Below, piece by piece: positions 1 through 64,000 of a stretch of DNA of 64,000 nucleotides (its first letter is position 1; each line of letters begins with the position of its first letter). This DNA is from Paraflavitalea pollutisoli (lineage in GTDB: Bacteria; Bacteroidota; Bacteroidia; Chitinophagales; Chitinophagaceae), in assembly GCF_029360705.1 (NCBI RefSeq), contig NZ_JARKMX010000008.1:1921949-1985948 (forward strand), in the 5' to 3' direction. A program made the position numbers and the translations under genes. The notes under the pieces are model-generated. The model was not told the origin of the DNA. It saw nothing but the letters and a program-made list of their open reading frames with translations, and made no database searches.

Positions 1-38
1 GAATGCTTGTGTGTTCATGAATTGTTGTTGATGTATGA

Positions 39-464
39 TTAAAATAGTTTCAGTATCCCGAGTTTCTTTTCGCGTGTTGTCCGGGCGTTCACCTGGTGCA
101 GTTCCTTGTCGTAGTTCAGGTGGCAGCGCTGGCACAGGGCGGCAAGGTTTTCATCCCGATTATCCGTTGTATCGTGGTTCAGGTGGGCGATCGTCAGGAC
201 GATAACAGTCCATCGAGGATCTTCGTCGATTTCGTTCCAGTGGTCCGCCAGCATCCGCGCATGCTTATATCCCTGCAACCCTTGACCTACTGAATCGGCG
301 TACTGATTGCCCGCAGCTCGTTCGTACTCCTTTGCCTCTTTGTCCCACCGGACCGCGGCATGGTTGTTTACCCCGCAGAACTTGCAGCAATGGCCGTCAC
401 GCTTCAGAACGCGTTGCCGTATCTCCTTCCAGTCAGCCGGGTATTTTGAGTAGTCGCAGGGCAT
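39..464 (-). CDS. HNH endonuclease, phage type
   Basis: A 141-residue HNH-type nuclease. A CKFC pair (about residues 27-30) and a CQRCH cluster (111-115) form the zinc site. The HLNH stretch (94-97) supplies the catalytic HNH histidines, followed by an N-rich helix ending in the last zinc ligands. It is the last complete gene of the leftward early phage operon, starting 9 bases after the helicase-methyltransferase stop. In tailed phages such HNH proteins often sit next to the terminase and help DNA packaging, which would fit a position at the early/structural border, but terminase genes are outside the window. It could also be a free-standing homing-type nuclease. Confidence 0.8.
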   Translation of the reverse strand: MPCDYSKYPADWKEIRQRVLKRDGHCCKFCGVNNHAAVRWDKEAKEYERAAGNQYADSVGQGLQGYKHARMLADHWNEIDEDPRWTVIVLTIAHLNHDTTDNRDENLAALCQRCHLNYDKELHQVNARTTREKKLGILKLF

Positions 465-473
465 CAGATCAGT

Positions 474-3017
474 TTATTTGTCTATGTAATCAAACAGCGT
501 TGGCATCTTCGCACCTTGCTCAGCAGCTTTACAGTAGGCCGCGCCGTCGATGAAATAATTGTGGTTAAGTTCGAAGCCGATACCATAGCGGCCATGCTTT
601 ACAGCTTCGGAAGGCACCGTCATCAGCCCTCCGAACGGGTCAAATACCACATCACCAGGCTCCGACATCTGCGTGATCACGCGATCCGCGATATCGAGCT
701 GCATGGGACATAGGTGCATTTCGCGCCCTTTGTTGTACTGGGTACTGTTGAGCGTACGCATCCGGGTGATATCGGTCCATACCTCGTCGGACCAGCTTTG
801 CGGCTGAAGGAGCATGAACGTGGTGGGCAGCTTACCAGCTACCTGCAGGGCGTCGCCTATCGCCACATGGTACTCGAAGTCGTACACATGGTTCAGAGAA
901 TATTCTTTGAACACCTTGAATATCTTGTCATGCTCGAGGCCTGTTATCTCTTCCGGCAGCAAAGGCCTGTTACCTGAAGACCTGGTGAAGCCATGCGCGT
1001 CCACCTGCCAGCGGGAAAGGGAATACTCTTCCTTGCGCTTCTCGACCGGTTCATCGGCGTAGCTGTTCGTGCGATCGGTCGGCGGCTTGCGGAACAACAG
1101 CAGGTATTCGGGCATGCCTACGCCCATCTTCGTGGCGTCTTTGCACTGCTCCGACCATCCCAGTCGGTAAGTCTGGTTGTTCTCGCGCACCACATCCGTG
1201 ACGATCGTTTTCATGCCGAGGTAGGCAAATCCATGTTTCCGGTAGTGGTTGATGGTGTCCAGGTGAAAGGGGTACACCTCCTGACAGCCCATCCCTGTCA
1301 TACCCATGGGAACGATACGATCCTTTACGTGGATGGCAGCGATCCTGCCGGGCTTCAAGGCACGGTACACTTCCGGCGTCAGGTAATCCATCTGTACGAA
1401 GAATTCTTCGTTGCTTTCACTGTGGCCGAAGTCCGAATAATTAGGGGAGTATTCGTATTGAGAAGAGAAGGGAATGCTGGTCAGCACCAGGCCAATACTA
1501 TCGGTTTCCAGTCTTCTGGCCTCGAGTACTGCATCATTGTGCACGATCCGGTACCGGTCGCCTTTGATCTCTATCCTTTCTACTCCGATTTTCCTAGTTA
1601 GCAGGCTGGCCATGGCCGCTTGTGATAGGCCAAATTCTTTGATGATGTCCGTCATTACTTTTACTTGTTTGATGTGGTTACGCCATTTCGTTTCGAGTAT
1701 CTTCCGCACCTCGCGTTCCGCTTCAGTGTAGATCAGGTCAACGCGTACCTGGTGAGTCTGCAGGAATCGACGCAGGCGATGAATGGATTGTATAAAGTCG
1801 TTGAACTTAAAGCCAATTCCCAAGTAGATCGCCCAGTGGCAATGACGCTGCAGGTTGGTGCCTGATCCGATCATTGAAGGCTTGCCGCCAATCTCATCGA
1901 TCACACCGGTAGAGAAATCGGCAATGATCGCCTCCCGGTCTTCCAATGCCTGTTTTCCGTATACCGTTGCACAGGTTGGAATTGCCCGCTCGATCGCTTC
2001 ACGTTCGCTTTCCAGGTCGTGCCAGATAATTCGGTGAGCAGCTGGGTCTTCTTTGCGCAGCTCCATCATTTTCGCGATACGAGCCGGCAGGCTATCCCGC
2101 TTTTCCTTTGCGGCGCCAGGCAGGCCGAGCGCGATATCTTTAAACATCCGGCCCTGCCCACTCTTTTCGGTACCGGCGTTTGTGTGATCCGTTGGCAGTT
2201 CATGCCAGCGCAGGTCGAGCTCAGGCAAGATATACCCTTCATCATCTGCTGGATCGTCAGTAAGGTCCGAAGGCTTTGTAACGAACAGCGCCCAGCTGGC
2301 CACCCATAGCCAGAACTCCCGTTCCTTGTGTGCATGCAGCGTCAGCTTATCAGCCTGCGTGCTGTCGCGCTTGAAAAACCTGGTTTTAGCCTGGCTAATA
2401 TCCATAACCCCAAGGAAGTCCGCGTAAGCCAGCAACTCGATATAGTCGTTGGGCGAAGGCGTTGCCGTGGCCACGAAGCGGTAAGGGACACACTGGGTAC
2501 CGCGGCGATCACCCATCGGGCCGCCATCACCCGTGAACAGGCGCATGAACTCACGGAAGGTCTTACTACCGCCAAAGCCGCGCAAGATTGATGCTTCGTC
2601 AAGGCTGGCCGCCTGAAACATTCGCGGATCCAGTTTACCGTCGCGGACCGTTTCGTAGTTGGTGATGTATATACCGGTCTCTTCGCACTCAGCGATCGAT
2701 CGCACAAACTTTGGCGGTGTTTCCCAACCGAGGATATTCCTCGAGTCGTTGATGAATTCCTGCCGAACGCCGAGCGGGGCAATGATCAATCCGCGGCCGC
2801 CTGTCCTGGTCAGAATTATCCTAATGGTTTCCAACTGCGTAACCGTCTTGTGAAGGCCAAAGGATGCGAAATTTGCCCGTTGTCCGCCTTCGACGTTCCA
2901 CTTAACCATGAACCGGTTGTGTGGCTTTAAGGCCGGGTTTATCTCGTTCAGATCAACCTCGAAGCCAGTTGACTTCGCCAGCTTTACCTTGTTCTTCAAA
3001 AAGTCTTCGTAGATCAT
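474..3017 (-). CDS. SF2 helicase-DNA methyltransferase fusion
   Basis: An 847-residue two-part protein. The N-terminal part (about 1-450) resembles a SNF2/DEAD-type superfamily 2 helicase: a degenerate Walker A (SFGLHKT, 52-58), a DEAS box (140-143), motif III ATATPSP (183-189), a GSGTNLQ motif (384-390) and a QSIHRLRR motif VI (410-417). The C-terminal part (about 500-847) is an amino-DNA methyltransferase with motif IV TSIPFSSQY (513-521) ahead of motif I FDPFGG (792-797), the order of beta-class N4-C/N6-A enzymes. Motif IV has IPF where most family members have PPY. ATG overlaps the DUF1064 stop (ATGA), so the two are translationally coupled. It probably modifies phage DNA against host restriction. 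No nuclease domain is visible. Confidence 0.8.
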   Translation of the reverse strand: MIYEDFLKNKVKLAKSTGFEVDLNEINPALKPHNRFMVKWNVEGGQRANFASFGLHKTVTQLETIRIILTRTGGRGLIIAPLGVRQEFINDSRNILGWETPPKFVRSIAECEETGIYITNYETVRDGKLDPRMFQAASLDEASILRGFGGSKTFREFMRLFTGDGGPMGDRRGTQCVPYRFVATATPSPNDYIELLAYADFLGVMDISQAKTRFFKRDSTQADKLTLHAHKEREFWLWVASWALFVTKPSDLTDDPADDEGYILPELDLRWHELPTDHTNAGTEKSGQGRMFKDIALGLPGAAKEKRDSLPARIAKMMELRKEDPAAHRIIWHDLESEREAIERAIPTCATVYGKQALEDREAIIADFSTGVIDEIGGKPSMIGSGTNLQRHCHWAIYLGIGFKFNDFIQSIHRLRRFLQTHQVRVDLIYTEAEREVRKILETKWRNHIKQVKVMTDIIKEFGLSQAAMASLLTRKIGVERIEIKGDRYRIVHNDAVLEARRLETDSIGLVLTSIPFSSQYEYSPNYSDFGHSESNEEFFVQMDYLTPEVYRALKPGRIAAIHVKDRIVPMGMTGMGCQEVYPFHLDTINHYRKHGFAYLGMKTIVTDVVRENNQTYRLGWSEQCKDATKMGVGMPEYLLLFRKPPTDRTNSYADEPVEKRKEEYSLSRWQVDAHGFTRSSGNRPLLPEEITGLEHDKIFKVFKEYSLNHVYDFEYHVAIGDALQVAGKLPTTFMLLQPQSWSDEVWTDITRMRTLNSTQYNKGREMHLCPMQLDIADRVITQMSEPGDVVFDPFGGLMTVPSEAVKHGRYGIGFELNHNYFIDGAAYCKAAEQGAKMPTLFDYIDK

Positions 3018-3436
3018 ACTTCCTTGATATCGATGTTTAACAATTGCTTCATCAGCTTTTTCTTTAACCGGTACGCCCGGTTTTTCCTCGTGGCGTCGCT
3101 CTTCACATCCTCCACTACCTTTTCCCCGGTTGCCTGGATCACGTATACGAAGTCCGCGACATAGCTGCTGATCTTGCCGCCGTTCACTTCGAGCTCGTAG
3201 ACCACCTGCAGCTCCAGAAAACCGATTTCGCCTGCCTTCTGCATAATCTTCAACTGACCGTACCGCTTCCCTTCCTTGGCGCTGTCGAACCTGATCCCAT
3301 CGATCTCGACCACCTGGTTGCCGTACTTCGATCGCTTCGTCGACCTCTCCTTCTTGTGCTGGCCGGCAAACAGGTGAGGGTTCCTGGCGGCGCAGGCGGT
3401 CTTCTGCAGGGCTGCTATGGTCATGTGTGCTTTCAT
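3014..3436 (-). CDS. DUF1064 phage nuclease-like protein
   Basis: About 140 residues from the ATG at 3436. The reading frame stays open further upstream, but this ATG overlaps the stop of the preceding gene as TGATG and is preferred. The core (KYGNQVVEIDGIRFDSAKEGKRY onward is shown only in part here: a KYGN start, an F-D-S-x-x-E-G motif, then VADFVY and a VEDVKS strand) matches DUF1064, a small phage family with a PD-(D/E)XK-like fold. The conserved E, D and D-x-K residues look intact. Members lie among phage replication and recombination genes and are thought to act on branched DNA; that function is inference here. Confidence 0.75.
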   Translation of the reverse strand: MKAHMTIAALQKTACAARNPHLFAGQHKKERSTKRSKYGNQVVEIDGIRFDSAKEGKRYGQLKIMQKAGEIGFLELQVVYELEVNGGKISSYVADFVYVIQATGEKVVEDVKSDATRKNRAYRLKKKLMKQLLNIDIKEV

Positions 3437-3657
3437 CAGTATGCGGTAAACTGGTCGCGTTCCTTTTTCTTTTCGTGGTATGCCGCTCTTACACAGGCCT
3501 TGCATTTGTTGCAATGACCGTCTGCCGATGACCGATTGATTGGAAAGGCGCTGAGTGGTTGAGGTCCATTATCCGGACAACCATAACATACCTTGCTATC
3601 AGATTTTGGTTTCACTGATGCCTGGGAAGGAAACCTGTAAAGCCTTATTTCTCCCAT
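3436..3657 (-). CDS. Small zinc-ribbon protein
   Basis: A 73-74 residue protein with a CYGC pair, a PLSAF segment, and a CNKCKAC cluster followed by a lysine-rich helix. This spacing resembles the treble-clef zinc site of phage endonuclease VII/HNH-like proteins, but no catalytic histidine pair is obvious. The start is either the ATG at 3657 (TGATG overlap with the preceding stop) or a GTG one codon upstream. It is coupled on both sides within the phage operon. Function unknown; probably nucleic acid binding. Confidence 0.55.
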   Translation of the reverse strand: MGEIRLYRFPSQASVKPKSDSKVCYGCPDNGPQPLSAFPINRSSADGHCNKCKACVRAAYHEKKKERDQFTAY

Positions 3658-4469
3658 CACATTGATTTTAAGTAGTTATACAAAAGCATTTTCTTTGCGA
3701 GCGCCCGCAGCTTTTCAGCTTGTTCTGGCTCAAACTCACCCGCCTCCTTCATCTTGACGAATCTGGAAAGGGCGGCGCGGTTCTCGGTATTCATCTGGTT
3801 GGTGACCAGGGTTGACAGCTTCTGGTGGGTGTAGGCGATAGCTATCTGCAGCTGCTCCCACTTCTCCTGCTTTGTTGGCGTTAACCGTTCCTTCTCAACC
3901 AGCCAGTCGTACAGCATCACAGGAAGGAATTCGACGGGCAAATTTTGATCTTTAGTTTCCTGAAGCCACTTCTCCATCCCGGCGTCCGATGTGTCCTCCC
4001 TGGGCTTGTATTGAAGTCTGGCGAGCTTGTGGCTTTCCTCATGCTTGCTGACCTCTGCCCGCCGGTTCATGTAAGGGATCATCACCTCGTCAATAAGTGC
4101 CAGGTTTATCTGCTTCCCCCAGTCCTTCACGGTCGTGCCCATCAGCCGGAAGGCATACTCGACTTCTTGAGGGCAACAGGTGGCGTACTTCTCGATCAGC
4201 AATTGCCTGAACTGATCAACCAGAATGTTCATGAACTCATCCTCCGGAACCACCCAGCCGGTGATGATCGAAATCTTCAGCAACAAGGCTTTCGGTACCG
4301 GGACCATTTCAAGGGGCTCAAGCTTCCCGATCGGCATCCCTGAATACTTAGCAGCCAGTATGCTGTTTTCCTCCGGGGTTAACGTCGGTACGTAGGCTTT
4401 CGAGCAGTTGGTTACGTCCAGTGTTCCTGTCTGGTTTGAGATCGCGGTGCTGATTGATACTGGTTCCAT
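3657..4469 (-). CDS. Phage operon protein, unknown
   Basis: About 270 residues, mostly helical and charged, with no motif I recognise. The upstream-most start is a TTG; the ATG at 4469 is preferred, and the reading frame still overlaps the preceding gene by about 120 bases. A third option is an ATG just after that gene's stop (near 4337), which would remove the N-terminal 44 residues. It lies between the possible replisome organiser and the zinc-ribbon gene, so a replication role (for example helicase loading) is possible, but no Walker motif is visible. Confidence 0.5.
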   Translation of the reverse strand: MEPVSISTAISNQTGTLDVTNCSKAYVPTLTPEENSILAAKYSGMPIGKLEPLEMVPVPKALLLKISIITGWVVPEDEFMNILVDQFRQLLIEKYATCCPQEVEYAFRLMGTTVKDWGKQINLALIDEVMIPYMNRRAEVSKHEESHKLARLQYKPREDTSDAGMEKWLQETKDQNLPVEFLPVMLYDWLVEKERLTPTKQEKWEQLQIAIAYTHQKLSTLVTNQMNTENRAALSRFVKMKEAGEFEPEQAEKLRALAKKMLLYNYLKSM

Positions 4470-5232
4470 TTTTCCCGAATAAGCCTTGTGCAATGGTTTG
4501 GAAGTACTTGTTGATCTTGGAAATGTCGTAACCCGACAGGTGCTGGTCGCTCTTGACGTAGGCGATCATTTCGCCCCAGCGCCTGGTGATCGCATCCCGG
4601 TTCGCCTCATCCGTGATCTGTCCCTTCAGCCCCAGCCAGGATTGTATTTTGCCAGCGATGAGTCGCATGGATGGTAAGTCAAGCATTTGGTCTACCGGGT
4701 AATGCTGGTTAGCTTCGGTGAACTGCTTCAGCATCGTGGGCAGTAGCAACTCGGGATTGGTTTCCCCCGCACCCCCTTCCTTATCCTTTTCCATGTCTTT
4801 ATCCATATCCATTTCCATAGCCCCCTGTAAGGGGCTTGCAAGGCCCTCGCTACCACCTTCAGAATTTTTTACAGATAGATCGGCATTCAACAAGTTGAAG
4901 CGTTTAAGCGTGGCGATCGCAGAAAGGTGCGCCCGGTTTTTTTCCGAAAGCTTACCGTATTGGAACTCGATGAAGGACGGGATAAACCACTTTTTGCCAG
5001 CCTCCAACTCAATTACACGATCTCCATCAGTGTTGAAAAACTTCAAGGCATCCACCTTGTTTACTGGCATGTCGGAACCCAGGTAGGCCTGCGCAATTTC
5101 AAAGTCAACGATCCATATACCGGCATGGTCACAATCATGGTATAGGAAGTCCCAAAGGAGCTTGTAAGCCCCTTGTAAGGACCTTATGAAGGGCTTTTTG
5201 TACTTATTTGTATCTGTGAATCGCTTGGCCAT
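4348..5232 (-). CDS. Possible phage replisome organiser
   Basis: A 294-residue protein. The N-terminal 115 residues (MAKRFTDTNKYKKPF... with a LQGAYKLLWDFLYHDCDHAG segment) resemble the winged-helix N-terminal domain of DnaD/replisome-organiser proteins of Bacteroidota and Firmicutes phages. An acidic low-complexity linker (MEMDMDKDMEKDKEGG) follows at about residues 140-155, then a helical C-terminal domain. It sits next to a DnaA domain IV protein, supporting a role in replication initiation at the phage origin. The start is an ATG 31 bases after the preceding stop. Assignment rests on remote similarity and position. Confidence 0.6.
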   Translation of the reverse strand: MAKRFTDTNKYKKPFIRSLQGAYKLLWDFLYHDCDHAGIWIVDFEIAQAYLGSDMPVNKVDALKFFNTDGDRVIELEAGKKWFIPSFIEFQYGKLSEKNRAHLSAIATLKRFNLLNADLSVKNSEGGSEGLASPLQGAMEMDMDKDMEKDKEGGAGETNPELLLPTMLKQFTEANQHYPVDQMLDLPSMRLIAGKIQSWLGLKGQITDEANRDAITRRWGEMIAYVKSDQHLSGYDISKINKYFQTIAQGLFGKNGTSINQHRDLKPDRNTGRNQLLESLRTDVNPGGKQHTGC

Positions 5233-5263
5233 GGTGCATCTTTTCGATAGGTTATTGATCTCG

Positions 5264-5698
5264 CTAGTTGTGGTCGGAAAGAACCTTCTTCACCTCTTGG
5301 ATGTATGCCTCCACCTTCTTGGTCAACTCCACTGTCCTAGAATGGCCTGTGTAGAGAAGATCCTTGTGGGTCAAATAACCGTGGTAGGCCGTAGTGTGAT
5401 CTCTGCCGCCAAGCCTCTCGCCAATCATCTTCCAAGTTGTTATGCGGGCCTCATAGCTGAAATAGGCGATAAGCTGTCGGGCCGCTACAATTGCCCTTTT
5501 CCGCTTTTTCCCAACGAGCTCTTCCTCTGTGATGTCGGTGACATGGCTTACTATTTCGACAACCTGGTCGAGACTTAAGCGCGGACCCTTGTCTTCGATT
5601 GGTATGAGGCGAACTTCATCGTTATTCACCAGAGATTTGAGCTCCGAATTCCATCCGGCGATTTTCTCCTGCACTTCAGGGCTTTGAATGTTTAACAT
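5264..5698 (-). CDS. Stand-alone DnaA domain IV protein
   Basis: A 144-residue protein whose residues 40-140 match the C-terminal DNA-binding domain of DnaA. The GGRDHTTAYHG stretch (97-107) is the DnaA signature (usually GGRDHTTVLHA), preceded by the KKRKRAIVAARQLIAYF helix (64-80). The AAA+ domain of DnaA is absent; only about 40 unrelated residues precede the domain. Such a protein could bind DnaA-box-like sites, either to mark a phage origin or to compete with host DnaA. It is followed 31 bases on by the possible replisome organiser, so both are probably part of one initiation module. Confidence 0.8.
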   Translation of the reverse strand: MLNIQSPEVQEKIAGWNSELKSLVNNDEVRLIPIEDKGPRLSLDQVVEIVSHVTDITEEELVGKKRKRAIVAARQLIAYFSYEARITTWKMIGERLGGRDHTTAYHGYLTHKDLLYTGHSRTVELTKKVEAYIQEVKKVLSDHN

Positions 5699-5709
5699 GA
5701 TGAGTTTCT

Positions 5710-6093
5710 TTAATGATTTACTAATCGTGATGAGGATAGACCAAGACTCTTCGACAGTTTCGGGTGTTCCTCAATCACCCGGTGGCAGGGGCCACATACT
5801 TTGATACCGGTGTCGAACAGATGGCTACCGATCCTGCCGGCATCGTGATGCTTCTGGGTGGCGTGGTATTGGCAGCCTGCGAACAACTTGATCACCTCGT
5901 CCGACTTGTTTTCCAGCAAAGCCACCGCGCAAACATTGTCGTCCTGGAACTCCTTTCGTTTCTGAGCCGAGTACTGCCTATTCCTGCGAGCCTGCTTCCT
6001 TGATTCTTTCCTAATAGGCTTTGGCTTTTTACGGGCCTTAACCTTTTTACACGGGCCTTTGTCCGGGCAGCAGGGATGTTTGCAAGGCTTCAT
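5710..6093 (-). CDS. NinG/HNH-like zinc protein
   Basis: A 127-residue protein. The start is cysteine-rich (CKHPCCPDKGPCKK), followed by a strongly basic region (20-45). The C-terminal half has a zinc/HNH-like pattern: a C-x-Y-H pair, KHHDAGRIG, then VCGPCHRVIEEHP. This arrangement occurs in phage NinG/Rap-like recombination nucleases and related HNH proteins. Given its place in a replication-recombination operon, a nuclease acting on recombination intermediates is the likeliest role. It starts 11 bases after its upstream neighbour's stop. Confidence 0.6.
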   Translation of the reverse strand: MKPCKHPCCPDKGPCKKVKARKKPKPIRKESRKQARRNRQYSAQKRKEFQDDNVCAVALLENKSDEVIKLFAGCQYHATQKHHDAGRIGSHLFDTGIKVCGPCHRVIEEHPKLSKSLGLSSSRLVNH

Positions 6094-6104
6094 GGAGCGG
6101 CAGG

Positions 6105-6452
6105 TTAGATCTTAAGCTTTTTACACAACTGGCTGAGGCTGGTACAACCGTGCGCAGCCAACACGATATCTGCCTCGAATTCGTCAGCACTTACCTTAGT
6201 CGTATCCAAATCCACCTTTGCAAGCACACGGGCAATTGCTTCTTGGTTTACGGCTTGGCTACTGTACCGGTGATCAGTTAAGTAGTCTCTTACTGGTTCG
6301 GGCAGGGCTTGGATCGTTGTCATGATCATTTTAGCCTGAGGCATCTTCGCCTTGATGGCGGCTTTGTTCTTGGCATTGATGGCCTCTGTCTTTTGCGCCG
6401 CAACCTTTTTTGAGAGCGCCTGGATTTCCTTTTCAGTGAGTTTGAATGTCAT
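6105..6452 (-). CDS. Small helical phage protein, unknown
   Basis: A 115-residue protein with an N-terminal lysine/alanine-rich helix that could form a coiled coil (residues 5-40), then two or three shorter helices. Its stop is 11 bases ahead of the NinG-like gene and its ATG lies 1 base after its upstream neighbour's stop, so it belongs to the operon. No recognised family. Confidence 0.6.
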   Translation of the reverse strand: MTFKLTEKEIQALSKKVAAQKTEAINAKNKAAIKAKMPQAKMIMTTIQALPEPVRDYLTDHRYSSQAVNQEAIARVLAKVDLDTTKVSADEFEADIVLAAHGCTSLSQLCKKLKI

Positions 6453-6453
6453 A

Positions 6454-6717
6454 TCAAAAGAGTGTTTTAGTGACTGGTTTTTGTTTGCTGGTTTGCCGCT
6501 TCGTAGGTTGTGGTGGTGGGGCTTCTGTTTGGAACTTTTTCTCTATCTCGGGCTTTTTGTCGGTCAGGTATCGCACACATACCGGGAACCGCTGTCCGTC
6601 CTTTCCCTGGACTATCTTCACATCCTCCCGGCTACCGATCTCTTCGACCTCATCTCCGGCGCGACCGTACAGATGCGTGTGCTTGAACGAACTGTATATG
6701 TCAGTAGTCAGGTACAA
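6454..6717 (-). CDS. Small phage protein, unknown
   Basis: About 87 residues; no ATG is available in this frame, so translation probably begins at the TTG at 6717, overlapping the end of the preceding gene by 17 bases. The N-terminal 60 residues form a compact, beta-rich region (YGRAGDEVEEIGSREDVKIV), ending in a proline/lysine/glutamine-rich tail. The non-ATG start and lack of a family make it less certain than its neighbours, but frame continuity and packing favour a real gene. Confidence 0.45.
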   Translation of the reverse strand: MYLTTDIYSSFKHTHLYGRAGDEVEEIGSREDVKIVQGKDGQRFPVCVRYLTDKKPEIEKKFQTEAPPPQPTKRQTSKQKPVTKTLF

Positions 6718-6889
6718 AGTGTTCTTCCTTTTGGTCAGCGATGCTTTGCTTCAGTTCCTTGGTGGTGAAGATCTTGTCAGCATGCGTCCTGCGGGCCCAG
6801 GCGATCAGCTTCTCCTCCGGGAAAACATCTTCTGGATCGAGGGTTTCAGCTACCTCAGCGATGGTGTATTGCTTATCCTGCGATTGCAT
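6701..6889 (-). CDS. Small acidic phage protein, unknown
   Basis: A 62-residue acidic protein (EVAETLDPEDVFPEEKLIAWARR) starting with an ATG that overlaps the nuclease-FtsK gene by 17 bases. Its TIAEVAETL and FTTKELKQSI segments could be the helices of a small helix-turn-helix, but this is weak. Kept because of its coupling on both sides. Confidence 0.5.
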   Translation of the reverse strand: MQSQDKQYTIAEVAETLDPEDVFPEEKLIAWARRTHADKIFTTKELKQSIADQKEEHFVPDY

Positions 6890-8900
6890 GAGGAGTGGTT
6901 TCGGGTTTGAAGTATGCCTGGAAGCGAACGGTGTCGTTGTACTCAGGCGATTTGATCAAGCCGTCACCCTTACCGGTCAACGATTCGGCGCCTGCCTCAT
7001 CGAGTACGACCTTGCTGTCGATTTCTTTAGGCATCCGGAAACAAATCTGCACGGGGAAGTTGGCCTTTGCGTCACCAGTAATCACCTTGACCGAGGCCCG
7101 CTGAGTGCCAGCTACCAGGCGGATACCGCAGGACCGTCCTTTCTGCGCAAGCTTCCGCAAGTTGATCTCAAGGGTCTTGCCTGCGTTGGAAAGAGCGTCG
7201 GCGAACTCATCAAAAATCACAAGCGTATATTCCTCCTTACCCTGCTTGACCAATTGTTCCATGTGCACTACCAGTTTATCCATGGCATCGACTATCTCCT
7301 CTATATCGTTAATAACCAGAATACCCTGGCGGCGGTACTTCATGAAATCTCTTGAATATTTGGGGTCCAGGATAATTATGTTGTCGATCTCCTCTTTTGC
7401 GTACTCAACGATGTTGGTCATGCAGACTGATTTACCTGATCCTGTGGCGCCGCATACCAGCATGTGGGGAGTACTATGGTTCTCGAGGTCCCAGTATACA
7501 ACGTCCCCGTAGTTGTCCCGGCCTATCGGGATTTTCTTGCCAACACGATCGTTAGGCTCAAACAGCAGGATGCCGTTCCTTTCCTTGGGAGCTTCGATCG
7601 ACAGGTAGGATTTACCTTTGTAGACTTTCATTTGGCTGCTGATCCGGACGTTGGCCACGTCAAGGGCGTTGGCAATGTCCATTCGATAGCCGTAGATCGA
7701 AGCAACCCGTACACCGGCACCGACCTCAACCAGGTAAGTGTTGCAGCTATACCCCTCGAAGACGTGCGCAACCTTTGCCAGAACACTGAAAGTTTTCAGA
7801 GCATGCTCAATCTTCTGCTCTGGGGTCATGTCTTTGTTACTCATATCGTATTGAATAAATTTATCTGCGTTTTGCTTAAATTTTCGGATGATAGTGGGGC
7901 TGATCATCTCGCCCGCTGAGTCGCGGATCTTCCTCAGTCGCTTGCCGACCAGCTCCTTTTTCGATTCCTCGACGTTGAAGTCTTCCACACTCACCTCGCT
8001 GATCATGGTGCGGGCCCAGAAGTCATACAACTCAGCCATATCGACGAACTTATCCGAGTCATTGATCAGGTAGACGTAATCCGCATCACTGACTGCCTCG
8101 AGCATTCTCCTTAACGGCTCGTACAACAATGCTTCATAAAGGCGGCGAGTGCTATCGGTAATCTCCACTGGCATCTTAGCCAACTGGGCGCTTTTGTCCT
8201 TGTTTTGGCTGTACTTGTTCTCGATGAACCAAACCTCATCAACTGTCAAACCGGTTTTGGTCTCAAAACCTTTTACGTAGGTGATCGCCTGGATGCCGAT
8301 GGATAGCGCCATCTCATCCTCCGGCGTGAACGCATTCTTGCTTTTGTGATCTATCAGGACGATCCTGTCGTCGTTCAGGCGGATACCAAGGTCCATTTTG
8401 AAGTTGAGCGGCAGGGGGATGTCAACACCGTTCACTGTCACAAACTCGCTCCCATACATCTCCACAAAGAGAACTTCGGCCAGGTCTTCTTCATAAAGTG
8501 CTTTCTCTGTCCAGAAGTTTTTGAGCAGGGAGGTAACCTTTTTCACTGCATCCAGGTGGGCGGCCTCGACGGTCGGAGTGGTTTTCTGCAGCTTCCATTT
8601 ATTTGCACCGGTCGAAGCCAGGTAATCAAAAGCTGCCTGCTCCATCTCGATTAGATCGATCTGCTTACCTTCCATTTTCTGGGCAAAGTAGTAGTCCAAT
8701 GCTGCGTGGTAGGCGTTCCCGGCCATGGTAGTAGAGCTCGATTTCGAGTAAACACCGTAGATGTGCTGCATCTCGAACGCCTTCTCGTTGCGGGCAAATC
8801 CGGTAACCTTTGAGTAGCTCCAGCTGCTCACCAGGAAGTTGCTCAGAAGTTCCTCAAGCTGCTCAGGTTCGTAGCTGCGGTATTGGCTTTCTGTAATCAT
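6873..8900 (-). CDS. RecB-like nuclease-FtsK ATPase fusion
   Basis: A 675-residue protein with two enzyme parts. Residues 20-250 carry RecB/Cas4-type PD-(D/E)XK nuclease motifs: GNAYHAAL with H65, D170 in KMDLG, the catalytic DHK at 184-186 and QAITY at 204-208. Residues 385-665 are an FtsK/HerA-type motor: a short FtsK beta-like region, Walker A GATGSGKS (484-491), Walker B VIFDEFAD (561-568) and a sensor-like VAGTQR (596-601). No membrane segment and no gamma (KOPS-reading) domain are present. The ATG overlaps the ERF stop by four bases. It probably resects or translocates DNA ends for the ERF annealing protein; this is inference from domains and context. Confidence 0.85.
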   Translation of the reverse strand: MITESQYRSYEPEQLEELLSNFLVSSWSYSKVTGFARNEKAFEMQHIYGVYSKSSSTTMAGNAYHAALDYYFAQKMEGKQIDLIEMEQAAFDYLASTGANKWKLQKTTPTVEAAHLDAVKKVTSLLKNFWTEKALYEEDLAEVLFVEMYGSEFVTVNGVDIPLPLNFKMDLGIRLNDDRIVLIDHKSKNAFTPEDEMALSIGIQAITYVKGFETKTGLTVDEVWFIENKYSQNKDKSAQLAKMPVEITDSTRRLYEALLYEPLRRMLEAVSDADYVYLINDSDKFVDMAELYDFWARTMISEVSVEDFNVEESKKELVGKRLRKIRDSAGEMISPTIIRKFKQNADKFIQYDMSNKDMTPEQKIEHALKTFSVLAKVAHVFEGYSCNTYLVEVGAGVRVASIYGYRMDIANALDVANVRISSQMKVYKGKSYLSIEAPKERNGILLFEPNDRVGKKIPIGRDNYGDVVYWDLENHSTPHMLVCGATGSGKSVCMTNIVEYAKEEIDNIIILDPKYSRDFMKYRRQGILVINDIEEIVDAMDKLVVHMEQLVKQGKEEYTLVIFDEFADALSNAGKTLEINLRKLAQKGRSCGIRLVAGTQRASVKVITGDAKANFPVQICFRMPKEIDSKVVLDEAGAESLTGKGDGLIKSPEYNDTVRFQAYFKPETTPHAIAG

Positions 8901-9676
8901 GGCATTACGGGGGCTTTCGTTTTACCTTCAGGCAATTCCTCCTGGCGGGCTTTAAAAATGGCCTTGACCCGTTCGTCCGCATCGACAGCCTTTAAGTTCT
9001 TCAGGTATAATTGAGTCAACTGAAATCGCGATGTAGCACCTTTGACCAATTCTTTCCATTGGGCCAACATCTCTTCTTCAGTGAGCTCCTTGGACTGGTT
9101 GTCTGAAGCTCCGGGCTTTGTGGTTTCGCCATCGTTGTCCTCGTCGGCTGTGGCCAGGCCAAGGGCGCCGATCAGTGTGTAACGCTGCAGGTATGTATGG
9201 GTACTGCCTTTCTGCTGGATATCGTTTTTGCCGCCTGTGGCATCAACACCCGCTTCCATTTCGGTGGTTTCGGTGTGGCCGTCACGATGCGATACCAGGC
9301 AGACAACCTTCAGTTTGCCATTGGCCTCTTTGAATTCCCAGCGGTAGGAAAGGCCACACATCTGTAATGCCTCCTGTATCGCACCCCGAATGGTTCCCAG
9401 ATCGGCAAACCGGTATGAATAAGATCCGCGCGCGGATGCTATCTTGGCGATCTTCTTTTTAGGTATTACCGGGCACCGGGTTTGGAAAAGAGCCAGCGCG
9501 TCCAGGAAGGCCTTCTTCGCCTGCTTCTGCTCCCATCGATCCTGTAGATCCATCAGCTTCTGCAACTGATCAAGGTCCACACCCTTGGCAATAGCCTGCT
9601 CCAATAGCACTATGGGCGTCACAGGTGCAGGCACCTCATTTTGCACATTGCTCTTGGCGATTGATTTTTGATCCAT
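8897..9676 (-). CDS. ERF-family single-strand annealing protein
   Basis: A 259-residue phage recombinase of the ERF superfamily. The diagnostic core is at about 40-170: an ALALFQ helix, PVIPKKK, SYSYRFADLGTIRGAI, LSYRW, a cysteine-leucine-valine strand with HRDGH, and KGSTHTYLQRYTLIGALGL. ERF proteins coat single-stranded DNA and anneal complementary strands, often for phage circularisation or repair. The C-terminal 80 residues are charged and poorly conserved, as usual. It is translationally coupled (4-base overlap) with the nuclease-FtsK fusion, giving an annealase/exonuclease pairing like lambda Bet-Exo. Confidence 0.88.
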   Translation of the reverse strand: MDQKSIAKSNVQNEVPAPVTPIVLLEQAIAKGVDLDQLQKLMDLQDRWEQKQAKKAFLDALALFQTRCPVIPKKKIAKIASARGSYSYRFADLGTIRGAIQEALQMCGLSYRWEFKEANGKLKVVCLVSHRDGHTETTEMEAGVDATGGKNDIQQKGSTHTYLQRYTLIGALGLATADEDNDGETTKPGASDNQSKELTEEEMLAQWKELVKGATSRFQLTQLYLKNLKAVDADERVKAIFKARQEELPEGKTKAPVMP

Positions 9677-9704
9677 ATCTTTATCTTGCTTTTGAACCTT
9701 TAAT

Positions 9705-9734
9705 AAGCCCGGTAGGTTTCGCCCTACCGGGCTT
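9705..9734. terminator. Strong 12-bp hairpin between phage ORFs
   Basis: A perfect 12-bp stem (AAGCCCGGTAGG with its complement) around a six-base loop. It lies between the 42-residue ORF and the ERF gene. The T-run is weak in both directions, so it may be a partial terminator, an RNA stabiliser or an attenuation site ahead of the recombination operon. Confidence 0.55.
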
Positions 9735-9754
9735 CTGTTTTCCTATGCCTTCAA

Positions 9755-9883
9755 CTACTCACCACCGGCCTCGGTATCCTTCACCTGGTCCTGAGAACCT
9801 TCAGCACCTTCGGCATTGTTGGTGTCAACTACTTCGTCTGTGTTGGCTGCAGCTGCAGCGGGATTGTTCGGATCGAACGTCAT
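9755..9883 (-). CDS. Small acidic protein, 42 residues
   Basis: A short ORF with an ATG start, rich in Ala, Asn, Asp and Glu (NPAAAAANTDEVVDTNNAEG), ending in EAGGE. It lies upstream of ERF in the same direction, separated by a 12-bp hairpin. Composition suggests a disordered acidic peptide. Its coding status rests on codon continuity and position only. Confidence 0.4.
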   Translation of the reverse strand: MTFDPNNPAAAAANTDEVVDTNNAEGAEGSQDQVKDTEAGGE

Positions 9884-10493
9884 GTTCTTGCGTTTTTATG
9901 ATGAGTAAATAAGAGACAAAAAAGTGCCGGTCACCTGGGAACAGGTCCCGGCGTTATAACCTTGCTTGCTATATGAAAAGAGAGAAGTCTAAAGAAAGGC
10001 CGCCGGCTAAAGCGGCCTAAGTAATCAATTCCACTATTTGTAATAAGACCCTGCTATGAGGTACTGCCTCATCAACGGATCTTGTGGAGAAGACTGGATT
10101 CGAACCAATGGCCTCTGCATCTTCAATGCAGCGCTCTACCAACTGAGCTACATCTCCATAACCGGCGCTCCAATTTCCACATAATCAGCGCCGGTAGCCA
10201 AAACTAACTGCGGTAAGAAAGAACTATTTCATAACCTATCGTTTCGTCACACTCAGCAGTATTAATTCTGAGCCGGGAGGCTATGATTGCCGGCTTCCTG
10301 TTGAGTGATCAATACCTCCGAAAAATGGCCAGCCATGCACCTCCGAACTACCAGGGCCATTATTAATGCGATTGGGTTAAGAATAACCTACCGGCAAGGC
10401 TGGACCGACTACTATTTTTGTAGAGCTTTAAAGAAGCCGGCCAAGGGCACCGGCTTTTATACCCCTAAAAACCCCAACTGAAGACAAAGAACT
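9884..10493. other. Structured non-coding stretch in prophage
   Basis: About 600 bases with no supportable gene except a tRNA-Phe. It holds several inverted repeats sharing a GCCGG/CCGGC core: 9926-9952 (stem GCCGG plus ACCTG, tetraloop), 9997-10018 (7 bp), 10161-10195 (perfect 9-bp ACCGGCGCT repeat), about 10268-10290, and 10434-10456 (7 bp followed by TTTT on the plus strand). A 32-codon frame at 10262-10360 on the minus strand is possible but unsupported. Candidate roles are tandem terminators, RNA processing signals around the tRNA, or an origin. Confidence 0.5.
10085..10157 (-). tRNA. tRNA-Phe (GAA), phage-borne
   Basis: A 73-base cloverleaf read on the minus strand. Seven-base acceptor stem GGAGATG/CTTCTCC with a T-T mismatch at pair 6-67, D-arm GCTC/GAGC, anticodon stem CTGCA/TGCAG with loop TTGAAGA (anticodon GAA), and T-arm with a TTCGAAT loop. 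The discriminator is A and no CCA is encoded. It lies inside the prophage, away from the integrase. Phage tRNAs are common, but the acceptor mismatch raises the question of whether it is fully functional. Confidence 0.88.
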
Positions 10494-10616
10494 TTAAAGT
10501 TGGGGCGGCATCCACTCCGCCCCTTGATCATCAACCAAAGCCTCAACCGCTTCTCGTGCAACCTCTATTCTCCACCAGAGGTATAGCACCAACATCAAAC
10601 ACCACCATAAGAGCAT
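10494..10616 (-). CDS. Tiny membrane protein, 40 residues
   Basis: An ORF starting with an ATG that overlaps the preceding stop as TAATG. The first 15 residues (MLLWWCLMLVLYLWW) form a tryptophan-rich hydrophobic helix, followed by an acidic amphipathic tail (RIEVAREAVEALVDD). It looks like a single-span membrane peptide. It is the last member of a chain of three coupled small ORFs. Function unknown; holin-like or exclusion roles are possible. Confidence 0.5.
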   Translation of the reverse strand: MLLWWCLMLVLYLWWRIEVAREAVEALVDDQGAEWMPPQL

Positions 10617-10768
10617 TACCGATGCCATGCCTCTTCTTCGTATTCGTCCAGTTCAGGATCCTTCCTGAACATTGAAAAAGCACTAAGACCAATTTGAATC
10701 ACCACGTCTAACAGGCATCCTGCTATAGCTTGAGTTCGGTCAAACAGTATGTACAACCAATTTTTCAT
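10616..10768 (-). CDS. Small amphipathic protein, 50 residues
   Basis: An ORF beginning MKNWLYILFDRTQ, with a largely hydrophobic middle (AIAGCLLDVVIQIGLSAF) and an acidic C-terminus (DPELDEYEEEAWHR). It lies 7 bases after the 27-residue ORF's stop, and its own stop overlaps the next ORF's ATG. The middle could be a membrane helix. No known family. Confidence 0.5.
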   Translation of the reverse strand: MKNWLYILFDRTQAIAGCLLDVVIQIGLSAFSMFRKDPELDEYEEEAWHR

Positions 10769-10775
10769 TGTCGAA

Positions 10776-10859
10776 CTATTTATAGAATTTTCGTTCAGAG
10801 TAAATGTGGTAACCGGTAAGCACCAGTATTATCGCACTAAGGATAAAAGGAATGATCAT
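10776..10859 (-). CDS. Tiny single-span membrane peptide, 27 residues
   Basis: A 27-residue ORF whose ATG overlaps the stop of the 79-residue gene (ATGA). It is a hydrophobic helix (IIPFILSAIILVLTGY) followed by a short basic tail (SERKFYK), the layout of a small integral membrane peptide with the tail in the cytoplasm. The tight coupling and clear amphipathic design argue that it is translated. Confidence 0.5.
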   Translation of the reverse strand: MIIPFILSAIILVLTGYHIYSERKFYK

Positions 10860-11095
10860 TGGGATTGGATTTGATGGTTTTTCAAAAATGCTTTGGGAAT
10901 CGACTCAAGCAGGTACCTTTTCTTGATATTGTCCCACTTTACAACACCCTCTCTTTTCATCACCTTCAGGACGTTGAAATCCCAACCTGTCGCCTGGTAG
11001 ACCACGAATGCCGTTACCCAATGCTCCTGCTGTTGCTTGGCCATTATGGCATTCAGCTTTTTGTCAATTCGGTCAAGACGTTGCTCCGTGGTCAT
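10856..11095 (-). CDS. Small helix-turn-helix-like phage protein
   Basis: A 79-residue protein. The N-terminal 25 residues (TEQRLDRIDKKLNAIMAKQQQ) form a short coiled coil, followed by WVTAFVVYQATGWDFNVLKVMKREG, which has the helix-turn-helix-and-wing shape of small phage DNA-binding proteins. It is 7 bases downstream of the 156-residue gene and coupled to the tiny membrane peptide. Confidence 0.5.
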   Translation of the reverse strand: MTTEQRLDRIDKKLNAIMAKQQQEHWVTAFVVYQATGWDFNVLKVMKREGVVKWDNIKKRYLLESIPKAFLKNHQIQSQ

Positions 11096-11102
11096 ACAAG
11101 CA

Positions 11103-11573
11103 TTATTCTCCGGTCATAAAATCAGTGTACAGATCGATGAATTGTTTGCCGGCATATTCAGCCAGTTCACTCGATTTAAAACAAAGGCGGAGACCGACGC
11201 CCGAAGCCGTGAGCCAGAGATCGCAGTCGCCGTACGAGAGGCCGAAGCCCGAGGGGGCTACCCTAAACCAAGGATAATATTTATACTGGCTAGAATCACC
11301 CCAGTTGGCCTTCCACCCTTCGTTGAGGGCCTTTACAACTACCAGCAGCTTCTTATATGCGGCCACATCCTTAGTATCATTGAGGTCAGTCACAGATTTA
11401 GGATCAATGCCGAGCTCCTGGCAAGCGTCTGCGAAGCACTTTACGCGGTCCATGATTGAGGCCAAGAAGAACTTCTTACCAAAGTTTTCCTCCAGCATGG
11501 ATTTGAAAGCGCCATCAGCTGCAGGGTATAGTTCCTTTGCTTTGGCTTCTGTAAGGGTGAGTGTCTTTGACAT
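11103..11573 (-). CDS. Conserved phage protein, unknown
   Basis: A 156-residue protein of a type I recall from Bacteroidota prophages without known function. The N-terminal half is helical (TLTEAKAKELYPAADGAFKS), the C-terminal half holds two aromatic beta strands (YPWFRVAPSGFG, GVGLRLCFKSSELAEYAG). A clear ATG start and strong amino-acid periodicity make it a real gene. It sits between the repressor region and the small-ORF cassette, so it is expressed early. Confidence 0.65.
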   Translation of the reverse strand: MSKTLTLTEAKAKELYPAADGAFKSMLEENFGKKFFLASIMDRVKCFADACQELGIDPKSVTDLNDTKDVAAYKKLLVVVKALNEGWKANWGDSSQYKYYPWFRVAPSGFGLSYGDCDLWLTASGVGLRLCFKSSELAEYAGKQFIDLYTDFMTGE

Positions 11574-11589
11574 ATTGAAGGCTATTTTA

Positions 11590-11808
11590 TTAGTTAATTG
11601 AGGGGTTACATTTTACTCTGAATATTGCCACGGTGTTATTCTTATCGGGGCACATGTCATCGAGATTGAAATATGAAAACCTTGCAATACCTTTTGGGTA
11701 GTTAACCTGCTGAATGAAGAATACATTTACCTTCTTAGGTAATAAGTGAATCGGCAAGAGAGGACCATCAGTGACAGACATGCCGTTGGATAAAAATTCG
11801 TGATTCAT
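11590..11808 (-). CDS. Small phage protein, unknown
   Basis: A 72-residue ORF with an ATG start, mixed alpha/beta, with VNVFFIQQVNYPKGIARFSYF in the middle. It lies 16 bases upstream of the 156-residue gene and follows the Cro-like gene in the leftward transcript. No family recognised. Confidence 0.45.
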   Translation of the reverse strand: MNHEFLSNGMSVTDGPLLPIHLLPKKVNVFFIQQVNYPKGIARFSYFNLDDMCPDKNNTVAIFRVKCNPSIN

Positions 11809-11895
11809 GACTTTAACAATTTGAGGGTTGCATTTTTGACAATTCTGTATTTCCTTTGCGCACGAATTCCTACCGACTACTACACGATCCTTTCC

Positions 11896-12075
11896 TTAGT
11901 TCCAATTGACGTTCTTGCGAGCGAACACTTCCCGAGCCTTATCGCTGATAAGGCGGTCATCCTTTTTTCTGACCCATCGGGAAATGGTGAGCACTGACTT
12001 TCCAAAGGCATCGGCTAATGCGCCGAGTACTTCTTGGCTGAGTTCTATTTGCTGCTCTTTAGGTTTCTTTGCCAT
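11896..12075 (-). CDS. Cro-like helix-turn-helix regulator
   Basis: A 59-residue basic protein beginning MAKKPKEQQIEL. Residues 15-40 (VLGALADAFGKSVLTISRWV) form a clear helix-turn-helix with the recognition helix TISRWVRK. It is transcribed away from the CI-like repressor across an 84-base gap holding a perfect palindrome, the standard cro/cI layout of a lysogeny switch. It heads the leftward early transcript. Confidence 0.7.
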   Translation of the reverse strand: MAKKPKEQQIELSQEVLGALADAFGKSVLTISRWVRKKDDRLISDKAREVFARKNVNWN

Positions 12076-12114
12076 TTTTGATTTAGATTTGTTTCAATCG
12101 TGAATCAAAGATAT

Positions 12115-12146
12115 GACGAAATTTCGTCCATTTCCAATTTTTCGTC
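12115..12146. promoter_or_regulatory. Operator between cro-like and repressor genes
   Basis: A perfect 14-bp palindrome, GACGAAATTTCGTC (12115-12128), followed by a further half-site TTTCGTC (12140-12146) 18 bases on. It lies in the gap between the divergent regulators, just upstream of the repressor ATG. Palindrome plus repeated half-site suggests cooperative binding by the CI-like and/or Cro-like protein. Confidence 0.6.
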
Positions 12147-12159
12147 CAACTATTTTAAA

Positions 12160-12762
12160 ATGAAAATTGCAACTACCGTGCAGATATGTCTTAACATTAA
12201 GAACGCACGGATTACCAAGAAGTTATCGCAACAGCAGGTCGCGGATTTGTTAGAAGAAAGTCGATCAACTTATGCAGAATGGGAGAAAGGAACGCTGCCA
12301 CGAGTAGATATTTTTTTCAGGATTGCCGAAATTCTGGAGGTATCACCGTATAAATTATTAGACGTTGACGAAAAATCGTTTTCTGGCGCAGAACTTACCA
12401 ACAACAATAAAACGGTCATCACAGTAGAAGGAACCAGTGAAAGTAATTACCTGAATGAACTATTGGACGAAAAAGAAGCCCGGCGACGGGATACCGAAGC
12501 CAGGCTAACAAAAGTTGATACTGTCAATGATAGATTACTGAACCTACTTGAAATCAATTCGAACTTATCTGTAAAGCTTCAGATTGCCACTTTATCAGAT
12601 TTGAAAGCCTCAATAACGTATCAGGCAGAAAAGGAGGCCGGGGGCGAAAAGAAGAAACAGATTCTGATCGAGTCGCACGTAAGCAAGTTAGCAGGCGAAC
12701 ATCAAGAGCGAATCGTATCAATTTACAATCCGCAAGGGCAGGACAATCCCAGCAAGGCGTAG
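12160..12762 (+). CDS. CI-like XRE-family phage repressor
   Basis: About 200 residues from the ATG at 12160; an in-frame ATG at 12100 would add 20 residues but would run through the operator, so the downstream start is preferred. Residues 1-65 are an XRE helix-turn-helix (KLSQQQVADLLEESRSTYAE, with WEKGTLPRVD). A linker follows, then a coiled coil at about 100-165 (DEKEARRRDTEARL) that probably mediates oligomerisation. There is no S24/LexA-type peptidase domain, so release from lysogeny probably does not rely on RecA-driven self-cleavage. Confidence 0.8.
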   Translation: MKIATTVQICLNIKNARITKKLSQQQVADLLEESRSTYAEWEKGTLPRVDIFFRIAEILEVSPYKLLDVDEKSFSGAELTNNNKTVITVEGTSESNYLNELLDEKEARRRDTEARLTKVDTVNDRLLNLLEINSNLSVKLQIATLSDLKASITYQAEKEAGGEKKKQILIESHVSKLAGEHQERIVSIYNPQGQDNPSKA

Positions 12763-13054
12763 AAAAATCACTTGTCATGGCGCAATGGTTTAGGGTATAA
12801 CAATTATGGTGACAGGATAGGATTGGATTCTAAATTCGGAAACGCCTTTGAAGTAGTCTGTTTGAGATAAGGTTGTTGAAGCGGTGCGCACTAAGGGGAC
12901 AATAAATCTAACAATTCCATTTCGCATTACAATCCTTCACAGGACATTTTAGTAAAATTTTTAGGTGTTACCACTTATCCAGTCAGTTGGATATACGGAA
13001 ACCAGTAGTTATACGTTATATATATAGTTTATATTTATCCCATAAACCAGAATC

Positions 13055-13594
13055 ATGAAAGGATTGCTGTTCTTTTTTCTTGTTGCTCCTTTTATATCGT
13101 TCAGTCAAACAGCGCAAGACTCTGTAATATCATTCACGGAGGTCGTTAGATGTGACAGCATCAAAAAAGAAGAACTTTTCGTTAAGGCTCGGCAGTGGTT
13201 CAACGCTAGCTTCAAGGACGCCAGAAGCGTTGTAAGAATAGCAGACAAAGAAACCGGCGAGATTGTGGCAAAAGGCATTGTAATATCTCAGCACTGGTAT
13301 AAAGCGTTGGGTAAGGAAAATAAGATACCAATTTTATATGAGGCTGATATTGCTATATACGTAAAGGATGGACGATACAAGTATGAATTTAAGAATTTCA
13401 TTGACATTGAAGAGTCAAGCATTAAATACACCGGTCCATTGACCACTGCGAAAGCATATCCAGCAAAGGGTTATCGAAACAAGGTGATCATGGATAAAAT
13501 TTGGAATAGCCAAAAGGAAGAGATTGCCATTACCATCAGCGAATTAGTAGTAGGTCTTAAATCATATATGAGCAAACCCGCAGACGATTTTTAA
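13055..13594 (+). CDS. Secreted DUF4468 protein, likely prophage cargo
   Basis: A 179-residue protein with a signal peptide (MKGLLFFFLVAPFISFSQ) and a DUF4468 domain at about 25-120, a TBP-like fold common in exported Bacteroidota proteins: FTEVVRCDSIKKEELFVKARQWF, then DKETGEIVAKG. It lies between the repressor and integrase, transcribed towards the integrase, with the two stops overlapping by four bases (TTAA). This position is typical for genes expressed by the lysogen, so it may alter the host envelope. Function unknown. Confidence 0.75.
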   Translation: MKGLLFFFLVAPFISFSQTAQDSVISFTEVVRCDSIKKEELFVKARQWFNASFKDARSVVRIADKETGEIVAKGIVISQHWYKALGKENKIPILYEADIAIYVKDGRYKYEFKNFIDIEESSIKYTGPLTTAKAYPAKGYRNKVIMDKIWNSQKEEIAITISELVVGLKSYMSKPADDF

Positions 13595-14676
13595 ATAGTC
13601 TTCAACACAGCCGCCTGCTCAACAATGTCTACCCCGGCCAAGTGATAGTACACTTCAACCACTTTCACTGTAATACCCATCAGTTCGGCGGTAACAGACT
13701 TTGGCAGCCTCCGGGACGCACAGATGTAACCGAATGTATGCCTGCCGACATGGGTCGTAATTTTCCGGTCAATTCCAGCCATTAATGATATAACCTTTAG
13801 CATGCGATTTATTGCCTCCTTTGTTTGAGGAGGAGGTAGGTTCTTAACTCGTTCGATTATGCCAGCCAGGGTAGGTCCTATTGGCAATACGACGAACTCA
13901 TTGTTCTTTCTGGCCCGCAGCCTCAGAAGATCATTTTCTACCATCCTGCCGGCATCAAATTGCTTCCAGTCGCTGTACCTCAGCCCGGAATAGCAGCCCA
14001 GTAGGAAGTAGCAAAGCGATTGATACACCGACTCCGGAAGATCCTTGTCAAATAGGTTATGAAGTTTTTTTAGTTCATGGTCGGTAAGGTAGACTCGATC
14101 TGTTTGCTCGTATTTGGGCATCAGGAAATTGTCCATAGGATTTACCTTTATTAATCCCTCTCTTTCGGCCTGATTCAGTGTACGCCGTAGGTATTTAAAG
14201 GTGGTGTTTATGGTATTCTGCTTCATCCCGCGCGCCCGCTCATGCTGTTCGTACTTTCGCAAAAACTCCCCATCAATATCCGTCAGGAAGGTATCCGGGC
14301 AGAATTCCAGCAATCTATTTACCTCCTTAACATCACCCCGTGTAGATCTGAGCTCCAAGGCAAAATCCTTGAAAGATTTCTGCACCGTTCCCCGCTTGAG
14401 AAGCTTTCCGGTTATCTTTCCACCCTGCAGCTGCTGGACGGTGATATGCCCTTCCAATTCCGATATCTGTTTGCGTATATTTGCGTTGATCGCCTTGTGG
14501 TTGGGATAATCCCGTACTTCCTTCTTATCTTCATCCCACTGGCCTGTATTGACCTTATAGGAGGTTTTGAGGTAGTTTACCTTCCTGTTTATCGTTATTG
14601 CGATCATGATCGGGCATAGACCCTTCTTATCTTCTTTATGGCGCCATAGCACTGGTCGAATCGTGAAGTTGAGCAT
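13591..14676 (-). CDS. Tyrosine integrase of the prophage
   Basis: About 361 residues from the ATG at 14676; a longer reading frame exists but this start matches the Bacteroidota integrase N-terminus. Domains in order: arm-type DNA-binding (VLWRHKEDKKGLCPIMIAI), a SAM-like core-binding domain, and the catalytic domain with R in YSGLRYSDW, K in RARKNNEF, HVGRHTF, and a VEVYYHL block holding the tyrosine. All catalytic residues seem intact. It is transcribed away from tRNA-Arg, whose 3' end it faces, as expected for an integrase next to its attachment site. Confidence 0.88.
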   Translation of the reverse strand: MLNFTIRPVLWRHKEDKKGLCPIMIAITINRKVNYLKTSYKVNTGQWDEDKKEVRDYPNHKAINANIRKQISELEGHITVQQLQGGKITGKLLKRGTVQKSFKDFALELRSTRGDVKEVNRLLEFCPDTFLTDIDGEFLRKYEQHERARGMKQNTINTTFKYLRRTLNQAEREGLIKVNPMDNFLMPKYEQTDRVYLTDHELKKLHNLFDKDLPESVYQSLCYFLLGCYSGLRYSDWKQFDAGRMVENDLLRLRARKNNEFVVLPIGPTLAGIIERVKNLPPPQTKEAINRMLKVISLMAGIDRKITTHVGRHTFGYICASRRLPKSVTAELMGITVKVVEVYYHLAGVDIVEQAAVLKTI

Positions 14677-14793
14677 TTGGTAAAACGTTGGTATAACCAA
14701 GGTAAAACATTTGCCGAAAACTGGGGACTTTTGAGGACGAGTGAGGAATGGCCACAAAACAACGAAACGCTTACTGGGCCTGAATAAAATACA

Positions 14794-14817
14794 AAAACCG
14801 CTACAGGAGCGGCTTTT
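14794..14817. terminator. Hairpin between integrase and tRNA-Arg
   Basis: A stem of AAAACCGCT with AGCGGCTTTT (one A-C mismatch) and a five-base loop, ending in TTTT on the plus strand. It lies just outside the 3' end of tRNA-Arg, so it may end tRNA transcription (minus strand read-out AAAAGCCGCTCC...GGTTTTTG also ends in Ts) or isolate the integrase promoter. Confidence 0.55.
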
Positions 14818-14832
14818 GATAAGCGGTATGTG

Positions 14833-14906
14833 TGACCCCGTCTGGATTCAAACCAGAAACCTTTTGATCCGTAGTCAAATGCTCTATTCAATTGAGCTAC
14901 GGGGCC
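14833..14906 (-). tRNA. tRNA-Arg (ACG), probable attachment site
   Basis: A 74-base cloverleaf on the minus strand: acceptor GGCCCCG/CGGGGTC with one G-T wobble, D-arm GCTC/GAGC, anticodon stem TTTGA/TCAAA with loop CTACGGA (anticodon ACG), T-arm TCTGG/CCAGA with a TTTGAAT loop, discriminator A, no encoded CCA. The 3' end points at the prophage integrase. tRNA 3' halves are the usual target of tyrosine integrases, and integration normally rebuilds the gene, so this is likely one end of the element. Confidence 0.9.
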
Positions 14907-15918
14907 TTTTTTGTTTTTTCCTTTCGATCAATCCGCGATGCGTTTCTCTCAAATGGGTTGCAAAAATAGGGAGATTGCTCATTCCCACCAAACAGAAATT
15001 GCTAGAAATCCGGCCATTAACTAAATTATTTTTTTGAAGGCCCGTCCCGTCTGCATTTCAGGCGAAAAATATTTTTATGGCTCTTTTAGTTTTGCCCAAA
15101 AAGCTCCCAATCCCCTCATGCTCATGATCCTATACAGCTATTCTAGGTCCTTTTAAATGACTCGCCGAGCCGCCGCTCCGTCCCCTCCCACCCTCCAGTC
15201 ACCTTTGCCCCCTCTGTATAGTCCTGGTATAGTGCCCGAGCTATTCCGGGCCATTCCTGGAGTTGTCCGCATACAGTACACATACATTCCGCCTACTGTA
15301 TCCGCCTATACCGCCTGCCTTGGGGTTACATTTCATTCACTCATTTAACCCTGAAAGCAGCAGCAACCGGTAAATATTATTGCACTTTGCCACAAAACCT
15401 GGCGAAATCGCCGCTCTCGTCATCGTTTCGCATATCTGACTATCAAGGCTACAAACAAGCTTATTATCAACCCGTTAACCGCCATTTCTCGCCCCATGGT
15501 CCTCAACCGGTCTGCAACCCTTCTACACATCCTCTACACATCCTCTGCCGCCTCTCTGACAGACAGACCTATTGCAGAAGGGGTGCAGACAATGTGTAGA
15601 GAATATTGAGACAATATGATCCGCCTATCGCAGCCAACCAACACCACCCGATCATACATCGCTGCTAAATGCGTTTAAAAACCTCAGGATCTTGCGAACG
15701 AAATCCAATAGAGAAGAATGACTGCCCAAGCATTTTACCGGGCAAAAAACGCCTTAAAATCGACGACAAAAATACGGCAGATTTTCACCTTAAAAATACC
15801 CCTATCCGTTCACACCTTTCGTGCGCCAGGTTTACTGGATTTATAACCTTGCACTACTTTGCGTACAACATCTCCCCGTCGAATACTAAATAAACATCCT
15901 CCTGCGTTGACGCCCATC
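14907..15918. other. Gene-free stretch beside the attachment site
   Basis: About 1 kb without a convincing gene; short open frames on the plus strand are unlike proteins. The sequence is rich in pyrimidines on the plus strand and in TATAGTC/GTATA-like words around 15,210-15,320. At 15,512-15,601 there is a cluster of repeats: a tandem CTACACATCCT (15,523-15,533 and 15,534-15,544), an inverted copy ATGTGTAGAG (15,592-15,601), and an imperfect inverted pair CTGCAACCCTTCT/AGAAGGGGTGCAG (15,512-15,524 and 15,576-15,588). It may be decayed mobile DNA or a regulatory region; I cannot assign it. Confidence 0.4.
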
Positions 15919-15949
15919 AAAAAGGGCCATCCACCACGGATAGCCCTTC
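15919..15949 (-). terminator. Terminator of the TlpA/SusCD transcript
   Basis: A hairpin of AAGGGC-ATCC with GGAT-GCCCTT arms (single mismatch) around ACCAC. Read on the minus strand it ends in CCCTTTTT, a good Rho-independent terminator about 60 bases after the TlpA-like gene's stop. Confidence 0.65.
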
Positions 15950-16006
15950 TTTCATAAGGTCGGTACTATTGTTCAACAAGACACCCCACCTAAGGGATGC
16001 TTGTCA

Positions 16007-17011
16007 TTATTTACCAAATACATCTTCCAGCTTCTTTGCCAGTTCCTCTCCATGCAGGTTACGCGCTACAATGATACCCTGCGGATCGATCAGCACATTG
16101 GCCGGGATCAGGCGGATACCATAGATCTCCCCTACCTTATTATCCCAAAACTTGAGGTCGCTCACCTGGTGCCAGGGCATCTTGTCATCCTTGATCGCCT
16201 TTACCCAAGCCTCTTTCTTCTTATCAAAGGAAACGCCCAGTACTTCCAGGCCCAGCGGGTGATACTTCTCATACAATTTGATCACGGCTGGTATTTCTGC
16301 CCTACAAGGCGGACACCAGGCCGCCCAGAAATCGATGAACAAATACTTGCCCAGGTTCTCATGCAACACATACTTCTTACCGGTAGGGTCCCACTGTTCG
16401 AAATCAGGCGCTTTCTGCCCTACCCCACCCTCGCGCAGCTTGGCTGGCAATGTACGCAGCAACTGGAAGTACTGGGATTTATGAATAGCCGGAGAAAACA
16501 ACTCCAGGTCCTTTTCCAGCTCATCGGGCGATAAACGAAAGGAATAATACCGGTACAACACATAAGCCGAAGCCAGGGAAGCCGGGTTCTGACGGATATA
16601 CTCGTCGATCTTGAATCCTTTGGAATTGTTCTTATACTGCAGGTATACATCATGCAGCTTAGAGCCACTGACTGTGGAGCTCTTATAGCTATCCACCGAA
16701 TCTACCACCACCGTGATCGGACTGTTTTCCAGGAATACATAAAACGGGTATAGCAGATCTACCGTAGCATCGAGCGCAATACCATACAGCTCGGGCAATT
16801 CAGGCTTGGTCTTGAAGGTAAACTTGCCGTTCACCACCTTGGCCGAGTCGATCGTCACCAGCATCTTGTTGCGGTATTTCTGCAAATACACCTTACCCGT
16901 GGTAAAATTCTTCACCGTACCACTCAGCGAAAATTGATCATTGCCCGTATCAGCCTGCACCAGGCCGGCAGCCACCAGCAACACCATTAACAGTAGGGAA
17001 ATCCTTTTCAT
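16007..17011 (-). CDS. TlpA-like thioredoxin with DUF4369 domain
   Basis: A 334-residue exported protein: signal peptide (residues 1-20), a DUF4369 beta domain (about 25-115, FSLSGTVKNFTTGKVYLQKY), and a C-terminal TlpA/AhpC-type thioredoxin domain (about 196-334) with the WAAWCPPC active site (Cys233, Cys236). Such proteins catalyse thiol-disulfide exchange in the periplasm. It starts 32 bases after the SusD gene and shares its operon, as often seen in Bacteroidota SusCD loci; it may help fold the partner proteins or reduce a substrate. Confidence 0.88.
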   Translation of the reverse strand: MKRISLLLMVLLVAAGLVQADTGNDQFSLSGTVKNFTTGKVYLQKYRNKMLVTIDSAKVVNGKFTFKTKPELPELYGIALDATVDLLYPFYVFLENSPITVVVDSVDSYKSSTVSGSKLHDVYLQYKNNSKGFKIDEYIRQNPASLASAYVLYRYYSFRLSPDELEKDLELFSPAIHKSQYFQLLRTLPAKLREGGVGQKAPDFEQWDPTGKKYVLHENLGKYLFIDFWAAWCPPCRAEIPAVIKLYEKYHPLGLEVLGVSFDKKKEAWVKAIKDDKMPWHQVSDLKFWDNKVGEIYGIRLIPANVLIDPQGIIVARNLHGEELAKKLEDVFGK

Positions 17012-17043
17012 ATTTTATCGAATTGATGGAATAATAATGAACT

Positions 17044-18483
17044 CTATTGATTGATGAGTTTGTTCGACACGATCTCTGTATTGGGAATCGACCACACATA
17101 CGCCGCATCCGTGGGTGGTACCGCGCGCGCGTTGAAACTGCTGCTGCGCTTGGCCGGGATGGTCAGCAGGTTACGCAACAGGTCATTCGACCGGAAACCT
17201 TCACCCAGCAATTCAATACGCCGTTCCTTCCAGATGGTATTGACCAGGTTTGTTTCTGTATCGATATCACCCGCCGCAAACACATAGCCGGCATCCGACC
17301 GACCATGCACCGCCTTCAGCAGCTTCACTGCCAACGACTGATTGCCGGTACGCGCTGCCGCCTCGGCATAGTTCAATAACACTTCCGCATAGCGCACCAC
17401 CGGGATATAATCCAAAAAAGGCGATGGCTTGGCATACTTCGTCAGGAAATACTGGCTATTGGCTGTATTCAGCCGCACCATATTGCGCCGGGCATCGCTG
17501 GCGCCCCATTGTGTGCTGCCATGAATACCCTCTGTATTCAAAGAGAAATCTGCATTGGCATTATAAGAAGCCCCCAATGCCGTCACCGGGCCATCGGCCT
17601 GGGTTACCGGGAAAGAAAACACCGACTCCGTGGTGGTATAATTGCTGCTGAATATCGTCACGATATTCGTTTGCAGCGCGTGCAACACACCGGTAGTGGC
17701 TGCAAACGGCGCATCGGCCTGCGGCACGATCTTCACAGCCTCCTTCACCACATTGGGATACTGACCAATATTCAAATACACCCGCGTTTTGAAAGCAATC
17801 GCCGTGTTGCGGTGCGCCCTGGTCGTATTCAACTCATTGGTGCCATATTTTTCCGGCAGGTTGGTCTCTGCAACATCAAGATCCTTCAGTATCTGCTCGT
17901 ACACCTGCGCTACCGTACTACGCGCCAGGTCCTTATTGGCGACCGATGTTTCCGGCAGCAAGCGCAAAGGCAATGCCTTGCCCGCTCCATTCCCTTCTGC
18001 GTAAGGGCGCGCATACAAGGTCACCAGGCTGAAATAAGATACCGCGCGAATAAACCGCGCTTCTGCGACGTATTGCTTCTTCTGTTCTTCGCTGATCACA
18101 CCGGTCGTCTTTTCCAATCCATCGATCAGGATATTGACGTTGTTGATCGTGGCGTAATAAGACTCCCACACACTGGCCACATCGGCGGATGATCCTGAAT
18201 AGTTATTCGCCCAGCCATCGAAGCCGGTGTACGCATTATTGGTCAGGTTGATGAATTCCTCGCCCCGGATGTCGGCATTGAGAAACAGGCGGCCGCCTGC
18301 ACTCTTCAAGGACTTGTACGCTCCATTGACCAGCCCCGCAATACGCGAAGGCGTTTTGAATATATCGGATGAGCTCAGTTGCGAAGGCGAAGAAGTGTCG
18401 AGTATTTTATCGCAACCGGTCATACCGATCGCCGCACTCACTACCACCGCCCAGGCCGCTCTATTGATGAATGTCTTTTTCAT
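17044..18483 (-). CDS. SusD/RagB family lipoprotein
   Basis: A 479-residue outer-membrane lipoprotein. The signal peptide ends in a lipobox (IGMTGC, cysteine about residue 24). The N-terminal TPR-like region (TPSRIAGLVNGAYKSLKSA) and the C-terminal SusD domain (DYIPVVRYAEVLLNYAEAAARTG; IWKERRIELLGEGFRSNDLLR) are typical. SusD proteins form the lid of the SusC channel and bind the substrate. It lies 25 bases after the SusC gene. The substrate is unknown: no glycoside hydrolase or peptidase gene is adjacent. Confidence 0.93.
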   Translation of the reverse strand: MKKTFINRAAWAVVVSAAIGMTGCDKILDTSSPSQLSSSDIFKTPSRIAGLVNGAYKSLKSAGGRLFLNADIRGEEFINLTNNAYTGFDGWANNYSGSSADVASVWESYYATINNVNILIDGLEKTTGVISEEQKKQYVAEARFIRAVSYFSLVTLYARPYAEGNGAGKALPLRLLPETSVANKDLARSTVAQVYEQILKDLDVAETNLPEKYGTNELNTTRAHRNTAIAFKTRVYLNIGQYPNVVKEAVKIVPQADAPFAATTGVLHALQTNIVTIFSSNYTTTESVFSFPVTQADGPVTALGASYNANADFSLNTEGIHGSTQWGASDARRNMVRLNTANSQYFLTKYAKPSPFLDYIPVVRYAEVLLNYAEAAARTGNQSLAVKLLKAVHGRSDAGYVFAAGDIDTETNLVNTIWKERRIELLGEGFRSNDLLRNLLTIPAKRSSSFNARAVPPTDAAYVWSIPNTEIVSNKLINQ

Positions 18484-18508
18484 GTTAATCCATTAAATAC
18501 ATAAAGCA

Positions 18509-21500
18509 TTAAAAACCTACATTGATACCAAATGTGATCGTACGGGCCTGTCCCACTGAGTTGAATTCCACGCCCGGCGTGGTATTGTTGTTGCCATTGG
18601 TGGAGATCTCCGGATCGGCGCCGGTATAACCGGTGATCAGGAAGGCATTGGTAGCCTGCGCATATACACGGAGCGAACTCAGTTTCACGCGGCTCAGCAA
18701 TGACGTTGGCACCCGGTAGCCGATCACCACATTCTGCAAGCGGGCAAAATCACCCTTCTCTACGTTCTCACTGATGGAAAACTGCGTACCGTTGGAGATA
18801 CGGTCATTGTACACCACGCGGGGAATATCGGTTACATCACCCGCTTTCGTCCAGCGGCGCAACATATCTGTTGAATTGTTGAAGAAGATCTGGTCACGCA
18901 GCGTCGTCTTGGTGCCATTCATGATATAGTTACCGCCAGCATAGGTAAACGTGAAGCTCGCATCGAAGTTCTTGTACGAGATATTGTTGGTGATGCCACC
19001 ATACCATTTGGGCAAGGCATTGCCCAGCGGTACAAAATCAGTAGCGGTGATCGCCTCTGCTTTCTTCCCATCGAGGTAGGTCCAGTTGTTCTCGCCCGGC
19101 GCTACTACAAAGCTGTATTGCACCTGCTCGCCTTTGGAGTTGATGAAAATGCGACGGCCGTTGGCCGGATTCACGCCGGCACTGATGGCACCATAGAGCG
19201 TACCCACCGACTGACCAACGCGTGTAATGTTGGTATTGTTCAGATTGGAAGCCGTATACCCCACGATGTCTTCGCCATTGGCCAGCGCCGTCACCTTGTT
19301 GCGGATATTGGTGTAGTTGAAGGCTACATCCCAGCTCAGGTCTTTGTTGCGCAGGATGTTGGCATTTACGCTGAACTCGATACCGCGGTTGTACAAGGAG
19401 CCGATATTCGACAGGATGGCATTGCCCGGTATACCCATGGATGGCGATAAGGGCGTATTCAAAACCAGTCCGTTTACATTGTTGTTGAAGTAAGCCAGTT
19501 CCACCTGCACCCGGTTGTTGAGTATGCCCAGGTTCAGGCCGATATTGGTTTGCTCGCTCGTCTCCCAACTCAGGGCCGGGTTGCCGATCTGCGACAAAGC
19601 CCAGGTAGGTGCCGCGCCATACAGGGAGGCGTTATACAATCCATAAGAACCAAAATCATTGGTCAGGTTACCATTGCCTACCCTACCCCAGCTACCCGTC
19701 AGCTTTACCTGGCTGAAAATATTGGAGAGGCTCGAGCGCTCGAAGAACCCTTCTTCTGAAAGCACCCAGCCAGCAGACACACCACCGAAATTGCCGTACT
19801 TTTTACCAGCAGCCAGCGCCGAGTTTCCATCGCGACGGAAATTACCCGTCAGGAAATAACGGCCTTTGAAATCATAGGTCAGGCGGGAGAAAAAAGACGC
19901 AAATACACGCTCTCCGATACTGCCACCACCGGTAGCAATATTGGCCCAGCCGCCTTGTATGTATTCAAAGAAATCATCGGATGCACCCGTACCGCGGATA
20001 CCCCAGATGGAGTTATCATACTTTTGAATATCGTTACCCACCAGCACATTCAGGTGATGATCAACAAAACGGTCTTCGTAGGTAAGGGTATTGGTCCAGG
20101 CCTGGTTCTCGCGGGTAGAAGCCGTATTGGCAATCGAACCCAGGGTACTATACGCATCGGAACCAAAGGTCGGGCTCTTGTACGCCACATCTTCATTCTT
20201 GATCTGGTCATATGCAAACGTGGTACTGAACTGCAGTTGCTTCAGCAGGCGCACATTGGCACTAATACGCCCCAGGAAGCGGTCGCTCGCCGAGGTATTG
20301 CGGTTGAGGTCAAACACCGCCACCGGATTGAACAACGGGAAGCTCAGCAGGTTGGCGCCACTGCCCAACTGTCCGCCCGTATTATTGATATTATAGGCAC
20401 CATCGGCATTGTACGCAGCTACGTTCGGCGGCAACGCAATAGCCAGGCGACCGGCACCCGTTGTCGACATCGTCGTACCAGGCAATGAACCTGAGTTGTA
20501 CGACCGGTTATCTGATTTATTATAGGTAGAATTCAACACGATCGTCAGCCAGTCGTTGACCTTGTGGTCGATATTGGCACGTAAGCCCAGCCGCTCGAAG
20601 TCATTACCCACCAGGAAGCTCTGCTGGTTGCTGAAGTTGGCCGAGAAATAATAATTGGTGCTTTGTGAACCACCCGATACGCTCAGCGCGTGGTTGTGCG
20701 ATACCCCGGTACGGTAGATCACCTCTTTCCAGTCGGTATCGACCAGCGACCCATCGGCATTGTAAGAAGGAAAATACAACGCCGGCCTTACGGAAGCATT
20801 GTTCTCATTGCCTCCAAGTATCTTGGCATTAAGTACCGCTTCATTTTTGAGGTCCATATATTGTTGTGCTTTCAGCACGTCGGGGAAACGGGTATCCTTC
20901 GAGAAGCCCACCCACGCATCGTAATTGGTGCGCACCTTACCGACCGTACCCTTCTTGGTGGTGATCAGCAGGATGCCCGCCGCGCCCCGTGAACCATAAA
21001 TGGCGGTAGAGGCTGCGTCTTTCAATACATCGATCGACTCGATGTCGGACGGATTGAGAATGCTCAACGGGTTATTGGGCACACTGGTGTTCGAAGAGAT
21101 ATCGCCCGTATTGACAGGAATACCATCGATCACCACCAGGGGATAAGAGCTCAGTGAAATAGAATTCACGCCACGGATACGGATGACGGGCGGATTGTTC
21201 AATACGCCATTGGGAATGGCTACGCTTACACCCGCCGCCTTACCAGATAATGCCTGGTCGAAGCTCTGTACCGGGATATCTTTGATCGCTTTTTGATTGA
21301 TGCGTGCCGCAGCGCCGGTAAAGCCTTTCTTGCCTTGCGTACCATACCCTACCACCACCACTTCATTGAGGGCCGTATCACGGCGCTTGAGACGAATGGC
21401 GATTAACGTATTGCGTACCGCATCGGCCTCCTGGGTTTCAAATCCCACTGCCGAGAATACCAGGCGACGCGCACCGGCCGGCAACGAGAGTTGAAAGGCG

Positions 21501-21769
21501 CCGGAGGCATCCGTCAGTGCTACTGCTTGTGTGCCCCTGGCCAACACACTGACGCCTTCCAGGGGTTGCCCCTCCTCGTTCAATACTTTACCGGAAATGG
21601 ATTTAGAAGCACTCGCATCAGCCGAAACGGGACTGCTACCGCTTTGTGCCTGGAGGACACCAGTAGAAAAAAGACCCAGAGAAAGGAAGAAAACACGGGG
21701 AAGAACGGTGGTTGGCGCAATAGCTTGCACACACCATCGCCCCAAGGGTAGCAGTTGTTTTTTTTGCAT
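18509..21769 (-). CDS. SusC/RagA TonB-linked outer-membrane transporter
   Basis: A 1086-residue receptor. A signal sequence (about 1-42) precedes a CarboxypepD-regulatory-like domain (about 57-130, SISGKVLNEEGQPLEGVSVL), then the TonB box-like segment and plug (EVVVVGYGTQ; PVIRIRGVNSISLSSYPLVVIDGIP), and a long beta-barrel ending in aromatic residue F (GINVGF). It imports a ligand with SusD, powered by TonB. Length and domain order are standard. No FecR or anti-sigma gene is next to it, so it is not visibly under trans-envelope sigma control. Confidence 0.95.
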   Translation of the reverse strand: MQKKQLLPLGRWCVQAIAPTTVLPRVFFLSLGLFSTGVLQAQSGSSPVSADASASKSISGKVLNEEGQPLEGVSVLARGTQAVALTDASGAFQLSLPAGARRLVFSAVGFETQEADAVRNTLIAIRLKRRDTALNEVVVVGYGTQGKKGFTGAAARINQKAIKDIPVQSFDQALSGKAAGVSVAIPNGVLNNPPVIRIRGVNSISLSSYPLVVIDGIPVNTGDISSNTSVPNNPLSILNPSDIESIDVLKDAASTAIYGSRGAAGILLITTKKGTVGKVRTNYDAWVGFSKDTRFPDVLKAQQYMDLKNEAVLNAKILGGNENNASVRPALYFPSYNADGSLVDTDWKEVIYRTGVSHNHALSVSGGSQSTNYYFSANFSNQQSFLVGNDFERLGLRANIDHKVNDWLTIVLNSTYNKSDNRSYNSGSLPGTTMSTTGAGRLAIALPPNVAAYNADGAYNINNTGGQLGSGANLLSFPLFNPVAVFDLNRNTSASDRFLGRISANVRLLKQLQFSTTFAYDQIKNEDVAYKSPTFGSDAYSTLGSIANTASTRENQAWTNTLTYEDRFVDHHLNVLVGNDIQKYDNSIWGIRGTGASDDFFEYIQGGWANIATGGGSIGERVFASFFSRLTYDFKGRYFLTGNFRRDGNSALAAGKKYGNFGGVSAGWVLSEEGFFERSSLSNIFSQVKLTGSWGRVGNGNLTNDFGSYGLYNASLYGAAPTWALSQIGNPALSWETSEQTNIGLNLGILNNRVQVELAYFNNNVNGLVLNTPLSPSMGIPGNAILSNIGSLYNRGIEFSVNANILRNKDLSWDVAFNYTNIRNKVTALANGEDIVGYTASNLNNTNITRVGQSVGTLYGAISAGVNPANGRRIFINSKGEQVQYSFVVAPGENNWTYLDGKKAEAITATDFVPLGNALPKWYGGITNNISYKNFDASFTFTYAGGNYIMNGTKTTLRDQIFFNNSTDMLRRWTKAGDVTDIPRVVYNDRISNGTQFSISENVEKGDFARLQNVVIGYRVPTSLLSRVKLSSLRVYAQATNAFLITGYTGADPEISTNGNNNTTPGVEFNSVGQARTITFGINVGF

Positions 21770-21927
21770 ACCTTAGCATGGTTTAGGTTAACAATAATGC
21801 TGGCCCATCGTCAGAGGGAGCCACTGAAGTAACTTGAACACCAAAGGGAATGTGACAGCATTCCCTTTCTTATTCGTTTTTTACCAGGACAAGGAGAAGT
21901 TTAATAGGTATAAGATAGGTATGGGCT

Positions 21928-21935
21928 CAAAGATA
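21928..21935 (-). promoter_or_regulatory. Possible promoter -7 box for SusC operon
   Basis: TATCTTTG on the minus strand fits the Bacteroidota TAnnTTTG -7 element, about 160 bases upstream of the SusC start. No clear TTG -33 element is present, so support is moderate. Confidence 0.4.
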
Positions 21936-22010
21936 GCTAAAAAGAAAGAAGTCTACTAAAAAGGTGGAGATTAAAAGTGAAAGTATTTTATTGTTTGACA
22001 AATACGAAAT

Positions 22011-22049
22011 AAAAAGGGCGACGCAACCGGTTGTTGCGCCGCCCTTTCA
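22011..22049 (-). terminator. Terminator of the helicase gene
   Basis: A 12-bp stem (GGGCGACGCAAC with GTTGCGCCGCCC, one mismatch) around a five-base loop. On the minus strand it is followed by CCCTTTTTATTTCG. It lies just after the helicase stop. Confidence 0.75.
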
Positions 22050-22070
22050 ATGATGATTGTGCTATAATTA

Positions 22071-23807
22071 CTATTGTTCCAGCCCAAGCCTGCTGATGCG
22101 CATCGCCACCGCACTCCGGGTGCGACCAAAATGCTCGGCCAACTCGGCAATACTTTTCCCATCACCATACAAGATCGTCAGTTCATCATCCAGCTCATGA
22201 TCCCAGGGTAAGCCGGCCGACTTGGTCTGCTCCCGCTTAAATGGCTTAGCAGCGGTTGGACGCTTGTAGCTTCCTGCGCTCGTGCTGGTCACTGCCCTTT
22301 TTTTCGGGGGCAATGCCTTGATATGGGCATTGAAGGCATGGCCTTCCGGCATCATATCATCTGGCATCAGCAATTGCTTTTTTGCACGCGTCACCGCCAC
22401 ATACAATAAATTGATCTCTTCATTCAGGCGCGCCAGGTCTACATCTTCTTTCTTCTTTTCTTCCTTCATTTTCTTCAGGCGCAGCTCGGTAATGAAATCA
22501 TCCGCCAGTTGTACCTCGTCGTACTCGATGCCCTTGCAGCGGTGCACCGTAGAGAATACCATCTCTGCTTTTGCCTTGTCTTCGTCTTTGACGTGTTTTT
22601 CCTTCAGTGACTTCAAAATGATCGGCAGTTCGTTGCCATACTCCTTCACCACTTCCACCATCATCGACAGCTGTTTGTCTTCCGTTTTGGTGATGTATTC
22701 CTCCAGGTCCTTCATATCCTTCATGCCATTGATCAGTTCGTCACGGATCAACTGCTTCTTGTCGTTGTACAGGTTGAGCACATCGTACAGGGAAGCGCCT
22801 TCATCGGCATAGGTGTACGAATTGATATTGCCTTCGAAATACACCTTTTTCAGCTTACCTTCCTGTACCAGTCCAATGGCTGCCAGCAGCAGTCCCAGGT
22901 TCGACCGGGCGATCACCGCCTTCGATTTCACCTGTTTGGCTACCCCGCTGCCCTGGATGGTCACATCGCCATCGAGGTCGAGGTGTTTCTTGAAGGTGAG
23001 TACCCGCATAGCCAGGTCGGCAATGTCCTGTCCGAACCGGAAACTAGTGGAGAGCTGATAGGTCTTGAACTTCGCTTTCTCCAGGGAGTTGACGGCAAAA
23101 CGCCAGCCATAGATCTGCTGGTGCGTATCGCCCACGATCACTTTGGTGGCAGACTGCCGGAAGAAAACATCCAGCATCGCTGCCGACGCATCCTGTCCTT
23201 CATCGAAGAGGATATAGTCGTAACCCAACTGTGGGTTGGACAACTGGAATTTCTTCAGGTAAAAATCGTGGGTCACCTCGATCTCTCCTTTGTCCATTTT
23301 GGCGAGGAATAGACGGGTCTGCCGTTCGATCTGCTCGTAATAGGTTTTGACGAATTTGGCCGCCACCTTATCGGTGACGATGTCCTGGTAATTGAGGTCT
23401 TGTACGCGACGGGCGTCGCTGTTGCAGAAATAACCCACAAACTTGTGGATATGGTTGGCCAGGATATGTTCACCATGGCGTTCACTGCTGTGCAGGCCCA
23501 GGATGGACACGATATCGGTTGATTTATACCCCAGGGCCCGTACCTTGTATTGGTGCCTGAACACAATATGCTTGTAGGCCAGTGAATGCGCCGTCTCCAC
23601 TTTTACATGATCCAGCTTCAGCTCCGCAAATTTCCGCACTGCCTCGAGCTTCACGGCTTTATTGAAAGCAAGGTACAGGATACTTTTTCCGGGCCGGGCC
23701 TTGGCATAGGCCATGATGGTCGTCGTTTTACCCGATCCTGCCACCGCATTGATCCTGATATCCCCCTTCGATTGTACGATTGCCTTCTGTTCTGCCGTCA
23801 ATTGCAT
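22071..23807 (-). CDS. UvrD/FBH1-like DNA helicase
   Basis: A 578-residue superfamily 1 helicase from the ATG at 23807 (five codons inside a GTG-started frame). Walker A AVAGSGKTTTI near the N-terminus, Walker B LFDEGQDAS, a QIYGWRFAV motif, TVHRCKGIEYDEV and YVAVTRAKKQL mark it as UvrD-like; the DEGQD box and the QIYGWR stretch are like those of eukaryotic FBH1. The last 45 residues (HELDDELTILYGDGKSIAELAEHFGRT is only partly quoted here) form a Myb/SANT- or HTH-like domain not typical of UvrD. It probably unwinds DNA during repair or recombination. It stands alone, with its own terminator. Confidence 0.85.
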   Translation of the reverse strand: MQLTAEQKAIVQSKGDIRINAVAGSGKTTTIMAYAKARPGKSILYLAFNKAVKLEAVRKFAELKLDHVKVETAHSLAYKHIVFRHQYKVRALGYKSTDIVSILGLHSSERHGEHILANHIHKFVGYFCNSDARRVQDLNYQDIVTDKVAAKFVKTYYEQIERQTRLFLAKMDKGEIEVTHDFYLKKFQLSNPQLGYDYILFDEGQDASAAMLDVFFRQSATKVIVGDTHQQIYGWRFAVNSLEKAKFKTYQLSTSFRFGQDIADLAMRVLTFKKHLDLDGDVTIQGSGVAKQVKSKAVIARSNLGLLLAAIGLVQEGKLKKVYFEGNINSYTYADEGASLYDVLNLYNDKKQLIRDELINGMKDMKDLEEYITKTEDKQLSMMVEVVKEYGNELPIILKSLKEKHVKDEDKAKAEMVFSTVHRCKGIEYDEVQLADDFITELRLKKMKEEKKKEDVDLARLNEEINLLYVAVTRAKKQLLMPDDMMPEGHAFNAHIKALPPKKRAVTSTSAGSYKRPTAAKPFKREQTKSAGLPWDHELDDELTILYGDGKSIAELAEHFGRTRSAVAMRISRLGLEQ

Positions 23808-23914
23808 CTGGCAAAAATACACCGGCCGGCAAAAAAACGCAGGAATAATAATCCACAGTTAACAATCCGCATCAGCCTTTTCTCCTACCTTTTCGCCCCA
23901 AAAAACAGTCACCC

Positions 23915-25045
23915 ATGCACAAACTGTCTGTCGTCTTATTCTCCCTGATATCCCTGCACACCATGGCCCAAACCGAAGAAGCGCCCCATAGCCACCGCAT
24001 GGGCCGTGCGCTCAAATTTCCCAACGTGCCGGGCTACCACGTCATGAAATGCGACCTGCACATGCACACCGTATTCTCCGATGGCGCCGTTTGGCCCGAT
24101 ATCCGCGTGGCGGAAGCCCTGATGGACGGCCTGGATGCCATCTCTCTCACCGAGCACCTGGAATACCAGCCGCACAAAGCCGATATCCCCCACCCCGACC
24201 GCAACCGCTCCTATGAATTGGCGTTGAAAGAAGCCAAGGACCATCACCTGCTCATCATTCGCGGATCGGAGATCACCCGTAAAATGCCGCCCGGCCATAA
24301 CAACGCCGTCTTCATCGAAGACGCCAACAAAATGCTGATCAGTGATTCGGTAGAAGTATTTCGCGAAGCCAAACGCCAGAACGCTTTCACTTTCTGGAAC
24401 CACCCGATGTGGGTATCCCAGCGCCCCGACGGCATGGCAACGCTCACCCCTATGCACAAGATGCTGATCAAGGAAAAATTGCTCGACGGCATTGAAGTCG
24501 TCAACGATGGCAGTTACTCCGACGAAGCGCTGCAGATCGCGCTCGACAACAACCTTACCATCATGGGCACCAGTGATGTACACAAACTGGTAGACTGGAC
24601 CTTTGGCGTACCCAAGGGTGGACATCGTCCCATCACGCTGGTATTTTCTAAGGATACGACCGCTGCCGGTATCAAGGAAGGGTTGATGAACCGCCGCACG
24701 GTAGCTTTCTTCAAAGACCTGCTCATCGGCCGCGATGAATACCTTGTTCCGTTGGTGAAGGAATCATTAAAGATCACCAGCGCCAAATACCGGGCAAAGA
24801 CAACGGTGCTTGACATCGAGATCGAAAATCTTACCAGCTCGGCCTTCACGCTGAAGAACAAGTCTAAATACACGTTCGACAGCCACTCCGACCTGGTAAC
24901 GATCCCCGCCGGCGGAAAAGTGACCATCGAAGTGAAGACGGTCAATAAGATCAATTCGGTCGAACTGTCTTTTGAAGTGCTCAATGCCATCAATGCCCCC
25001 AATAGCCACCCAACCGTTAGCTGGTCTACGCAGACAAAACTGTAA
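23915..25045 (+). CDS. Exported PHP-domain (Sb-PDE type) phosphodiesterase
   Basis: A 376-residue protein with a signal peptide (MHKLSVVLFSLISLHTMA) and a PHP metal-binding domain: CDLHMHTVFSDG (about 46-57), a EHLEY motif, RGSEITR, a WNHPMW segment, and TSDVHK. These residues bind two or three metals in PHP phosphoesterases; the nearest named family I recall is the Sb-PDE phosphodiesterases that hydrolyse phosphodi- or phosphotriesters. The C-terminal 100 residues are a beta-sandwich-like domain. Secretion suggests scavenging of phosphorus from organophosphate esters. A terminator follows. Confidence 0.8.
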   Translation: MHKLSVVLFSLISLHTMAQTEEAPHSHRMGRALKFPNVPGYHVMKCDLHMHTVFSDGAVWPDIRVAEALMDGLDAISLTEHLEYQPHKADIPHPDRNRSYELALKEAKDHHLLIIRGSEITRKMPPGHNNAVFIEDANKMLISDSVEVFREAKRQNAFTFWNHPMWVSQRPDGMATLTPMHKMLIKEKLLDGIEVVNDGSYSDEALQIALDNNLTIMGTSDVHKLVDWTFGVPKGGHRPITLVFSKDTTAAGIKEGLMNRRTVAFFKDLLIGRDEYLVPLVKESLKITSAKYRAKTTVLDIEIENLTSSAFTLKNKSKYTFDSHSDLVTIPAGGKVTIEVKTVNKINSVELSFEVLNAINAPNSHPTVSWSTQTKL

Positions 25046-25067
25046 TACAGCCGGACTACGATACAAG

Positions 25068-25097
25068 GCCGCCTCACCGACAGTGGGGCGGCTTTTT
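25068..25097 (+). terminator. Terminator of the PHP phosphodiesterase
   Basis: A 10-bp stem (GCCGCCTCAC with GTGGGGCGGC) with a CGACA loop, followed by TTTTTATT, 22 bases after the stop. Confidence 0.85.
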
Positions 25098-25261
25098 ATT
25101 CACTGGTTGACCAACCTGTTTGGGCGATGGCAGCATATTGACGCAATCGCCCCGCTAATTGTCGTTTTTGCCCAAAGCAATTACAGGTAATTCGCAGAGA
25201 TTTGTACATTGATCCGACCTGGATGGCAGGTCATACATTTACCTCAAAACGATTTTCTATT

Positions 25262-25831
25262 ATGGGCAATATTGTTTTATTCATGCACACCTCGCTCGAT
25301 GGCTTTGCCGCCGGACCCCACGGAGAAATGGACTGGATACATGTAGACCAGGAGATCTTTGATTTCGGCGCGGAAAGAATCGCGCAAACCAATACCGCTT
25401 TATATGGGCGCGTCACCTTCGGGATGATGGAAGGCTACTGGCCAACGGCGGCGGAACAGCCAGGTGCCACGAAACACGATCGGGAACACGCCGCCTGGTA
25501 CAAGCAGGTGCACAAAGTGGTGTTGTCAACAACCCTCGACCCGGCCGCTTTCACCAATACCACCGTGATCGGAAAGGACTTTGCCACGGCACTTCGGGAA
25601 TTGAAACAAAACACGACCGGAGAGATCCTGTTGTTTGGTAGTCCCACCACTGCCCACTCCTTACTGGCAGCAGGATTGATCGATGCCTGCTGGCTGTTCG
25701 TCAATCCCGTATTGTTGGGCAAGGGCATTCCCGTATTCAAAGACATCCGGGAAAAAGCCTCGCTGAAACTCGTGCAGACCCATGTTTTCAGTTCAGGTGT
25801 AGTATGCCTCAGCCATGAAGTGAAGCGCTAA
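25262..25831 (+). CDS. RibD/dihydrofolate-reductase-like oxidoreductase
   Basis: A 189-residue protein from the ATG at 25262 (an upstream frame adds 20 poorly conserved residues). MGNIVLFMHTSLDGFAAGP and GRVTFGMMEGYWPTA are hallmarks of the DHFR-like fold of RibD C-terminal domain proteins, with EILLFGSPTTAHSL and LLGKGIPVF near the C-terminus. These small NADPH-dependent enzymes reduce unknown, often heterocyclic, substrates. Monocistronic with a terminator behind. Confidence 0.85.
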   Translation: MGNIVLFMHTSLDGFAAGPHGEMDWIHVDQEIFDFGAERIAQTNTALYGRVTFGMMEGYWPTAAEQPGATKHDREHAAWYKQVHKVVLSTTLDPAAFTNTTVIGKDFATALRELKQNTTGEILLFGSPTTAHSLLAAGLIDACWLFVNPVLLGKGIPVFKDIREKASLKLVQTHVFSSGVVCLSHEVKR

Positions 25832-25840
25832 CCATACACG

Positions 25841-25871
25841 GCTTGTGCCCGGTGTGATGCCGGGCACAAGC
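25841..25871. terminator. Terminator between convergent genes
   Basis: A perfect 12-bp stem (GCTTGTGCCCGG with CCGGGCACAAGC) around a seven-base loop. It lies between the converging RibD-like and aminotransferase genes and could serve both; the downstream T-run on the plus strand is only short (CTTTC). Confidence 0.7.
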
Positions 25872-25925
25872 TTTCAAATACTTCCTGGTACTTGTCTACT
25901 AGTAGGCAAGCAGCGCCGCAGGCTG

Positions 25926-27170
25926 TCATCGAGCAATGGCTTCTACCGCTGCCAGGAATGCCCCCACCTCTTCTACGGTATTGTAATAATGTGGCGAGGC
26001 ACGCACTGCCCACTGCACCCCTTTGTCATCGAAATCAAGCACGGCAAATGCCCGGTAACTGGGCACTACATTGATCTTGCGTGCTGCCAATGCCTGTACG
26101 ATCTGCACCGGATCGCCGCCTTCGAGGTGGAAGGTGACCAGTCCGCCCAGCTCGGCCCCACGCTCTAACACGCGCACTTTGGGAATATCTGCCAACCCTT
26201 CCCGCATCATACCCGACAGCCATTGCACCTGCTGCTGTATCTTGTCAACCCCTATCGATAAACAATACTCGATGGCAACCTTGGTACCGATCACGGTGGT
26301 ATAGTTGAACTCCCAATCTTCAAAACGCCGCGAATCCGGTTGTTGCCGATACTCGTCTTTACTCACCCACTCTGCCCCACGCATATCGATGAACAGGGGT
26401 TCCAGGCCTGCCTCCAATGCCCTGTTGGCAATGAACAAGGCACCGGTACCCCGCGGGCCACGCAGGAACTTGCGACAGGTAATGCTCAGGAAATCGCAGC
26501 CCAATGCCTGCACATCGAGCGTGCGCTGTCCGGCCGACTGACAGGCGTCCAGGATATACCAGGTTTTGTCAGGATATATAGATCGATACGCTTTATACAC
26601 CTCCGCTATGGCTTCCACAGGTTGTACCAGTCCCGAATTGGTCGGGATATGGGTGATCGCCAGTAACCTGGGCTGGTAACAATGCAGTTTGGCCTCGAGG
26701 TCCTGCACGTTGACACCTCCCTCCGGTGAATTGTCGATGTGCACAATGGAGATACCGAACCTTTTCTCCAGCGCCAGGAACTGCAGTTGGTTGGATACAA
26801 AATCGTCACGGTCTGTCAGGATTACATCTCCGCGCTCAAATGGAATGGAAGAAAGGGCCCGTGTATAGGAGTCGGTAGCACTGGCCGTAAACGCTATATT
26901 ACCCGGCCGGCAGTTGAGCAACAAGGCCGCCTGCGCATAAAAACCGCGTATAGCATCTTCCCGCAAGGCGGCTGCTTCGTAACCACCGATCGTGGCTTCC
27001 AGGTGCAGGTGATCCAGTTGGGATTCCAGTACCGACTGTGGCATCAATCCGCAACCGGCATTGTTGAAATGGATCACCTGCTGCGTGCCCGGTGTATCCC
27101 GGCGAAACGACTCTACGTCGGCCGGACTAAAAACGGGGGACAAGCCCCCGTGTGTTCGAACATGATTCAT
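25926..27170 (-). CDS. Class V aminotransferase, PLP-dependent
   Basis: About 414 residues from the ATG at 27170. Fold-type I PLP enzyme of the aminotransferase class V/isopenicillin N epimerase-like group: HFNNAGCGLMP start, FTASATDSY, ILDACQSAGQ (PLP ring-binding D and Q about 208-211), and the Schiff-base lysine in SITCRKFLRGPRGTGALF (about K234). The exact reaction (cysteine desulfurase, kynureninase-like or amino-acid lyase) cannot be told. Its divergence from an Lrp/AsnC regulator suggests that it acts on an amino acid and is controlled by that regulator. Confidence 0.85.
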   Translation of the reverse strand: MNHVRTHGGLSPVFSPADVESFRRDTPGTQQVIHFNNAGCGLMPQSVLESQLDHLHLEATIGGYEAAALREDAIRGFYAQAALLLNCRPGNIAFTASATDSYTRALSSIPFERGDVILTDRDDFVSNQLQFLALEKRFGISIVHIDNSPEGGVNVQDLEAKLHCYQPRLLAITHIPTNSGLVQPVEAIAEVYKAYRSIYPDKTWYILDACQSAGQRTLDVQALGCDFLSITCRKFLRGPRGTGALFIANRALEAGLEPLFIDMRGAEWVSKDEYRQQPDSRRFEDWEFNYTTVIGTKVAIEYCLSIGVDKIQQQVQWLSGMMREGLADIPKVRVLERGAELGGLVTFHLEGGDPVQIVQALAARKINVVPSYRAFAVLDFDDKGVQWAVRASPHYYNTVEEVGAFLAAVEAIAR

Positions 27171-27206
27171 GGCTATAACTTTCACACAAAACTACTCGCC
27201 CACCCA

Positions 27207-27281
27207 TGCATAATCGGCGCATTTTCGCTCCGGGCAATACTTATTTCTCTAATTTTAGGCCTACAACGGGTAAATTATGCA
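27207..27281. promoter_or_regulatory. Possible Lrp/AsnC binding sites
   Basis: A perfect inverted 8-mer, TGCATAAT (27207-27214) and ATTATGCA (27274-27281), separated by about 60 bases in the gap between the aminotransferase and AsnC-type genes. The right copy overlaps the regulator's start codon, which would allow autoregulation through looping. Speculative. Confidence 0.35.
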
Positions 27282-27738
27282 CGAGCTCGACGAACAGGAT
27301 AAGCAGCTATTACGCCTGCTGCAGCAGAACAACCGCCTCACCACGGATCAACTCGCCAAGAAGGTGAACCTCAGTCAAAGCGCCGTTCAAAGGCGCCTGA
27401 CCCGCCTGCGCGAAAAGAAGATCATCGAAGCCGATGTATCAATCATTGCACCGGCGGCAGCCAGCGTAGGCATTACCTGTGTGGTAGACGTCATCTTACA
27501 CGAAGGCGGCTCTAAAGCTGTTGACCAGTTTAAAGCCGCCATGCAAAAAAGTGTAGAAGTGGCCCAGTGTTATTATGTGACCGGCACCTATGATTTTGTG
27601 CTCATCGTCAACATGCGCGACATGCAGCACTTCGAACAATTCTCCAAGAAACTACTGATGGACAATCCCAATGTCAAGCATTTTTATACGCATGTGGTGA
27701 TGGACCGCGTGAAGAGCAGTTATGCGCTGCCCCTGTAA
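27277..27738 (+). CDS. Lrp/AsnC family transcriptional regulator
   Basis: A 153-residue regulator: N-terminal winged helix (LDEQDKQLLRLLQQNNRLTT; VNLSQSAVQRRLTRLREKKI) and C-terminal RAM ligand-binding/oligomerisation domain (AQCYYVTGTYDFVLIVNMRD). Length and motif order are normal. Members sense amino acids and often control a divergently transcribed enzyme, here the class V aminotransferase 106 bases away. Confidence 0.92.
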   Translation: MHELDEQDKQLLRLLQQNNRLTTDQLAKKVNLSQSAVQRRLTRLREKKIIEADVSIIAPAAASVGITCVVDVILHEGGSKAVDQFKAAMQKSVEVAQCYYVTGTYDFVLIVNMRDMQHFEQFSKKLLMDNPNVKHFYTHVVMDRVKSSYALPL

Positions 27739-27798
27739 GCATCGCTCCCACCGCAGCAGCCGCATTGGCCTGATGATATACCCTGTCCATTAATACAT

Positions 27799-29292
27799 CT
27801 ATCGAATGCTGGATACGGGTGGCGACTGCCAGCCACCACCCAGGGCGCGGTACAACTGTACCTGTGCCACAAAGATGTCGCGTTTCTGCCGCACCAGTTG
27901 CAGCTCGGCTTCCAGTACATTCTTCTGCGCAGTGATCACCTCCAGGTAATTGGCATATCCCGACAGGTACAGGTCACGTGCCGTGACCACGGCTGCCCGT
28001 AATTGCTCCACCTCCTGTTTCTTGATGGTATAGGCGTGGCGGTTGTTCTCCACCGCACTCATGTGCGTGACCACTTCGCTGTAAGCATCCAGCAAACCTT
28101 GCTGGTACTCGTACACGGCTTCGCGGTTCGCCGCATTGGCGATGGTATACTGCGCCCGCAGTTCACCCTGCCGCAGGAACGGCGTGGTAATGCCTCCCAA
28201 TACACCAAATGCTTCAGAGCCGCCTTTGAACAACAGGCCCGGCGTAAAAGCATTGAGTGCTACATACGGACTGATCACCAGCGAAGGCAGGAAGGACCTC
28301 CTGGCGGCCACGACATTTTCGCGGGCCGCTTCGAGTTGGTATTCATACTGACGTATATCGGGACGGTTGGACAGCAAAGCAGTTGGCACCCCTGCCGTGA
28401 TCACGATACCGGAAGTACGCGACAAACCGGTATCGCGCCGGATGGTTTGCGGATAATTGCCCGCCAGGGCATTCAGTTCGTTCTCTACGCCGATGCGCTC
28501 CTGCTGCAGCGTGTACGCGATGGCGCGTGTATTGAGCAATTGTGCATTGAATTGCTGTACGGCCAGCTCGGTGGCCCGGCCTCCTTCCTTCTGCACCTTT
28601 ACGATCTCCAGCGCTTCTTCCTGCAATTGCACGTTGCGTTGTACAATGCCCAGTTCAGCATCCAGCGCTAATAGGTTATAATAGCCGGCAGTGAGGCGTG
28701 CCACGAGGTTGGTCACCACAAACTGCCTTGCTTCGCGGGTAGACAGCACTTCGGCCAATGCCGCTTTCTTCAGGTGCTTCAGTTTGCCCCATATATCGAT
28801 CTCCCAGTTGCTGCGGAGACCAATGAACATATCTGTGGTCGGACTGGTAGGAATACGCTGGTCTTTGTTGATATTGGGTGACAGGTTGGTATCGAAGTTA
28901 CCAACGCCGTTCAGGGTATAGTCGCCATACCGGTCGGCACTGCCGCTGATGACCCCATCGAGCGAGGGAGCCAGGGCGCCGCGGCGGGCTACGAGCCTCG
29001 CTTCTGCCGTGATCACTTTTTGCAGGGCAATCTGCAGATCGGTATTGTGCCGCAAGGCCGAATCGACAAAGCTCACCAGGTGCTCGTCGGGAAACAATTT
29101 CCGGAAATCGAGCTGTACTGAATCGGTAGTCCGTACGGCTGCCTGTACGGAATCCGGCCGGTTGTACTGTGCAGGCAGCCCTTTGACAGACGGTTCGGGT
29201 TGTGGCGCCATGACCTTACAACCGGCCGGCAGTACACTGATGACAAGAACAAAAAAAGATAGATAGCTGGTATGTTTGAACGCTTGCTTCAT
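27799..29292 (-). CDS. RND efflux outer-membrane lipoprotein (TolC/OprM type)
   Basis: About 497 residues from the ATG at 29292. The lipobox (VLPAGC) follows a hydrophobic signal sequence, then two OEP repeats (about 75-290 and 300-490) with the family's ARLVARRGALAP and ALDAELGIVQRNVQLQEEAL coiled-coil segments. It forms the outer-membrane exit duct of a tripartite pump. It is the last gene of the MFP-RND-OMF operon, starting about 35 bases after the RND stop. Confidence 0.92.
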   Translation of the reverse strand: MKQAFKHTSYLSFFVLVISVLPAGCKVMAPQPEPSVKGLPAQYNRPDSVQAAVRTTDSVQLDFRKLFPDEHLVSFVDSALRHNTDLQIALQKVITAEARLVARRGALAPSLDGVISGSADRYGDYTLNGVGNFDTNLSPNINKDQRIPTSPTTDMFIGLRSNWEIDIWGKLKHLKKAALAEVLSTREARQFVVTNLVARLTAGYYNLLALDAELGIVQRNVQLQEEALEIVKVQKEGGRATELAVQQFNAQLLNTRAIAYTLQQERIGVENELNALAGNYPQTIRRDTGLSRTSGIVITAGVPTALLSNRPDIRQYEYQLEAARENVVAARRSFLPSLVISPYVALNAFTPGLLFKGGSEAFGVLGGITTPFLRQGELRAQYTIANAANREAVYEYQQGLLDAYSEVVTHMSAVENNRHAYTIKKQEVEQLRAAVVTARDLYLSGYANYLEVITAQKNVLEAELQLVRQKRDIFVAQVQLYRALGGGWQSPPVSSIR

Positions 29293-29326
29293 GTAATGAC
29301 TTGTTTGATAAAATAGCTTGTTGCCA

Positions 29327-32300
29327 CTAGGCCTTCTGGCGGTCGTCGGCTTCCTGGTCATCTACCCTTGGTGCCTCGTTGCCTTTTTCACTTGTTGCCT
29401 CGCTGCCTGTAAGCGTTACAGCCTCTTGATGACTGGCTTTAACTGCCTTGTTGCCTTTCTTCTTCTTCGACAACAACACATACAAACCCGGTATCAGGAA
29501 AACGCCAAGTATGGTACCGGCCAGCATACCACCGGCTGCTGCCGTACCGATCGAGCGATTGCCCATCGCCCCCGCACCGGAGGCTACACACAAGGGTATC
29601 AGGCCCGCAATGAAGGCAAAAGAGGTCATGAGGATCGGCCGCAAACGCGATACGGCCCCTTCCCGTGCTGCTGCCAACACAGTCAATCCTTCCTTCTGCC
29701 GCTGCACGGCAAACTCCACCACCAGGATCGCGTTTTTGCCCAGCAAGCCGATCAACATCACCAGCGCCACCTGCGCATAGATATTGTTTTCGAGCCCGGT
29801 TACCAGCAGTAGGGCCAGGGCTCCGGCAATACCGGCCGGCAGCGATAACAACACCACCAGCGGCAAGGCGAAACTTTCGTATTGGGCGGCGAGCAACAGG
29901 TATACGAAGACCAACACCACGATGAATATGTAAATAGCCTGGTTGCCCGACAGGATCTGCTCACGGGTCATACCACTCCACTCATAACTATAGCCACGGG
30001 GCAACACACTATCTGCCGTCGATTTGATCGCTTCAATAGCCTGTCCGCTCGTATAGCCTTCCGCGGCATCTCCATTGATCATGGCCGCTGTATACATATT
30101 GTAGCGCGTGATCTGCTCCGGGCCATATACCCGCTCCATGCGGATGAAGTTGGAATACGGCACCATCTCTCCCTTGCTGTTCTTCACGTACAACTTCAAC
30201 ACGTCTTCGGGATTCGCACGGTATTGCGGTAATGCCTGCAGCATTACTTTGTACATCTGTCCAAAGCGAATGAAGTTGGTCGCATAATAACTACCGAGCA
30301 AGGTTTGCAGTGTGCTCATCGCATTGTCGATCGTCACGCCCTGCTTGGCGGCCATCTCCTGGTCTACATGGATCAGGTATTGCGGGAAATTGGGATCGAA
30401 ACTGGTAAAGGCGCCGGAGATCGCAGGATGATTGCTCAGCGCATCGAGGAATTTTTCCGATACCTTGGCCGTTTCATTCAGGTCATCGCCGCGGTTCTGG
30501 TTGAGCAGGCGCAGTTCAAAGCCACCTGCATTACCAAAGCCTGGCACCGTAGGCGGTGAGAAGAAATCAATGGCGGCGTCGGAGATGTGTTTGGTCTTTT
30601 CTTTCAGTACCGTGATCAGTTCGGGTACCGTCTCTTCCCGTTCCTCCCAGGTTTTGAGGTTGATCATCGCCATCCCATAAGAAGCGCCGGTAATATCACT
30701 CATCAGGCTGTAGCCCGCCAGCGTACTGACGTTTTCGATGGTGCCCATGTCTTTGATGGCCACCTGCACCGCATCCAGCACGGCCTCGGTACGCTCTACC
30801 GTAGAGCCCGGCGGCGTGGTCACGTTCACGTAGATCATGCCCTGGTCTTCTGCCGGAATGAAACCCGTCGGCAACAGCTTGCCCGATAGCAGGATGGCGC
30901 CGGTAAAAAAGGCCAGCATCAGCAGCGTCACCCACCGGCGCCCCGCCATCCACTGCACCAGTCGGCCGTATTTTCTTTCTGTACCATCATAGCCTTTGTT
31001 GAAGGAGCCATAGAAACGTTGCAGCAAGCTTTTCTTCCTGCCGGTGTTGGGCGTATGCTTCAGCATGAGTGCGCACAACGCGGGCGTCAGGGTCAAGGCG
31101 TTGATACCGGAGATCACGATGGCCATCGCCATCGTCAGCGAGAACTGGCGGTAGAATACCCCTACCGGCCCGGAAAGGAAGGCCACCGGCACAAATACCG
31201 CCGACATCACCAGCGTGATGGCCACAATGGCACTGCCGATCTCTTTCATGGCTTCCACCGTGGCGTCCATCGCGTTCATGTGAAACTGGCTCATCTTCAC
31301 GTGCACGGCCTCCACCACCACAATGGCATTATCGACCACAATACCGATGGCCAGTACCAGCGCGAATAAGGTCAGCATATTGATGGAGAAACCCAGTAAC
31401 TGCATAAAGGCCAGCGTACCGATGAGGGCCACCGGTACTGCCAGGGCCGGGATCAAAGTGGACCTGAAATCCTGCAGGAAGATGAAAACCACGAGGAACA
31501 CGAGTATAAACGCCTCTACCAGCGTGCGCATCACCTCGTGAATACTGGCATCGAGGAAGCGGCTTACATCGTAGGCATAGTTGTATTCCATACCCGGCGG
31601 AAAACTCGTTTGTGACAAAGTTTCCAGCTTCGACTTGATGTTGGCGATCACCTCCTGGGCATTGGAACCAGGCCGTTGCTTGATCATAATAGAGGCCGAA
31701 GGGCGGCCATCCGTTTTCGACACCATGTCATAACTCTGCGTACCGAATTCCACATCGGCTATTTCGCGCAGTCGCAATACGGAGCCATCGTTATTACCCC
31801 GCAACACCACTTCTTTGTATTGTTCCGGCGTACTGAACTTACCGGTGTATTTCAACACATATTGTTTGGCCTGCTTGTCTTTACCCGAGTTCTCGCCCGT
31901 TACCCCGGGCGCCGCTTCGATGTTCTGCGCGCGCAGTCCGGCAATCACTTCTTCGGTAGAGATATTGTAAGCGAGTAAGCGGTCGGGCTTGAGCCATACC
32001 CGCATGGAGTAATCCCGGGCGCCCATGATGTCGACAAAACCAACACCATTGATCCGCTTCAGCTCGGGCAGCACATTGATATCGGTAAAATTGTAGATGA
32101 ACTCTTCATCGACCGTACTATCCTTACTCATGATATTGAGGTACAGCAGCATACTGTTCACCTCTTTTTCGGTGGTGACACCTGCCTTGATCACCTCTTC
32201 GGGCAGCTCATCCAATACCGTGGTCACGCGGTTCTGTACGTTGACGGCAGCATTGTCGGGGTCGGTGCCTACCTCAAAGAACACCTGAATGAGCGTTACC

Positions 32301-32557
32301 CCGTTGTTGCTACTCACAGAGTTCATGTAGGTCATGCCGGGTACGCCATTGATGGCGCGTTCCAGCGGCGTGGCCACCGCTTTGGCACACACTTCGGCAT
32401 TGGCACCATTGTAATTGGCGGTCACCACTACGGAAGGCGGTACGATATCAGGGAATTGGGTCACGGGCAACGTAAACAAAGCCAGCACACCGAGCAGCGT
32501 GATGATCAGCGAGATCACCAGCGACAACACCGGCCTGCGTATAAACTTTTCGAGCAT
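29327..32557 (-). CDS. RND (HAE1) efflux pump inner-membrane protein
   Basis: A 1076-residue AcrB/MexB-type transporter. The first transmembrane helix begins RPVLSLVISLIITLLG; porter domains and the two six-helix blocks follow, including FALVLAIGIVVDNAIVVVEA with the proton-relay aspartate. A PAEDQGMIYVNVTTPPGS region and GLLGKNAILVVEFA block are typical. The C-terminal 45 residues are an unusually charged Gln/Glu/Lys tail. It exports drugs, dyes or lipids using proton motive force and works with the adaptor and duct encoded on either side. Confidence 0.95.
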   Translation of the reverse strand: MLEKFIRRPVLSLVISLIITLLGVLALFTLPVTQFPDIVPPSVVVTANYNGANAEVCAKAVATPLERAINGVPGMTYMNSVSSNNGVTLIQVFFEVGTDPDNAAVNVQNRVTTVLDELPEEVIKAGVTTEKEVNSMLLYLNIMSKDSTVDEEFIYNFTDINVLPELKRINGVGFVDIMGARDYSMRVWLKPDRLLAYNISTEEVIAGLRAQNIEAAPGVTGENSGKDKQAKQYVLKYTGKFSTPEQYKEVVLRGNNDGSVLRLREIADVEFGTQSYDMVSKTDGRPSASIMIKQRPGSNAQEVIANIKSKLETLSQTSFPPGMEYNYAYDVSRFLDASIHEVMRTLVEAFILVFLVVFIFLQDFRSTLIPALAVPVALIGTLAFMQLLGFSINMLTLFALVLAIGIVVDNAIVVVEAVHVKMSQFHMNAMDATVEAMKEIGSAIVAITLVMSAVFVPVAFLSGPVGVFYRQFSLTMAMAIVISGINALTLTPALCALMLKHTPNTGRKKSLLQRFYGSFNKGYDGTERKYGRLVQWMAGRRWVTLLMLAFFTGAILLSGKLLPTGFIPAEDQGMIYVNVTTPPGSTVERTEAVLDAVQVAIKDMGTIENVSTLAGYSLMSDITGASYGMAMINLKTWEEREETVPELITVLKEKTKHISDAAIDFFSPPTVPGFGNAGGFELRLLNQNRGDDLNETAKVSEKFLDALSNHPAISGAFTSFDPNFPQYLIHVDQEMAAKQGVTIDNAMSTLQTLLGSYYATNFIRFGQMYKVMLQALPQYRANPEDVLKLYVKNSKGEMVPYSNFIRMERVYGPEQITRYNMYTAAMINGDAAEGYTSGQAIEAIKSTADSVLPRGYSYEWSGMTREQILSGNQAIYIFIVVLVFVYLLLAAQYESFALPLVVLLSLPAGIAGALALLLVTGLENNIYAQVALVMLIGLLGKNAILVVEFAVQRQKEGLTVLAAAREGAVSRLRPILMTSFAFIAGLIPLCVASGAGAMGNRSIGTAAAGGMLAGTILGVFLIPGLYVLLSKKKKGNKAVKASHQEAVTLTGSEATSEKGNEAPRVDDQEADDRQKA

Positions 32558-32656
32558 GGGTAATTTTTAAGTTGAAACCATATCCTGTCGGTACAGGCAA
32601 ATCCATTCTATTGCCGGTCGGTTATTGACCAGCACACATGATTGTTGACACAGCAG

Positions 32657-33784
32657 TTACTCCTCGGTCTGTTCGGCCATGACAGCCTCCATCGATACTG
32701 GCCGCGGCACTACTTTGTTACCATCGCGGATGTTCTGCACGCCTTCATAGATGATGCGGTCTTCTGCCGAGAGGCCCGAGCGGACCAGTATAAAATCCTC
32801 CACCCGGGTTTCCGGTATGAAGTTTTTCATCTTGACGACATTGTCTTTCCCGACGACAAACACATAGTTCTTGTCCTGTATTTCGAATACCGAACGGGAG
32901 GGCACCATCAGCGCCTTCGGCACGACGGAGGTGAGCATCACTTTGCCGCTGGCGCCGTGTTTCAGGATCTTACCTGGATTGGGAAAGTTGGCGCGAAAAG
33001 CGATGGAGCCGGTCTCCCGCTCAAACTCGCTTTCCATGGTCTCGATCTTCCCTTCGTGTTTGTAGGTGGTACCGTCGGCGAGCATGAGGTCTACCGACTG
33101 ACCGATCCGGTTACCGGTTTGTCCGGCCTTGATATAATGCAGGTATTCATTTTCCGATACATTGAAATAAGCATGCATCGCATGGATATCGGATACGGTG
33201 GTGAGTAAGGTGCCCTCGGCAATCAGACTGCCGCGCTTGTTGGGCAAGCGGTCGATGATACCGTCAAAAGGCGCGCGGATCAAAGTATAGGAATAACGTA
33301 TCGTGGCTTTTTCAACCTGCGCCTGCGCTTCCGCGACTTTGGCCTGTGCTACGGCCAGGCGGGCTTTGGCCAGGTCCATTTCGGAAGCAGACAGTACATT
33401 TTTACCGACCAGCGTTTTCACCCGGTTGGTTTCCACCTCGGCGGCTTTGACCTCCGCCTCGGCGCTGGCCAGTAAGGCATTGGCTTCTGTTACGGCGACT
33501 TTAAATTCCGCATCGTTGAGACGGAACAGGGCCTGTCCTTTTTTGACCAGTTGTCCTTCATCTACCAGTACCTGCTCGAGAAAGCCATCGACTTTGGCAC
33601 GCAGCTCTACATTTTGACAAGCATTGATGGTCGCTACATAGGAACGGTGCAGCAACGTGTCTTTGTAACCCAATTGCAATACGGGCAATTCAATATCCTT
33701 TTGTTTTTCCTTGGTATTGCCCTTGGCGGTACAGCCGGTCACATAGACCAGGCCCAGCAAGGCGGCAACATGTACAATCTTCAT
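32657..33784 (-). CDS. RND efflux periplasmic adaptor (AcrA type)
   Basis: A 375-residue lipoprotein adaptor: signal and lipobox (VYVTGC, Cys about 18), biotinyl-lipoyl half-motifs (RAKVDGFLEQVLVDEGQLVKKG; RAPFDGIIDRLPNKRGSLI), a long alanine/glutamate coiled coil between (about 95-160), beta-barrel and membrane-proximal domain (VVPKALMVPSRSVFEIQDK). It bridges the RND pump and outer-membrane duct. First gene of the efflux operon. Confidence 0.93.
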   Translation of the reverse strand: MKIVHVAALLGLVYVTGCTAKGNTKEKQKDIELPVLQLGYKDTLLHRSYVATINACQNVELRAKVDGFLEQVLVDEGQLVKKGQALFRLNDAEFKVAVTEANALLASAEAEVKAAEVETNRVKTLVGKNVLSASEMDLAKARLAVAQAKVAEAQAQVEKATIRYSYTLIRAPFDGIIDRLPNKRGSLIAEGTLLTTVSDIHAMHAYFNVSENEYLHYIKAGQTGNRIGQSVDLMLADGTTYKHEGKIETMESEFERETGSIAFRANFPNPGKILKHGASGKVMLTSVVPKALMVPSRSVFEIQDKNYVFVVGKDNVVKMKNFIPETRVEDFILVRSGLSAEDRIIYEGVQNIRDGNKVVPRPVSMEAVMAEQTEE

Positions 33785-33847
33785 AACGATGGTATTAGTT
33801 TAGAATGAGGTCGCGTATGGATGACCGGCCCAATAAAGCCTGTCAGA

Positions 33848-33865
33848 CTATGTGTGCACACATAG
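33848..33865. promoter_or_regulatory. 18-bp palindromic operator upstream of efflux operon
   Basis: A perfect 18-bp palindrome, CTATGTGTGCACACATAG, 64 bases upstream of the adaptor's start codon. Size and symmetry fit a dimeric repressor such as a TetR, MarR or GntR protein. No regulator gene lies next to it, so the regulator would be encoded elsewhere. Confidence 0.5.
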
Positions 33866-33957
33866 CCGGCAAGCATTGTCCGGTAAAGCAAATACTACAT
33901 GGGTGGCTTGACGAAGCCATCAGCAAAAGCGATCAATAAAAAGGAGGTGGAGCCGGT

Positions 33958-34332
33958 TCAGAAAGGAGTAAACCGGAAAAGAAAGATGTAATAAAAAGGC
34001 AACAGGTGAGCTGCATTGCTGCCTGGCAATGGAACCGTCAATTCGTGTCGATCGAAGCAACGAGAGGAGCTTCCGGATTGACCGGCTGTGACGGTATAAG
34101 GTGCCACTACCCTGAAACGGGACTTGTGCCGTACATGGCGGTGCACGGGTGTGCGCGAAGCAAAACTATCGTTATCGTCCTGGTACCCGGTGGCCGCCAT
34201 GATGCGGTCGAGCTTGGTACACGTATGGTCAATGATCGCCTTCGACTGCCTTTTGAATTGCGGACCTTCTGCACGGGCGACGACGCCCAGCAGCATGCAC
34301 AATACAACTTGTATGACGAGTTTGATCTTCAC
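33958..34332 (-). CDS. Small secreted protein upstream of efflux operon
   Basis: A 124-residue ORF with a convincing signal peptide (MKIKLVIQVVLCMLLGVVARA) and a basic, cysteine-containing mature part without a recognised domain. It is transcribed toward the RND efflux operon about 170 bases away and may share its promoter region. The opposite strand has a similar-length open frame, so coding status is not certain, but the signal peptide favours this strand. Confidence 0.5.
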   Translation of the reverse strand: MKIKLVIQVVLCMLLGVVARAEGPQFKRQSKAIIDHTCTKLDRIMAATGYQDDNDSFASRTPVHRHVRHKSRFRVVAPYTVTAGQSGSSSRCFDRHELTVPLPGSNAAHLLPFYYIFLFRFTPF

Positions 34333-34608
34333 AATAATTGCCGCGGCAAAATTAAGGGGATCGGCTGAGATAGATCACTTTATAATCGATTCTTAATGTA
34401 TTTCTAAAGAGATTCTTATACCCTGTACCCGATTGAATGATCATACAACCTATTTTATAAGAAGCGATCATTTCTGGCTCATTTTAATAATTAAATTCCA
34501 TCTATGGGAATGAATGAATTCAAGGGTCATGCGTAACCAACTGATCGTTAAGCCTCTATTTTCTGGCATGTCGATGGCCTCCTACCTGTCGAACGCAAAC
34601 AAATCGTC

Positions 34609-36123
34609 ATGTACCCTTTTTACACCCGTATCGCTGTTATTTTATTCCTGGCCATTACGATGGCTTCTACACAGGCTACCAGCCAAACCTGTACACCACA
34701 GGGCGACCAAACCACGAGCGGCACCAGCAATGTCTGGATCGCTTATCTGTACCAGGGCATTAATTTCGACACCTATAAAGGATATGTTAACCGCGGTAGC
34801 GCCAGTAACCCCGCGATCGATGAAAGTTTCGGTGGCGAAAACGTCAACTTCGCAACCAATGGTTGTGATATCGTCACGCAGGAATTCTCTGTACGCTTCA
34901 AACTGACCAAGACTTTTGCGGATGCGAACTACCGCTTTACAGCGGGTGGTGATGATGGATACCGCCTGAGCATCGATGGCGGCAACACCTGGATCATCAA
35001 CAACTGGGGCGAACACGGCTATACCTCCAGCACCTACGACGTGCATTTGAATGGCAGCGTGAACCTGGTGTTGGAATATTATGAACGCTTTGGCGCCAAC
35101 CGCGTCACCTTCAACGTGGAGACCATTTGTGTGGGTGATGGAGATCCTACCGCGTATGGCACCAGCAATAGCTGGATCGGCTACCTGTACCAGGGTCAAA
35201 ACTTCAACATGTACAGAGGTTATATTACCCGCGGCAGTGGCAGCGGTATGCAGTTCGATGAAAATTTCGGCAGCTCCAGCGGCACTTTCAATACCAGCAA
35301 TTGCAGCATCACGACCAATGATTTCAGTGCCCGTTTCCGTACCAGGGCTACGCTGAGTGGAAGCTATCAGTTTACAGTGGGTGGCGACGACGGCTACCGC
35401 CTCAGTCTCGATGGTGGCAATACCTGGATCATCAACAGGTGGCAGGGACAGTCTTACTATGTAAGCAACCAAACGGTGAACGGCCTCAATGGCACCTACA
35501 ATATTGTGCTGGAATATTATGAGAATACCGGTGACAACCGTCTCTCCTTCAACATGACCCAACTGACGGTATTGCCGGTCAACCTCATCAGCTTTACCGC
35601 TACGCCCAATGATGCCAACAAGACCGTACTCAACTGGTCTGCCGCCGACGCCATCAACTTCAACCATTTTATGGTGCAGAAAAGTAACGACGGACTGCAG
35701 TTTCGCGATATCGCCAAGGTGGCTACACAGGCTACGAACAGCGTACAGAATTATACGTACACCGATGTGCAACCCGGCGGCGGCAAGGCCTGGTACCGGT
35801 TGGCTATGGTAGACAAAGATGGTTCCGTGCGCTACTCCACACTGGTGGCTGTCAGCATACCGTTGACGGGTGGCTTCAGGATCTACCCGACTGTTGTAGA
35901 AAGTAACCAGGTATTTGTAGAATGTGCCACGAAGCTCAACCGGGCACAGGTAGAATGGGTGGATATGAATGGCCGGGTATTGCAGTCAGAAAAACGTTCA
36001 TTCACCACGGGCCGCCAGGTACTCTCCGTACCGCCCACGGCCAGCAAAACAGCCGGTACGTACATCGTACGCATCACCGGCGATCAGGGTGTGCAAACCA
36101 GGCAACACCTGATCATCCGATAA
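34609..36123 (+). CDS. Secreted protein with two PA14-like domains and T9SS tail
   Basis: A 504-residue secreted protein. A signal peptide (about 1-25) precedes two homologous repeats (about 39-170 and 184-315), each with a WI-YLYQG start, a GGDDGYRLS-DGGNTWII block and an LEYYE strand, resembling the carbohydrate- or surface-binding PA14 fold. A Fn3-like region (about 318-420) follows, then a type IX sorting domain (FRIYP, QVEWVDMNGRVL, GTYIVRI, ending HLIIR). It is exported through T9SS and displayed or released. A strong terminator follows. Confidence 0.8.
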   Translation: MYPFYTRIAVILFLAITMASTQATSQTCTPQGDQTTSGTSNVWIAYLYQGINFDTYKGYVNRGSASNPAIDESFGGENVNFATNGCDIVTQEFSVRFKLTKTFADANYRFTAGGDDGYRLSIDGGNTWIINNWGEHGYTSSTYDVHLNGSVNLVLEYYERFGANRVTFNVETICVGDGDPTAYGTSNSWIGYLYQGQNFNMYRGYITRGSGSGMQFDENFGSSSGTFNTSNCSITTNDFSARFRTRATLSGSYQFTVGGDDGYRLSLDGGNTWIINRWQGQSYYVSNQTVNGLNGTYNIVLEYYENTGDNRLSFNMTQLTVLPVNLISFTATPNDANKTVLNWSAADAINFNHFMVQKSNDGLQFRDIAKVATQATNSVQNYTYTDVQPGGGKAWYRLAMVDKDGSVRYSTLVAVSIPLTGGFRIYPTVVESNQVFVECATKLNRAQVEWVDMNGRVLQSEKRSFTTGRQVLSVPPTASKTAGTYIVRITGDQGVQTRQHLIIR

Positions 36124-36148
36124 GCGCATAGGTAGGCGATTTATAGCA

Positions 36149-36172
36149 GGCTGCCGGCTTTTGCCGGTGGCC
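36149..36172 (+). terminator. Terminator of the PA14-like gene
   Basis: A 10-bp stem (GGCTGCCGGC with GCCGGTGGCC, two G-T pairs) with a TTTT loop, followed on the plus strand by TTATTTTTT. Confidence 0.8.
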
Positions 36173-36346
36173 TTATTTTTTACCCCCCATCTTCGCGATC
36201 AGCCAGATCAGTAAGCCGACCACCACGGCTACGACCAGGATACCCGTCCACACACCGGCTTTGAAGATACCACCAATCACCTCGCACGAAGAAAGACTTA
36301 CCAGGAACATCGCCAATAAAGTATATACAAGAGCAGGTCTCATCAT
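36173..36346 (-). CDS. Small lipoprotein with membrane helix, 57 residues
   Basis: An ORF starting ATGATG. A short signal with a lipobox-like LSSC (Cys21) is followed by a glycine-containing segment and a hydrophobic helix (GILVVVAVVGLLIWLIA, partly quoted) with a KKMGGKK-type basic end. I recall tiny proteins of this shape being common in Bacteroidota and often mis-named in databases. Its stop abuts the terminator hairpin of the convergent gene. Function unknown. Confidence 0.65.
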   Translation of the reverse strand: MMRPALVYTLLAMFLVSLSSCEVIGGIFKAGVWTGILVVAVVVGLLIWLIAKMGGKK

Positions 36347-36465
36347 AAAAAGTGTTTAACCGGGCTTATGCAAAACCATTGCCAGCCATCCCGTGCACAC
36401 CGGAGGCACAGGAATTGATAGCACAACCACGTAGAATACCGCCTTACCTACCTAAACACATATTG

Positions 36466-37572
36466 ATGACACAACAACAACCGTTTTACTTCCGGTTTAC
36501 CATGGTCTTGCTGATGCTCGCCCTCCTTTGCTTATTTATCTATGTTGGCGCCGACCTGGTAGTACCCTTTGCTCTCGCCATGCTCATCGCTATCCTGCTT
36601 ATACCGATCTGCAACTGGTTACAACGTAAAGGCCTTGGCCGGGCGGTATCTACCATGATCGCACTGCTCGCGGCAGCCCTGCTGGTGGGCGGTATATTGT
36701 ACTTTCTGTCGTCGCAGATCGCTTCTTTCTTAAATGATTTCGATCAGATCAAGAAAGGCATCAATACGCATGTACAGACCGTGCAAACCTGGATCCGGCA
36801 GCGGTTTGGTCTCTCCCTGCGTGAGCAGGACGACCTGGTGAACAAGGCGGTAGCCTCCATGAAAAGCTCTGGCCAGGGTGCGATGGGGAGTGCTTTTTCT
36901 TCCCTAACCAGTGTTGTTACCACGACGGTATTACTCCCGATCTATGTCTTCCTGCTATTATATTACCGGTCACTGATACGGCAGTTCTTCATTGAAGTAT
37001 TCAGTAAAACACCGCCAGATGAAGTGGCGGCCATCATCAATGAATCCAGAACCGTTGTACAAAGTTATATGGTAGGCCTGCTGATCGAATTCGTCATTGT
37101 ATCGGCGATCAATGCAGCCGGGTTCCTGATCCTCGGCATCAAATACGCCATCTTCCTTGCCGTATTTGCGGCTGTGCTGAATATATTGCCCTATATCGGC
37201 ATGCTGATCGCCTCGATCTTCTGTATGCTGGTGACATTGACCACCTCCGACAAACTGAGCGAGCCCATCTGGGTGCTCGTGGTATTGCTGGTGGTGCAGT
37301 TCATCGACAATAACATCATCATGCCCAAGATCGTTGGCTCCAAAGTAAAGCTCAATGCCCTGGTAACAATTGCCGGTGTGGTAGTGGGAGGATTGCTTTG
37401 TGGCGTGTCGGGCATGTTCCTGTCTATACCCGTCATTGCTATCCTGAAGATCATCTTCGACCGCATAGAAGACCTGCGGCCCTGGGGGAAACTCTTTGGA
37501 GACGAAGAGGACAGCGCTAAACACAGCAAGGCGCGGGCGAAAAATGTTTCGCGGAAAAAGAAGGAAGAATAG
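36466..37572 (+). CDS. AI-2E family transporter (PerM/YdiK type)
   Basis: About 368 residues from the ATG at 36466 (an upstream frame adds 38 poorly conserved residues). Hydrophobic helices are spaced in the family's 2+1+5 pattern: VVPFALAMLIAILLIPI, then a soluble segment (DQIKKGINTHVQTVQ), then VVTTTVLLPIYVFLLLYY and four more, with the conserved AVLNILPYIGMLIA and VQFIDNNIIMPKIVG motifs. These proteins are poorly understood permeases or sodium/proton antiporters; the AI-2 role is not general. The C-terminus is basic (KARAKNVSRKKKEE). Confidence 0.88.
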   Translation: MTQQQPFYFRFTMVLLMLALLCLFIYVGADLVVPFALAMLIAILLIPICNWLQRKGLGRAVSTMIALLAAALLVGGILYFLSSQIASFLNDFDQIKKGINTHVQTVQTWIRQRFGLSLREQDDLVNKAVASMKSSGQGAMGSAFSSLTSVVTTTVLLPIYVFLLLYYRSLIRQFFIEVFSKTPPDEVAAIINESRTVVQSYMVGLLIEFVIVSAINAAGFLILGIKYAIFLAVFAAVLNILPYIGMLIASIFCMLVTLTTSDKLSEPIWVLVVLLVVQFIDNNIIMPKIVGSKVKLNALVTIAGVVVGGLLCGVSGMFLSIPVIAILKIIFDRIEDLRPWGKLFGDEEDSAKHSKARAKNVSRKKKEE

Positions 37573-37673
37573 CCCCATCTGAAAAGGCATGTTCGTTCAG
37601 TACATTGAAGAATAAATTCGTTGACAGTTCACCATGAACTCGTGATGCGGGCAAATCTTTTTACTTTTGCCCC

Positions 37674-38147
37674 ATGAAGATCCAGTTCTGGTCAGTAGGG
37701 AAAAAAAATGAACCTTATGTCCATGCAGGCATAGAGGATTTCACCAACCGCATCTCCAAATATTTTCCGGTGCAGTGGACGATTATTCCCGTGCCGAAGA
37801 ATGCCGGCATGCTGAGCGATATGGACCTTAAAAAGAAAGAAGGCGAAACCATCCTGGAATGGCTGGAGCCGACGGACTATCTCGTGGCCCTCGACGAAAG
37901 AGGCAAGTCGATGAATTCGGAAGGACTGGCGAAATTTGTACAGGCGCGGGCCAATGAAAGTGCGAAGCGGCTGGTTTTTCTCATTGGTGGTGCTTATGGC
38001 ATCGATGCCGCCGTGTTGAAGCGTGCCAACTATACCTGGTCACTCTCCGAACTGGTTTTTCCTCATCAACTCGTACGGCTGATCCTCGCCGAGCAGGTGT
38101 ACCGGGCCTGCACCATTCTCCGAAACGAGAAGTATCACCATAGTTAG
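37674..38147 (+). CDS. rlmH: 23S rRNA pseudouridine-1915 N3-methyltransferase
   Basis: A 157-residue SPOUT-class methyltransferase, RlmH. The trefoil-knot SAM site is LIGGAYGID; LSELVFPHQLVRLILAEQVYRA and the C-terminal EKYHH are diagnostic. It methylates pseudouridine 1915 in helix 69 of 23S rRNA in assembled ribosomes. Length is standard. A TACTTTTG box lies just upstream of the ATG but is too close for a confident promoter call. Confidence 0.96.
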   Translation: MKIQFWSVGKKNEPYVHAGIEDFTNRISKYFPVQWTIIPVPKNAGMLSDMDLKKKEGETILEWLEPTDYLVALDERGKSMNSEGLAKFVQARANESAKRLVFLIGGAYGIDAAVLKRANYTWSLSELVFPHQLVRLILAEQVYRACTILRNEKYHHS

Positions 38148-38195
38148 ACTTGGAACTGTCCACTTTTTAAGTAGATTTGAACCCAATAGCGAACA

Positions 38196-38834
38196 ATGAG
38201 CATTACTTTAATTATTATCATCATAACCGCGATCATTTCCATTTCGGCCTTCAGCAACGAAAGGATCTACAATGACCTGATCTTTTACCCGCCGGCGGTC
38301 ACCTACCAGAAGCAGTGGTATCGTTTTTTCAGCTGCGGACTCATCCATGCAGACTGGTTGCACCTGATCTTTAATATGTATGCGTTGTACATGTTTGGTG
38401 ATAGTGTGGAGTCGGGTTTCCAAAGTCTGTTTCAGGAAAAAGGAAAATTATTCTACCTGCTGATGTATATCACGGCGCTTGGTTTCTGCCTGCTGCCGAC
38501 TTATGCCAAACACAAAGAAGATTCGTATTACCGGAGCCTGGGCGCTTCCGGTGCGGTATCGGCTGTCATATTTATCTATGTAATCCTGTTCCCTACCGCA
38601 AACCTCGGTTTGATCATCCTGCCGGGTTTGAAGATCCCCGGTTTCATATTTGGTTTTCTGTATCTCGGTATCTCTTCTTACCTGGACAGGCGCGGTGGTG
38701 GCAATATCAACCACTCGGCCCACATCTGGGGCGCGTTATATGGTATCGCCTTTATCATTGTAATGGGGGCCATCTTCTCCGAGTACCATGTACTGCAAAG
38801 GTTCATCGACCAGATCAGGGATTACCTGAGCTGA
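38196..38834 (+). CDS. Rhomboid-family intramembrane serine protease
   Basis: A 212-residue membrane protein of about six helices. The catalytic serine is in GASGAVSAVIF (about residue 121) and the histidine in INHSAHIWGALYG (about 188); HLIFNMYALYMFGD is the conserved L1-TM2 region. It cleaves single-span membrane proteins; substrates unknown. The stop overlaps the converging tilS by 20 bases. Confidence 0.9.
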   Translation: MSITLIIIIITAIISISAFSNERIYNDLIFYPPAVTYQKQWYRFFSCGLIHADWLHLIFNMYALYMFGDSVESGFQSLFQEKGKLFYLLMYITALGFCLLPTYAKHKEDSYYRSLGASGAVSAVIFIYVILFPTANLGLIILPGLKIPGFIFGFLYLGISSYLDRRGGGNINHSAHIWGALYGIAFIIVMGAIFSEYHVLQRFIDQIRDYLS

Positions 38835-40305
38835 ACGTAACCTGCATTACCTGGCGGGTAGCTGCGACCACCCGGAAACGGTTGTCGATACGCATCCCTA
38901 TTACCCAAACGATGCGTTTGTTGCTTTCCAGTACCCATACTTTTTCCTTGTCGGTGGCCGATAATTTCTGGTCGATGAAGAAGCGGGCCAGCTTCTTTTT
39001 CTTTTGCATGCCCAGGGGATAGAAATAATCACCGGCTTTCCAGGGGCGCAACAACAAGGGAAATTCGAGACTCTTGCGATCGATATACGCCACGGGATCG
39101 TATGGATTGGCGGCCTGCCTGGGCACTGTCTTCTTCTTTTTACCTGCTGTCGCGGCCTCTTCTTTCACTACCGGCGCATCGACGATCGGTACGGGTACCT
39201 CTTTCACGCTCATTGGTTGCAGCTGTAGTTGCCCACCGGGGAAGGCGATGGACTGATCAGTAGCCTCCACCAGTACATGTTGAGCGGCATCTGAGATGGC
39301 CGGTGCTATGATCAGCCAGTTGCGGTTGCGGATGATGCGGTGGGTGGCGGAAGCCACATAGCGCCCCGTCTCGCTGTCGAGCAGGTGGATGATAGCGGCG
39401 GTTTGGGCAGCGGTAAAGCCATACGGTTTTGCGATCTCGTACACGAGGGTCGTCAACGGTTCGTGCTGCTTCAGTTTCAATACGGGGATATGCACTTCTT
39501 CCCCTTTCTGTTCAAGTAATTGCTTCAAATGTTGCTGGAGGGATTGATGATACAATAGGGCTACATCGCGGAAACGGTCGATATTACCAGCCAGGTTGCC
39601 GACTACTTCCGGATATAATTGTTGCAGGAGTGGCAGCACCTGCAGGCGCAGGAAATTGCGGGCGTATTTATCCTGGGCGTTGGAGCTATCCTCTACCCAC
39701 TGCAGTTGTGCTGTTTCGGCGAAGCTGACCAGTTCTTCCTTGCGAGCAAACAGGAGGGGACGTACGATCGTGCCTTGTTTGGGCAGTATACCTTGCAGGC
39801 CGGCGATACCTGTGCCCTTGAAGAATTTCATCAGCAGGGTTTCGACGTTGTCGTCGAGGTGGTGGGCCGTGAGCAGATAATCGAAGCGAGGTACAACTGC
39901 TGCCGCAATGCCCGGCAAGTCTGGCATTGTGGGCGCGTCGGTCTTTGAAACATTGTTTTCATCGCGCATCAACGACGCAAACCAGGCATACCGTAGTTCA
40001 CGGGCTGCTACCTGTATGGATACCTTGTGCTGCAAGGCGTAGGCTTCCGTATCGAAGGACTGCACCAGCACCTCACGATCATATCTTTCACCCAGGCTGC
40101 GCACAAAAGCTTCGTCGCGGTCGCTCTCCGCTCCGCGCAAGCGGAAATTACAGTGAGCAATCGCAAAATCGTAGCCAGCCTGGTGGCATAGTGCGCACAA
40201 AACGGCAGAATCGATGCCACCGCTCACCGCCAACAGCAATTTGTCGTTGGCCGTGAACAGCTGTTCCTGTTTGATGAAAGCTAAATATCGTTGAAGTAAA
40301 CTCAT
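38815..40305 (-). CDS. tilS: tRNA(Ile)-lysidine synthetase
   Basis: A 496-residue TilS: PP-loop SGGIDS (28-33), a DRDEAFVRSLGERY region, and the ATP/tRNA-binding domain with AHHLDDNVETLLMKFFKGTG. It joins lysine to C34 of tRNA-Ile so that AUA is read as isoleucine; essential. The C-terminal domain holds a lysine-rich insert (about 375-395, GKKKKTVPRQ) before WKAGDYFYPLGMQKKKKL. Converges with and overlaps the rhomboid gene by 20 bases. Confidence 0.95.
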   Translation of the reverse strand: MSLLQRYLAFIKQEQLFTANDKLLLAVSGGIDSAVLCALCHQAGYDFAIAHCNFRLRGAESDRDEAFVRSLGERYDREVLVQSFDTEAYALQHKVSIQVAARELRYAWFASLMRDENNVSKTDAPTMPDLPGIAAAVVPRFDYLLTAHHLDDNVETLLMKFFKGTGIAGLQGILPKQGTIVRPLLFARKEELVSFAETAQLQWVEDSSNAQDKYARNFLRLQVLPLLQQLYPEVVGNLAGNIDRFRDVALLYHQSLQQHLKQLLEQKGEEVHIPVLKLKQHEPLTTLVYEIAKPYGFTAAQTAAIIHLLDSETGRYVASATHRIIRNRNWLIIAPAISDAAQHVLVEATDQSIAFPGGQLQLQPMSVKEVPVPIVDAPVVKEEAATAGKKKKTVPRQAANPYDPVAYIDRKSLEFPLLLRPWKAGDYFYPLGMQKKKKLARFFIDQKLSATDKEKVWVLESNKRIVWVIGMRIDNRFRVVAATRQVMQVTFSSGNP

Positions 40306-40371
40306 TCGTTATTGATCATGTTGGCTGATACCTGTTTCCCACAGCCTTCTTACCTTGCTGCCCCCCTTTCC

Positions 40372-40686
40372 TCACACATCCGCCAGATCATCATAAGCCC
40401 CCTGCAGCTCGCCCAGCGCATGCCGGTCGCCGGCTTGGCGGGCCGCGGCCATCCCTTTTTCGTACCAGTCGAGCGCTTCGGCCGGCTGCCCCACCCTTTC
40501 CAGCAATTTGCCGAGGTGGTAATAAGAACCCACATATAGCGGGTCGCGGGCCAGGATCTCTTCAAATAAATTCCGGGCCCCGGCTTCGTCGCCCAATTTC
40601 ACATATTCCAATGCCAGCGCATGCTTGAGGAATGCGTCGTCGGGATTGGCCTGTAGAAAAGTCTTCAATTTGTCAATTCGGTCCAT
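40372..40686 (-). CDS. Small TPR protein
   Basis: A 104-residue protein with about two and a half tetratricopeptide repeats: FLKHALALEYVKLGDEAGAR, YVGSYYHLGKLLERVGQPAE and ALDWYEKGMAAARQAGDRHA. Probably a cytoplasmic protein-protein adaptor. It lies upstream of tilS on the same strand with a 66-base gap and may share its transcript. Confidence 0.8.
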   Translation of the reverse strand: MDRIDKLKTFLQANPDDAFLKHALALEYVKLGDEAGARNLFEEILARDPLYVGSYYHLGKLLERVGQPAEALDWYEKGMAAARQAGDRHALGELQGAYDDLADV

Positions 40687-40691
40687 CTTAA

Positions 40692-40723
40692 TTGCCCCAT
40701 TAAATATTTCAAAACTATCTTTG
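40692..40723 (+). promoter_or_regulatory. Promoter of etfB-etfA
   Basis: A TTG (40692-40694) and TATCTTTG (40716-40723) separated by 21 bases match the Bacteroidota -33/-7 promoter (TTG...TAnnTTTG). It lies about 95 bases upstream of the etfB ATG, giving a leader of roughly 85-90 bases. Confidence 0.6.
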
Positions 40724-40817
40724 CGGCACTTATATTTGTATAAGGATTGGTTGCATAAACAACCTTAATTCCCGCCCTGGCACGATTGCTCCCGCAGGGC
40801 TACAAAAAATAAACGTT

Positions 40818-41561
40818 ATGAAGATTTTAGTTTGTATCAGCAAAACGCCGGACACAACGGCAAAAATAGCCTTCACCGATAACAATACGAAATTCGCAAC
40901 GGATGGCGTGCAGTGGATCATCAATCCCTACGACGAGTGGTATTCGCTCGTACGCGCCATTGAATTGAAAGAAAAAGACCCGTCCACGGTGTTGCACCTG
41001 CTGACCGTAGCCGGCGCAGAGGCCGACCCGATCATCCGCAAGGCACTGGCCCTGGGTGGTGATGAAGCCATCCGCGTGAATGCCGACAGCCAGGACAGTT
41101 TCTATATCGCTACCCAGATCGCCGAAGTAGCCAAACAAGGTAACTACGACCTCGTATTCACCGGTCGTGAGACCATCGATTACAATGGTTCTTCCATTGG
41201 TGGTATGGTGGCTGAGTTGCTCAACCTGCCCTATGTAGCCCTCGCTACCAAATTTGACCTCAACGGTACTACCGCTACCATCACCCGCGAAATAGAAGGT
41301 GGTGAAGAAGTGTGCGAAGCGGCGCTGCCCCTGGTAGTAAGCTGCCAGAAAGGGATGGCCGAGCAACGCATTCCCAATATGAAAGGTATCATGGGTGCCC
41401 GTACCAAGCCCCTGAAAGTGGTGGAGCCTGCGGCAGCCGACACGCTGACGTCCATCGCCGGATTTGAACTGCCACCTGCCAAGGCTGGTGTAAAGCTGAT
41501 CCCTGCCGACAATCCTGCTGAACTGGTCAGGTTGCTGCACGAAGAAGCGAAGCAAATTTGA
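40818..41561 (+). CDS. etfB: Electron transfer flavoprotein beta subunit
   Basis: A 247-residue EtfB: N-terminal MKILVCISKTPDTTAKI, the DEWYSLVRAIELKEK and GDEAIRVNADSQDSFYIA segments, and the ETF beta signature around VFTGRETIDYNGSSIGGMVAELL. With EtfA it carries electrons from acyl-CoA dehydrogenases to the respiratory chain, binding AMP in the beta subunit. A promoter lies upstream; etfA follows 72 bases on. Confidence 0.95.
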   Translation: MKILVCISKTPDTTAKIAFTDNNTKFATDGVQWIINPYDEWYSLVRAIELKEKDPSTVLHLLTVAGAEADPIIRKALALGGDEAIRVNADSQDSFYIATQIAEVAKQGNYDLVFTGRETIDYNGSSIGGMVAELLNLPYVALATKFDLNGTTATITREIEGGEEVCEAALPLVVSCQKGMAEQRIPNMKGIMGARTKPLKVVEPAAADTLTSIAGFELPPAKAGVKLIPADNPAELVRLLHEEAKQI

Positions 41562-41633
41562 TAAGACCACCTGACTGCGGTCAGCTGTCTTTCCTGTTCA
41601 AATTTCCCCATTACTCATTTTCAAATTAGCAAT

Positions 41634-42599
41634 ATGTCTGTTCTCATCTATATCGATCAGGCCGAAGGCCATGTAAAAAAAGCATCCCTGGAAGCCCTTA
41701 CCTACGGCGCCAAGCTGGCTGCACAACTGGGTACCACTGCCGAAGCCGTGGTACTGGGTACGGTGACAGAAGATCTGGCGGCACTGGGTAAATACGGTGT
41801 GAAGAAGATCCACCACGTCTCCAACGACACCCTCAATCATTTCGACGCGCAGGTGTTCACCGGTGTCATCGCCCAGGCGGTTACTGCTGCGAATGCCGAT
41901 GTGGTCATCTTCTCCAATAATGTAGATGGTAAGGCCCTGGCGCCCCGTTTGGCTGCCCGCCTGAAAGCAGGTCTGGTAACAGGCGCTGCTGCCCTGCCCG
42001 ATACCAGCAATGGTTTCGTGGTTAAGAAAACGGTATTCTCCGGTAAAGCATTTGCCAATGTGGCCATCAATAGCCCCATCAAGGTAATCGCCCTCAACCC
42101 CAATGCCTTCAAGATCGAAGCGGGTGAAGGCACTGCTGAAGTGGCTGCACTGAATGCCACCGTAGAAGCCTCCAAAGTAAAAGTTACCCAGGTCAATAAA
42201 GTGACCGGCGAAGTACCGCTGAGCGAAGCGGAGATCGTGGTAAGCGGTGGTCGCGGTCTGAAAGGCCCCGAAAACTGGGGTATGATCGAAGAGCTGGCTC
42301 ATTTGTTACACGCCGCTACGGCTTGCAGCCGACCGGTGGCCGATGTACACTGGCGCCCCCACCACGAGCACGTAGGACAAACAGGACTGGCCATTGCGCC
42401 CAACCTGTATATTGCGATCGGTATCTCCGGCGCCATCCAACACCTGGCTGGTGTGAACAGGAGCAAGGTGATCGTGGTGATCAATAAAGACCCCGAAGCG
42501 CCCTTCTTCAAAGCAGCCGATTATGGTATCGTAGGGGATGCATTTGAGGTAGTACCCAAGATCATTGAAGCGGTTAAAAAACTGAAGGGAGTGGCATAA
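41634..42599 (+). CDS. etfA: Electron transfer flavoprotein alpha subunit
   Basis: A 321-residue EtfA. The N-terminal domain binds EtfB; the C-terminal FAD domain has VSGGRGLKGPENWGMIEELA, AATACSRPVADVHWRPHHEHVGQTG and LYIAIGISGAIQHLAGV, with the conserved VVINKDPEAPFFKAADYGIVGD tail (partly quoted). Forms the functional flavoprotein with EtfB. A terminator follows 32 bases after the stop. Confidence 0.96.
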   Translation: MSVLIYIDQAEGHVKKASLEALTYGAKLAAQLGTTAEAVVLGTVTEDLAALGKYGVKKIHHVSNDTLNHFDAQVFTGVIAQAVTAANADVVIFSNNVDGKALAPRLAARLKAGLVTGAAALPDTSNGFVVKKTVFSGKAFANVAINSPIKVIALNPNAFKIEAGEGTAEVAALNATVEASKVKVTQVNKVTGEVPLSEAEIVVSGGRGLKGPENWGMIEELAHLLHAATACSRPVADVHWRPHHEHVGQTGLAIAPNLYIAIGISGAIQHLAGVNRSKVIVVINKDPEAPFFKAADYGIVGDAFEVVPKIIEAVKKLKGVA

Positions 42600-42630
42600 T
42601 TATCAACCATTTCCACACAATAATGGACGT

Positions 42631-42657
42631 AAATGCGGTTGATTGACAACCGCATTT
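42631..42657 (+). terminator. Terminator of etfBA
   Basis: A perfect 11-bp stem (AAATGCGGTTG with CAACCGCATTT) and five-base loop, then ATTTTT. Just upstream of the next gene's start. Confidence 0.85.
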
Positions 42658-42693
42658 ATTTTTAGCAAAAAACCCTTAGTTTCGTGCTTTCGT

Positions 42694-43293
42694 ATGAAAA
42701 AAATTGAGCTGGAAATAGTCGCGCTGTCACACAGCATCACTCAAACACATTCCTATGCAGTCGTATTGGGTGAAGTGAACGGGCTGCGCCGTTTGCCCAT
42801 CGTCATCGGCGGTTTTGAAGCACAGGCGATCGCCGTGGCCCTCGAAAAAATGCACCCCAGCAGGCCGCTGACGCACGATCTGATGAAGAATTTCATGAAT
42901 GCCTTCACCATCGACCTTCAGGAGATCATCATTTGCGACCTCCAGGAAGGTATTTTCTACTCCAAGCTGGTGTGCGTCAGTGAACACGATACTGTAGAGA
43001 TCGACTCCCGTACGTCCGACGCCCTGGCGCTGGCCGTTCGCTTCGGTTGTCCTATCTATACGTACGATAATATCCTGGAAAGTGCAGGCATCCTCATGGA
43101 GGACCCCTCCGGCAAAAAGAAACAGCCCAAGGAAGCCGTGGCTACGGAAACTGCTGCCAGCAGCACCGACGACCTCCGCACGCTGACCCTCGAGGAGCTC
43201 AATACCCTCCTCAATGAGGTACTCGACCAGGAAGATTATATCCGCGCCATCGCCATCCGCGACGAGATCAACAGTCGTAAAAGAGGCCGGTAA
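42694..43293 (+). CDS. Bifunctional nuclease domain protein with UvrB/C motif
   Basis: A 199-residue protein from the ATG at 42694 (a longer frame adds 17 residues overlapping the terminator). Residues 1-135 match the bifunctional nuclease (BFN/DUF151) domain: RRLPIVIGGFEAQAIAVALE and RTSDALALAVRFGCPIYT. The C-terminal 40 residues (EELNTLLNEVLDQEDYIRAI) form a UvrB/UvrC-type helical hairpin. BFN proteins have reported DNase and RNase activity in some organisms. ispE starts at its last base. Confidence 0.85.
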   Translation: MKKIELEIVALSHSITQTHSYAVVLGEVNGLRRLPIVIGGFEAQAIAVALEKMHPSRPLTHDLMKNFMNAFTIDLQEIIICDLQEGIFYSKLVCVSEHDTVEIDSRTSDALALAVRFGCPIYTYDNILESAGILMEDPSGKKKQPKEAVATETAASSTDDLRTLTLEELNTLLNEVLDQEDYIRAIAIRDEINSRKRGR

Positions 43294-44147
43294 TGATCCT
43301 GTTTCCCCCTTGTAAGATCAACCTGGGTCTGCACATCACTCGCAAACGGACGGATGGGTTTCATGACCTGGAAACTGTATTCTATCCCCTCCCCCTGCGC
43401 GATGCGCTGGAAGCGATCAGCACCCCGGTATCGGCACAGGGCTTTCCGCTGCACGCAGGCTCCGGCTCCGGCACCGTCGACCTTCACCTCACCGGATTGC
43501 TGGTACAGGGTGACGCTGCCGACAATCTCTGTGTGAAAGCCTGGCACCTCCTGAAAAAAGACTATCCGCAATTACCACCAGTACAGCTTCATTTGCACAA
43601 GGCCATTCCCATGGGGGCCGGACTGGGTGGCGGCTCCTCCGACGCGGCCTTTACCCTGCAACTGCTCAATACCAAATACCGCCTCGGTATTTCAACAGAA
43701 CAACTGCTGGACTATGCCTTGCAACTGGGCAGCGATTGTCCGTTCTTTATCCTCAACAAACCTTGTGTAGCTACCGGCCGCGGCGAAGTAATGGAGGCTA
43801 TCCCACTCGATTTGTCGGGATACAGCTTCCTGCTCGTGTACCCCGAGGTACACATCAATACGGGCTGGGCCTTTCAGCAGATCACACCAGCACCGGGTGC
43901 ACGTCCGCTGGCAGAGATCGTGCAGGAACCGGTAGAACGTTGGAAAGACCAACTGGTCAATGATTTTGAAGCCCCCGTTTGCGCCCTCCATCCGGCCCTG
44001 CAGCAGGTGAAAGACACCCTGTATGCAGGTGGTGCTGTGTATGCATCGATGACGGGCAGTGGCTCCAGCTTCTACGGCATTTTCCCCGCCGGGAAAGTCC
44101 CCGAGGGCTTGTTTCCTGCGTACAAGAGTTATATACTGGCCAGCTAA
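43293..44147 (+). CDS. ispE: 4-diphosphocytidyl-2-C-methyl-D-erythritol kinase
   Basis: A 284-residue GHMP kinase of the non-mevalonate isoprenoid pathway: KINLGLHITRKRTDGFHDL at the N-terminus, the ATP-binding PMGAGLGGGSSDAAF (107-121), and the C-terminal MTGSGSSFYGIF motif. It phosphorylates CDP-methylerythritol. Its start overlaps the previous gene's stop by one base, so the two are co-translated. Confidence 0.95.
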   Translation: MILFPPCKINLGLHITRKRTDGFHDLETVFYPLPLRDALEAISTPVSAQGFPLHAGSGSGTVDLHLTGLLVQGDAADNLCVKAWHLLKKDYPQLPPVQLHLHKAIPMGAGLGGGSSDAAFTLQLLNTKYRLGISTEQLLDYALQLGSDCPFFILNKPCVATGRGEVMEAIPLDLSGYSFLLVYPEVHINTGWAFQQITPAPGARPLAEIVQEPVERWKDQLVNDFEAPVCALHPALQQVKDTLYAGGAVYASMTGSGSSFYGIFPAGKVPEGLFPAYKSYILAS

Positions 44148-44301
44148 TACTTTCACAGCATGGTAATGGGTACCCCTTGATAAGCCGGGCGCTTTTCGTA
44201 TCTTCGTGCCTTAACTGAACACGATCAACAACAGCATTTACATAGTATACTTTCTGCAGCAGCACCTCGATCTGCTCAATCACTAACACCGCCCTTCGGC
44301 T

Positions 44302-44321
44302 GCCGGCATCCGCATGCCGGC
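44302..44321. terminator. Hairpin downstream of ispE
   Basis: GCCGGCAT/ATGCCGGC stem with a four-base loop in the gap before rocD. There is no T-run, so it may be a weak or Rho-aided terminator or a leader structure of rocD. Confidence 0.4.
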
Positions 44322-44373
44322 CATTATTGCTATCTCCCTACATGCTCATTTCATCACGCTTATTTATTGAATT

Positions 44374-45609
44374 ATGCAACCTGCTACCATGCATTCCGAT
44401 AAGACACAATATTACCTGGACCTGGAAGACCAATACGGCGCACACAACTACCACCCCTTGCCAGTCGTGCTGAACCGGGGCGAAGGTGTTTATCTCTGGG
44501 ATGTAGACAATAAGCGTTATTTTGATTTCCTGAGCGGCTACTCCGCCGTCAACCAGGGTCATTGCCACCCTACCATTATCCGGGCACTGATTGCGCAGGC
44601 TCAAAAGCTGACACTCACTTCCCGTGCCTTTCACAGCGAACTGCTGAGTGAGTTCACCCAATACATTACAGCGTACTTTGGTTACGATAAGGTACTACCG
44701 ATGAATACGGGCGTGGAAGCCGTAGAAACGGCTATCAAGCTCTGTCGCCGGTGGGGATATGATGTAAAGGGTATTCCGGCCAACCAGGCAAAGATCCTGG
44801 TATGCGGCAACAATTTCCATGGCCGCACCAGCACCGTGATCTCTTTCAGTACGGACCCTAGCTCCTACGATCGTTTCGGCCCCTTTATGCCAGGCTTTGA
44901 GGTAGTGCCGTATAACGACCTGGAAGCCCTCAGCAAAGCCCTGCAGGATAAAAACGTAGCGGGCTTCCTGGTGGAGCCTATACAGGGCGAAGCAGGTGTG
45001 GTGATTCCCGATGATGGTTACCTGAAAACAGCGAAACAATACTGCGCAGATGCGCGTGTGTTGTTTATCGCCGATGAGATACAAACAGGCCTTTGCCGTA
45101 CCGGAAAAATGCTGGCCTGTGACCATGAAGGGGTGCGGGCAGATATCCTCATCATTGGTAAAGCCCTGAGTGGTGGTGTGCTTCCGGCCTCTGCCGTACT
45201 GGCCGACAATGAAGTGATGATGAACATCAAGCCAGGCGAACATGGCTCTACCTATGGTGGCAACCCACTGGCTTGTAAGGTAGCGATGGCGGCGCTGGAT
45301 GTACTGAAAGACGAAGAGATGGCCGACAATGCCGAAGCCATGGGACAATTATTCCGCGATGAACTGGCGGCTATGCAATCGCCCCATATTCAACTCATTC
45401 GTGGCAGAGGCTTGCTGAATGCGATCGTGATCAAACACGCCAATCCCGAAGCAGCCTGGGACCTTTGCCTGGCGATGAAAGACCGGGGCTTGCTGGCCAA
45501 GCCAACCCACGGTGACAAGATACGCCTGTCACCACCGTTGTGTATTAACCGTGAGGAGGTGCTGGAGGCTGTACAGATCATTGCCGACAGCCTGCATATC
45601 CTGGATTAG
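44374..45609 (+). CDS. rocD: Ornithine aminotransferase
   Basis: A 411-residue class III aminotransferase. [20 protein letters not shown] and [16 protein letters not shown] are characteristic of ornithine delta-aminotransferase; D234 (IADEIQTG) and the Schiff-base lysine K263 ([11 protein letters not shown]) bind PLP. It converts ornithine and 2-oxoglutarate to glutamate semialdehyde and glutamate in arginine/proline metabolism. An ATG five codons in is an alternative start. Confidence 0.93.
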
Positions 45610-45691
45610 GAAGCGATTCCCAATACGGCACAACGCTCCCAATACCGGATTATTCTCATACTGGGCCTATATTTGAGGCTTTACCTTATAT

Positions 45692-45722
45692 AAAAGACTG
45701 ACGATGATCGTTGGTCTTTTTT
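45692..45722 (+). terminator. Terminator of rocD
   Basis: A 13-bp stem (AAAAGACTGACGA with TCGTTGGTCTTTT, two G-T pairs) and a TGA loop, followed by a run of T. Confidence 0.8.
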
Positions 45723-45857
45723 ATACCCTGCCTTATGCACAAGATCTCCCCAGGCGTGTAAAAAAACTGGCTTCCGGATACCATTTTTCATCGGCAAACG
45801 TTTTAATCCATAGAGCTATTTTTATAGTTTTGTTCTGAATCCTTATAACTCAGTATC

Positions 45858-46388
45858 ATGAAAACTACCATCCGTTCCCTGGCGCTCTTATTGAGCGTTA
45901 CACTCCTGCTGACTGCCTGTGTGAAAAGCAAAGAAGATGACCCCAGGGGTTCATTCACCCACGCAGGTAAAACTTACACGACCAATAAGGCCATGTACAC
46001 CAGCCACCTGAACAGCAATGGTCAGTTTAGCTATGGTGAGTTGTCTATCGCCTCCACCGATTTCACCAATAGTAATTTCAGTGGCAAAGTGAGTGCCGTC
46101 GGCATTCTCTTCGACCAACCGGCACCGACCAATGGCACCTTTACGTATAGGTATGAAACCGATCCGAATTTCCAGGCCAACCAGCATTTCTTCGATGCTT
46201 ATATGGCTGCGAACATTCAATACCCGGATATCAACTCGGGCACCTTTACCGACTATATTTCTGGCGGCACGGTGACCGTTACCGTGAGCGGCGAACGGGT
46301 TACCGTCAATTTCGACCTCGACTTCGATGGCGAAAGAGTAACCGGCTCGTATACCGGACCAATCAAAACATTGACCGAAGAATATTGA
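45858..46388 (+). CDS. Small lipoprotein, unknown
   Basis: A 176-residue protein with a lipoprotein signal (LLSVTLLLTAC, Cys about 21) and a beta-rich mature part (GELSIASTDFTNSNFSGKVS; GGTVTVTVSGERVTVNFDLD). The repeated TVT/TVN strands suggest a small beta-sandwich or lipocalin-like fold on the outer membrane. No family recognised. It has its own terminator. Confidence 0.7.
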   Translation: MKTTIRSLALLLSVTLLLTACVKSKEDDPRGSFTHAGKTYTTNKAMYTSHLNSNGQFSYGELSIASTDFTNSNFSGKVSAVGILFDQPAPTNGTFTYRYETDPNFQANQHFFDAYMAANIQYPDINSGTFTDYISGGTVTVTVSGERVTVNFDLDFDGERVTGSYTGPIKTLTEEY

Positions 46389-46408
46389 TCCCTGCTAAAA
46401 CAACCAAT

Positions 46409-46443
46409 GCCGGCACCATTCCTTATTGGTAGCCGGCTTTTTT
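46409..46443 (+). terminator. Terminator of the lipoprotein gene
   Basis: A stem of GCCGGCACC with GGT-A-GCCGGC and a loop, followed by TTTTTTAT, 20 bases after the stop. Confidence 0.8.
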
Positions 46444-46476
46444 ATGCCTATCTGGCTCTTCGTTCCCGGAGGGTGA

Positions 46477-46872
46477 TTATTTCTTGTCCTCTACCACCTT
46501 CAGGTCGGGCAGCAGGGTCATGATCAGCAGCGTGGCAGCTGACACCAGCATGATCCAAAGGCCTGCCAACTTGGAAGGGCAAAGACCACGGTAACAACTC
46601 GTAAAGACAATATAGGTTTTGATCGCAAAAGCCGCAATGAGGGCGCCGATCAGCAGGTTCCAGCGCTTGGCCCAGATGCGGGGGATCAGGAAGAATACTA
46701 CACTTACAGCTGCCAGCACGGTAAATACCTTTCCGGGTTTACCGTAGTTATTGCCCTCGGAGAAGAAACCGTTGAAGGTCTTATCCAGGTCTGGATAATA
46801 AGTCCAGGACATAAAACAACTAATAACCAGCACGACAGCGGCGGCGACGCCGATCCATTGAGAATACTTCAT
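46477..46872 (-). CDS. Four-helix membrane protein, unknown
   Basis: About 131 residues from the ATG at 46872. Four hydrophobic helices (WIGVAAAVVLVISCFMSW; VFTVLAAVSVVFFLIPRI; LLIGALIAAFAIKTYIVF; LAGLWIMLVSAATLLIM) with short loops and a Cys pair (FTSCYRGLCPSK) between helices three and four. I recall such small proteins in Bacteroidota but no function. Confidence 0.7.
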   Translation of the reverse strand: MKYSQWIGVAAAVVLVISCFMSWTYYPDLDKTFNGFFSEGNNYGKPGKVFTVLAAVSVVFFLIPRIWAKRWNLLIGALIAAFAIKTYIVFTSCYRGLCPSKLAGLWIMLVSAATLLIMTLLPDLKVVEDKK

Positions 46873-47082
46873 AAATGAAAAAAGAGCCGCGAAGATAGTC
46901 AAAACCTGCGGCATTGGGAGAGCCAGGTAAACAGCCTTTTCAGGAGGCCGGCACAGGGTCTACAGCACAGGGAGCGCCCGGGGATTGGGCGGCGCAATGC
47001 TTTCAATGCCTTTGAAAAAGTCACCCCGTGATAGGTTTGCAGCGCAGCACGCAGCCTCTTACTGTCGGCCACACAAAAAAAT

Positions 47083-47104
47083 AGCCCGGGTAGAGACCCA
47101 GGCT
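47083..47104 (-). terminator. Terminator of the leftward T6SS operon
   Basis: A 9-bp stem (AGCCCGGGT with ACCCAGGCT, one mismatch) with a GAGA-type loop. On the minus strand it is followed by ATTTTTTTG. It lies about 200 bases after the PKD-protein stop. Confidence 0.6.
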
Positions 47105-47310
47105 GACCAAAACTAACTGCTAATATGAGAAAATGCACCTATTAGACGCTTACGGGTCGCATAGGATTGTGGGTTTCCCACATTAAAAAATATGGTTTTT
47201 GTTTTAATGTCGACGTCTCCAAACCCGCTGATCCTGACGGTTTTTTACATCGTTTTGTCGATGCGACGCTGGTACGTTTACAATCCGTTAACGAATGACG
47301 GTTTGCCCCT

Positions 47311-48351
47311 TTACTTACAAGGATTTTTACCCAACCAGCCTTTCTTATCGACAGTCACCGTAATCGAGGTAACACAATTGTCATTGTCCCTGCCCGCCAC
47401 TACCGACTCCACCTTCAGTTTCTTGCCCTTCACTTCGGCACACATAGCCCCAAAGGTCGTGCGCTTGCCGTTATACACTACCACCGTATTGTCGCCATCA
47501 CAGAGGTATTGTTTGAAGTCACTGCTGATCATCTTCTCACACACGACCGACTGCACCAGGCTACGGAAATTATCATCGCTGATCACCTTCGTCGCCGGGC
47601 GACGAGGTGTTTCGGGCAGGCTGATCACCTGGGTATCTTTCGGCTGCTCTACCTTTCCGGGATCGGCCGGTATCTCGAGTGGCTTGCGTTTGATATCCTG
47701 GTTCAACAGCGGATCATCCTGCACCACGACCGTCTTGGAATATTTCTTCTGACGATCCTGGTCAAGCACCAGGGTCACCACGTAATTGCCCTGCAACTTG
47801 AATTTGAAGCTGGCTTTGGAGCCACTCTGCTTGGGGAAATTCGCGTTGTTCTCGATATACCATTCGTAATTCTTGGCAGGCCGGGCCGTGGTAAACTCTA
47901 ACACTTCGCCTGTAAAGGCTTCATTTTCGCCAATAATGTCTTCGCCATACTCCGGTATGATCACCGGTGTCTTCACGGTTATTTTCCGGGTGTATACACA
48001 TTCATTGTTGATGGAGGCGCGTACCGTAAATACTGCCTCCTGCTTGTAGGTATGGATGGCATGAAATCCTTCCTCACCGGTTACCCCATCTCCGAAATCC
48101 CAGGTCACCCTGGTATCGGGCACATAAGCAATGCGGAAGCTCACCGGATCACCGGTATGCAGGTTAATGGTATCGGTCACCGTACGACCATTGACATAGA
48201 TATCGAGCGGATCGCAGGTTTCTTTCGATTCCCGGTTGATGAGGGTATAACTAAACAGGCCTGCCGACAACAGGATCAACACGATCATGGTGATCCATAC
48301 ATTGTAGTCGAGACCGGCCACACGCCGCGTAAAGATGGTAGATGGTTTCAT
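47311..48351 (-). CDS. PKD-domain T6SS membrane component (TssP candidate)
   Basis: About 346 residues from the ATG at 48351 (a TTG 7 codons upstream overlaps tssO). One transmembrane helix near the N-terminus (VWITMIVLILLSAGLFSYTL) and a periplasmic part: a PKD-type domain with DTRVTWDFGDGVTGEEGF, a second beta domain (about 130-210), and a C-terminal domain with cysteines. It closes the tssH-B-C-N-K-O operon, directly after tssO. In Bacteroidota T6SS the trans-envelope complex is TssN/O/P/Q/R; topology and place fit TssP, but I cannot confirm the name from sequence alone. Confidence 0.6.
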   Translation of the reverse strand: MKPSTIFTRRVAGLDYNVWITMIVLILLSAGLFSYTLINRESKETCDPLDIYVNGRTVTDTINLHTGDPVSFRIAYVPDTRVTWDFGDGVTGEEGFHAIHTYKQEAVFTVRASINNECVYTRKITVKTPVIIPEYGEDIIGENEAFTGEVLEFTTARPAKNYEWYIENNANFPKQSGSKASFKFKLQGNYVVTLVLDQDRQKKYSKTVVVQDDPLLNQDIKRKPLEIPADPGKVEQPKDTQVISLPETPRRPATKVISDDNFRSLVQSVVCEKMISSDFKQYLCDGDNTVVVYNGKRTTFGAMCAEVKGKKLKVESVVAGRDNDNCVTSITVTVDKKGWLGKNPCK

Positions 48352-48368
48352 GATGATCCTTGTTGTGC

Positions 48369-48875
48369 TCAACGGCTGGGCTGCCGCTGTTGTAATAAGA
48401 TTTGCTGATAATTGCGCACCTCCCCTTCCAGGGTTTCGATCCGCCTGTCTTTCTTTTCCAGCTCCAGTGCGCCATTATTGACATCCCGCAACTGCTTCTT
48501 GGCCAATTGCAGGTTCTTCAGGTTATCGATGATCACATTGATCATTCCTTTGATGGACAGTGAATCACTGCTGCTCATCGTCAGCATCTGGTCGATGTTG
48601 CGGCTGATCTTGCTGTCCATCAGGTAAGCATTCTCTGCGGAGAGATTGACGGAATCCAGCAGGTTCATCGTTTCTTCCAGCTTGATCTCGAAGGATTGCA
48701 GAAAAGCCTTTTCATTCTCCGCCCTGTCCATCTCCTTGCGCAGCTTCTGGTTTTCTTTAAAAGGCACCTGGAAACTAAAGAGAATGGTCGTGGTGATGAC
48801 ACCAATGGTGATCACGAAAAAGAGCAGGAAGTACATAAAGGACTTTCTTCTCGCGTCCTGGTTGATAGGAGGCAT
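48369..48875 (-). CDS. tssO: T6SS membrane protein TssO
   Basis: A 168-residue protein: a short cytoplasmic N-terminus (MPPINQDARRKSF), one transmembrane helix (MYFLLFFVITIGVITTTILF) and a long periplasmic coiled coil (ENQKLRKEMDRAENEKAFLQ onward). This layout matches TssO of the Bacteroidota type VI system. It lies between tssK and the PKD protein in the same operon. Confidence 0.75.
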   Translation of the reverse strand: MPPINQDARRKSFMYFLLFFVITIGVITTTILFSFQVPFKENQKLRKEMDRAENEKAFLQSFEIKLEETMNLLDSVNLSAENAYLMDSKISRNIDQMLTMSSSDSLSIKGMINVIIDNLKNLQLAKKQLRDVNNGALELEKKDRRIETLEGEVRNYQQILLQQRQPSR

Positions 48876-48958
48876 ACAATAGTTTTTAGACTGTTGAATA
48901 GGTTTATTGCACCCAGTTCAGGCAACCGTGTCGCAACGCCTTGCACGGCCGACTGTCG

Positions 48959-50140
48959 TTATTTGCTGCCAAAGAACCTGCGCCGGGTATTGATCTCGGC
49001 CGGTTCGGGCTTGTCGAGCTTTTCTTCTTTGACAAATGGTCCGGTCTCTTTCTGCTTACCGATGAACTCGAGCGTATTGAGCTTTTCAAAGAGACGCCGG
49101 GTTGTTTCGACAAACAACGTGATCTGCCCGATATTCCGGTTGATGTCGTTGTTGTCATAGCGAATATGCGCCATCGCCGTCAGGATACTCTCCAGTTCAC
49201 CCTGCTTCAATTCGCTCCAGTCGCTGAGGTAATTGACCATGAGTTCCTTGCCCGAGCCCGTACGCAGATCGATGGAATTTTTCATGATGCGGGCCAGGTT
49301 GGCCACACACATGAACAGGCTTGCCGGTGACTCGTGCAGCATCGTCCACCGCACATGGGTGATGGCCTGCCCCAGGTAAAGGATCACCCGGTCGCAGAGA
49401 AACAACACCAACTTGGAAATATCATTCTGCTGGTCCTTGATGAATATCTTTTGTACGACCAGCGAACACAACACTTCCAGACGCGAAAGAAACTGATCGA
49501 TCTCGGCATGCAGGTTCACCAGGTCGGGCGAGGCGCTGAGTGAATAACAGGGCGGTATATAATCATAGTCGACCGTAATGCTGTTGCCGTTGACGATTAC
49601 CCTGCCCACCGTGACAACATAGGGATGAAACATGTACTGGTTATATTCGCCATCACTCACCACCTGGATCGTGTAGGTGGGTTGTACATACGGGTAACGC
49701 GGTGGATTCTCGGCCAGGTCGGGCGTGCCGGTCGGCTGTTTCTCGAACGGGTTGACCGCCAGGATCACCCACCACTGTGCAGCCGCTTTTGCTTCCTGGA
49801 AGGAAAAGGTAAACGATAAGGCGGGCACACCATCGGCGGAAGCCCGGCTGAAGCCGGAGGCTGCAGGCAGGTTGATGCGCACCCCGCCGGGCGTTACTGC
49901 CTGGCAGGCCAGCATCGATACCCGTAACGTTTGCTGGTTGTCGAGCGACAACTTTACATTGCAGGTATCCTCTCCGGGATAGCTGGCAGGTAATATACCA
50001 AAGCGGACTGGAGAAGTATTTAAGGCACCGACCTCTTGCAAGGCATCCGTCCAGGCATTGTCCTGGGCGATAAAATGCCCTTTATTGATCTTCATCCCAT
50101 CGATCCAGTTGACCGGATAATGTTTGGGGTAGTCTCGCAT
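48959..50140 (-). CDS. tssK: T6SS baseplate subunit TssK
   Basis: A 393-residue TssK of the Bacteroidota type. The N-terminal shoulder begins HYPVNWIDGMKINKGHFIAQDN, close to the family's W-x-x-G-x-x-x-x-x-HF/Q pattern; the C-terminal part is helical and would bind the membrane complex. It adapts the baseplate to TssF/TssG and the trans-envelope complex. It follows tssN by 11 bases. Confidence 0.85.
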   Translation of the reverse strand: MRDYPKHYPVNWIDGMKINKGHFIAQDNAWTDALQEVGALNTSPVRFGILPASYPGEDTCNVKLSLDNQQTLRVSMLACQAVTPGGVRINLPAASGFSRASADGVPALSFTFSFQEAKAAAQWWVILAVNPFEKQPTGTPDLAENPPRYPYVQPTYTIQVVSDGEYNQYMFHPYVVTVGRVIVNGNSITVDYDYIPPCYSLSASPDLVNLHAEIDQFLSRLEVLCSLVVQKIFIKDQQNDISKLVLFLCDRVILYLGQAITHVRWTMLHESPASLFMCVANLARIMKNSIDLRTGSGKELMVNYLSDWSELKQGELESILTAMAHIRYDNNDINRNIGQITLFVETTRRLFEKLNTLEFIGKQKETGPFVKEEKLDKPEPAEINTRRRFFGSK

Positions 50141-50151
50141 GGTGGATGGTG

Positions 50152-51018
50152 TTATAAACTGTTTGTAATACGCTCACAGACGATCACCGCGCTTTCTTTG
50201 ATCCGGTTGTCCCGAAACGACCTTTCCGGATCCAGCACCCTGTTAAGCTGGTACCACTTGCGCTTTCGCCTGAACCACCAGTGGTAGGCCTCATGGCTCC
50301 GGTCCTCAAACACGATGGGCGTTTCGCTCCGCACTTCATTATAGTGATTGATGAGGTGGTAATACAATTCTCCCAGCGTCATATGCTCGGGCGCCTTGGC
50401 GGTAAACTTGTTCTTTCCCTTGTCTCCCGGACTGTTGGACAGCTCGAAGAATACTGCCAGCAACTTCTCTCCCTGGGCCTCGTCGCGCATCTCCAGGTTC
50501 TGCACCTCCAACGGATATTGCCAGGTTTTGAACTCGGCAGCCGGGATGGCCATCGCAGCCTCATAAGTATACATGAACAACAGGGGAATGAAAAACGAAA
50601 AGGTGCTGATCAGCATGGGATAAAACAGAAACCCTTTGTCGGCTACAAAGTATTGCAGTGCCGAAAAGATCACGATGGTAAAGAAGATCAATGATAGACC
50701 AAAGATCAGTTCGCCAACAATCACCTTACTGGTTCTTTGTCCGCCAGCCTTGAAATACTTGCGGCCAATCAGCAGGTAGATCACGCCAAACAGGAAATAA
50801 ACCAATGCGAGTATCCAAAAAACAACAAAGGAATGACTGGATATGACCGAGGAAAGAAAAGCAGCACCCGAGGCCATCACCGAGGAGATGATGCCAAACA
50901 GGTAAGGTCTTTTACCCCCCGACGTAAAACCAGGCACCAGTTGTTTGACAGCCAGGCCGATGAACACCGAGCTGGCCAGGAATATGCCTAAGTAGGTATA
51001 AAAGAATTTGAGTGTCAT
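50152..51018 (-). CDS. tssN: T6SS membrane protein TssN
   Basis: A 288-residue protein with about five N-terminal hydrophobic helices (LGIFLASSVFIGLAV; YLFGIISSVMASGAAFLSSV; FVVFWILALVYFLFGVIYLL; LIFGLSLIFFTIVIFSAL; MLISTFSFFIPLLFM) and a soluble C-terminal domain. TssN is specific to the Bacteroidota T6SS and stands in for the missing TssL/TssM inner-membrane parts. It lies between tssC and tssK. Confidence 0.8.
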   Translation of the reverse strand: MTLKFFYTYLGIFLASSVFIGLAVKQLVPGFTSGGKRPYLFGIISSVMASGAAFLSSVISSHSFVVFWILALVYFLFGVIYLLIGRKYFKAGGQRTSKVIVGELIFGLSLIFFTIVIFSALQYFVADKGFLFYPMLISTFSFFIPLLFMYTYEAAMAIPAAEFKTWQYPLEVQNLEMRDEAQGEKLLAVFFELSNSPGDKGKNKFTAKAPEHMTLGELYYHLINHYNEVRSETPIVFEDRSHEAYHWWFRRKRKWYQLNRVLDPERSFRDNRIKESAVIVCERITNSL

Positions 51019-51039
51019 AGTTGTACAGCAGCATTCATG

Positions 51040-52425
51040 CTATTTTTTATCCTTCGCTTCTTTCAATTCTGCCTTCCACTCTTCGCCATTGTCACCTTTG
51101 TAGCCATCCAGTTTTACCAGGAAGCTCTTGGCCGGAAAGAAAGGAGTGATGTGAATATCGAGGAATACATGATCGGGCTGTGTATCATCTTTTTCGAACC
51201 GGAGTATCTGAAACTTTTCGATCAGTTTATCGGGGCCTTGTATCCCATCGAGGAACTTGACGATCTGCGAGCGCAGGTTCTTTTCCATTTGTGTGGTCCA
51301 CAGTTCAAAAGCACGGCGGTTGAGGAAATCGGACAATACCTTGGCGATGAAGTCGAACACGCGTACTACTGAATACGTCTTCATACCAATATTGTCACCA
51401 TTGAAGAGCGTCTTGGCCGAATAAGGCATTACCCTGCCCCACTCTCCTACCAAGGGCACCAGGCCCGCATCTTCCAGCATCGAGATATCTTCTTTTAACG
51501 TACTGAAGCGGATCGCATCCACTTCATCGATGGAGCCATAGGTTTTGCCGGCTACCGGTTGTGATAATTTGGTACAATACATTTTACCCGCCAGGGCTGC
51601 CGATCCGGGTACATACAGGTCTTCTTCTTCCTCTACTTCATTGTTCTTGCCACGGCATACCATATAATTACAGGTCATGATCACGTTGGCCTTGTGGGCA
51701 TCCCCACTGGTGAGGTTGGCATCCTGAAAGATATCCAGGGCTTCACCAGGCGACTCCACATTGATGAAGTCGGTCACCAGCATCACCTTGTTGTTGTAAG
51801 CCATCTTGGTCCACTTATCGAGGGTGGTATTGTTTTTCAGGTAACCGGGTATTACCATCAGCGAATAGTTGTGCCGCATATCGAGCCGGTCATAGTTGGT
51901 CTTGAGCTCGTGGGCAACATGTTCGATGAACTTGGGCTCGGTCAGGTTCGTCAACTCGCGCAAGGGGGCGTTCATGATGTTGACGTTCTTGAGCTTGGTC
52001 GATTCGGTATTCTTATAAAAAAGGTGTACAGTGCGGTAATTGGTTTCCAGTTCACGGGTAGCCGACAATACTTTTCGCACATTTCCCTTCAGCAGTTTAT
52101 CGGCAGATTGTGAACGCTCAGCAGCCTTGTCGACCATCTCGGCTACCGTATTGTTTTCCGACAGCAGATCGACCCAGAGGTTCAATTTCTTCTTGAGGTC
52201 GGCCCGCTGTGACTTCTTATCCGGATCGGTGAGAAAGATATTCCTTTTTGCTTTACGGGCCGGATTAAGGCTATCGACGCCATCTACAACTGCTTCGAGA
52301 AAATCAAATCCACCTTTACTGGCTAGTCCTTTTACCGAGGTTTCCAGTGCAGGCACCTGCTCAGCTACTTTATTGTCGGCTTCTTTATATGCCTGCTGGC
52401 TGGTGCTTTTTACTTCGTTTTCCAT
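51040..52425 (-). CDS. tssC: T6SS contractile sheath large subunit TssC
   Basis: A 461-residue TssC (VipB-like) of the Bacteroidota form (DUF5458). Recognisable segments are KLNLWVDLLSENNTVAEMV, MNAPLRELTNLTEPKFIEH, and the ARF/DFLNRRAFELWTTQMEKNLR C-terminal region; the last residues run to a lysine-rich end. It assembles with TssB into the sheath that fires the Hcp tube. It is 52 bases downstream of tssB. Confidence 0.88.
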   Translation of the reverse strand: MENEVKSTSQQAYKEADNKVAEQVPALETSVKGLASKGGFDFLEAVVDGVDSLNPARKAKRNIFLTDPDKKSQRADLKKKLNLWVDLLSENNTVAEMVDKAAERSQSADKLLKGNVRKVLSATRELETNYRTVHLFYKNTESTKLKNVNIMNAPLRELTNLTEPKFIEHVAHELKTNYDRLDMRHNYSLMVIPGYLKNNTTLDKWTKMAYNNKVMLVTDFINVESPGEALDIFQDANLTSGDAHKANVIMTCNYMVCRGKNNEVEEEEDLYVPGSAALAGKMYCTKLSQPVAGKTYGSIDEVDAIRFSTLKEDISMLEDAGLVPLVGEWGRVMPYSAKTLFNGDNIGMKTYSVVRVFDFIAKVLSDFLNRRAFELWTTQMEKNLRSQIVKFLDGIQGPDKLIEKFQILRFEKDDTQPDHVFLDIHITPFFPAKSFLVKLDGYKGDNGEEWKAELKEAKDKK

Positions 52426-52476
52426 ATAGAGCGTTTAATAGTTCGATATTCAATACGTTCGGTTAATGGTAGAGGG

Positions 52477-52941
52477 TTACTCCTGGGCTTCAACGGTTTC
52501 CAACTCTGCTGCCAGTGCTTTCAGGGCATTGACGAAAGCAGCCCGTGTTTCCGGATTGTTGATCACGTTGTTGAGCGACTGATTTTGTTTGAGCTGACTG
52601 ATCACTTTCAGGTAAGCATCATTTTCCAGGCTCAGGTTCTTGAGGTAGTTACTCTGATTAACCAGTGACTTTACTTCAAAGTCACCGAGGCCCGAAAAGG
52701 CGAAGTTCTCTTTGATGGTCGAACCATCTTCGCGGTTCAATTCCACATCGACGTTAGGCTTGAAGTGATCGAATACTTTCTCCACCGTCTCCAACCCTTT
52801 GACGATCTCCGGCAAGGGAGGATCTTCGTTGGTCAGCTTTTGAATAAAGAGTGTCTTATTCGGAGATATCTCAATGAATCCCTCTCCAGCAGGCTCGGGC
52901 GCTAATATGGTAGTAGCAATACCGGCTTTGTTTTGTGGCAT
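52477..52941 (-). CDS. tssB: T6SS contractile sheath small subunit TssB
   Basis: A 154-residue TssB (VipA-like, DUF5457 type): LETVEKVFDHFKPNVDVELN, FAFSGLGDFEVKSLVNQSNY and a helical C-terminus rich in acidic residues. Pairs with TssC to form the sheath. It follows tssH by about 70 bases in the leftward operon. Confidence 0.85.
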   Translation of the reverse strand: MPQNKAGIATTILAPEPAGEGFIEISPNKTLFIQKLTNEDPPLPEIVKGLETVEKVFDHFKPNVDVELNREDGSTIKENFAFSGLGDFEVKSLVNQSNYLKNLSLENDAYLKVISQLKQNQSLNNVINNPETRAAFVNALKALAAELETVEAQE

Positions 52942-53014
52942 AATGGATGGTTTTGCAGCTATGTAAATTAGTTATTAATCAAATCGTGGACTATACCCAC
53001 TTCGTACCATTTCG

Positions 53015-55483
53015 TTATTCGATGGTCCAGGCCAACTCTTCCGCGTTGAGGCCTACCAGTATTTGTTGCCCCTTTTTCACCTCACCTCCAATGATATACT
53101 TGGAGATGGGCCGGCTCAGGCGGTTGCGGATCACCCCGGCTACTTGCCGGGCACCATATTTCGGCGTGAAGCCATTCATGGCCAGGTAGCGTTTGGCATC
53201 ATCAGTTAGTTGCAAACCAATACCTTGTTTGGTCAATGCCTCCAGCAATCCCTTCATCTGTATGTCGAAGATCCGCACCAGGCTTCCTTCATTGATCGGC
53301 GCAAAAGGTATGATCTCCGTCAACCGCGCGAGGAACTCGGGACGGAAATATTGCGACATGATCTCCATCAGTTTGTTCGAGTCGGGTATGATTCCCTGGT
53401 CAAACTGACCTGTAATCCATTCACTGCCAATATTGGAAGTAAAGATGATGAGCGCATTGGAGAAGTCACCTTCCTTGCCCAGCCGATCGTGCAGCGTCCC
53501 TTCATCCAGTATCTGCAGAAAGGTATCAAACACGGAAGCATGCGCCTTCTCGATCTCGTCAAAGAGCAATACGGAATAAGGTTTCTGGCGTATCTTATTG
53601 ACCAGCATACCTCCTTCTTCATAACCTACATATCCAGGTGGGGCGCCATAGAGCAAAGCGGCAGAATGCTCTTCCTTGAACTCCGACATATCGAACCGGA
53701 TCATGGCTTTTTCATCATTAAACAGAAACTCTGCCAAAGATTTTGCCAGCTCTGTTTTTCCGGTACCTGTTGGTCCCATAAAGAAAAATGATCCGATCGG
53801 TTGCCCCTTTTTATTCAACCCGCTGCGCGATTGCAGCACGGATTCGGCTATGGACCTGATCACATGGTCCTGCCCTACTACCCGGCGCTTGAGGTAACTA
53901 TCCATATTGAGCAACTTCTCCTGCTCCTGTACTTTTATCTTACCGAGCGGAATACCCGTCTTGTACGACACGACGGCCGCGAGATCTTCTTTGTTGACAT
54001 CGCTCTTGTGGTCATCGGCGAGCACCCCGAGCTGTGTGAGGCAATTGGACAGGTAAGTATCAAACTCTTCTGCCGTTTCAAACTTGTCGGTCTGCGCCGG
54101 ATCCTCCAGCTTGCCCAGCAATACCGGGCTGATCTTGCTTTGGATCACCGTATCCAGCCATTTGTAATCGGAAAACAATTCCTGGGGAGTCACCTGCCCG
54201 TTGTTCTTTAACCGCTCGTATTCATCTTTCAATTGACTGATATCCTGTTTATTGGTATCGACCATGAGTTTGATGGCGGCCATGGTACGATCGAGCAGGT
54301 CAATAGCACTGTCGGGCAAGCGACGGTCTTTGAGGTAACGCCTGGCCAGTCGCACACACTCCTTCGCGGTATCCTTATCGATGGTTAAACCATGATGCTC
54401 CGCAAAGCGCGGAGCCAGCCGGTCTACCATGCGAATGGCTGCGGCTTCATCAGGTTCGCCTACCTGCAGTATTTCGAACCGGCGGTTGAAGGCCGGATCA
54501 GATTCGATGTACTTGCGGTATTCATCATTGGTGGTAGCGCCGATCACGGTGATCTCTCCACGGGCCAGCTCGGGCTTCAGCAGGTTGGCAGCGCCGGCCC
54601 CTACACTCCCTCCTTTGCTATCCAGCAACACATGTATCTCGTCGATGAACAGGATGGCTTTGGAAAACTGTTTAACTTCTTTGAGGATATTCTTGAGGCG
54701 GTCTTCAATCTCTCCCTTATAAGAAGCACCGGCAATGAGCGCTCCGAGATCCAATTCAAAGAGTTGTGCTTCAGCGAGTCGCTCGGGCACTTTACCATTC
54801 ACAATATCAAGGGCAAGGCCATCGATGAGCGCCGTTTTACCTACCCCTGCTTCCCCAATGATCATCACATTGGGTTTGGTACGACGCCCCAGTATCTCCA
54901 TCATCATGCGGGTTTCTTTGTCGCGCCCAATGATGGGATCGGTCTTACCGGCTTTCGCCAGCGCCGTTCGTTCGATACAATATTTATACAGGGCACCGGC
55001 CGATGCTGGCGCGGTAGCCTTATCCGTTGCACCAACTGCTTGTTGCACACTGCCTTCGCTGATGAAGGCATCGAGTATTTCTTTCTCCAGGATGGGCAGT
55101 GATTTGAGTTGGGCGCCTGTAAAAGCAATACCTGGTTTTACGAGCGCTGCCAATACGGCGATCGGCGTTACCTTTTCCAACCCCAGTTTGATGCGGGTAT
55201 GATCGGCTTCATCGAATACCTGTTTAATGATCTTATCGCCCGTCACGGTAGCAGCTGCTTTCCCCACTTTGGGTAAGGTGTCGATATGCTCTTCGGCCCA
55301 CTCCTTTATATAACCGGCATCTTTACCGATCGACTCCAGAAAGTCTTTCAATCCCACTTCGTTATGCAGGAGCGACCGCAATAAATGCGGGGGATAGAAA
55401 TATTCATTGTGATATTCCCTGGCCAATGACTGCGCAATTTCCACCGCCATTTTCATGGATTCGTTAAGGACTATAGTAGACAT
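53015..55483 (-). CDS. tssH: T6SS sheath-recycling ATPase TssH/ClpV
   Basis: About 822 residues from the ATG at 55483 (a longer frame adds 9). Clp N-domain ([19 protein letters not shown]), first AAA+ domain with Walker A GEAGVGKT (about 210-217), a middle coiled coil ([20 protein letters not shown]), and a second AAA+ domain with [13 protein letters not shown] and [15 protein letters not shown]. Disassembles contracted sheaths. It heads the leftward operon, divergent from tssE; an inverted repeat lies between. Confidence 0.92.
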
Positions 55484-55643
55484 GTATTTAATTAGTGGCT
55501 GTATGATCACAGCACATGAACAGATCTTTTCTAAGCGAGTAAAGGGGGATTAAGAATAGGGTGCGGGGGCAGATTTGACAAGGCTTACAGCGAATGCCTT
55601 GATTTTTAAGTGAAGCTAAATATAGAGAATGTAACCGAATTAT

Positions 55644-55669
55644 CCTAAATTTCCATTATTAAATTTAGG
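55644..55669. promoter_or_regulatory. Inverted repeat between divergent T6SS operons
   Basis: A perfect 9-bp inverted repeat, CCTAAATTT-(8)-AAATTTAGG, in the 350-base gap between tssH and tssE. AT-rich symmetric half-sites are typical of an operator serving both operons. About 350 bases with no gene otherwise surround it. Confidence 0.5.
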
Positions 55670-55832
55670 CTTCGTACTAACGGCGAAAAATTTGATAATC
55701 AACTATAACGACACCCCTACAAACGCACTGTTCAACGTCAAAGTGTAGCCCGGATCCGCAAATACCCACTTACCCGAAGCACCGAAAATCCATTATTACG
55801 TCTAATCATTGATCAATTGACAATTGTGGTCT

Positions 55833-56267
55833 ATGAGCACCTACTATAAAATTCCACTACAACTTGATGCAGTCATGAAAGGCAACAAGTTAACCACTTG
55901 TGACCTGGCTGCTTCCATTCGGCAGAACCTGGAAATGATCCTAACGGCCCGTTATGGCGAGCACCGCAGCGATCCCAGCTTTGGTTGCGAGATCTGGAAC
56001 CTCGACTTCGAGCTGATCTCCAGCGTAGCGGCCTGGGAAGAAGGTTTGCGCAAATCGTTGATCCGTTCGGTTACCAGTCATGAACTCCGGCTCACCGATG
56101 TATCCATCAATGTTACCATCAGCGACCTGGAGAAGTATAGCCTGTTTAAACAAAGTACCGAAATGAAGAAGCGGGTCAATATCCAGGTCGTCGGCACGAT
56201 CGCCAAGACGGGTATCCCTTTTCAATACGACACCAGTATGTTTCTCAGTCCTTTATCGATCGAATAA
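55833..56267 (+). CDS. tssE: T6SS baseplate wedge protein TssE (gp25-like)
   Basis: A 144-residue protein from the ATG at 55833. It has the gp25 features: SIRQNLEMILTARYGEHRSDPSFGCEIWNLDFEL (partly quoted) and a conserved E-x-x-R near GLRKSLIRSV. It forms the baseplate wedge with TssF and TssG and starts sheath assembly. First gene of the rightward tssEFG operon. Confidence 0.82.
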   Translation: MSTYYKIPLQLDAVMKGNKLTTCDLAASIRQNLEMILTARYGEHRSDPSFGCEIWNLDFELISSVAAWEEGLRKSLIRSVTSHELRLTDVSINVTISDLEKYSLFKQSTEMKKRVNIQVVGTIAKTGIPFQYDTSMFLSPLSIE

Positions 56268-56279
56268 ACTGACACCACT

Positions 56280-58133
56280 ATGTTACCTGAAGTGAATAGC
56301 TCGAAAGATGTTATCAAGAACAGGATGTTGCGCCATGCCCTCACCTTTTGGAATATCCGGCAGATCGAAGACCTGGACCCCGCGGTGAAGCTGATGCTGG
56401 AGGCGATGGCGAATGAATTGTACATGCTAGGCCAGGAGACCCGGGACGCGCAGGTGCGGATACTGGAAAAGATTGCCGGCCTGCTGGCCCCGGATTCACT
56501 GACAGCCCCGGCCCCGGCGCATGCCCTGCTGCATGCCATGCCGACGGAAGCGACGGAAACACTGGACAGCAGCAGCAGCTTTTTCGTACCGGTCAAGTTG
56601 CCTTCCCTGGCCAATGATGGGTCGGGTGCTACCATCCCGGTCCACTTTACCCCTATCCACGCCGTGACCTTACAGGATGTATCGATTGCCTACCTCGCTA
56701 CCGGTAACAACCTGTATACCTATGGCCCCACTTTCAACAAGCAACTGATGATCCGCGGGCATGGATTGCCGGAGAACAATACCCTGCACCTGGGGTTGAA
56801 GGTCAATGCTGCCCTCTCCCACCTGCAACCCTTCTCCCTGTGTTTCGATACCCGCAACCTCGAGCTGCAGCTATCCCAGCAACTGTATCAATTACTACCA
56901 CTGGCCAAAGTAGCTGTCAATGGACAGGCATTATCGGTAACACCCGGCATACCTGATAGCAACACCGAGGAAACGGGCCGTCCGCAGGAACCCGTATTTA
57001 TGGAATACGACCTGCTGCCCCTGATCGAAAAGGATATCCGTCATTATTATACGTCGCGTTACCTCACGATCGACCGGCTCGAGGTACCACCCGGTAACGG
57101 GCTGTTTCCTGCCTCGTTCCAGCAATCCTTTCCGGTAACCGAACTACAAAAGATCACCGATAAATTGCTGTGGATCACCATCGTGTTTCCGGCGGCCGTG
57201 CGGCAAGACCTGCTCGACGAGCTGTATGTATATCCCAATGCCTTCCCCGTCATCAACAAACGCTCCTTTGAATTGAAGCACCGGTTGAAGGGTGGCAGCC
57301 ATATCATTCCGCTAAAGACCCGCGACCACGAACATTTCCTGGCCATCAAAACCTTGTCGGATGAAAGCCATGCCTTCCGTTCGGTGCCCTACCGTAAAAT
57401 GGAGGAAGAACAAATGGGCACCTACACCTTGCGAACCGGCGGCGTAGAACGTTTCGATACCCGCAATGCACGGGAAATGATCAGTTACCTGCTGGAACTC
57501 CTGCGCAGTGAAAGCGCAGCTTTTGCCGGACTGGGCTATGACTTCATTGCCACTACCCTGAAAGAAATGAACCAGAAAATACAGATCATGCAACAGAAGA
57601 TGCAGGGCAATAGTGCGGCGGGCACCGAGTTGCCGCATTACCTGGTGGTAAAACCATTTGAAGACAGTGATGTGATGTATGTGGAATACTGGACCACCCT
57701 GGCAGAAACCGCCAACAACCTGCGGGCGGGTACCCGGCTGCAACTGGAGAAAGGTGTAAAAGTGAGACCCGACAACCTGGTGCTGGTGACGACCACTGTA
57801 GGCGGCAAGCACCGTCTGCGTCCGGAAGAGCGGGTCAACGCTTTCCGCTATGGTATCATGTCGCGCGACCGGATCGTCACGAAAGAAGACATTCGTCATT
57901 TCTGTTTCTACGAACTGGGCGACCGGCTCAAAGCCGTGCGGGTAGAGAAAGGGATCGAGATGGACCCCGGTCCCCAACAGTCTTTCCGCCGCACGATCGA
58001 TGTGTTGTTGACCCCCACCAACCAACATACCTTATTGGAAAAGGATTGGGACCTGTTGCGGGAACAATTGCGGACCAAATTGCAAACCCGTTCCGGCACC
58101 AGCAATTATTACCGGGTACTGTTACAAGCCTAA
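56280..58133 (+). CDS. tssF: T6SS baseplate subunit TssF
   Basis: A 617-residue TssF (VasA-like). The N-terminus has MLRHALTFWNIRQIEDLDPA and LEAMANELYMLGQETRDAQVRILEKI, matching the family's helical start; the C-terminal half carries the LVVTTTVGGKHRLRPEERVN-type beta region. It binds TssG and TssE as a baseplate wedge. It starts 12 bases after tssE. Confidence 0.85.
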   Translation: MLPEVNSSKDVIKNRMLRHALTFWNIRQIEDLDPAVKLMLEAMANELYMLGQETRDAQVRILEKIAGLLAPDSLTAPAPAHALLHAMPTEATETLDSSSSFFVPVKLPSLANDGSGATIPVHFTPIHAVTLQDVSIAYLATGNNLYTYGPTFNKQLMIRGHGLPENNTLHLGLKVNAALSHLQPFSLCFDTRNLELQLSQQLYQLLPLAKVAVNGQALSVTPGIPDSNTEETGRPQEPVFMEYDLLPLIEKDIRHYYTSRYLTIDRLEVPPGNGLFPASFQQSFPVTELQKITDKLLWITIVFPAAVRQDLLDELYVYPNAFPVINKRSFELKHRLKGGSHIIPLKTRDHEHFLAIKTLSDESHAFRSVPYRKMEEEQMGTYTLRTGGVERFDTRNAREMISYLLELLRSESAAFAGLGYDFIATTLKEMNQKIQIMQQKMQGNSAAGTELPHYLVVKPFEDSDVMYVEYWTTLAETANNLRAGTRLQLEKGVKVRPDNLVLVTTTVGGKHRLRPEERVNAFRYGIMSRDRIVTKEDIRHFCFYELGDRLKAVRVEKGIEMDPGPQQSFRRTIDVLLTPTNQHTLLEKDWDLLREQLRTKLQTRSGTSNYYRVLLQA

Positions 58134-58153
58134 CCCATCAACCAAGTAACAAC

Positions 58154-59095
58154 ATGAAAGAACCGATATTCAGTGCACTCGAGTATACTTACAAAGACCT
58201 CAAAGCTGAGGTATTGGCGGCGGAGATGCTGGAGCAGGGAGCTGATCCCGACAGGCTGCTGATACAAACGATCAGTGCCCGCAGGCGTACCGTGAGCAAA
58301 GATGTACAAGGCATCGAAGAGGAAGAATCGGAATACGATCATCGCGTGTATACACTGATCCAGGCGGCGCGCGAAGGGCTCTACGATATGCTCCCGCAGC
58401 GGCTTTTTCATGCCTCCACCCCACACCAGACCTTGCGATCGGAAGTTGATATCTTAAAAGCCATCAAGCAGCGGGAGGAAGAAGAGCGTCATGCGCGCCG
58501 CTTCTTTTTGCCGTTTGAAGGCGGACTGCATTTTTTGCGTACGCAACTGGCGTTGTATGAAACCAGGCTCGACAAACGTTCCCAATACAGCGACCTCGTA
58601 GCCTTGTTTGCCGGCTATTGGCCCATCTTCGACCTGCTCGATACACGGCAGGCCGATATCTTCCTGCACCTGCTGCCCATCATTCACGATATCCGCGATG
58701 AGCACCGCATCATCGAAGATGTGCTGGAGATCATTTTACAGGTACCGGTGCAACTATGTTTGCAACATCAGCCGCCACAGCAAATGGCTGCGCCCACGTT
58801 TAGCCAGATGGGCGATGCGCAACTCGGCATCAACCTTACGACAGGCAATGCTTTTTTTGATGATGGACTGGAAGAGATCATCGTGCAGGTAGGTCCCGTG
58901 CCACAGCGAATTCAACAGGAGTTTATGCACCAGGGCCGTGGCCGTCGCGTACTGAAAGCGTTGCTCGATTACCTGCTTCCCGCCCAGGTAGATGTCGTGA
59001 CGGAGTTTGTATTACCAGAGGCCGAACGATTCACCCGCCTGGCCGATACGACCAGCGACATGAATGCGGTGTTGGGGGAGGATACTTTTTTATGA
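58154..59095 (+). CDS. tssG: T6SS baseplate subunit TssG
   Basis: About 313 residues from the ATG at 58154, 20 bases after the tssF stop (a longer overlapping frame exists but runs through the tssF end). DMLPQRLFHASTPHQT and RRFFLPFEGGLHFLRTQLAL match the Bacteroidota TssG; the C-terminal half has the HQGRGRRVLKALLDYLLPA-type segment. It clamps the TssE/TssF wedge. A weak hairpin (59100-59114) follows. Confidence 0.8.
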   Translation: MKEPIFSALEYTYKDLKAEVLAAEMLEQGADPDRLLIQTISARRRTVSKDVQGIEEEESEYDHRVYTLIQAAREGLYDMLPQRLFHASTPHQTLRSEVDILKAIKQREEEERHARRFFLPFEGGLHFLRTQLALYETRLDKRSQYSDLVALFAGYWPIFDLLDTRQADIFLHLLPIIHDIRDEHRIIEDVLEIILQVPVQLCLQHQPPQQMAAPTFSQMGDAQLGINLTTGNAFFDDGLEEIIVQVGPVPQRIQQEFMHQGRGRRVLKALLDYLLPAQVDVVTEFVLPEAERFTRLADTTSDMNAVLGEDTFL

Positions 59096-59113
59096 CGCCA
59101 TGCCGGCACGGCA

Positions 59114-59839
59114 TTATATAGGTTTCAGTCCGGCCTTCAGGTCGTTTACCCATGCTTCACTACCAGGGTTTTCCTGCGCGATGTTGGGAAACCCGCCCTG
59201 GCTAAAGCAGTGTCGCAGGTAATCCACAAAATACAGATCCCCATACGGCATATTCACCATGCGCGTATCTGCAACAGCCTGTTCACTCAACACAACACCA
59301 TAAGCCATACCACCACTGACATTGTCCTTGTGGTATATATCCGGCGATATCTCCACATAAGCCGGCTCTCCTTCTTCCACATTTTCCTCCATCGTCTCTG
59401 CCCAGCCTTCTCCTTCGTTGGCCATATAGGCCAGTTGGTGCTCAACGTTATCTACGTAAAGCGGGTCAGCCATATGGAACCTGGCAGGCTGCTTCCAGGA
59501 GTGCCGGAAATCGACCGCGCCAACGATGCGCCAGAAGTATTCCAGCGACAAGGGTAGTTCGCCAAATTCTCCTGCCACTTCTTTCACGCCCTCGACATGC
59601 TCAGCAGTGTCCGCATCAGGCAGCGTACGGGGTGTGTCAGACTCGAACGAATAGCCTTTTGCCCGCAGGGTATCGTATAGCAAATCGGCATTGAAACGCA
59701 CGCGCTCCATGGTTTCCTGCACCACTGCTTCCACATCGCTCCACACTGCTTGTTGCCCTTCAGCATCCATTGCATGTATTTCCTGCCACACGGCTATCTC
59801 TTCACCTTGCTGGTATCTTGCCAATAATGTGTTGCTCAT
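59114..59839 (-). CDS. Rhs-linked gene, unknown, possible second immunity
   Basis: A 241-residue acidic cytoplasmic protein with no recognised domain. A helical N-terminal part (ERVRFNADLLYDTLRAKGYS, LPLSLEYFWRIVGAVDF) precedes a region of repeated acidic and tyrosine residues (YVEISPDIYHKDNVSGGMAY) and a C-terminal YLRHCFSQGGFPN motif that I recall from uncharacterised proteins beside Rhs loci. It ends the rhs-immunity transcript, 6 bases after the SMI1-like gene's start-side neighbour. It may be an immunity protein or an orphan of an earlier toxin cassette. Confidence 0.6.
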   Translation of the reverse strand: MSNTLLARYQQGEEIAVWQEIHAMDAEGQQAVWSDVEAVVQETMERVRFNADLLYDTLRAKGYSFESDTPRTLPDADTAEHVEGVKEVAGEFGELPLSLEYFWRIVGAVDFRHSWKQPARFHMADPLYVDNVEHQLAYMANEGEGWAETMEENVEEGEPAYVEISPDIYHKDNVSGGMAYGVVLSEQAVADTRMVNMPYGDLYFVDYLRHCFSQGGFPNIAQENPGSEAWVNDLKAGLKPI

Positions 59840-59845
59840 GGGTAG

Positions 59846-60295
59846 TTATTTCGTAAACCGCATAGACAGGCCATCCAGCATGGTCTTGAGGTTACTGCAA
59901 TGATAAGTAAACTCGCCCGTTAATTTTTCCGGGAATTTTGGCTTCCAGGAATAGATATAACCATAATCATCAGGAGACACTGAAAATCCAAACAGGAACT
60001 CGGACCGGTTCCAGGCGAAAGGTATCTTGTTACCAAAATCAACTCCCTGCGCTTTGAAGGCTGCCAGCTTTGATTCGATCGTTTCCTTTCCATGGGTGAT
60101 GGGATAGAAGCCTTTTAGCGGCACCACCAGCTCATCTCCCCAGCTGTATTTGGCGTTTTGTGGAATACCGCCATTGTGTTGCCGGTAGAAGTCGATAAAA
60201 TCTGGTGGAAGTTTTGCATTGATCAACTTTTCAAATGCCTGCAGATCGCTGTCGGTCAAAGCCTGTTCCTGGTTGGTAAATACGATTGTTTCCAT
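59846..60295 (-). CDS. SMI1/KNR4 (SUKH) immunity protein candidate
   Basis: About 149 residues from the ATG at 60295 (an upstream GTG adds 12). SMI1/KNR4 features: ALTDSDLQAFEKLINAKLPP, DFIDFYRQHNGGIP and a beta-rich core (IPFAWNRSEFLFGFSVSPDD, YGYIYSWKP). SUKH proteins are known immunity partners of polymorphic toxins, including nucleic acid deaminases. It starts about 30 bases inside the end-side of the Rhs transcript, directly downstream of the toxin tail, which is where the immunity gene is expected. Confidence 0.85.
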   Translation of the reverse strand: METIVFTNQEQALTDSDLQAFEKLINAKLPPDFIDFYRQHNGGIPQNAKYSWGDELVVPLKGFYPITHGKETIESKLAAFKAQGVDFGNKIPFAWNRSEFLFGFSVSPDDYGYIYSWKPKFPEKLTGEFTYHCSNLKTMLDGLSMRFTK

Positions 60296-60323
60296 ATTAG
60301 CTTTAAAACTTTTTCCAAATATA

Positions 60324-63300
60324 TTAACCACAACTTACTTTCTTGAGTGGACTTGCCGGTTCAATACCTTCTGCATCGAGTGCCTTGGCACATTCCGGGC
60401 ATATGGGCCTACTGGCTGCAATGGCTTCAACATTCAGGTTATTGGCCTTCGCATAATCAATGATCGTCGTTTCAGCATGGCCAAGCCCCGATGCCCGTAG
60501 TTCGCCCTTGTTCAGGTCCAGCGCATCGCGCTGCGCGGGACTCAGGTGTTTATCGCTCGATGCCACAATAAGATATCCATTTCCATCTGCATCTGTAGCA
60601 TACCCCACCGCTGTTGTTTTCCAGCCTTTCGAATTGGGGTTGGCATCGGCAATAGCGTCCGCCTTTGCCTGCAGGTCGGCATTCGACGGCACGGATTGCA
60701 AGGGCGTTGCCTGACTCGGCGTCTGCACAGGTACCGGCGCCAGCCCCAACGGATCGATCCAACTATTGGGATCGGCCACATAACTATAAAATCTTCTGCC
60801 TGCCAGCATCCTTACCGGGTCTTCGCTGATATAGGCTCCTTCTTCGGCCGAATAATACCTGAACCTGTTGTACGACAAGCCAGTTTCCGCATCTTCATAT
60901 TGTCCCTGGTAGCGAAACGGACAATCACCAGCTGCACCCGCATACTGTTTGCGGATGCCACCATAAATATCGTATTCTACACTCCAGGTTTGTCGGCCTT
61001 CTCCGTCAAACATTTCTACCGGTGTACCCAGGTAGTCGGTGACGATGCTATAGGTTTGGTCGCCGGTTAATTTAGCCGCCGGCCTGGAACTGCCTTCGTC
61101 AAATATCCAAGTGATCACTTCATGGGTTGGCTCCGGCTTACTTGGCACCATCATGCCCCACTCGTCGATCACAGTTACCGGTCGCTCCCCGACCGGGTAG
61201 GTCCATTCGTGCAGGGGCTTATTGCCATCCCACACCCACCTGGTGATCTTCCCGTCAAACAACTTGGCAGTTCTTCGCCCCAACGCATCGTATTCGAAAG
61301 TGACCGTTTTACCATCCGGCCGGTGCACTTCCTTCAATTGTCCGTTACCCCTCCAGGTATACTTCCACTCCTGTCCATCGGGTGTTCGTTTGGAGATCCG
61401 ATTGCCCGCATCGTCGTACGCAAAAACCACACCGTTGGCATGCAGTAATTTACCACCCGGGCCATATTCGCTGTCGGTTTGTTCTTTGGAATGATACAGG
61501 TTGCCTGCCTTGTCGGCTGTCCGGTATTCGGTGGTATTGTCTTCGTACCTCGCCCAGGCAAGGTTGGCAAACTCATCGTACCCATATTGCACCGTTCCCC
61601 GGGTAAGGCCGTTGACCATACTCTGCAAACGTTCGCTGACATTCCAGGTATAAATTCTGTGGCGCAAGGCATGTCCGTTACTGCGCACGCCCTGCTCGAG
61701 GGGACGCCCGGCCTTGTCATAGTCGAACGTTGCAATGACGCCGCCAGGCAACAATCGCTCCGTTTCCAATCCGAGTATATTGTAGGCGAGTTTCGCTTCC
61801 CACTGTACCCCTTCACGGTTGGCCGCCTGCACGCGGTCAACAAAGCCAGCCTCATTGCGATCGATCTGTAAAGAAGCGCCAAGGCCACTCGTAAGGGCTG
61901 TCCGTTTACCGGCATGGTCGTAGCGGTTTTGCACCACATACCCTTCCTGGGTTTCCTGAATTACGCGGCCACCGCTGTCGCGCACCATCGTCACCGTAGT
62001 GACCTCGTTGACTGCCTCTACCAGTCTGCCTGCTGCATCGTAAGTATAAGCATCCCAGGTTCCATCAGGATATTCAATACGCACAACGCGCCCGGCGAGA
62101 TCATATTCATACCGGGTATGCTGACCGCCAGGCTGGCGGAGGGAGGTAATACGCCCGGCGCTGTTTCGTTCGTAACGCCTTACACCGCCGTCGAAACCCG
62201 TTTCTTCCACCACCTTACCCCGGTGGTCATACCTGAATCGGTACACCTCCCGCTTCTCATTGATCAGCGATACCATCCGGTCTTCGGTATCATAGTTATA
62301 ATACACCCGCACGCCATTCTCTTCCATCATGGTAATACTACCCAATGGCGTGTACTCGAATTTCATTTTCCGATTGTTATCTTCTGCATACACGACTTCC
62401 CGGTAAGCATCATAGCGAAACTGTACCTTGTTGCCATCGTAGTTGCGGATGCGCACGACACGGCCCAGCGCATCATAGGTAAAACCCTGTGTTTGCCCTT
62501 CCGGGTTAACAACAATGGTACAATGCCCCCAGGCATCGTATTCCCAGCGAGCCGTAGCGCCACCGGGAAAAGACATTTCGATCAGGTTGTGATCGTTGTC
62601 GTATTGCAGATAGGTCCTTTTGCCCCGCTCATTTTCGATGACGGTGGGCCGCCCCAGTTCATCGTAATAATAGGAGGTTACCGACCGGCTGGCTTTTACT
62701 ACAGACCGTAACTGTCCGTCTTTGTGCACATAAACAGTGGCATTGCCAACGGGGTCTGTAATCATCTTTACCAACCCGGTTTCATCATACAGCAACGTGG
62801 TGACAGCACCGTCCGGATTTTGCCGGGCGGCCAGGTTGCCGCGCTCGTCATATACAAAACCGGTTATATTCCCTTCCTCGTCAATCTCCCGGTACAGTTC
62901 CGGCGTATCGGTGTATTCATGTAACAGCGAATTGCCTGTGGCATCCGTTTCCTGGATGCACAGGTCATTGTCATCGTAATAGAAGATGCGCTTTTCGCCG
63001 ATCGAATTGACCACCACATTGTATCCTTCGTTGTATTCGATAAAACCCTCCAGCAATCCACCTTCTCCCCAGGTATGCGTGCAGCGGGCACCGGTGGACG
63101 GCCCATCATATTCCCAGTAAAATGTTTGTCCGTTCCGGTCTGTTTTTTCCACCATCAGGTGGTTGGCATACCGGATATGGGTGGTACTGCCCAAGGCGTC
63201 TGCAATAGCAGTCAGATCGCCAGCTTCATTATAGGCATATTCAACGAACGTACGTCGTTCGCCACGGTGCGCTCCTTCCACTTTCACGATCCGGTCAAAC

Positions 63301-64000
63301 GCATCCAGGGAAATGAATATTTCCCGGCCGGCCGTATCCACCATCCTTTCCAGCACATGCTTGCGGTTGTAGTAGAAGTGAACAGCCAGCCCAGCCACAT
63401 TGGAAAGGCGAACAGGTTTGAATACATTGTCATACCGGCATGCGTAATGATAGGTCAGGCGGCTGCCATGCTCGAACAACGTATATTGTTTGTGGCCGAC
63501 ACGGGTAAGCGTAAGCTTTTCGGCCCGGTTGTAAAAAGAATCGCCTTCAGCGAGTAGCGGAAAGGCCGTGGCTCGGCCATCGGGCAACGTGATGCCGATG
63601 CAATGATCCCCCGGCATTTCCAGCAGCGTAAGATCATAACTGAGGTGCGTACCATGTCCCAACAATCCTTCGTACCCCGAATCGGAATACCAGTTGCGTT
63701 CCCAACGAATGGGAATAGGGCCTGGCAGTTCAAAATCGACTCCTTCATACAGCACACTGCCATTGATGAGGTTTACGGGTTCGAAACCATGCTTACAGAA
63801 TTTTTTAGACAGGCTTTCCGTGCATTTGAATTTTTTCAGCACTCCATGATTGAGGGCGGTTAGTCCCTTCTTGAGCGCCTTACCGCCAATCTTCATCAGC
63901 GCGCCGAAGCCAAATGACATGGCCAGGGCCATGAGCATCCCCATGAGGTCGGGCACATAGGGGCCACCTACAATCACCGGCTTGCCCAATGGGATGGGGA
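60324..64000 (-). CDS. Rhs-repeat toxin with C-terminal deaminase-like domain, partial
   Basis: More than 1225 residues; the reading frame runs off the right edge, so the N-terminus (probably a PAAR-like or VgrG-linked region) is missing. Hydrophobic segment (LMGMLMALAMSFGFGALM) lies near the edge. Then a DUF6531-like start (PVNLINGSVLYEGVDFELPGP) and over 25 YD/Rhs repeats (for example YDEFANLAWARYE) end in DPNSWIDPLGL, the core/toxin junction. The last 140 residues have GHAETTIIDYA and SRPICPECAKAL, the zinc signature of deaminase-fold toxins. A T6SS effector; immunity follows. Confidence 0.88.
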   Translation of the reverse strand, partial: PIPLGKPVIVGGPYVPDLMGMLMALAMSFGFGALMKIGGKALKKGLTALNHGVLKKFKCTESLSKKFCKHGFEPVNLINGSVLYEGVDFELPGPIPIRWERNWYSDSGYEGLLGHGTHLSYDLTLLEMPGDHCIGITLPDGRATAFPLLAEGDSFYNRAEKLTLTRVGHKQYTLFEHGSRLTYHYACRYDNVFKPVRLSNVAGLAVHFYYNRKHVLERMVDTAGREIFISLDAFDRIVKVEGAHRGERRTFVEYAYNEAGDLTAIADALGSTTHIRYANHLMVEKTDRNGQTFYWEYDGPSTGARCTHTWGEGGLLEGFIEYNEGYNVVVNSIGEKRIFYYDDNDLCIQETDATGNSLLHEYTDTPELYREIDEEGNITGFVYDERGNLAARQNPDGAVTTLLYDETGLVKMITDPVGNATVYVHKDGQLRSVVKASRSVTSYYYDELGRPTVIENERGKRTYLQYDNDHNLIEMSFPGGATARWEYDAWGHCTIVVNPEGQTQGFTYDALGRVVRIRNYDGNKVQFRYDAYREVVYAEDNNRKMKFEYTPLGSITMMEENGVRVYYNYDTEDRMVSLINEKREVYRFRYDHRGKVVEETGFDGGVRRYERNSAGRITSLRQPGGQHTRYEYDLAGRVVRIEYPDGTWDAYTYDAAGRLVEAVNEVTTVTMVRDSGGRVIQETQEGYVVQNRYDHAGKRTALTSGLGASLQIDRNEAGFVDRVQAANREGVQWEAKLAYNILGLETERLLPGGVIATFDYDKAGRPLEQGVRSNGHALRHRIYTWNVSERLQSMVNGLTRGTVQYGYDEFANLAWARYEDNTTEYRTADKAGNLYHSKEQTDSEYGPGGKLLHANGVVFAYDDAGNRISKRTPDGQEWKYTWRGNGQLKEVHRPDGKTVTFEYDALGRRTAKLFDGKITRWVWDGNKPLHEWTYPVGERPVTVIDEWGMMVPSKPEPTHEVITWIFDEGSSRPAAKLTGDQTYSIVTDYLGTPVEMFDGEGRQTWSVEYDIYGGIRKQYAGAAGDCPFRYQGQYEDAETGLSYNRFRYYSAEEGAYISEDPVRMLAGRRFYSYVADPNSWIDPLGLAPVPVQTPSQATPLQSVPSNADLQAKADAIADANPNSKGWKTTAVGYATDADGNGYLIVASSDKHLSPAQRDALDLNKGELRASGLGHAETTIIDYAKANNLNVEAIAASRPICPECAKALDAEGIEPASPLKKVSCG

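Follow-up and report, generated by a model that had tools for sequence, protein, structure and literature searches.

Analysis of a prophage of Paraflavitalea pollutisoli revealed a gene whose product is, by its sequence, a PD-(D/E)XK nuclease joined in one chain to an FtsK-type motor, and is neither a Cas4, nor HerA-NurA, nor a complete FtsK. Across its relatives the fusion is constant and the gene before it is exchanged among unrelated families, and a short C-terminal tail on the proteins encoded in this slot tracks the fusion across families, an association from which binding may be inferred. We consider it probable that its product is a nuclease that resects double-strand ends under the drive of its own motor, and so provides the exonuclease side of a two-component phage recombinase, on which annealases are docked by their C-terminal tail.

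A nuclease-motor gene next to an ERF gene in a prophage

The window (the whole 64,000-nucleotide stretch analyzed, G000:C15:1921949-1985948) carries the fusion gene on the minus strand at 6873..8900 (675 aa), as identified from the ORF list, Pfam, sequence search and relatives; all its domains lie on the same strand. The first one, at residues 26-250 (8151..8825), is a PD-(D/E)XK nuclease of the PDDEXK_1 family, recognized by residue counts, fold and a profile search above cut-off (Pfam E 1.9e-8, 35.0 bits against 22), as the original prediction had expected of this part. It is followed by a linker without Pfam family (residues 251-356, 7833..8150), the mean majority identity of which across 102 sequences (0.71) is no lower than that of the motor. 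Then come an FtsK alpha domain (residues 358-438, 7587..7829; PF17854, E 3.3e-11) and an FtsK RecA-like motor (residues 456-665, 6906..7535; Pfam, sequence and fold search), in which the best FtsK_SpoIIIE stretch covers residues 456-549 (E 2e-15) and the Walker A motif GATGSGKS occupies residues 484-491 (7428..7451). The best solved sequence relatives are FtsK motors (2ius, E 4.8e-37; 2iuu, E 6.3e-34), and the motor part of a single-chain AlphaFold model (mean pLDDT 89.0, pTM 0.71) also matched FtsK motors in the fold search (6t8o, E 1.1e-24). Matches of the model to PD-(D/E)XK folds were weaker (ACE1/Cas4-family 9iac, E 1.9e-8; Dna2 5eax, E 2.6e-9). The protein shares with FtsK and SpoIIIE the alpha domain and a RecA-like motor that bears both Walker motifs, A and B. 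Unlike them, it has the nuclease at its N-terminus in place of the membrane part, and it stops about 10 residues past the motor, leaving no room for gamma, the DNA-reading domain of FtsK.

The slot before the fusion is occupied by an ERF annealase gene at 8897..9676 on the minus strand (259 aa), well supported by PF04404 (E 2.8e-16, 60.3 bits against a curated cut-off of 25) and phrog_155 (E 7.8e-35). As originally noted, the ORFs 6873-8900 and 8897-9676 have four bases in common, an ATGA at 8897..8900 (minus strand) that combines the start of the fusion with the stop of ERF. The ERF protein ends in GKTKAPVMP (8900..8926, minus strand), a tail whose motif is common to unrelated annealases. A tyrosine integrase with Arm-DNA-bind_5, Phage_int_SAM_5 and Phage_integrase domains in Pfam lies at 13591..14757 (minus strand), adjoining a 21-bp repeat at the 3' end of a tRNA-Arg (14832..14852), a probable att site whose left copy is at G000:C15:1882654. 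As the two copies bound a region of about 54 kb with the integrase next to one of them, and terminase, portal, head morphogenesis and tail genes were found among ten ORFs scanned to the left of the window, the fusion and ERF sit within a tailed prophage of about 54 kb in tRNA-Arg. The host's own FtsK-like gene is 49% identical to the fusion over residues 558-664.

Active-site conservation and family assignment

The window's fusion was aligned with 101 complete relatives, 46-67% identical to it (102 sequences; L015 and L130 were left out). The catalytic residues originally proposed for the nuclease were kept almost without exception: D170, D184, K186 and Q204 in all 102 sequences, H65, H185 and Y208 in 101, so that the H, D, (D/E)xK and Q motifs agree with the PDDEXK_1 match in placing the domain in the PD-(D/E)XK superfamily. 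H65 is replaced by D in L097 and also in L130, outside the alignment. The predicted Walker motifs GATGSGKS and VIFDEFAD were likewise borne out, with K490 of Walker A and D564 and E565 of Walker B each present in 102/102.

It had been foreseen that the two halves might always be separate genes elsewhere, merged here by an assembly error. This possibility was rejected: 130 loci from many contigs match the N-terminal half, and 102 chains are complete at 650-760 aa. Since the 101 aligned relatives keep both the architecture, with its Pfam domains in one chain, and near-invariant active sites, the joining of nuclease and motor is no assembly error. Incomplete loci comprised three cut by contig ends (L012, L020, L093), one with a frame break (L090) and one with a long insert (L095), and in L130 the fusion frame is visible as open.

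The family labels of the original prediction required narrowing. An Fe-S cluster held by four conserved cysteines defines Cas4. Because just two cysteine columns are frequent in the nuclease domain (79/102 and 83/102), neither of them represented in the window sequence, "RecB/Cas4-type" is valid for the nuclease fold only, and identity with an Fe-S Cas4 was rejected for lack of a conserved four-cysteine set in the 102 sequences. Of "FtsK/HerA-type", the FtsK part stood, as the alpha domain makes the motor FtsK-type; HerA was rejected as motor family, given that the best sequence and fold matches are to FtsK, and was kept as a working analogy. A HerA motor with its HAS barrel and a NurA gene was not found in this system: HerA-NurA consists of two genes and the fusion of one chain, an FtsK alpha domain takes the place that the HAS barrel has in HerA, and the nuclease is a PDDEXK_1 member, whereas NurA has another fold than PD-(D/E)XK. 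Also unlike HerA-NurA, the fusion is phage-borne and adjoins an annealase gene.

Relatives and distribution

Scans of IMG/VR yielded 20 loci and then 79 (the best 80 of 99 relatives), and a scan of genome contigs yielded 78 (the best 80 of 142 relatives), 32 of which match the N-terminal half. Overall, at least 130 loci match this half, and at least 109 of them are distinct; leaving out L034, at a contig edge, gave the set of 108 loci used below. By record title the relatives come mainly from Bacteroidota (Chitinophaga, Flavihumibacter, Flavobacterium, Tenacibaculum, Pedobacter, Chryseobacterium, Dysgonomonas and uncultured Bacteroidales), the outliers being one Puniceicoccaceae isolate (L130, 42%) and a small number of MAGs whose labels name other phyla. 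The family is rare, being found at E <= 1e-30 in one of 395 Bacteroidota genomes drawn, that of the window itself. No description of the fusion or of the tail was found in the literature searched; the 2004 FtsK-HerA survey by Iyer and others may cover related fusions.

The annealase slot is filled by unrelated families

The slot gene was taken as the longest ORF ending near the fusion start in each of the 108 distinct loci, the slot genes were clustered and representatives were identified. Established annealase families filled the slot in 59 loci: RecT of phrog_148 and Bet-like types (19) or of phrog_561 (15), Sak4-like proteins (phrog_1366, AAA_24; 17), Rad52 (5) and ERF (3). Another 46 loci carry families without assigned function, namely phrog_3657 (31), which is the commonest partner, cl4, without family (11), cl7 (3) and the single L074. 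The remaining three slot genes encode an HNH protein, an HTH protein and a phrog_18326 member; in two of these loci (L067, L091) an annealase with its tail intact lies further upstream, and none was found at L082. Thus, as in a two-component recombinase, an annealase gene, established or candidate, adjoins a nuclease gene, and the exact four-base overlap with the fusion recurs in 52 of the 108 slot genes. ERF, put forward originally as the protein that the machine feeds, is no special partner and is one option among many, given that it appears in 3/108 loci in addition to the window. The originally suggested look for the same gene order elsewhere found an annealase partner in other loci, with ERF mostly replaced by other families. 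Neither the exchange of the annealase nor the common C-terminal tail figured in the original prediction.

The families without assigned function are candidate annealases, and for phrog_3657 this putative role is suggested by its slot and its tail. A model of phrog_3657 (pLDDT 82) gave no PDB match at E <= 0.001 in a fold search, and comparison by hhalign of the annealase-family alignment A3 with the RecT, ERF and Rad52 alignments found no core similarity. Among five annealase-family profile pairs compared, A3-A7 and A3-A6 gave no match, and for A3-A11, A4-A11 and A4-A9 it was the C-terminal tail itself that aligned best, at weak E values of 0.066, 0.021 and 0.009.

We also inspected 296 loci in which five of the same annealase families occur without the fusion. 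In 170 of them the downstream gene belongs to one nuclease-like group linked by BLAST; a sample of 50 members gave 21 matches to YqaJ and one to DUF3799, and E117, D151 and K164 (alignment numbering) are kept in 50/50. This pattern indicates that the fusion occupies the place of a stand-alone exonuclease often seen in related phages.

These data bear on the alternative that the motor serves to move phage DNA or to segregate it, as a packaging aid or in the handling of concatemers, with the nuclease just trimming and recombination secondary. FtsK-like translocases without such a nuclease do exist in other phages: of 50,697 annotated phage records (INPHARED) 219 match the fusion, none across 80% or more of the query, and the motor half is what is covered among the 50 matches listed. 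Nevertheless, terminase and portal genes are already present in the prophage, 101-102 of the 102 sequences retain the active site of the nuclease, and stand-alone nucleases take the slot in many relatives lacking the fusion, all of which makes this alternative highly improbable in our view.

A C-terminal tail accompanies the fusion

Nearly all slot proteins, whatever their family, end in a similar peptide, [KP]-[VIP]-[DE]-[LM]-P, with examples such as NKVDLP, PKLDLP, KVELP, KPEMP, KIILP, SPTLL and APELM, and KAPVMP in the window's ERF. A test pattern, [LM][PLM]-COOH, was present in 94/108 slot genes versus 7/597 other ORFs of at least 100 aa in the same loci, two of the latter being the annealases displaced by an inserted gene in L067 and L091. 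The 14 misses comprised ends in ELY (L054), LK (L114, L115, L092), [LM]A (L020, L033, L131, L050) and DLPS (L103), an in-frame stop before a readable EEMP (L049), an NDMP readable in another frame (L123), the two loci whose displaced annealase carries the tail (L067, L091) and L082, where no annealase was found. A stricter [LM]P end was found in 79/108 slot genes and in 2/356 annealases of the same families without the fusion.

Six families from IMG/VR served as a control, in which the tail was present in 36/42 annealases with the fusion and in 7/356 without it; as the rows are related, the corresponding Fisher value (p 7e-38) is no true probability, and the 42 overlap the 108 loci. By family, with versus without fusion, the counts were 14/16 versus 2/47 for phrog_3657, 13/15 versus 0/57 for Sak4, 1/1 versus 1/67 for RecT561, 1/1 versus 0/65 for ERF, 2/3 versus 1/60 for RecT148 and 5/6 versus 3/60 for cl4. 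Two truncated loci were set aside, as were 38 whose downstream sequence was shorter than 1.5 kb; none of these 38 had the tail. Misses with the fusion were L184 (its end readable as SPTLM), L251, L268, L284, L552 and L588, and tails without it were found in L216, L228, L366, L553, L585, L586 and L611. Two near-variants in phrog_3657 loci without the fusion, GELPL (L204) and GKLPLA (L207), lie outside these counts. A longer motif before the tip, K-K-x-x-[LMI]-[KR], occurs in 48/104 proteins with the fusion and 3/296 without; as it is absent in the Rad52 and ERF rows, it was rejected as a general feature.

Trees built with the tail columns removed require at least 14 changes of fusion state and 13 of tail state for phrog_3657 (78 rows), and at least 4 of each for Sak4 (72 rows). 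A two-sided pair test on these trees is weak, given the few state changes on well-supported branches: 5 and 3 supported pairs, respectively, are too few for 0.05.

Another reading takes the fusion as a prophage weapon that degrades DNA, against host or rival DNA or in defence, with the annealase as a mere neighbour. FtsK/HerA-type ATPases are found in defence systems, and PADLOC gave partial matches to its mad8 (E 1.3e-25), SspH and HerA models. However, these matches are confined to the motor, for which reason identity with a defence gene was rejected; the partner is an annealase or a candidate in most of the 108 loci, with at least three established kinds, and the tail follows the fusion. 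We therefore regard a weapon as quite improbable.

The tail might also be a by-product of gene joining, its codons being kept for translational coupling, or left by recombination at the junction and gained as DNA. Because of the four-base overlap, in the slot genes that have it the tail codons are also the ribosome-binding region of the fusion, and a single last codon, CCA, closes 65/93 tails. Against this, 31 tails belong to genes that do not overlap the fusion, and in 15 of these cases 17-207 bases separate the two; leucine at position -2 is written in six codons and proline in four, with all three stops in use; and the two annealases displaced by inserted genes have kept their tails. The non-overlapping tails and the varied codons and stops indicate a constraint at the protein level, and we judge a by-product to be unlikely.

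Proposed mechanism and comparison with known systems

We infer, in line with the original prediction, a single-chain resection machine, in which six copies of the fusion would assemble into an FtsK-type ring. DNA would enter at the motor (beta) side and leave at the alpha side; as it comes out there, one of its strands would be cleaved by the N-terminal PD-(D/E)XK domains, which would produce a 3' single-stranded tail. Its own C-terminal tail would tether the annealase, translated immediately ahead of the fusion (ERF here; RecT, Sak4, Rad52 or others elsewhere), to the exit, and the annealase would be loaded onto the newly made strand. This geometry draws on FtsK, where dsDNA passes from the beta to the alpha ring and exits at alpha (PMC7321959); a nuclease fused ahead of the alpha domain would thus sit at the DNA exit. 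Passages on HerA place the exit at the N-terminal HAS barrel, with NurA located there, and describe bacterial NurA-HerA digesting the 5' strand while translocating, which leaves a 3' tail (PMC9960219). The likeness to HerA-NurA of archaea and Deinococcus-Thermus would accordingly lie in a dsDNA translocase ring of the FtsK-HerA superfamily, a nuclease at the exit and 3' tails, as outlined for those systems in excerpts of PMC9960219 and PMC12977600.

By gene order, the fusion may be placed in the nuclease role of a two-component phage recombinase, the common plug being its most novel feature. As in Lambda Red (Exo and Red beta), RecET and YqaJ-RecT pairs, the genes of a putative exonuclease and an annealase are neighbours; unlike in those, the nuclease is fused to an ATP-driven translocase, and a single nuclease family is paired with unrelated annealase families that have a common tail. 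In Firmicutes phages, recT is described as adjoining YqaJ or DUF3799 nuclease genes (PMC8093625). For lambda, it is reported in part of PMC7496540 that the C-terminal domain of Red beta binds the exonuclease, and that removal of 11 C-terminal residues abolishes recombination. The tail would be, by analogy, the counterpart of this connector for annealases otherwise little alike. In its most explicit form, which we hold to be an even call, one motor-nuclease chain takes at least three unrelated annealase kinds (RecA-like Sak4, RecT, Rad52/ERF) plus undescribed ones, each having acquired the same C-terminal plug, which binds near the DNA exit so that each stretch of single-stranded DNA would pass to the annealase while still being pumped. 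AddAB and RecBCD also resect ends with a RecB-type nuclease joined to a DNA motor, which in their case is of the SF1 helicase type, unlike the FtsK-type ring proposed here.

Were the docking model correct, phages would have used different components to arrive at a single-chain counterpart of HerA-NurA or RecBCD, and the annealase would be an exchangeable cartridge with a common connector, which would explain recombinase swaps between unrelated families. The tail would then be a sequence tag for finding unknown annealases, and phrog_3657 and two further families would be new ones. As RecT-exonuclease pairs perform poorly outside their own context (PMC8093625), the fusion might also help to make double-strand recombineering efficient in Bacteroidota. 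At a guess, the conserved linker at residues 251-356 is a candidate receptor of the annealase tail. Finally, one host SSB ends in SQDLPF, so the tail resembles an SSB tip minus its last F.

Neighboring genes and variation among fusion relatives

A full nuclease-FtsK fusion (42% identical) was detected outside the Bacteroidota, at locus L130 in the isolate genome of a member of the Puniceicoccaceae (Verrucomicrobiota), where the slot gene upstream of the fusion belongs to phrog_3657 and its protein terminates in KLP. The fusion gene of another locus (L095:3784-6684) encodes about 280 additional amino acids, which split the Walker A motif as GATG / SGKS. This insert begins with C and ends with HN, followed by the S of SGKS, and is intein-like.

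SSB-like acidic C-terminal tips were observed in RecT relatives of the phrog_561 type without the fusion (L391, L404, L407, L409 and L373), the sequences among them being DDDDDF, EEDDF and DTDPF.

In the window, a DUF1064 / Holliday junction resolvase-like gene (3014-3514, minus strand) lies in the same replication-recombination run as a gene (5264-5698, minus strand) for a stand-alone DnaA C-terminal (helix-turn-helix) protein. An 847-aa chain (474-3017, minus strand; phrog_16, PF01555) combines helicase-like and N6/N4 DNA methylase parts, with the phrog_16 match spanning almost its full length. Immediately left of the window, the same prophage as the fusion carries a reverse transcriptase gene (L025:17795-19027, minus strand; phrog_1423, E 1.3e-125).
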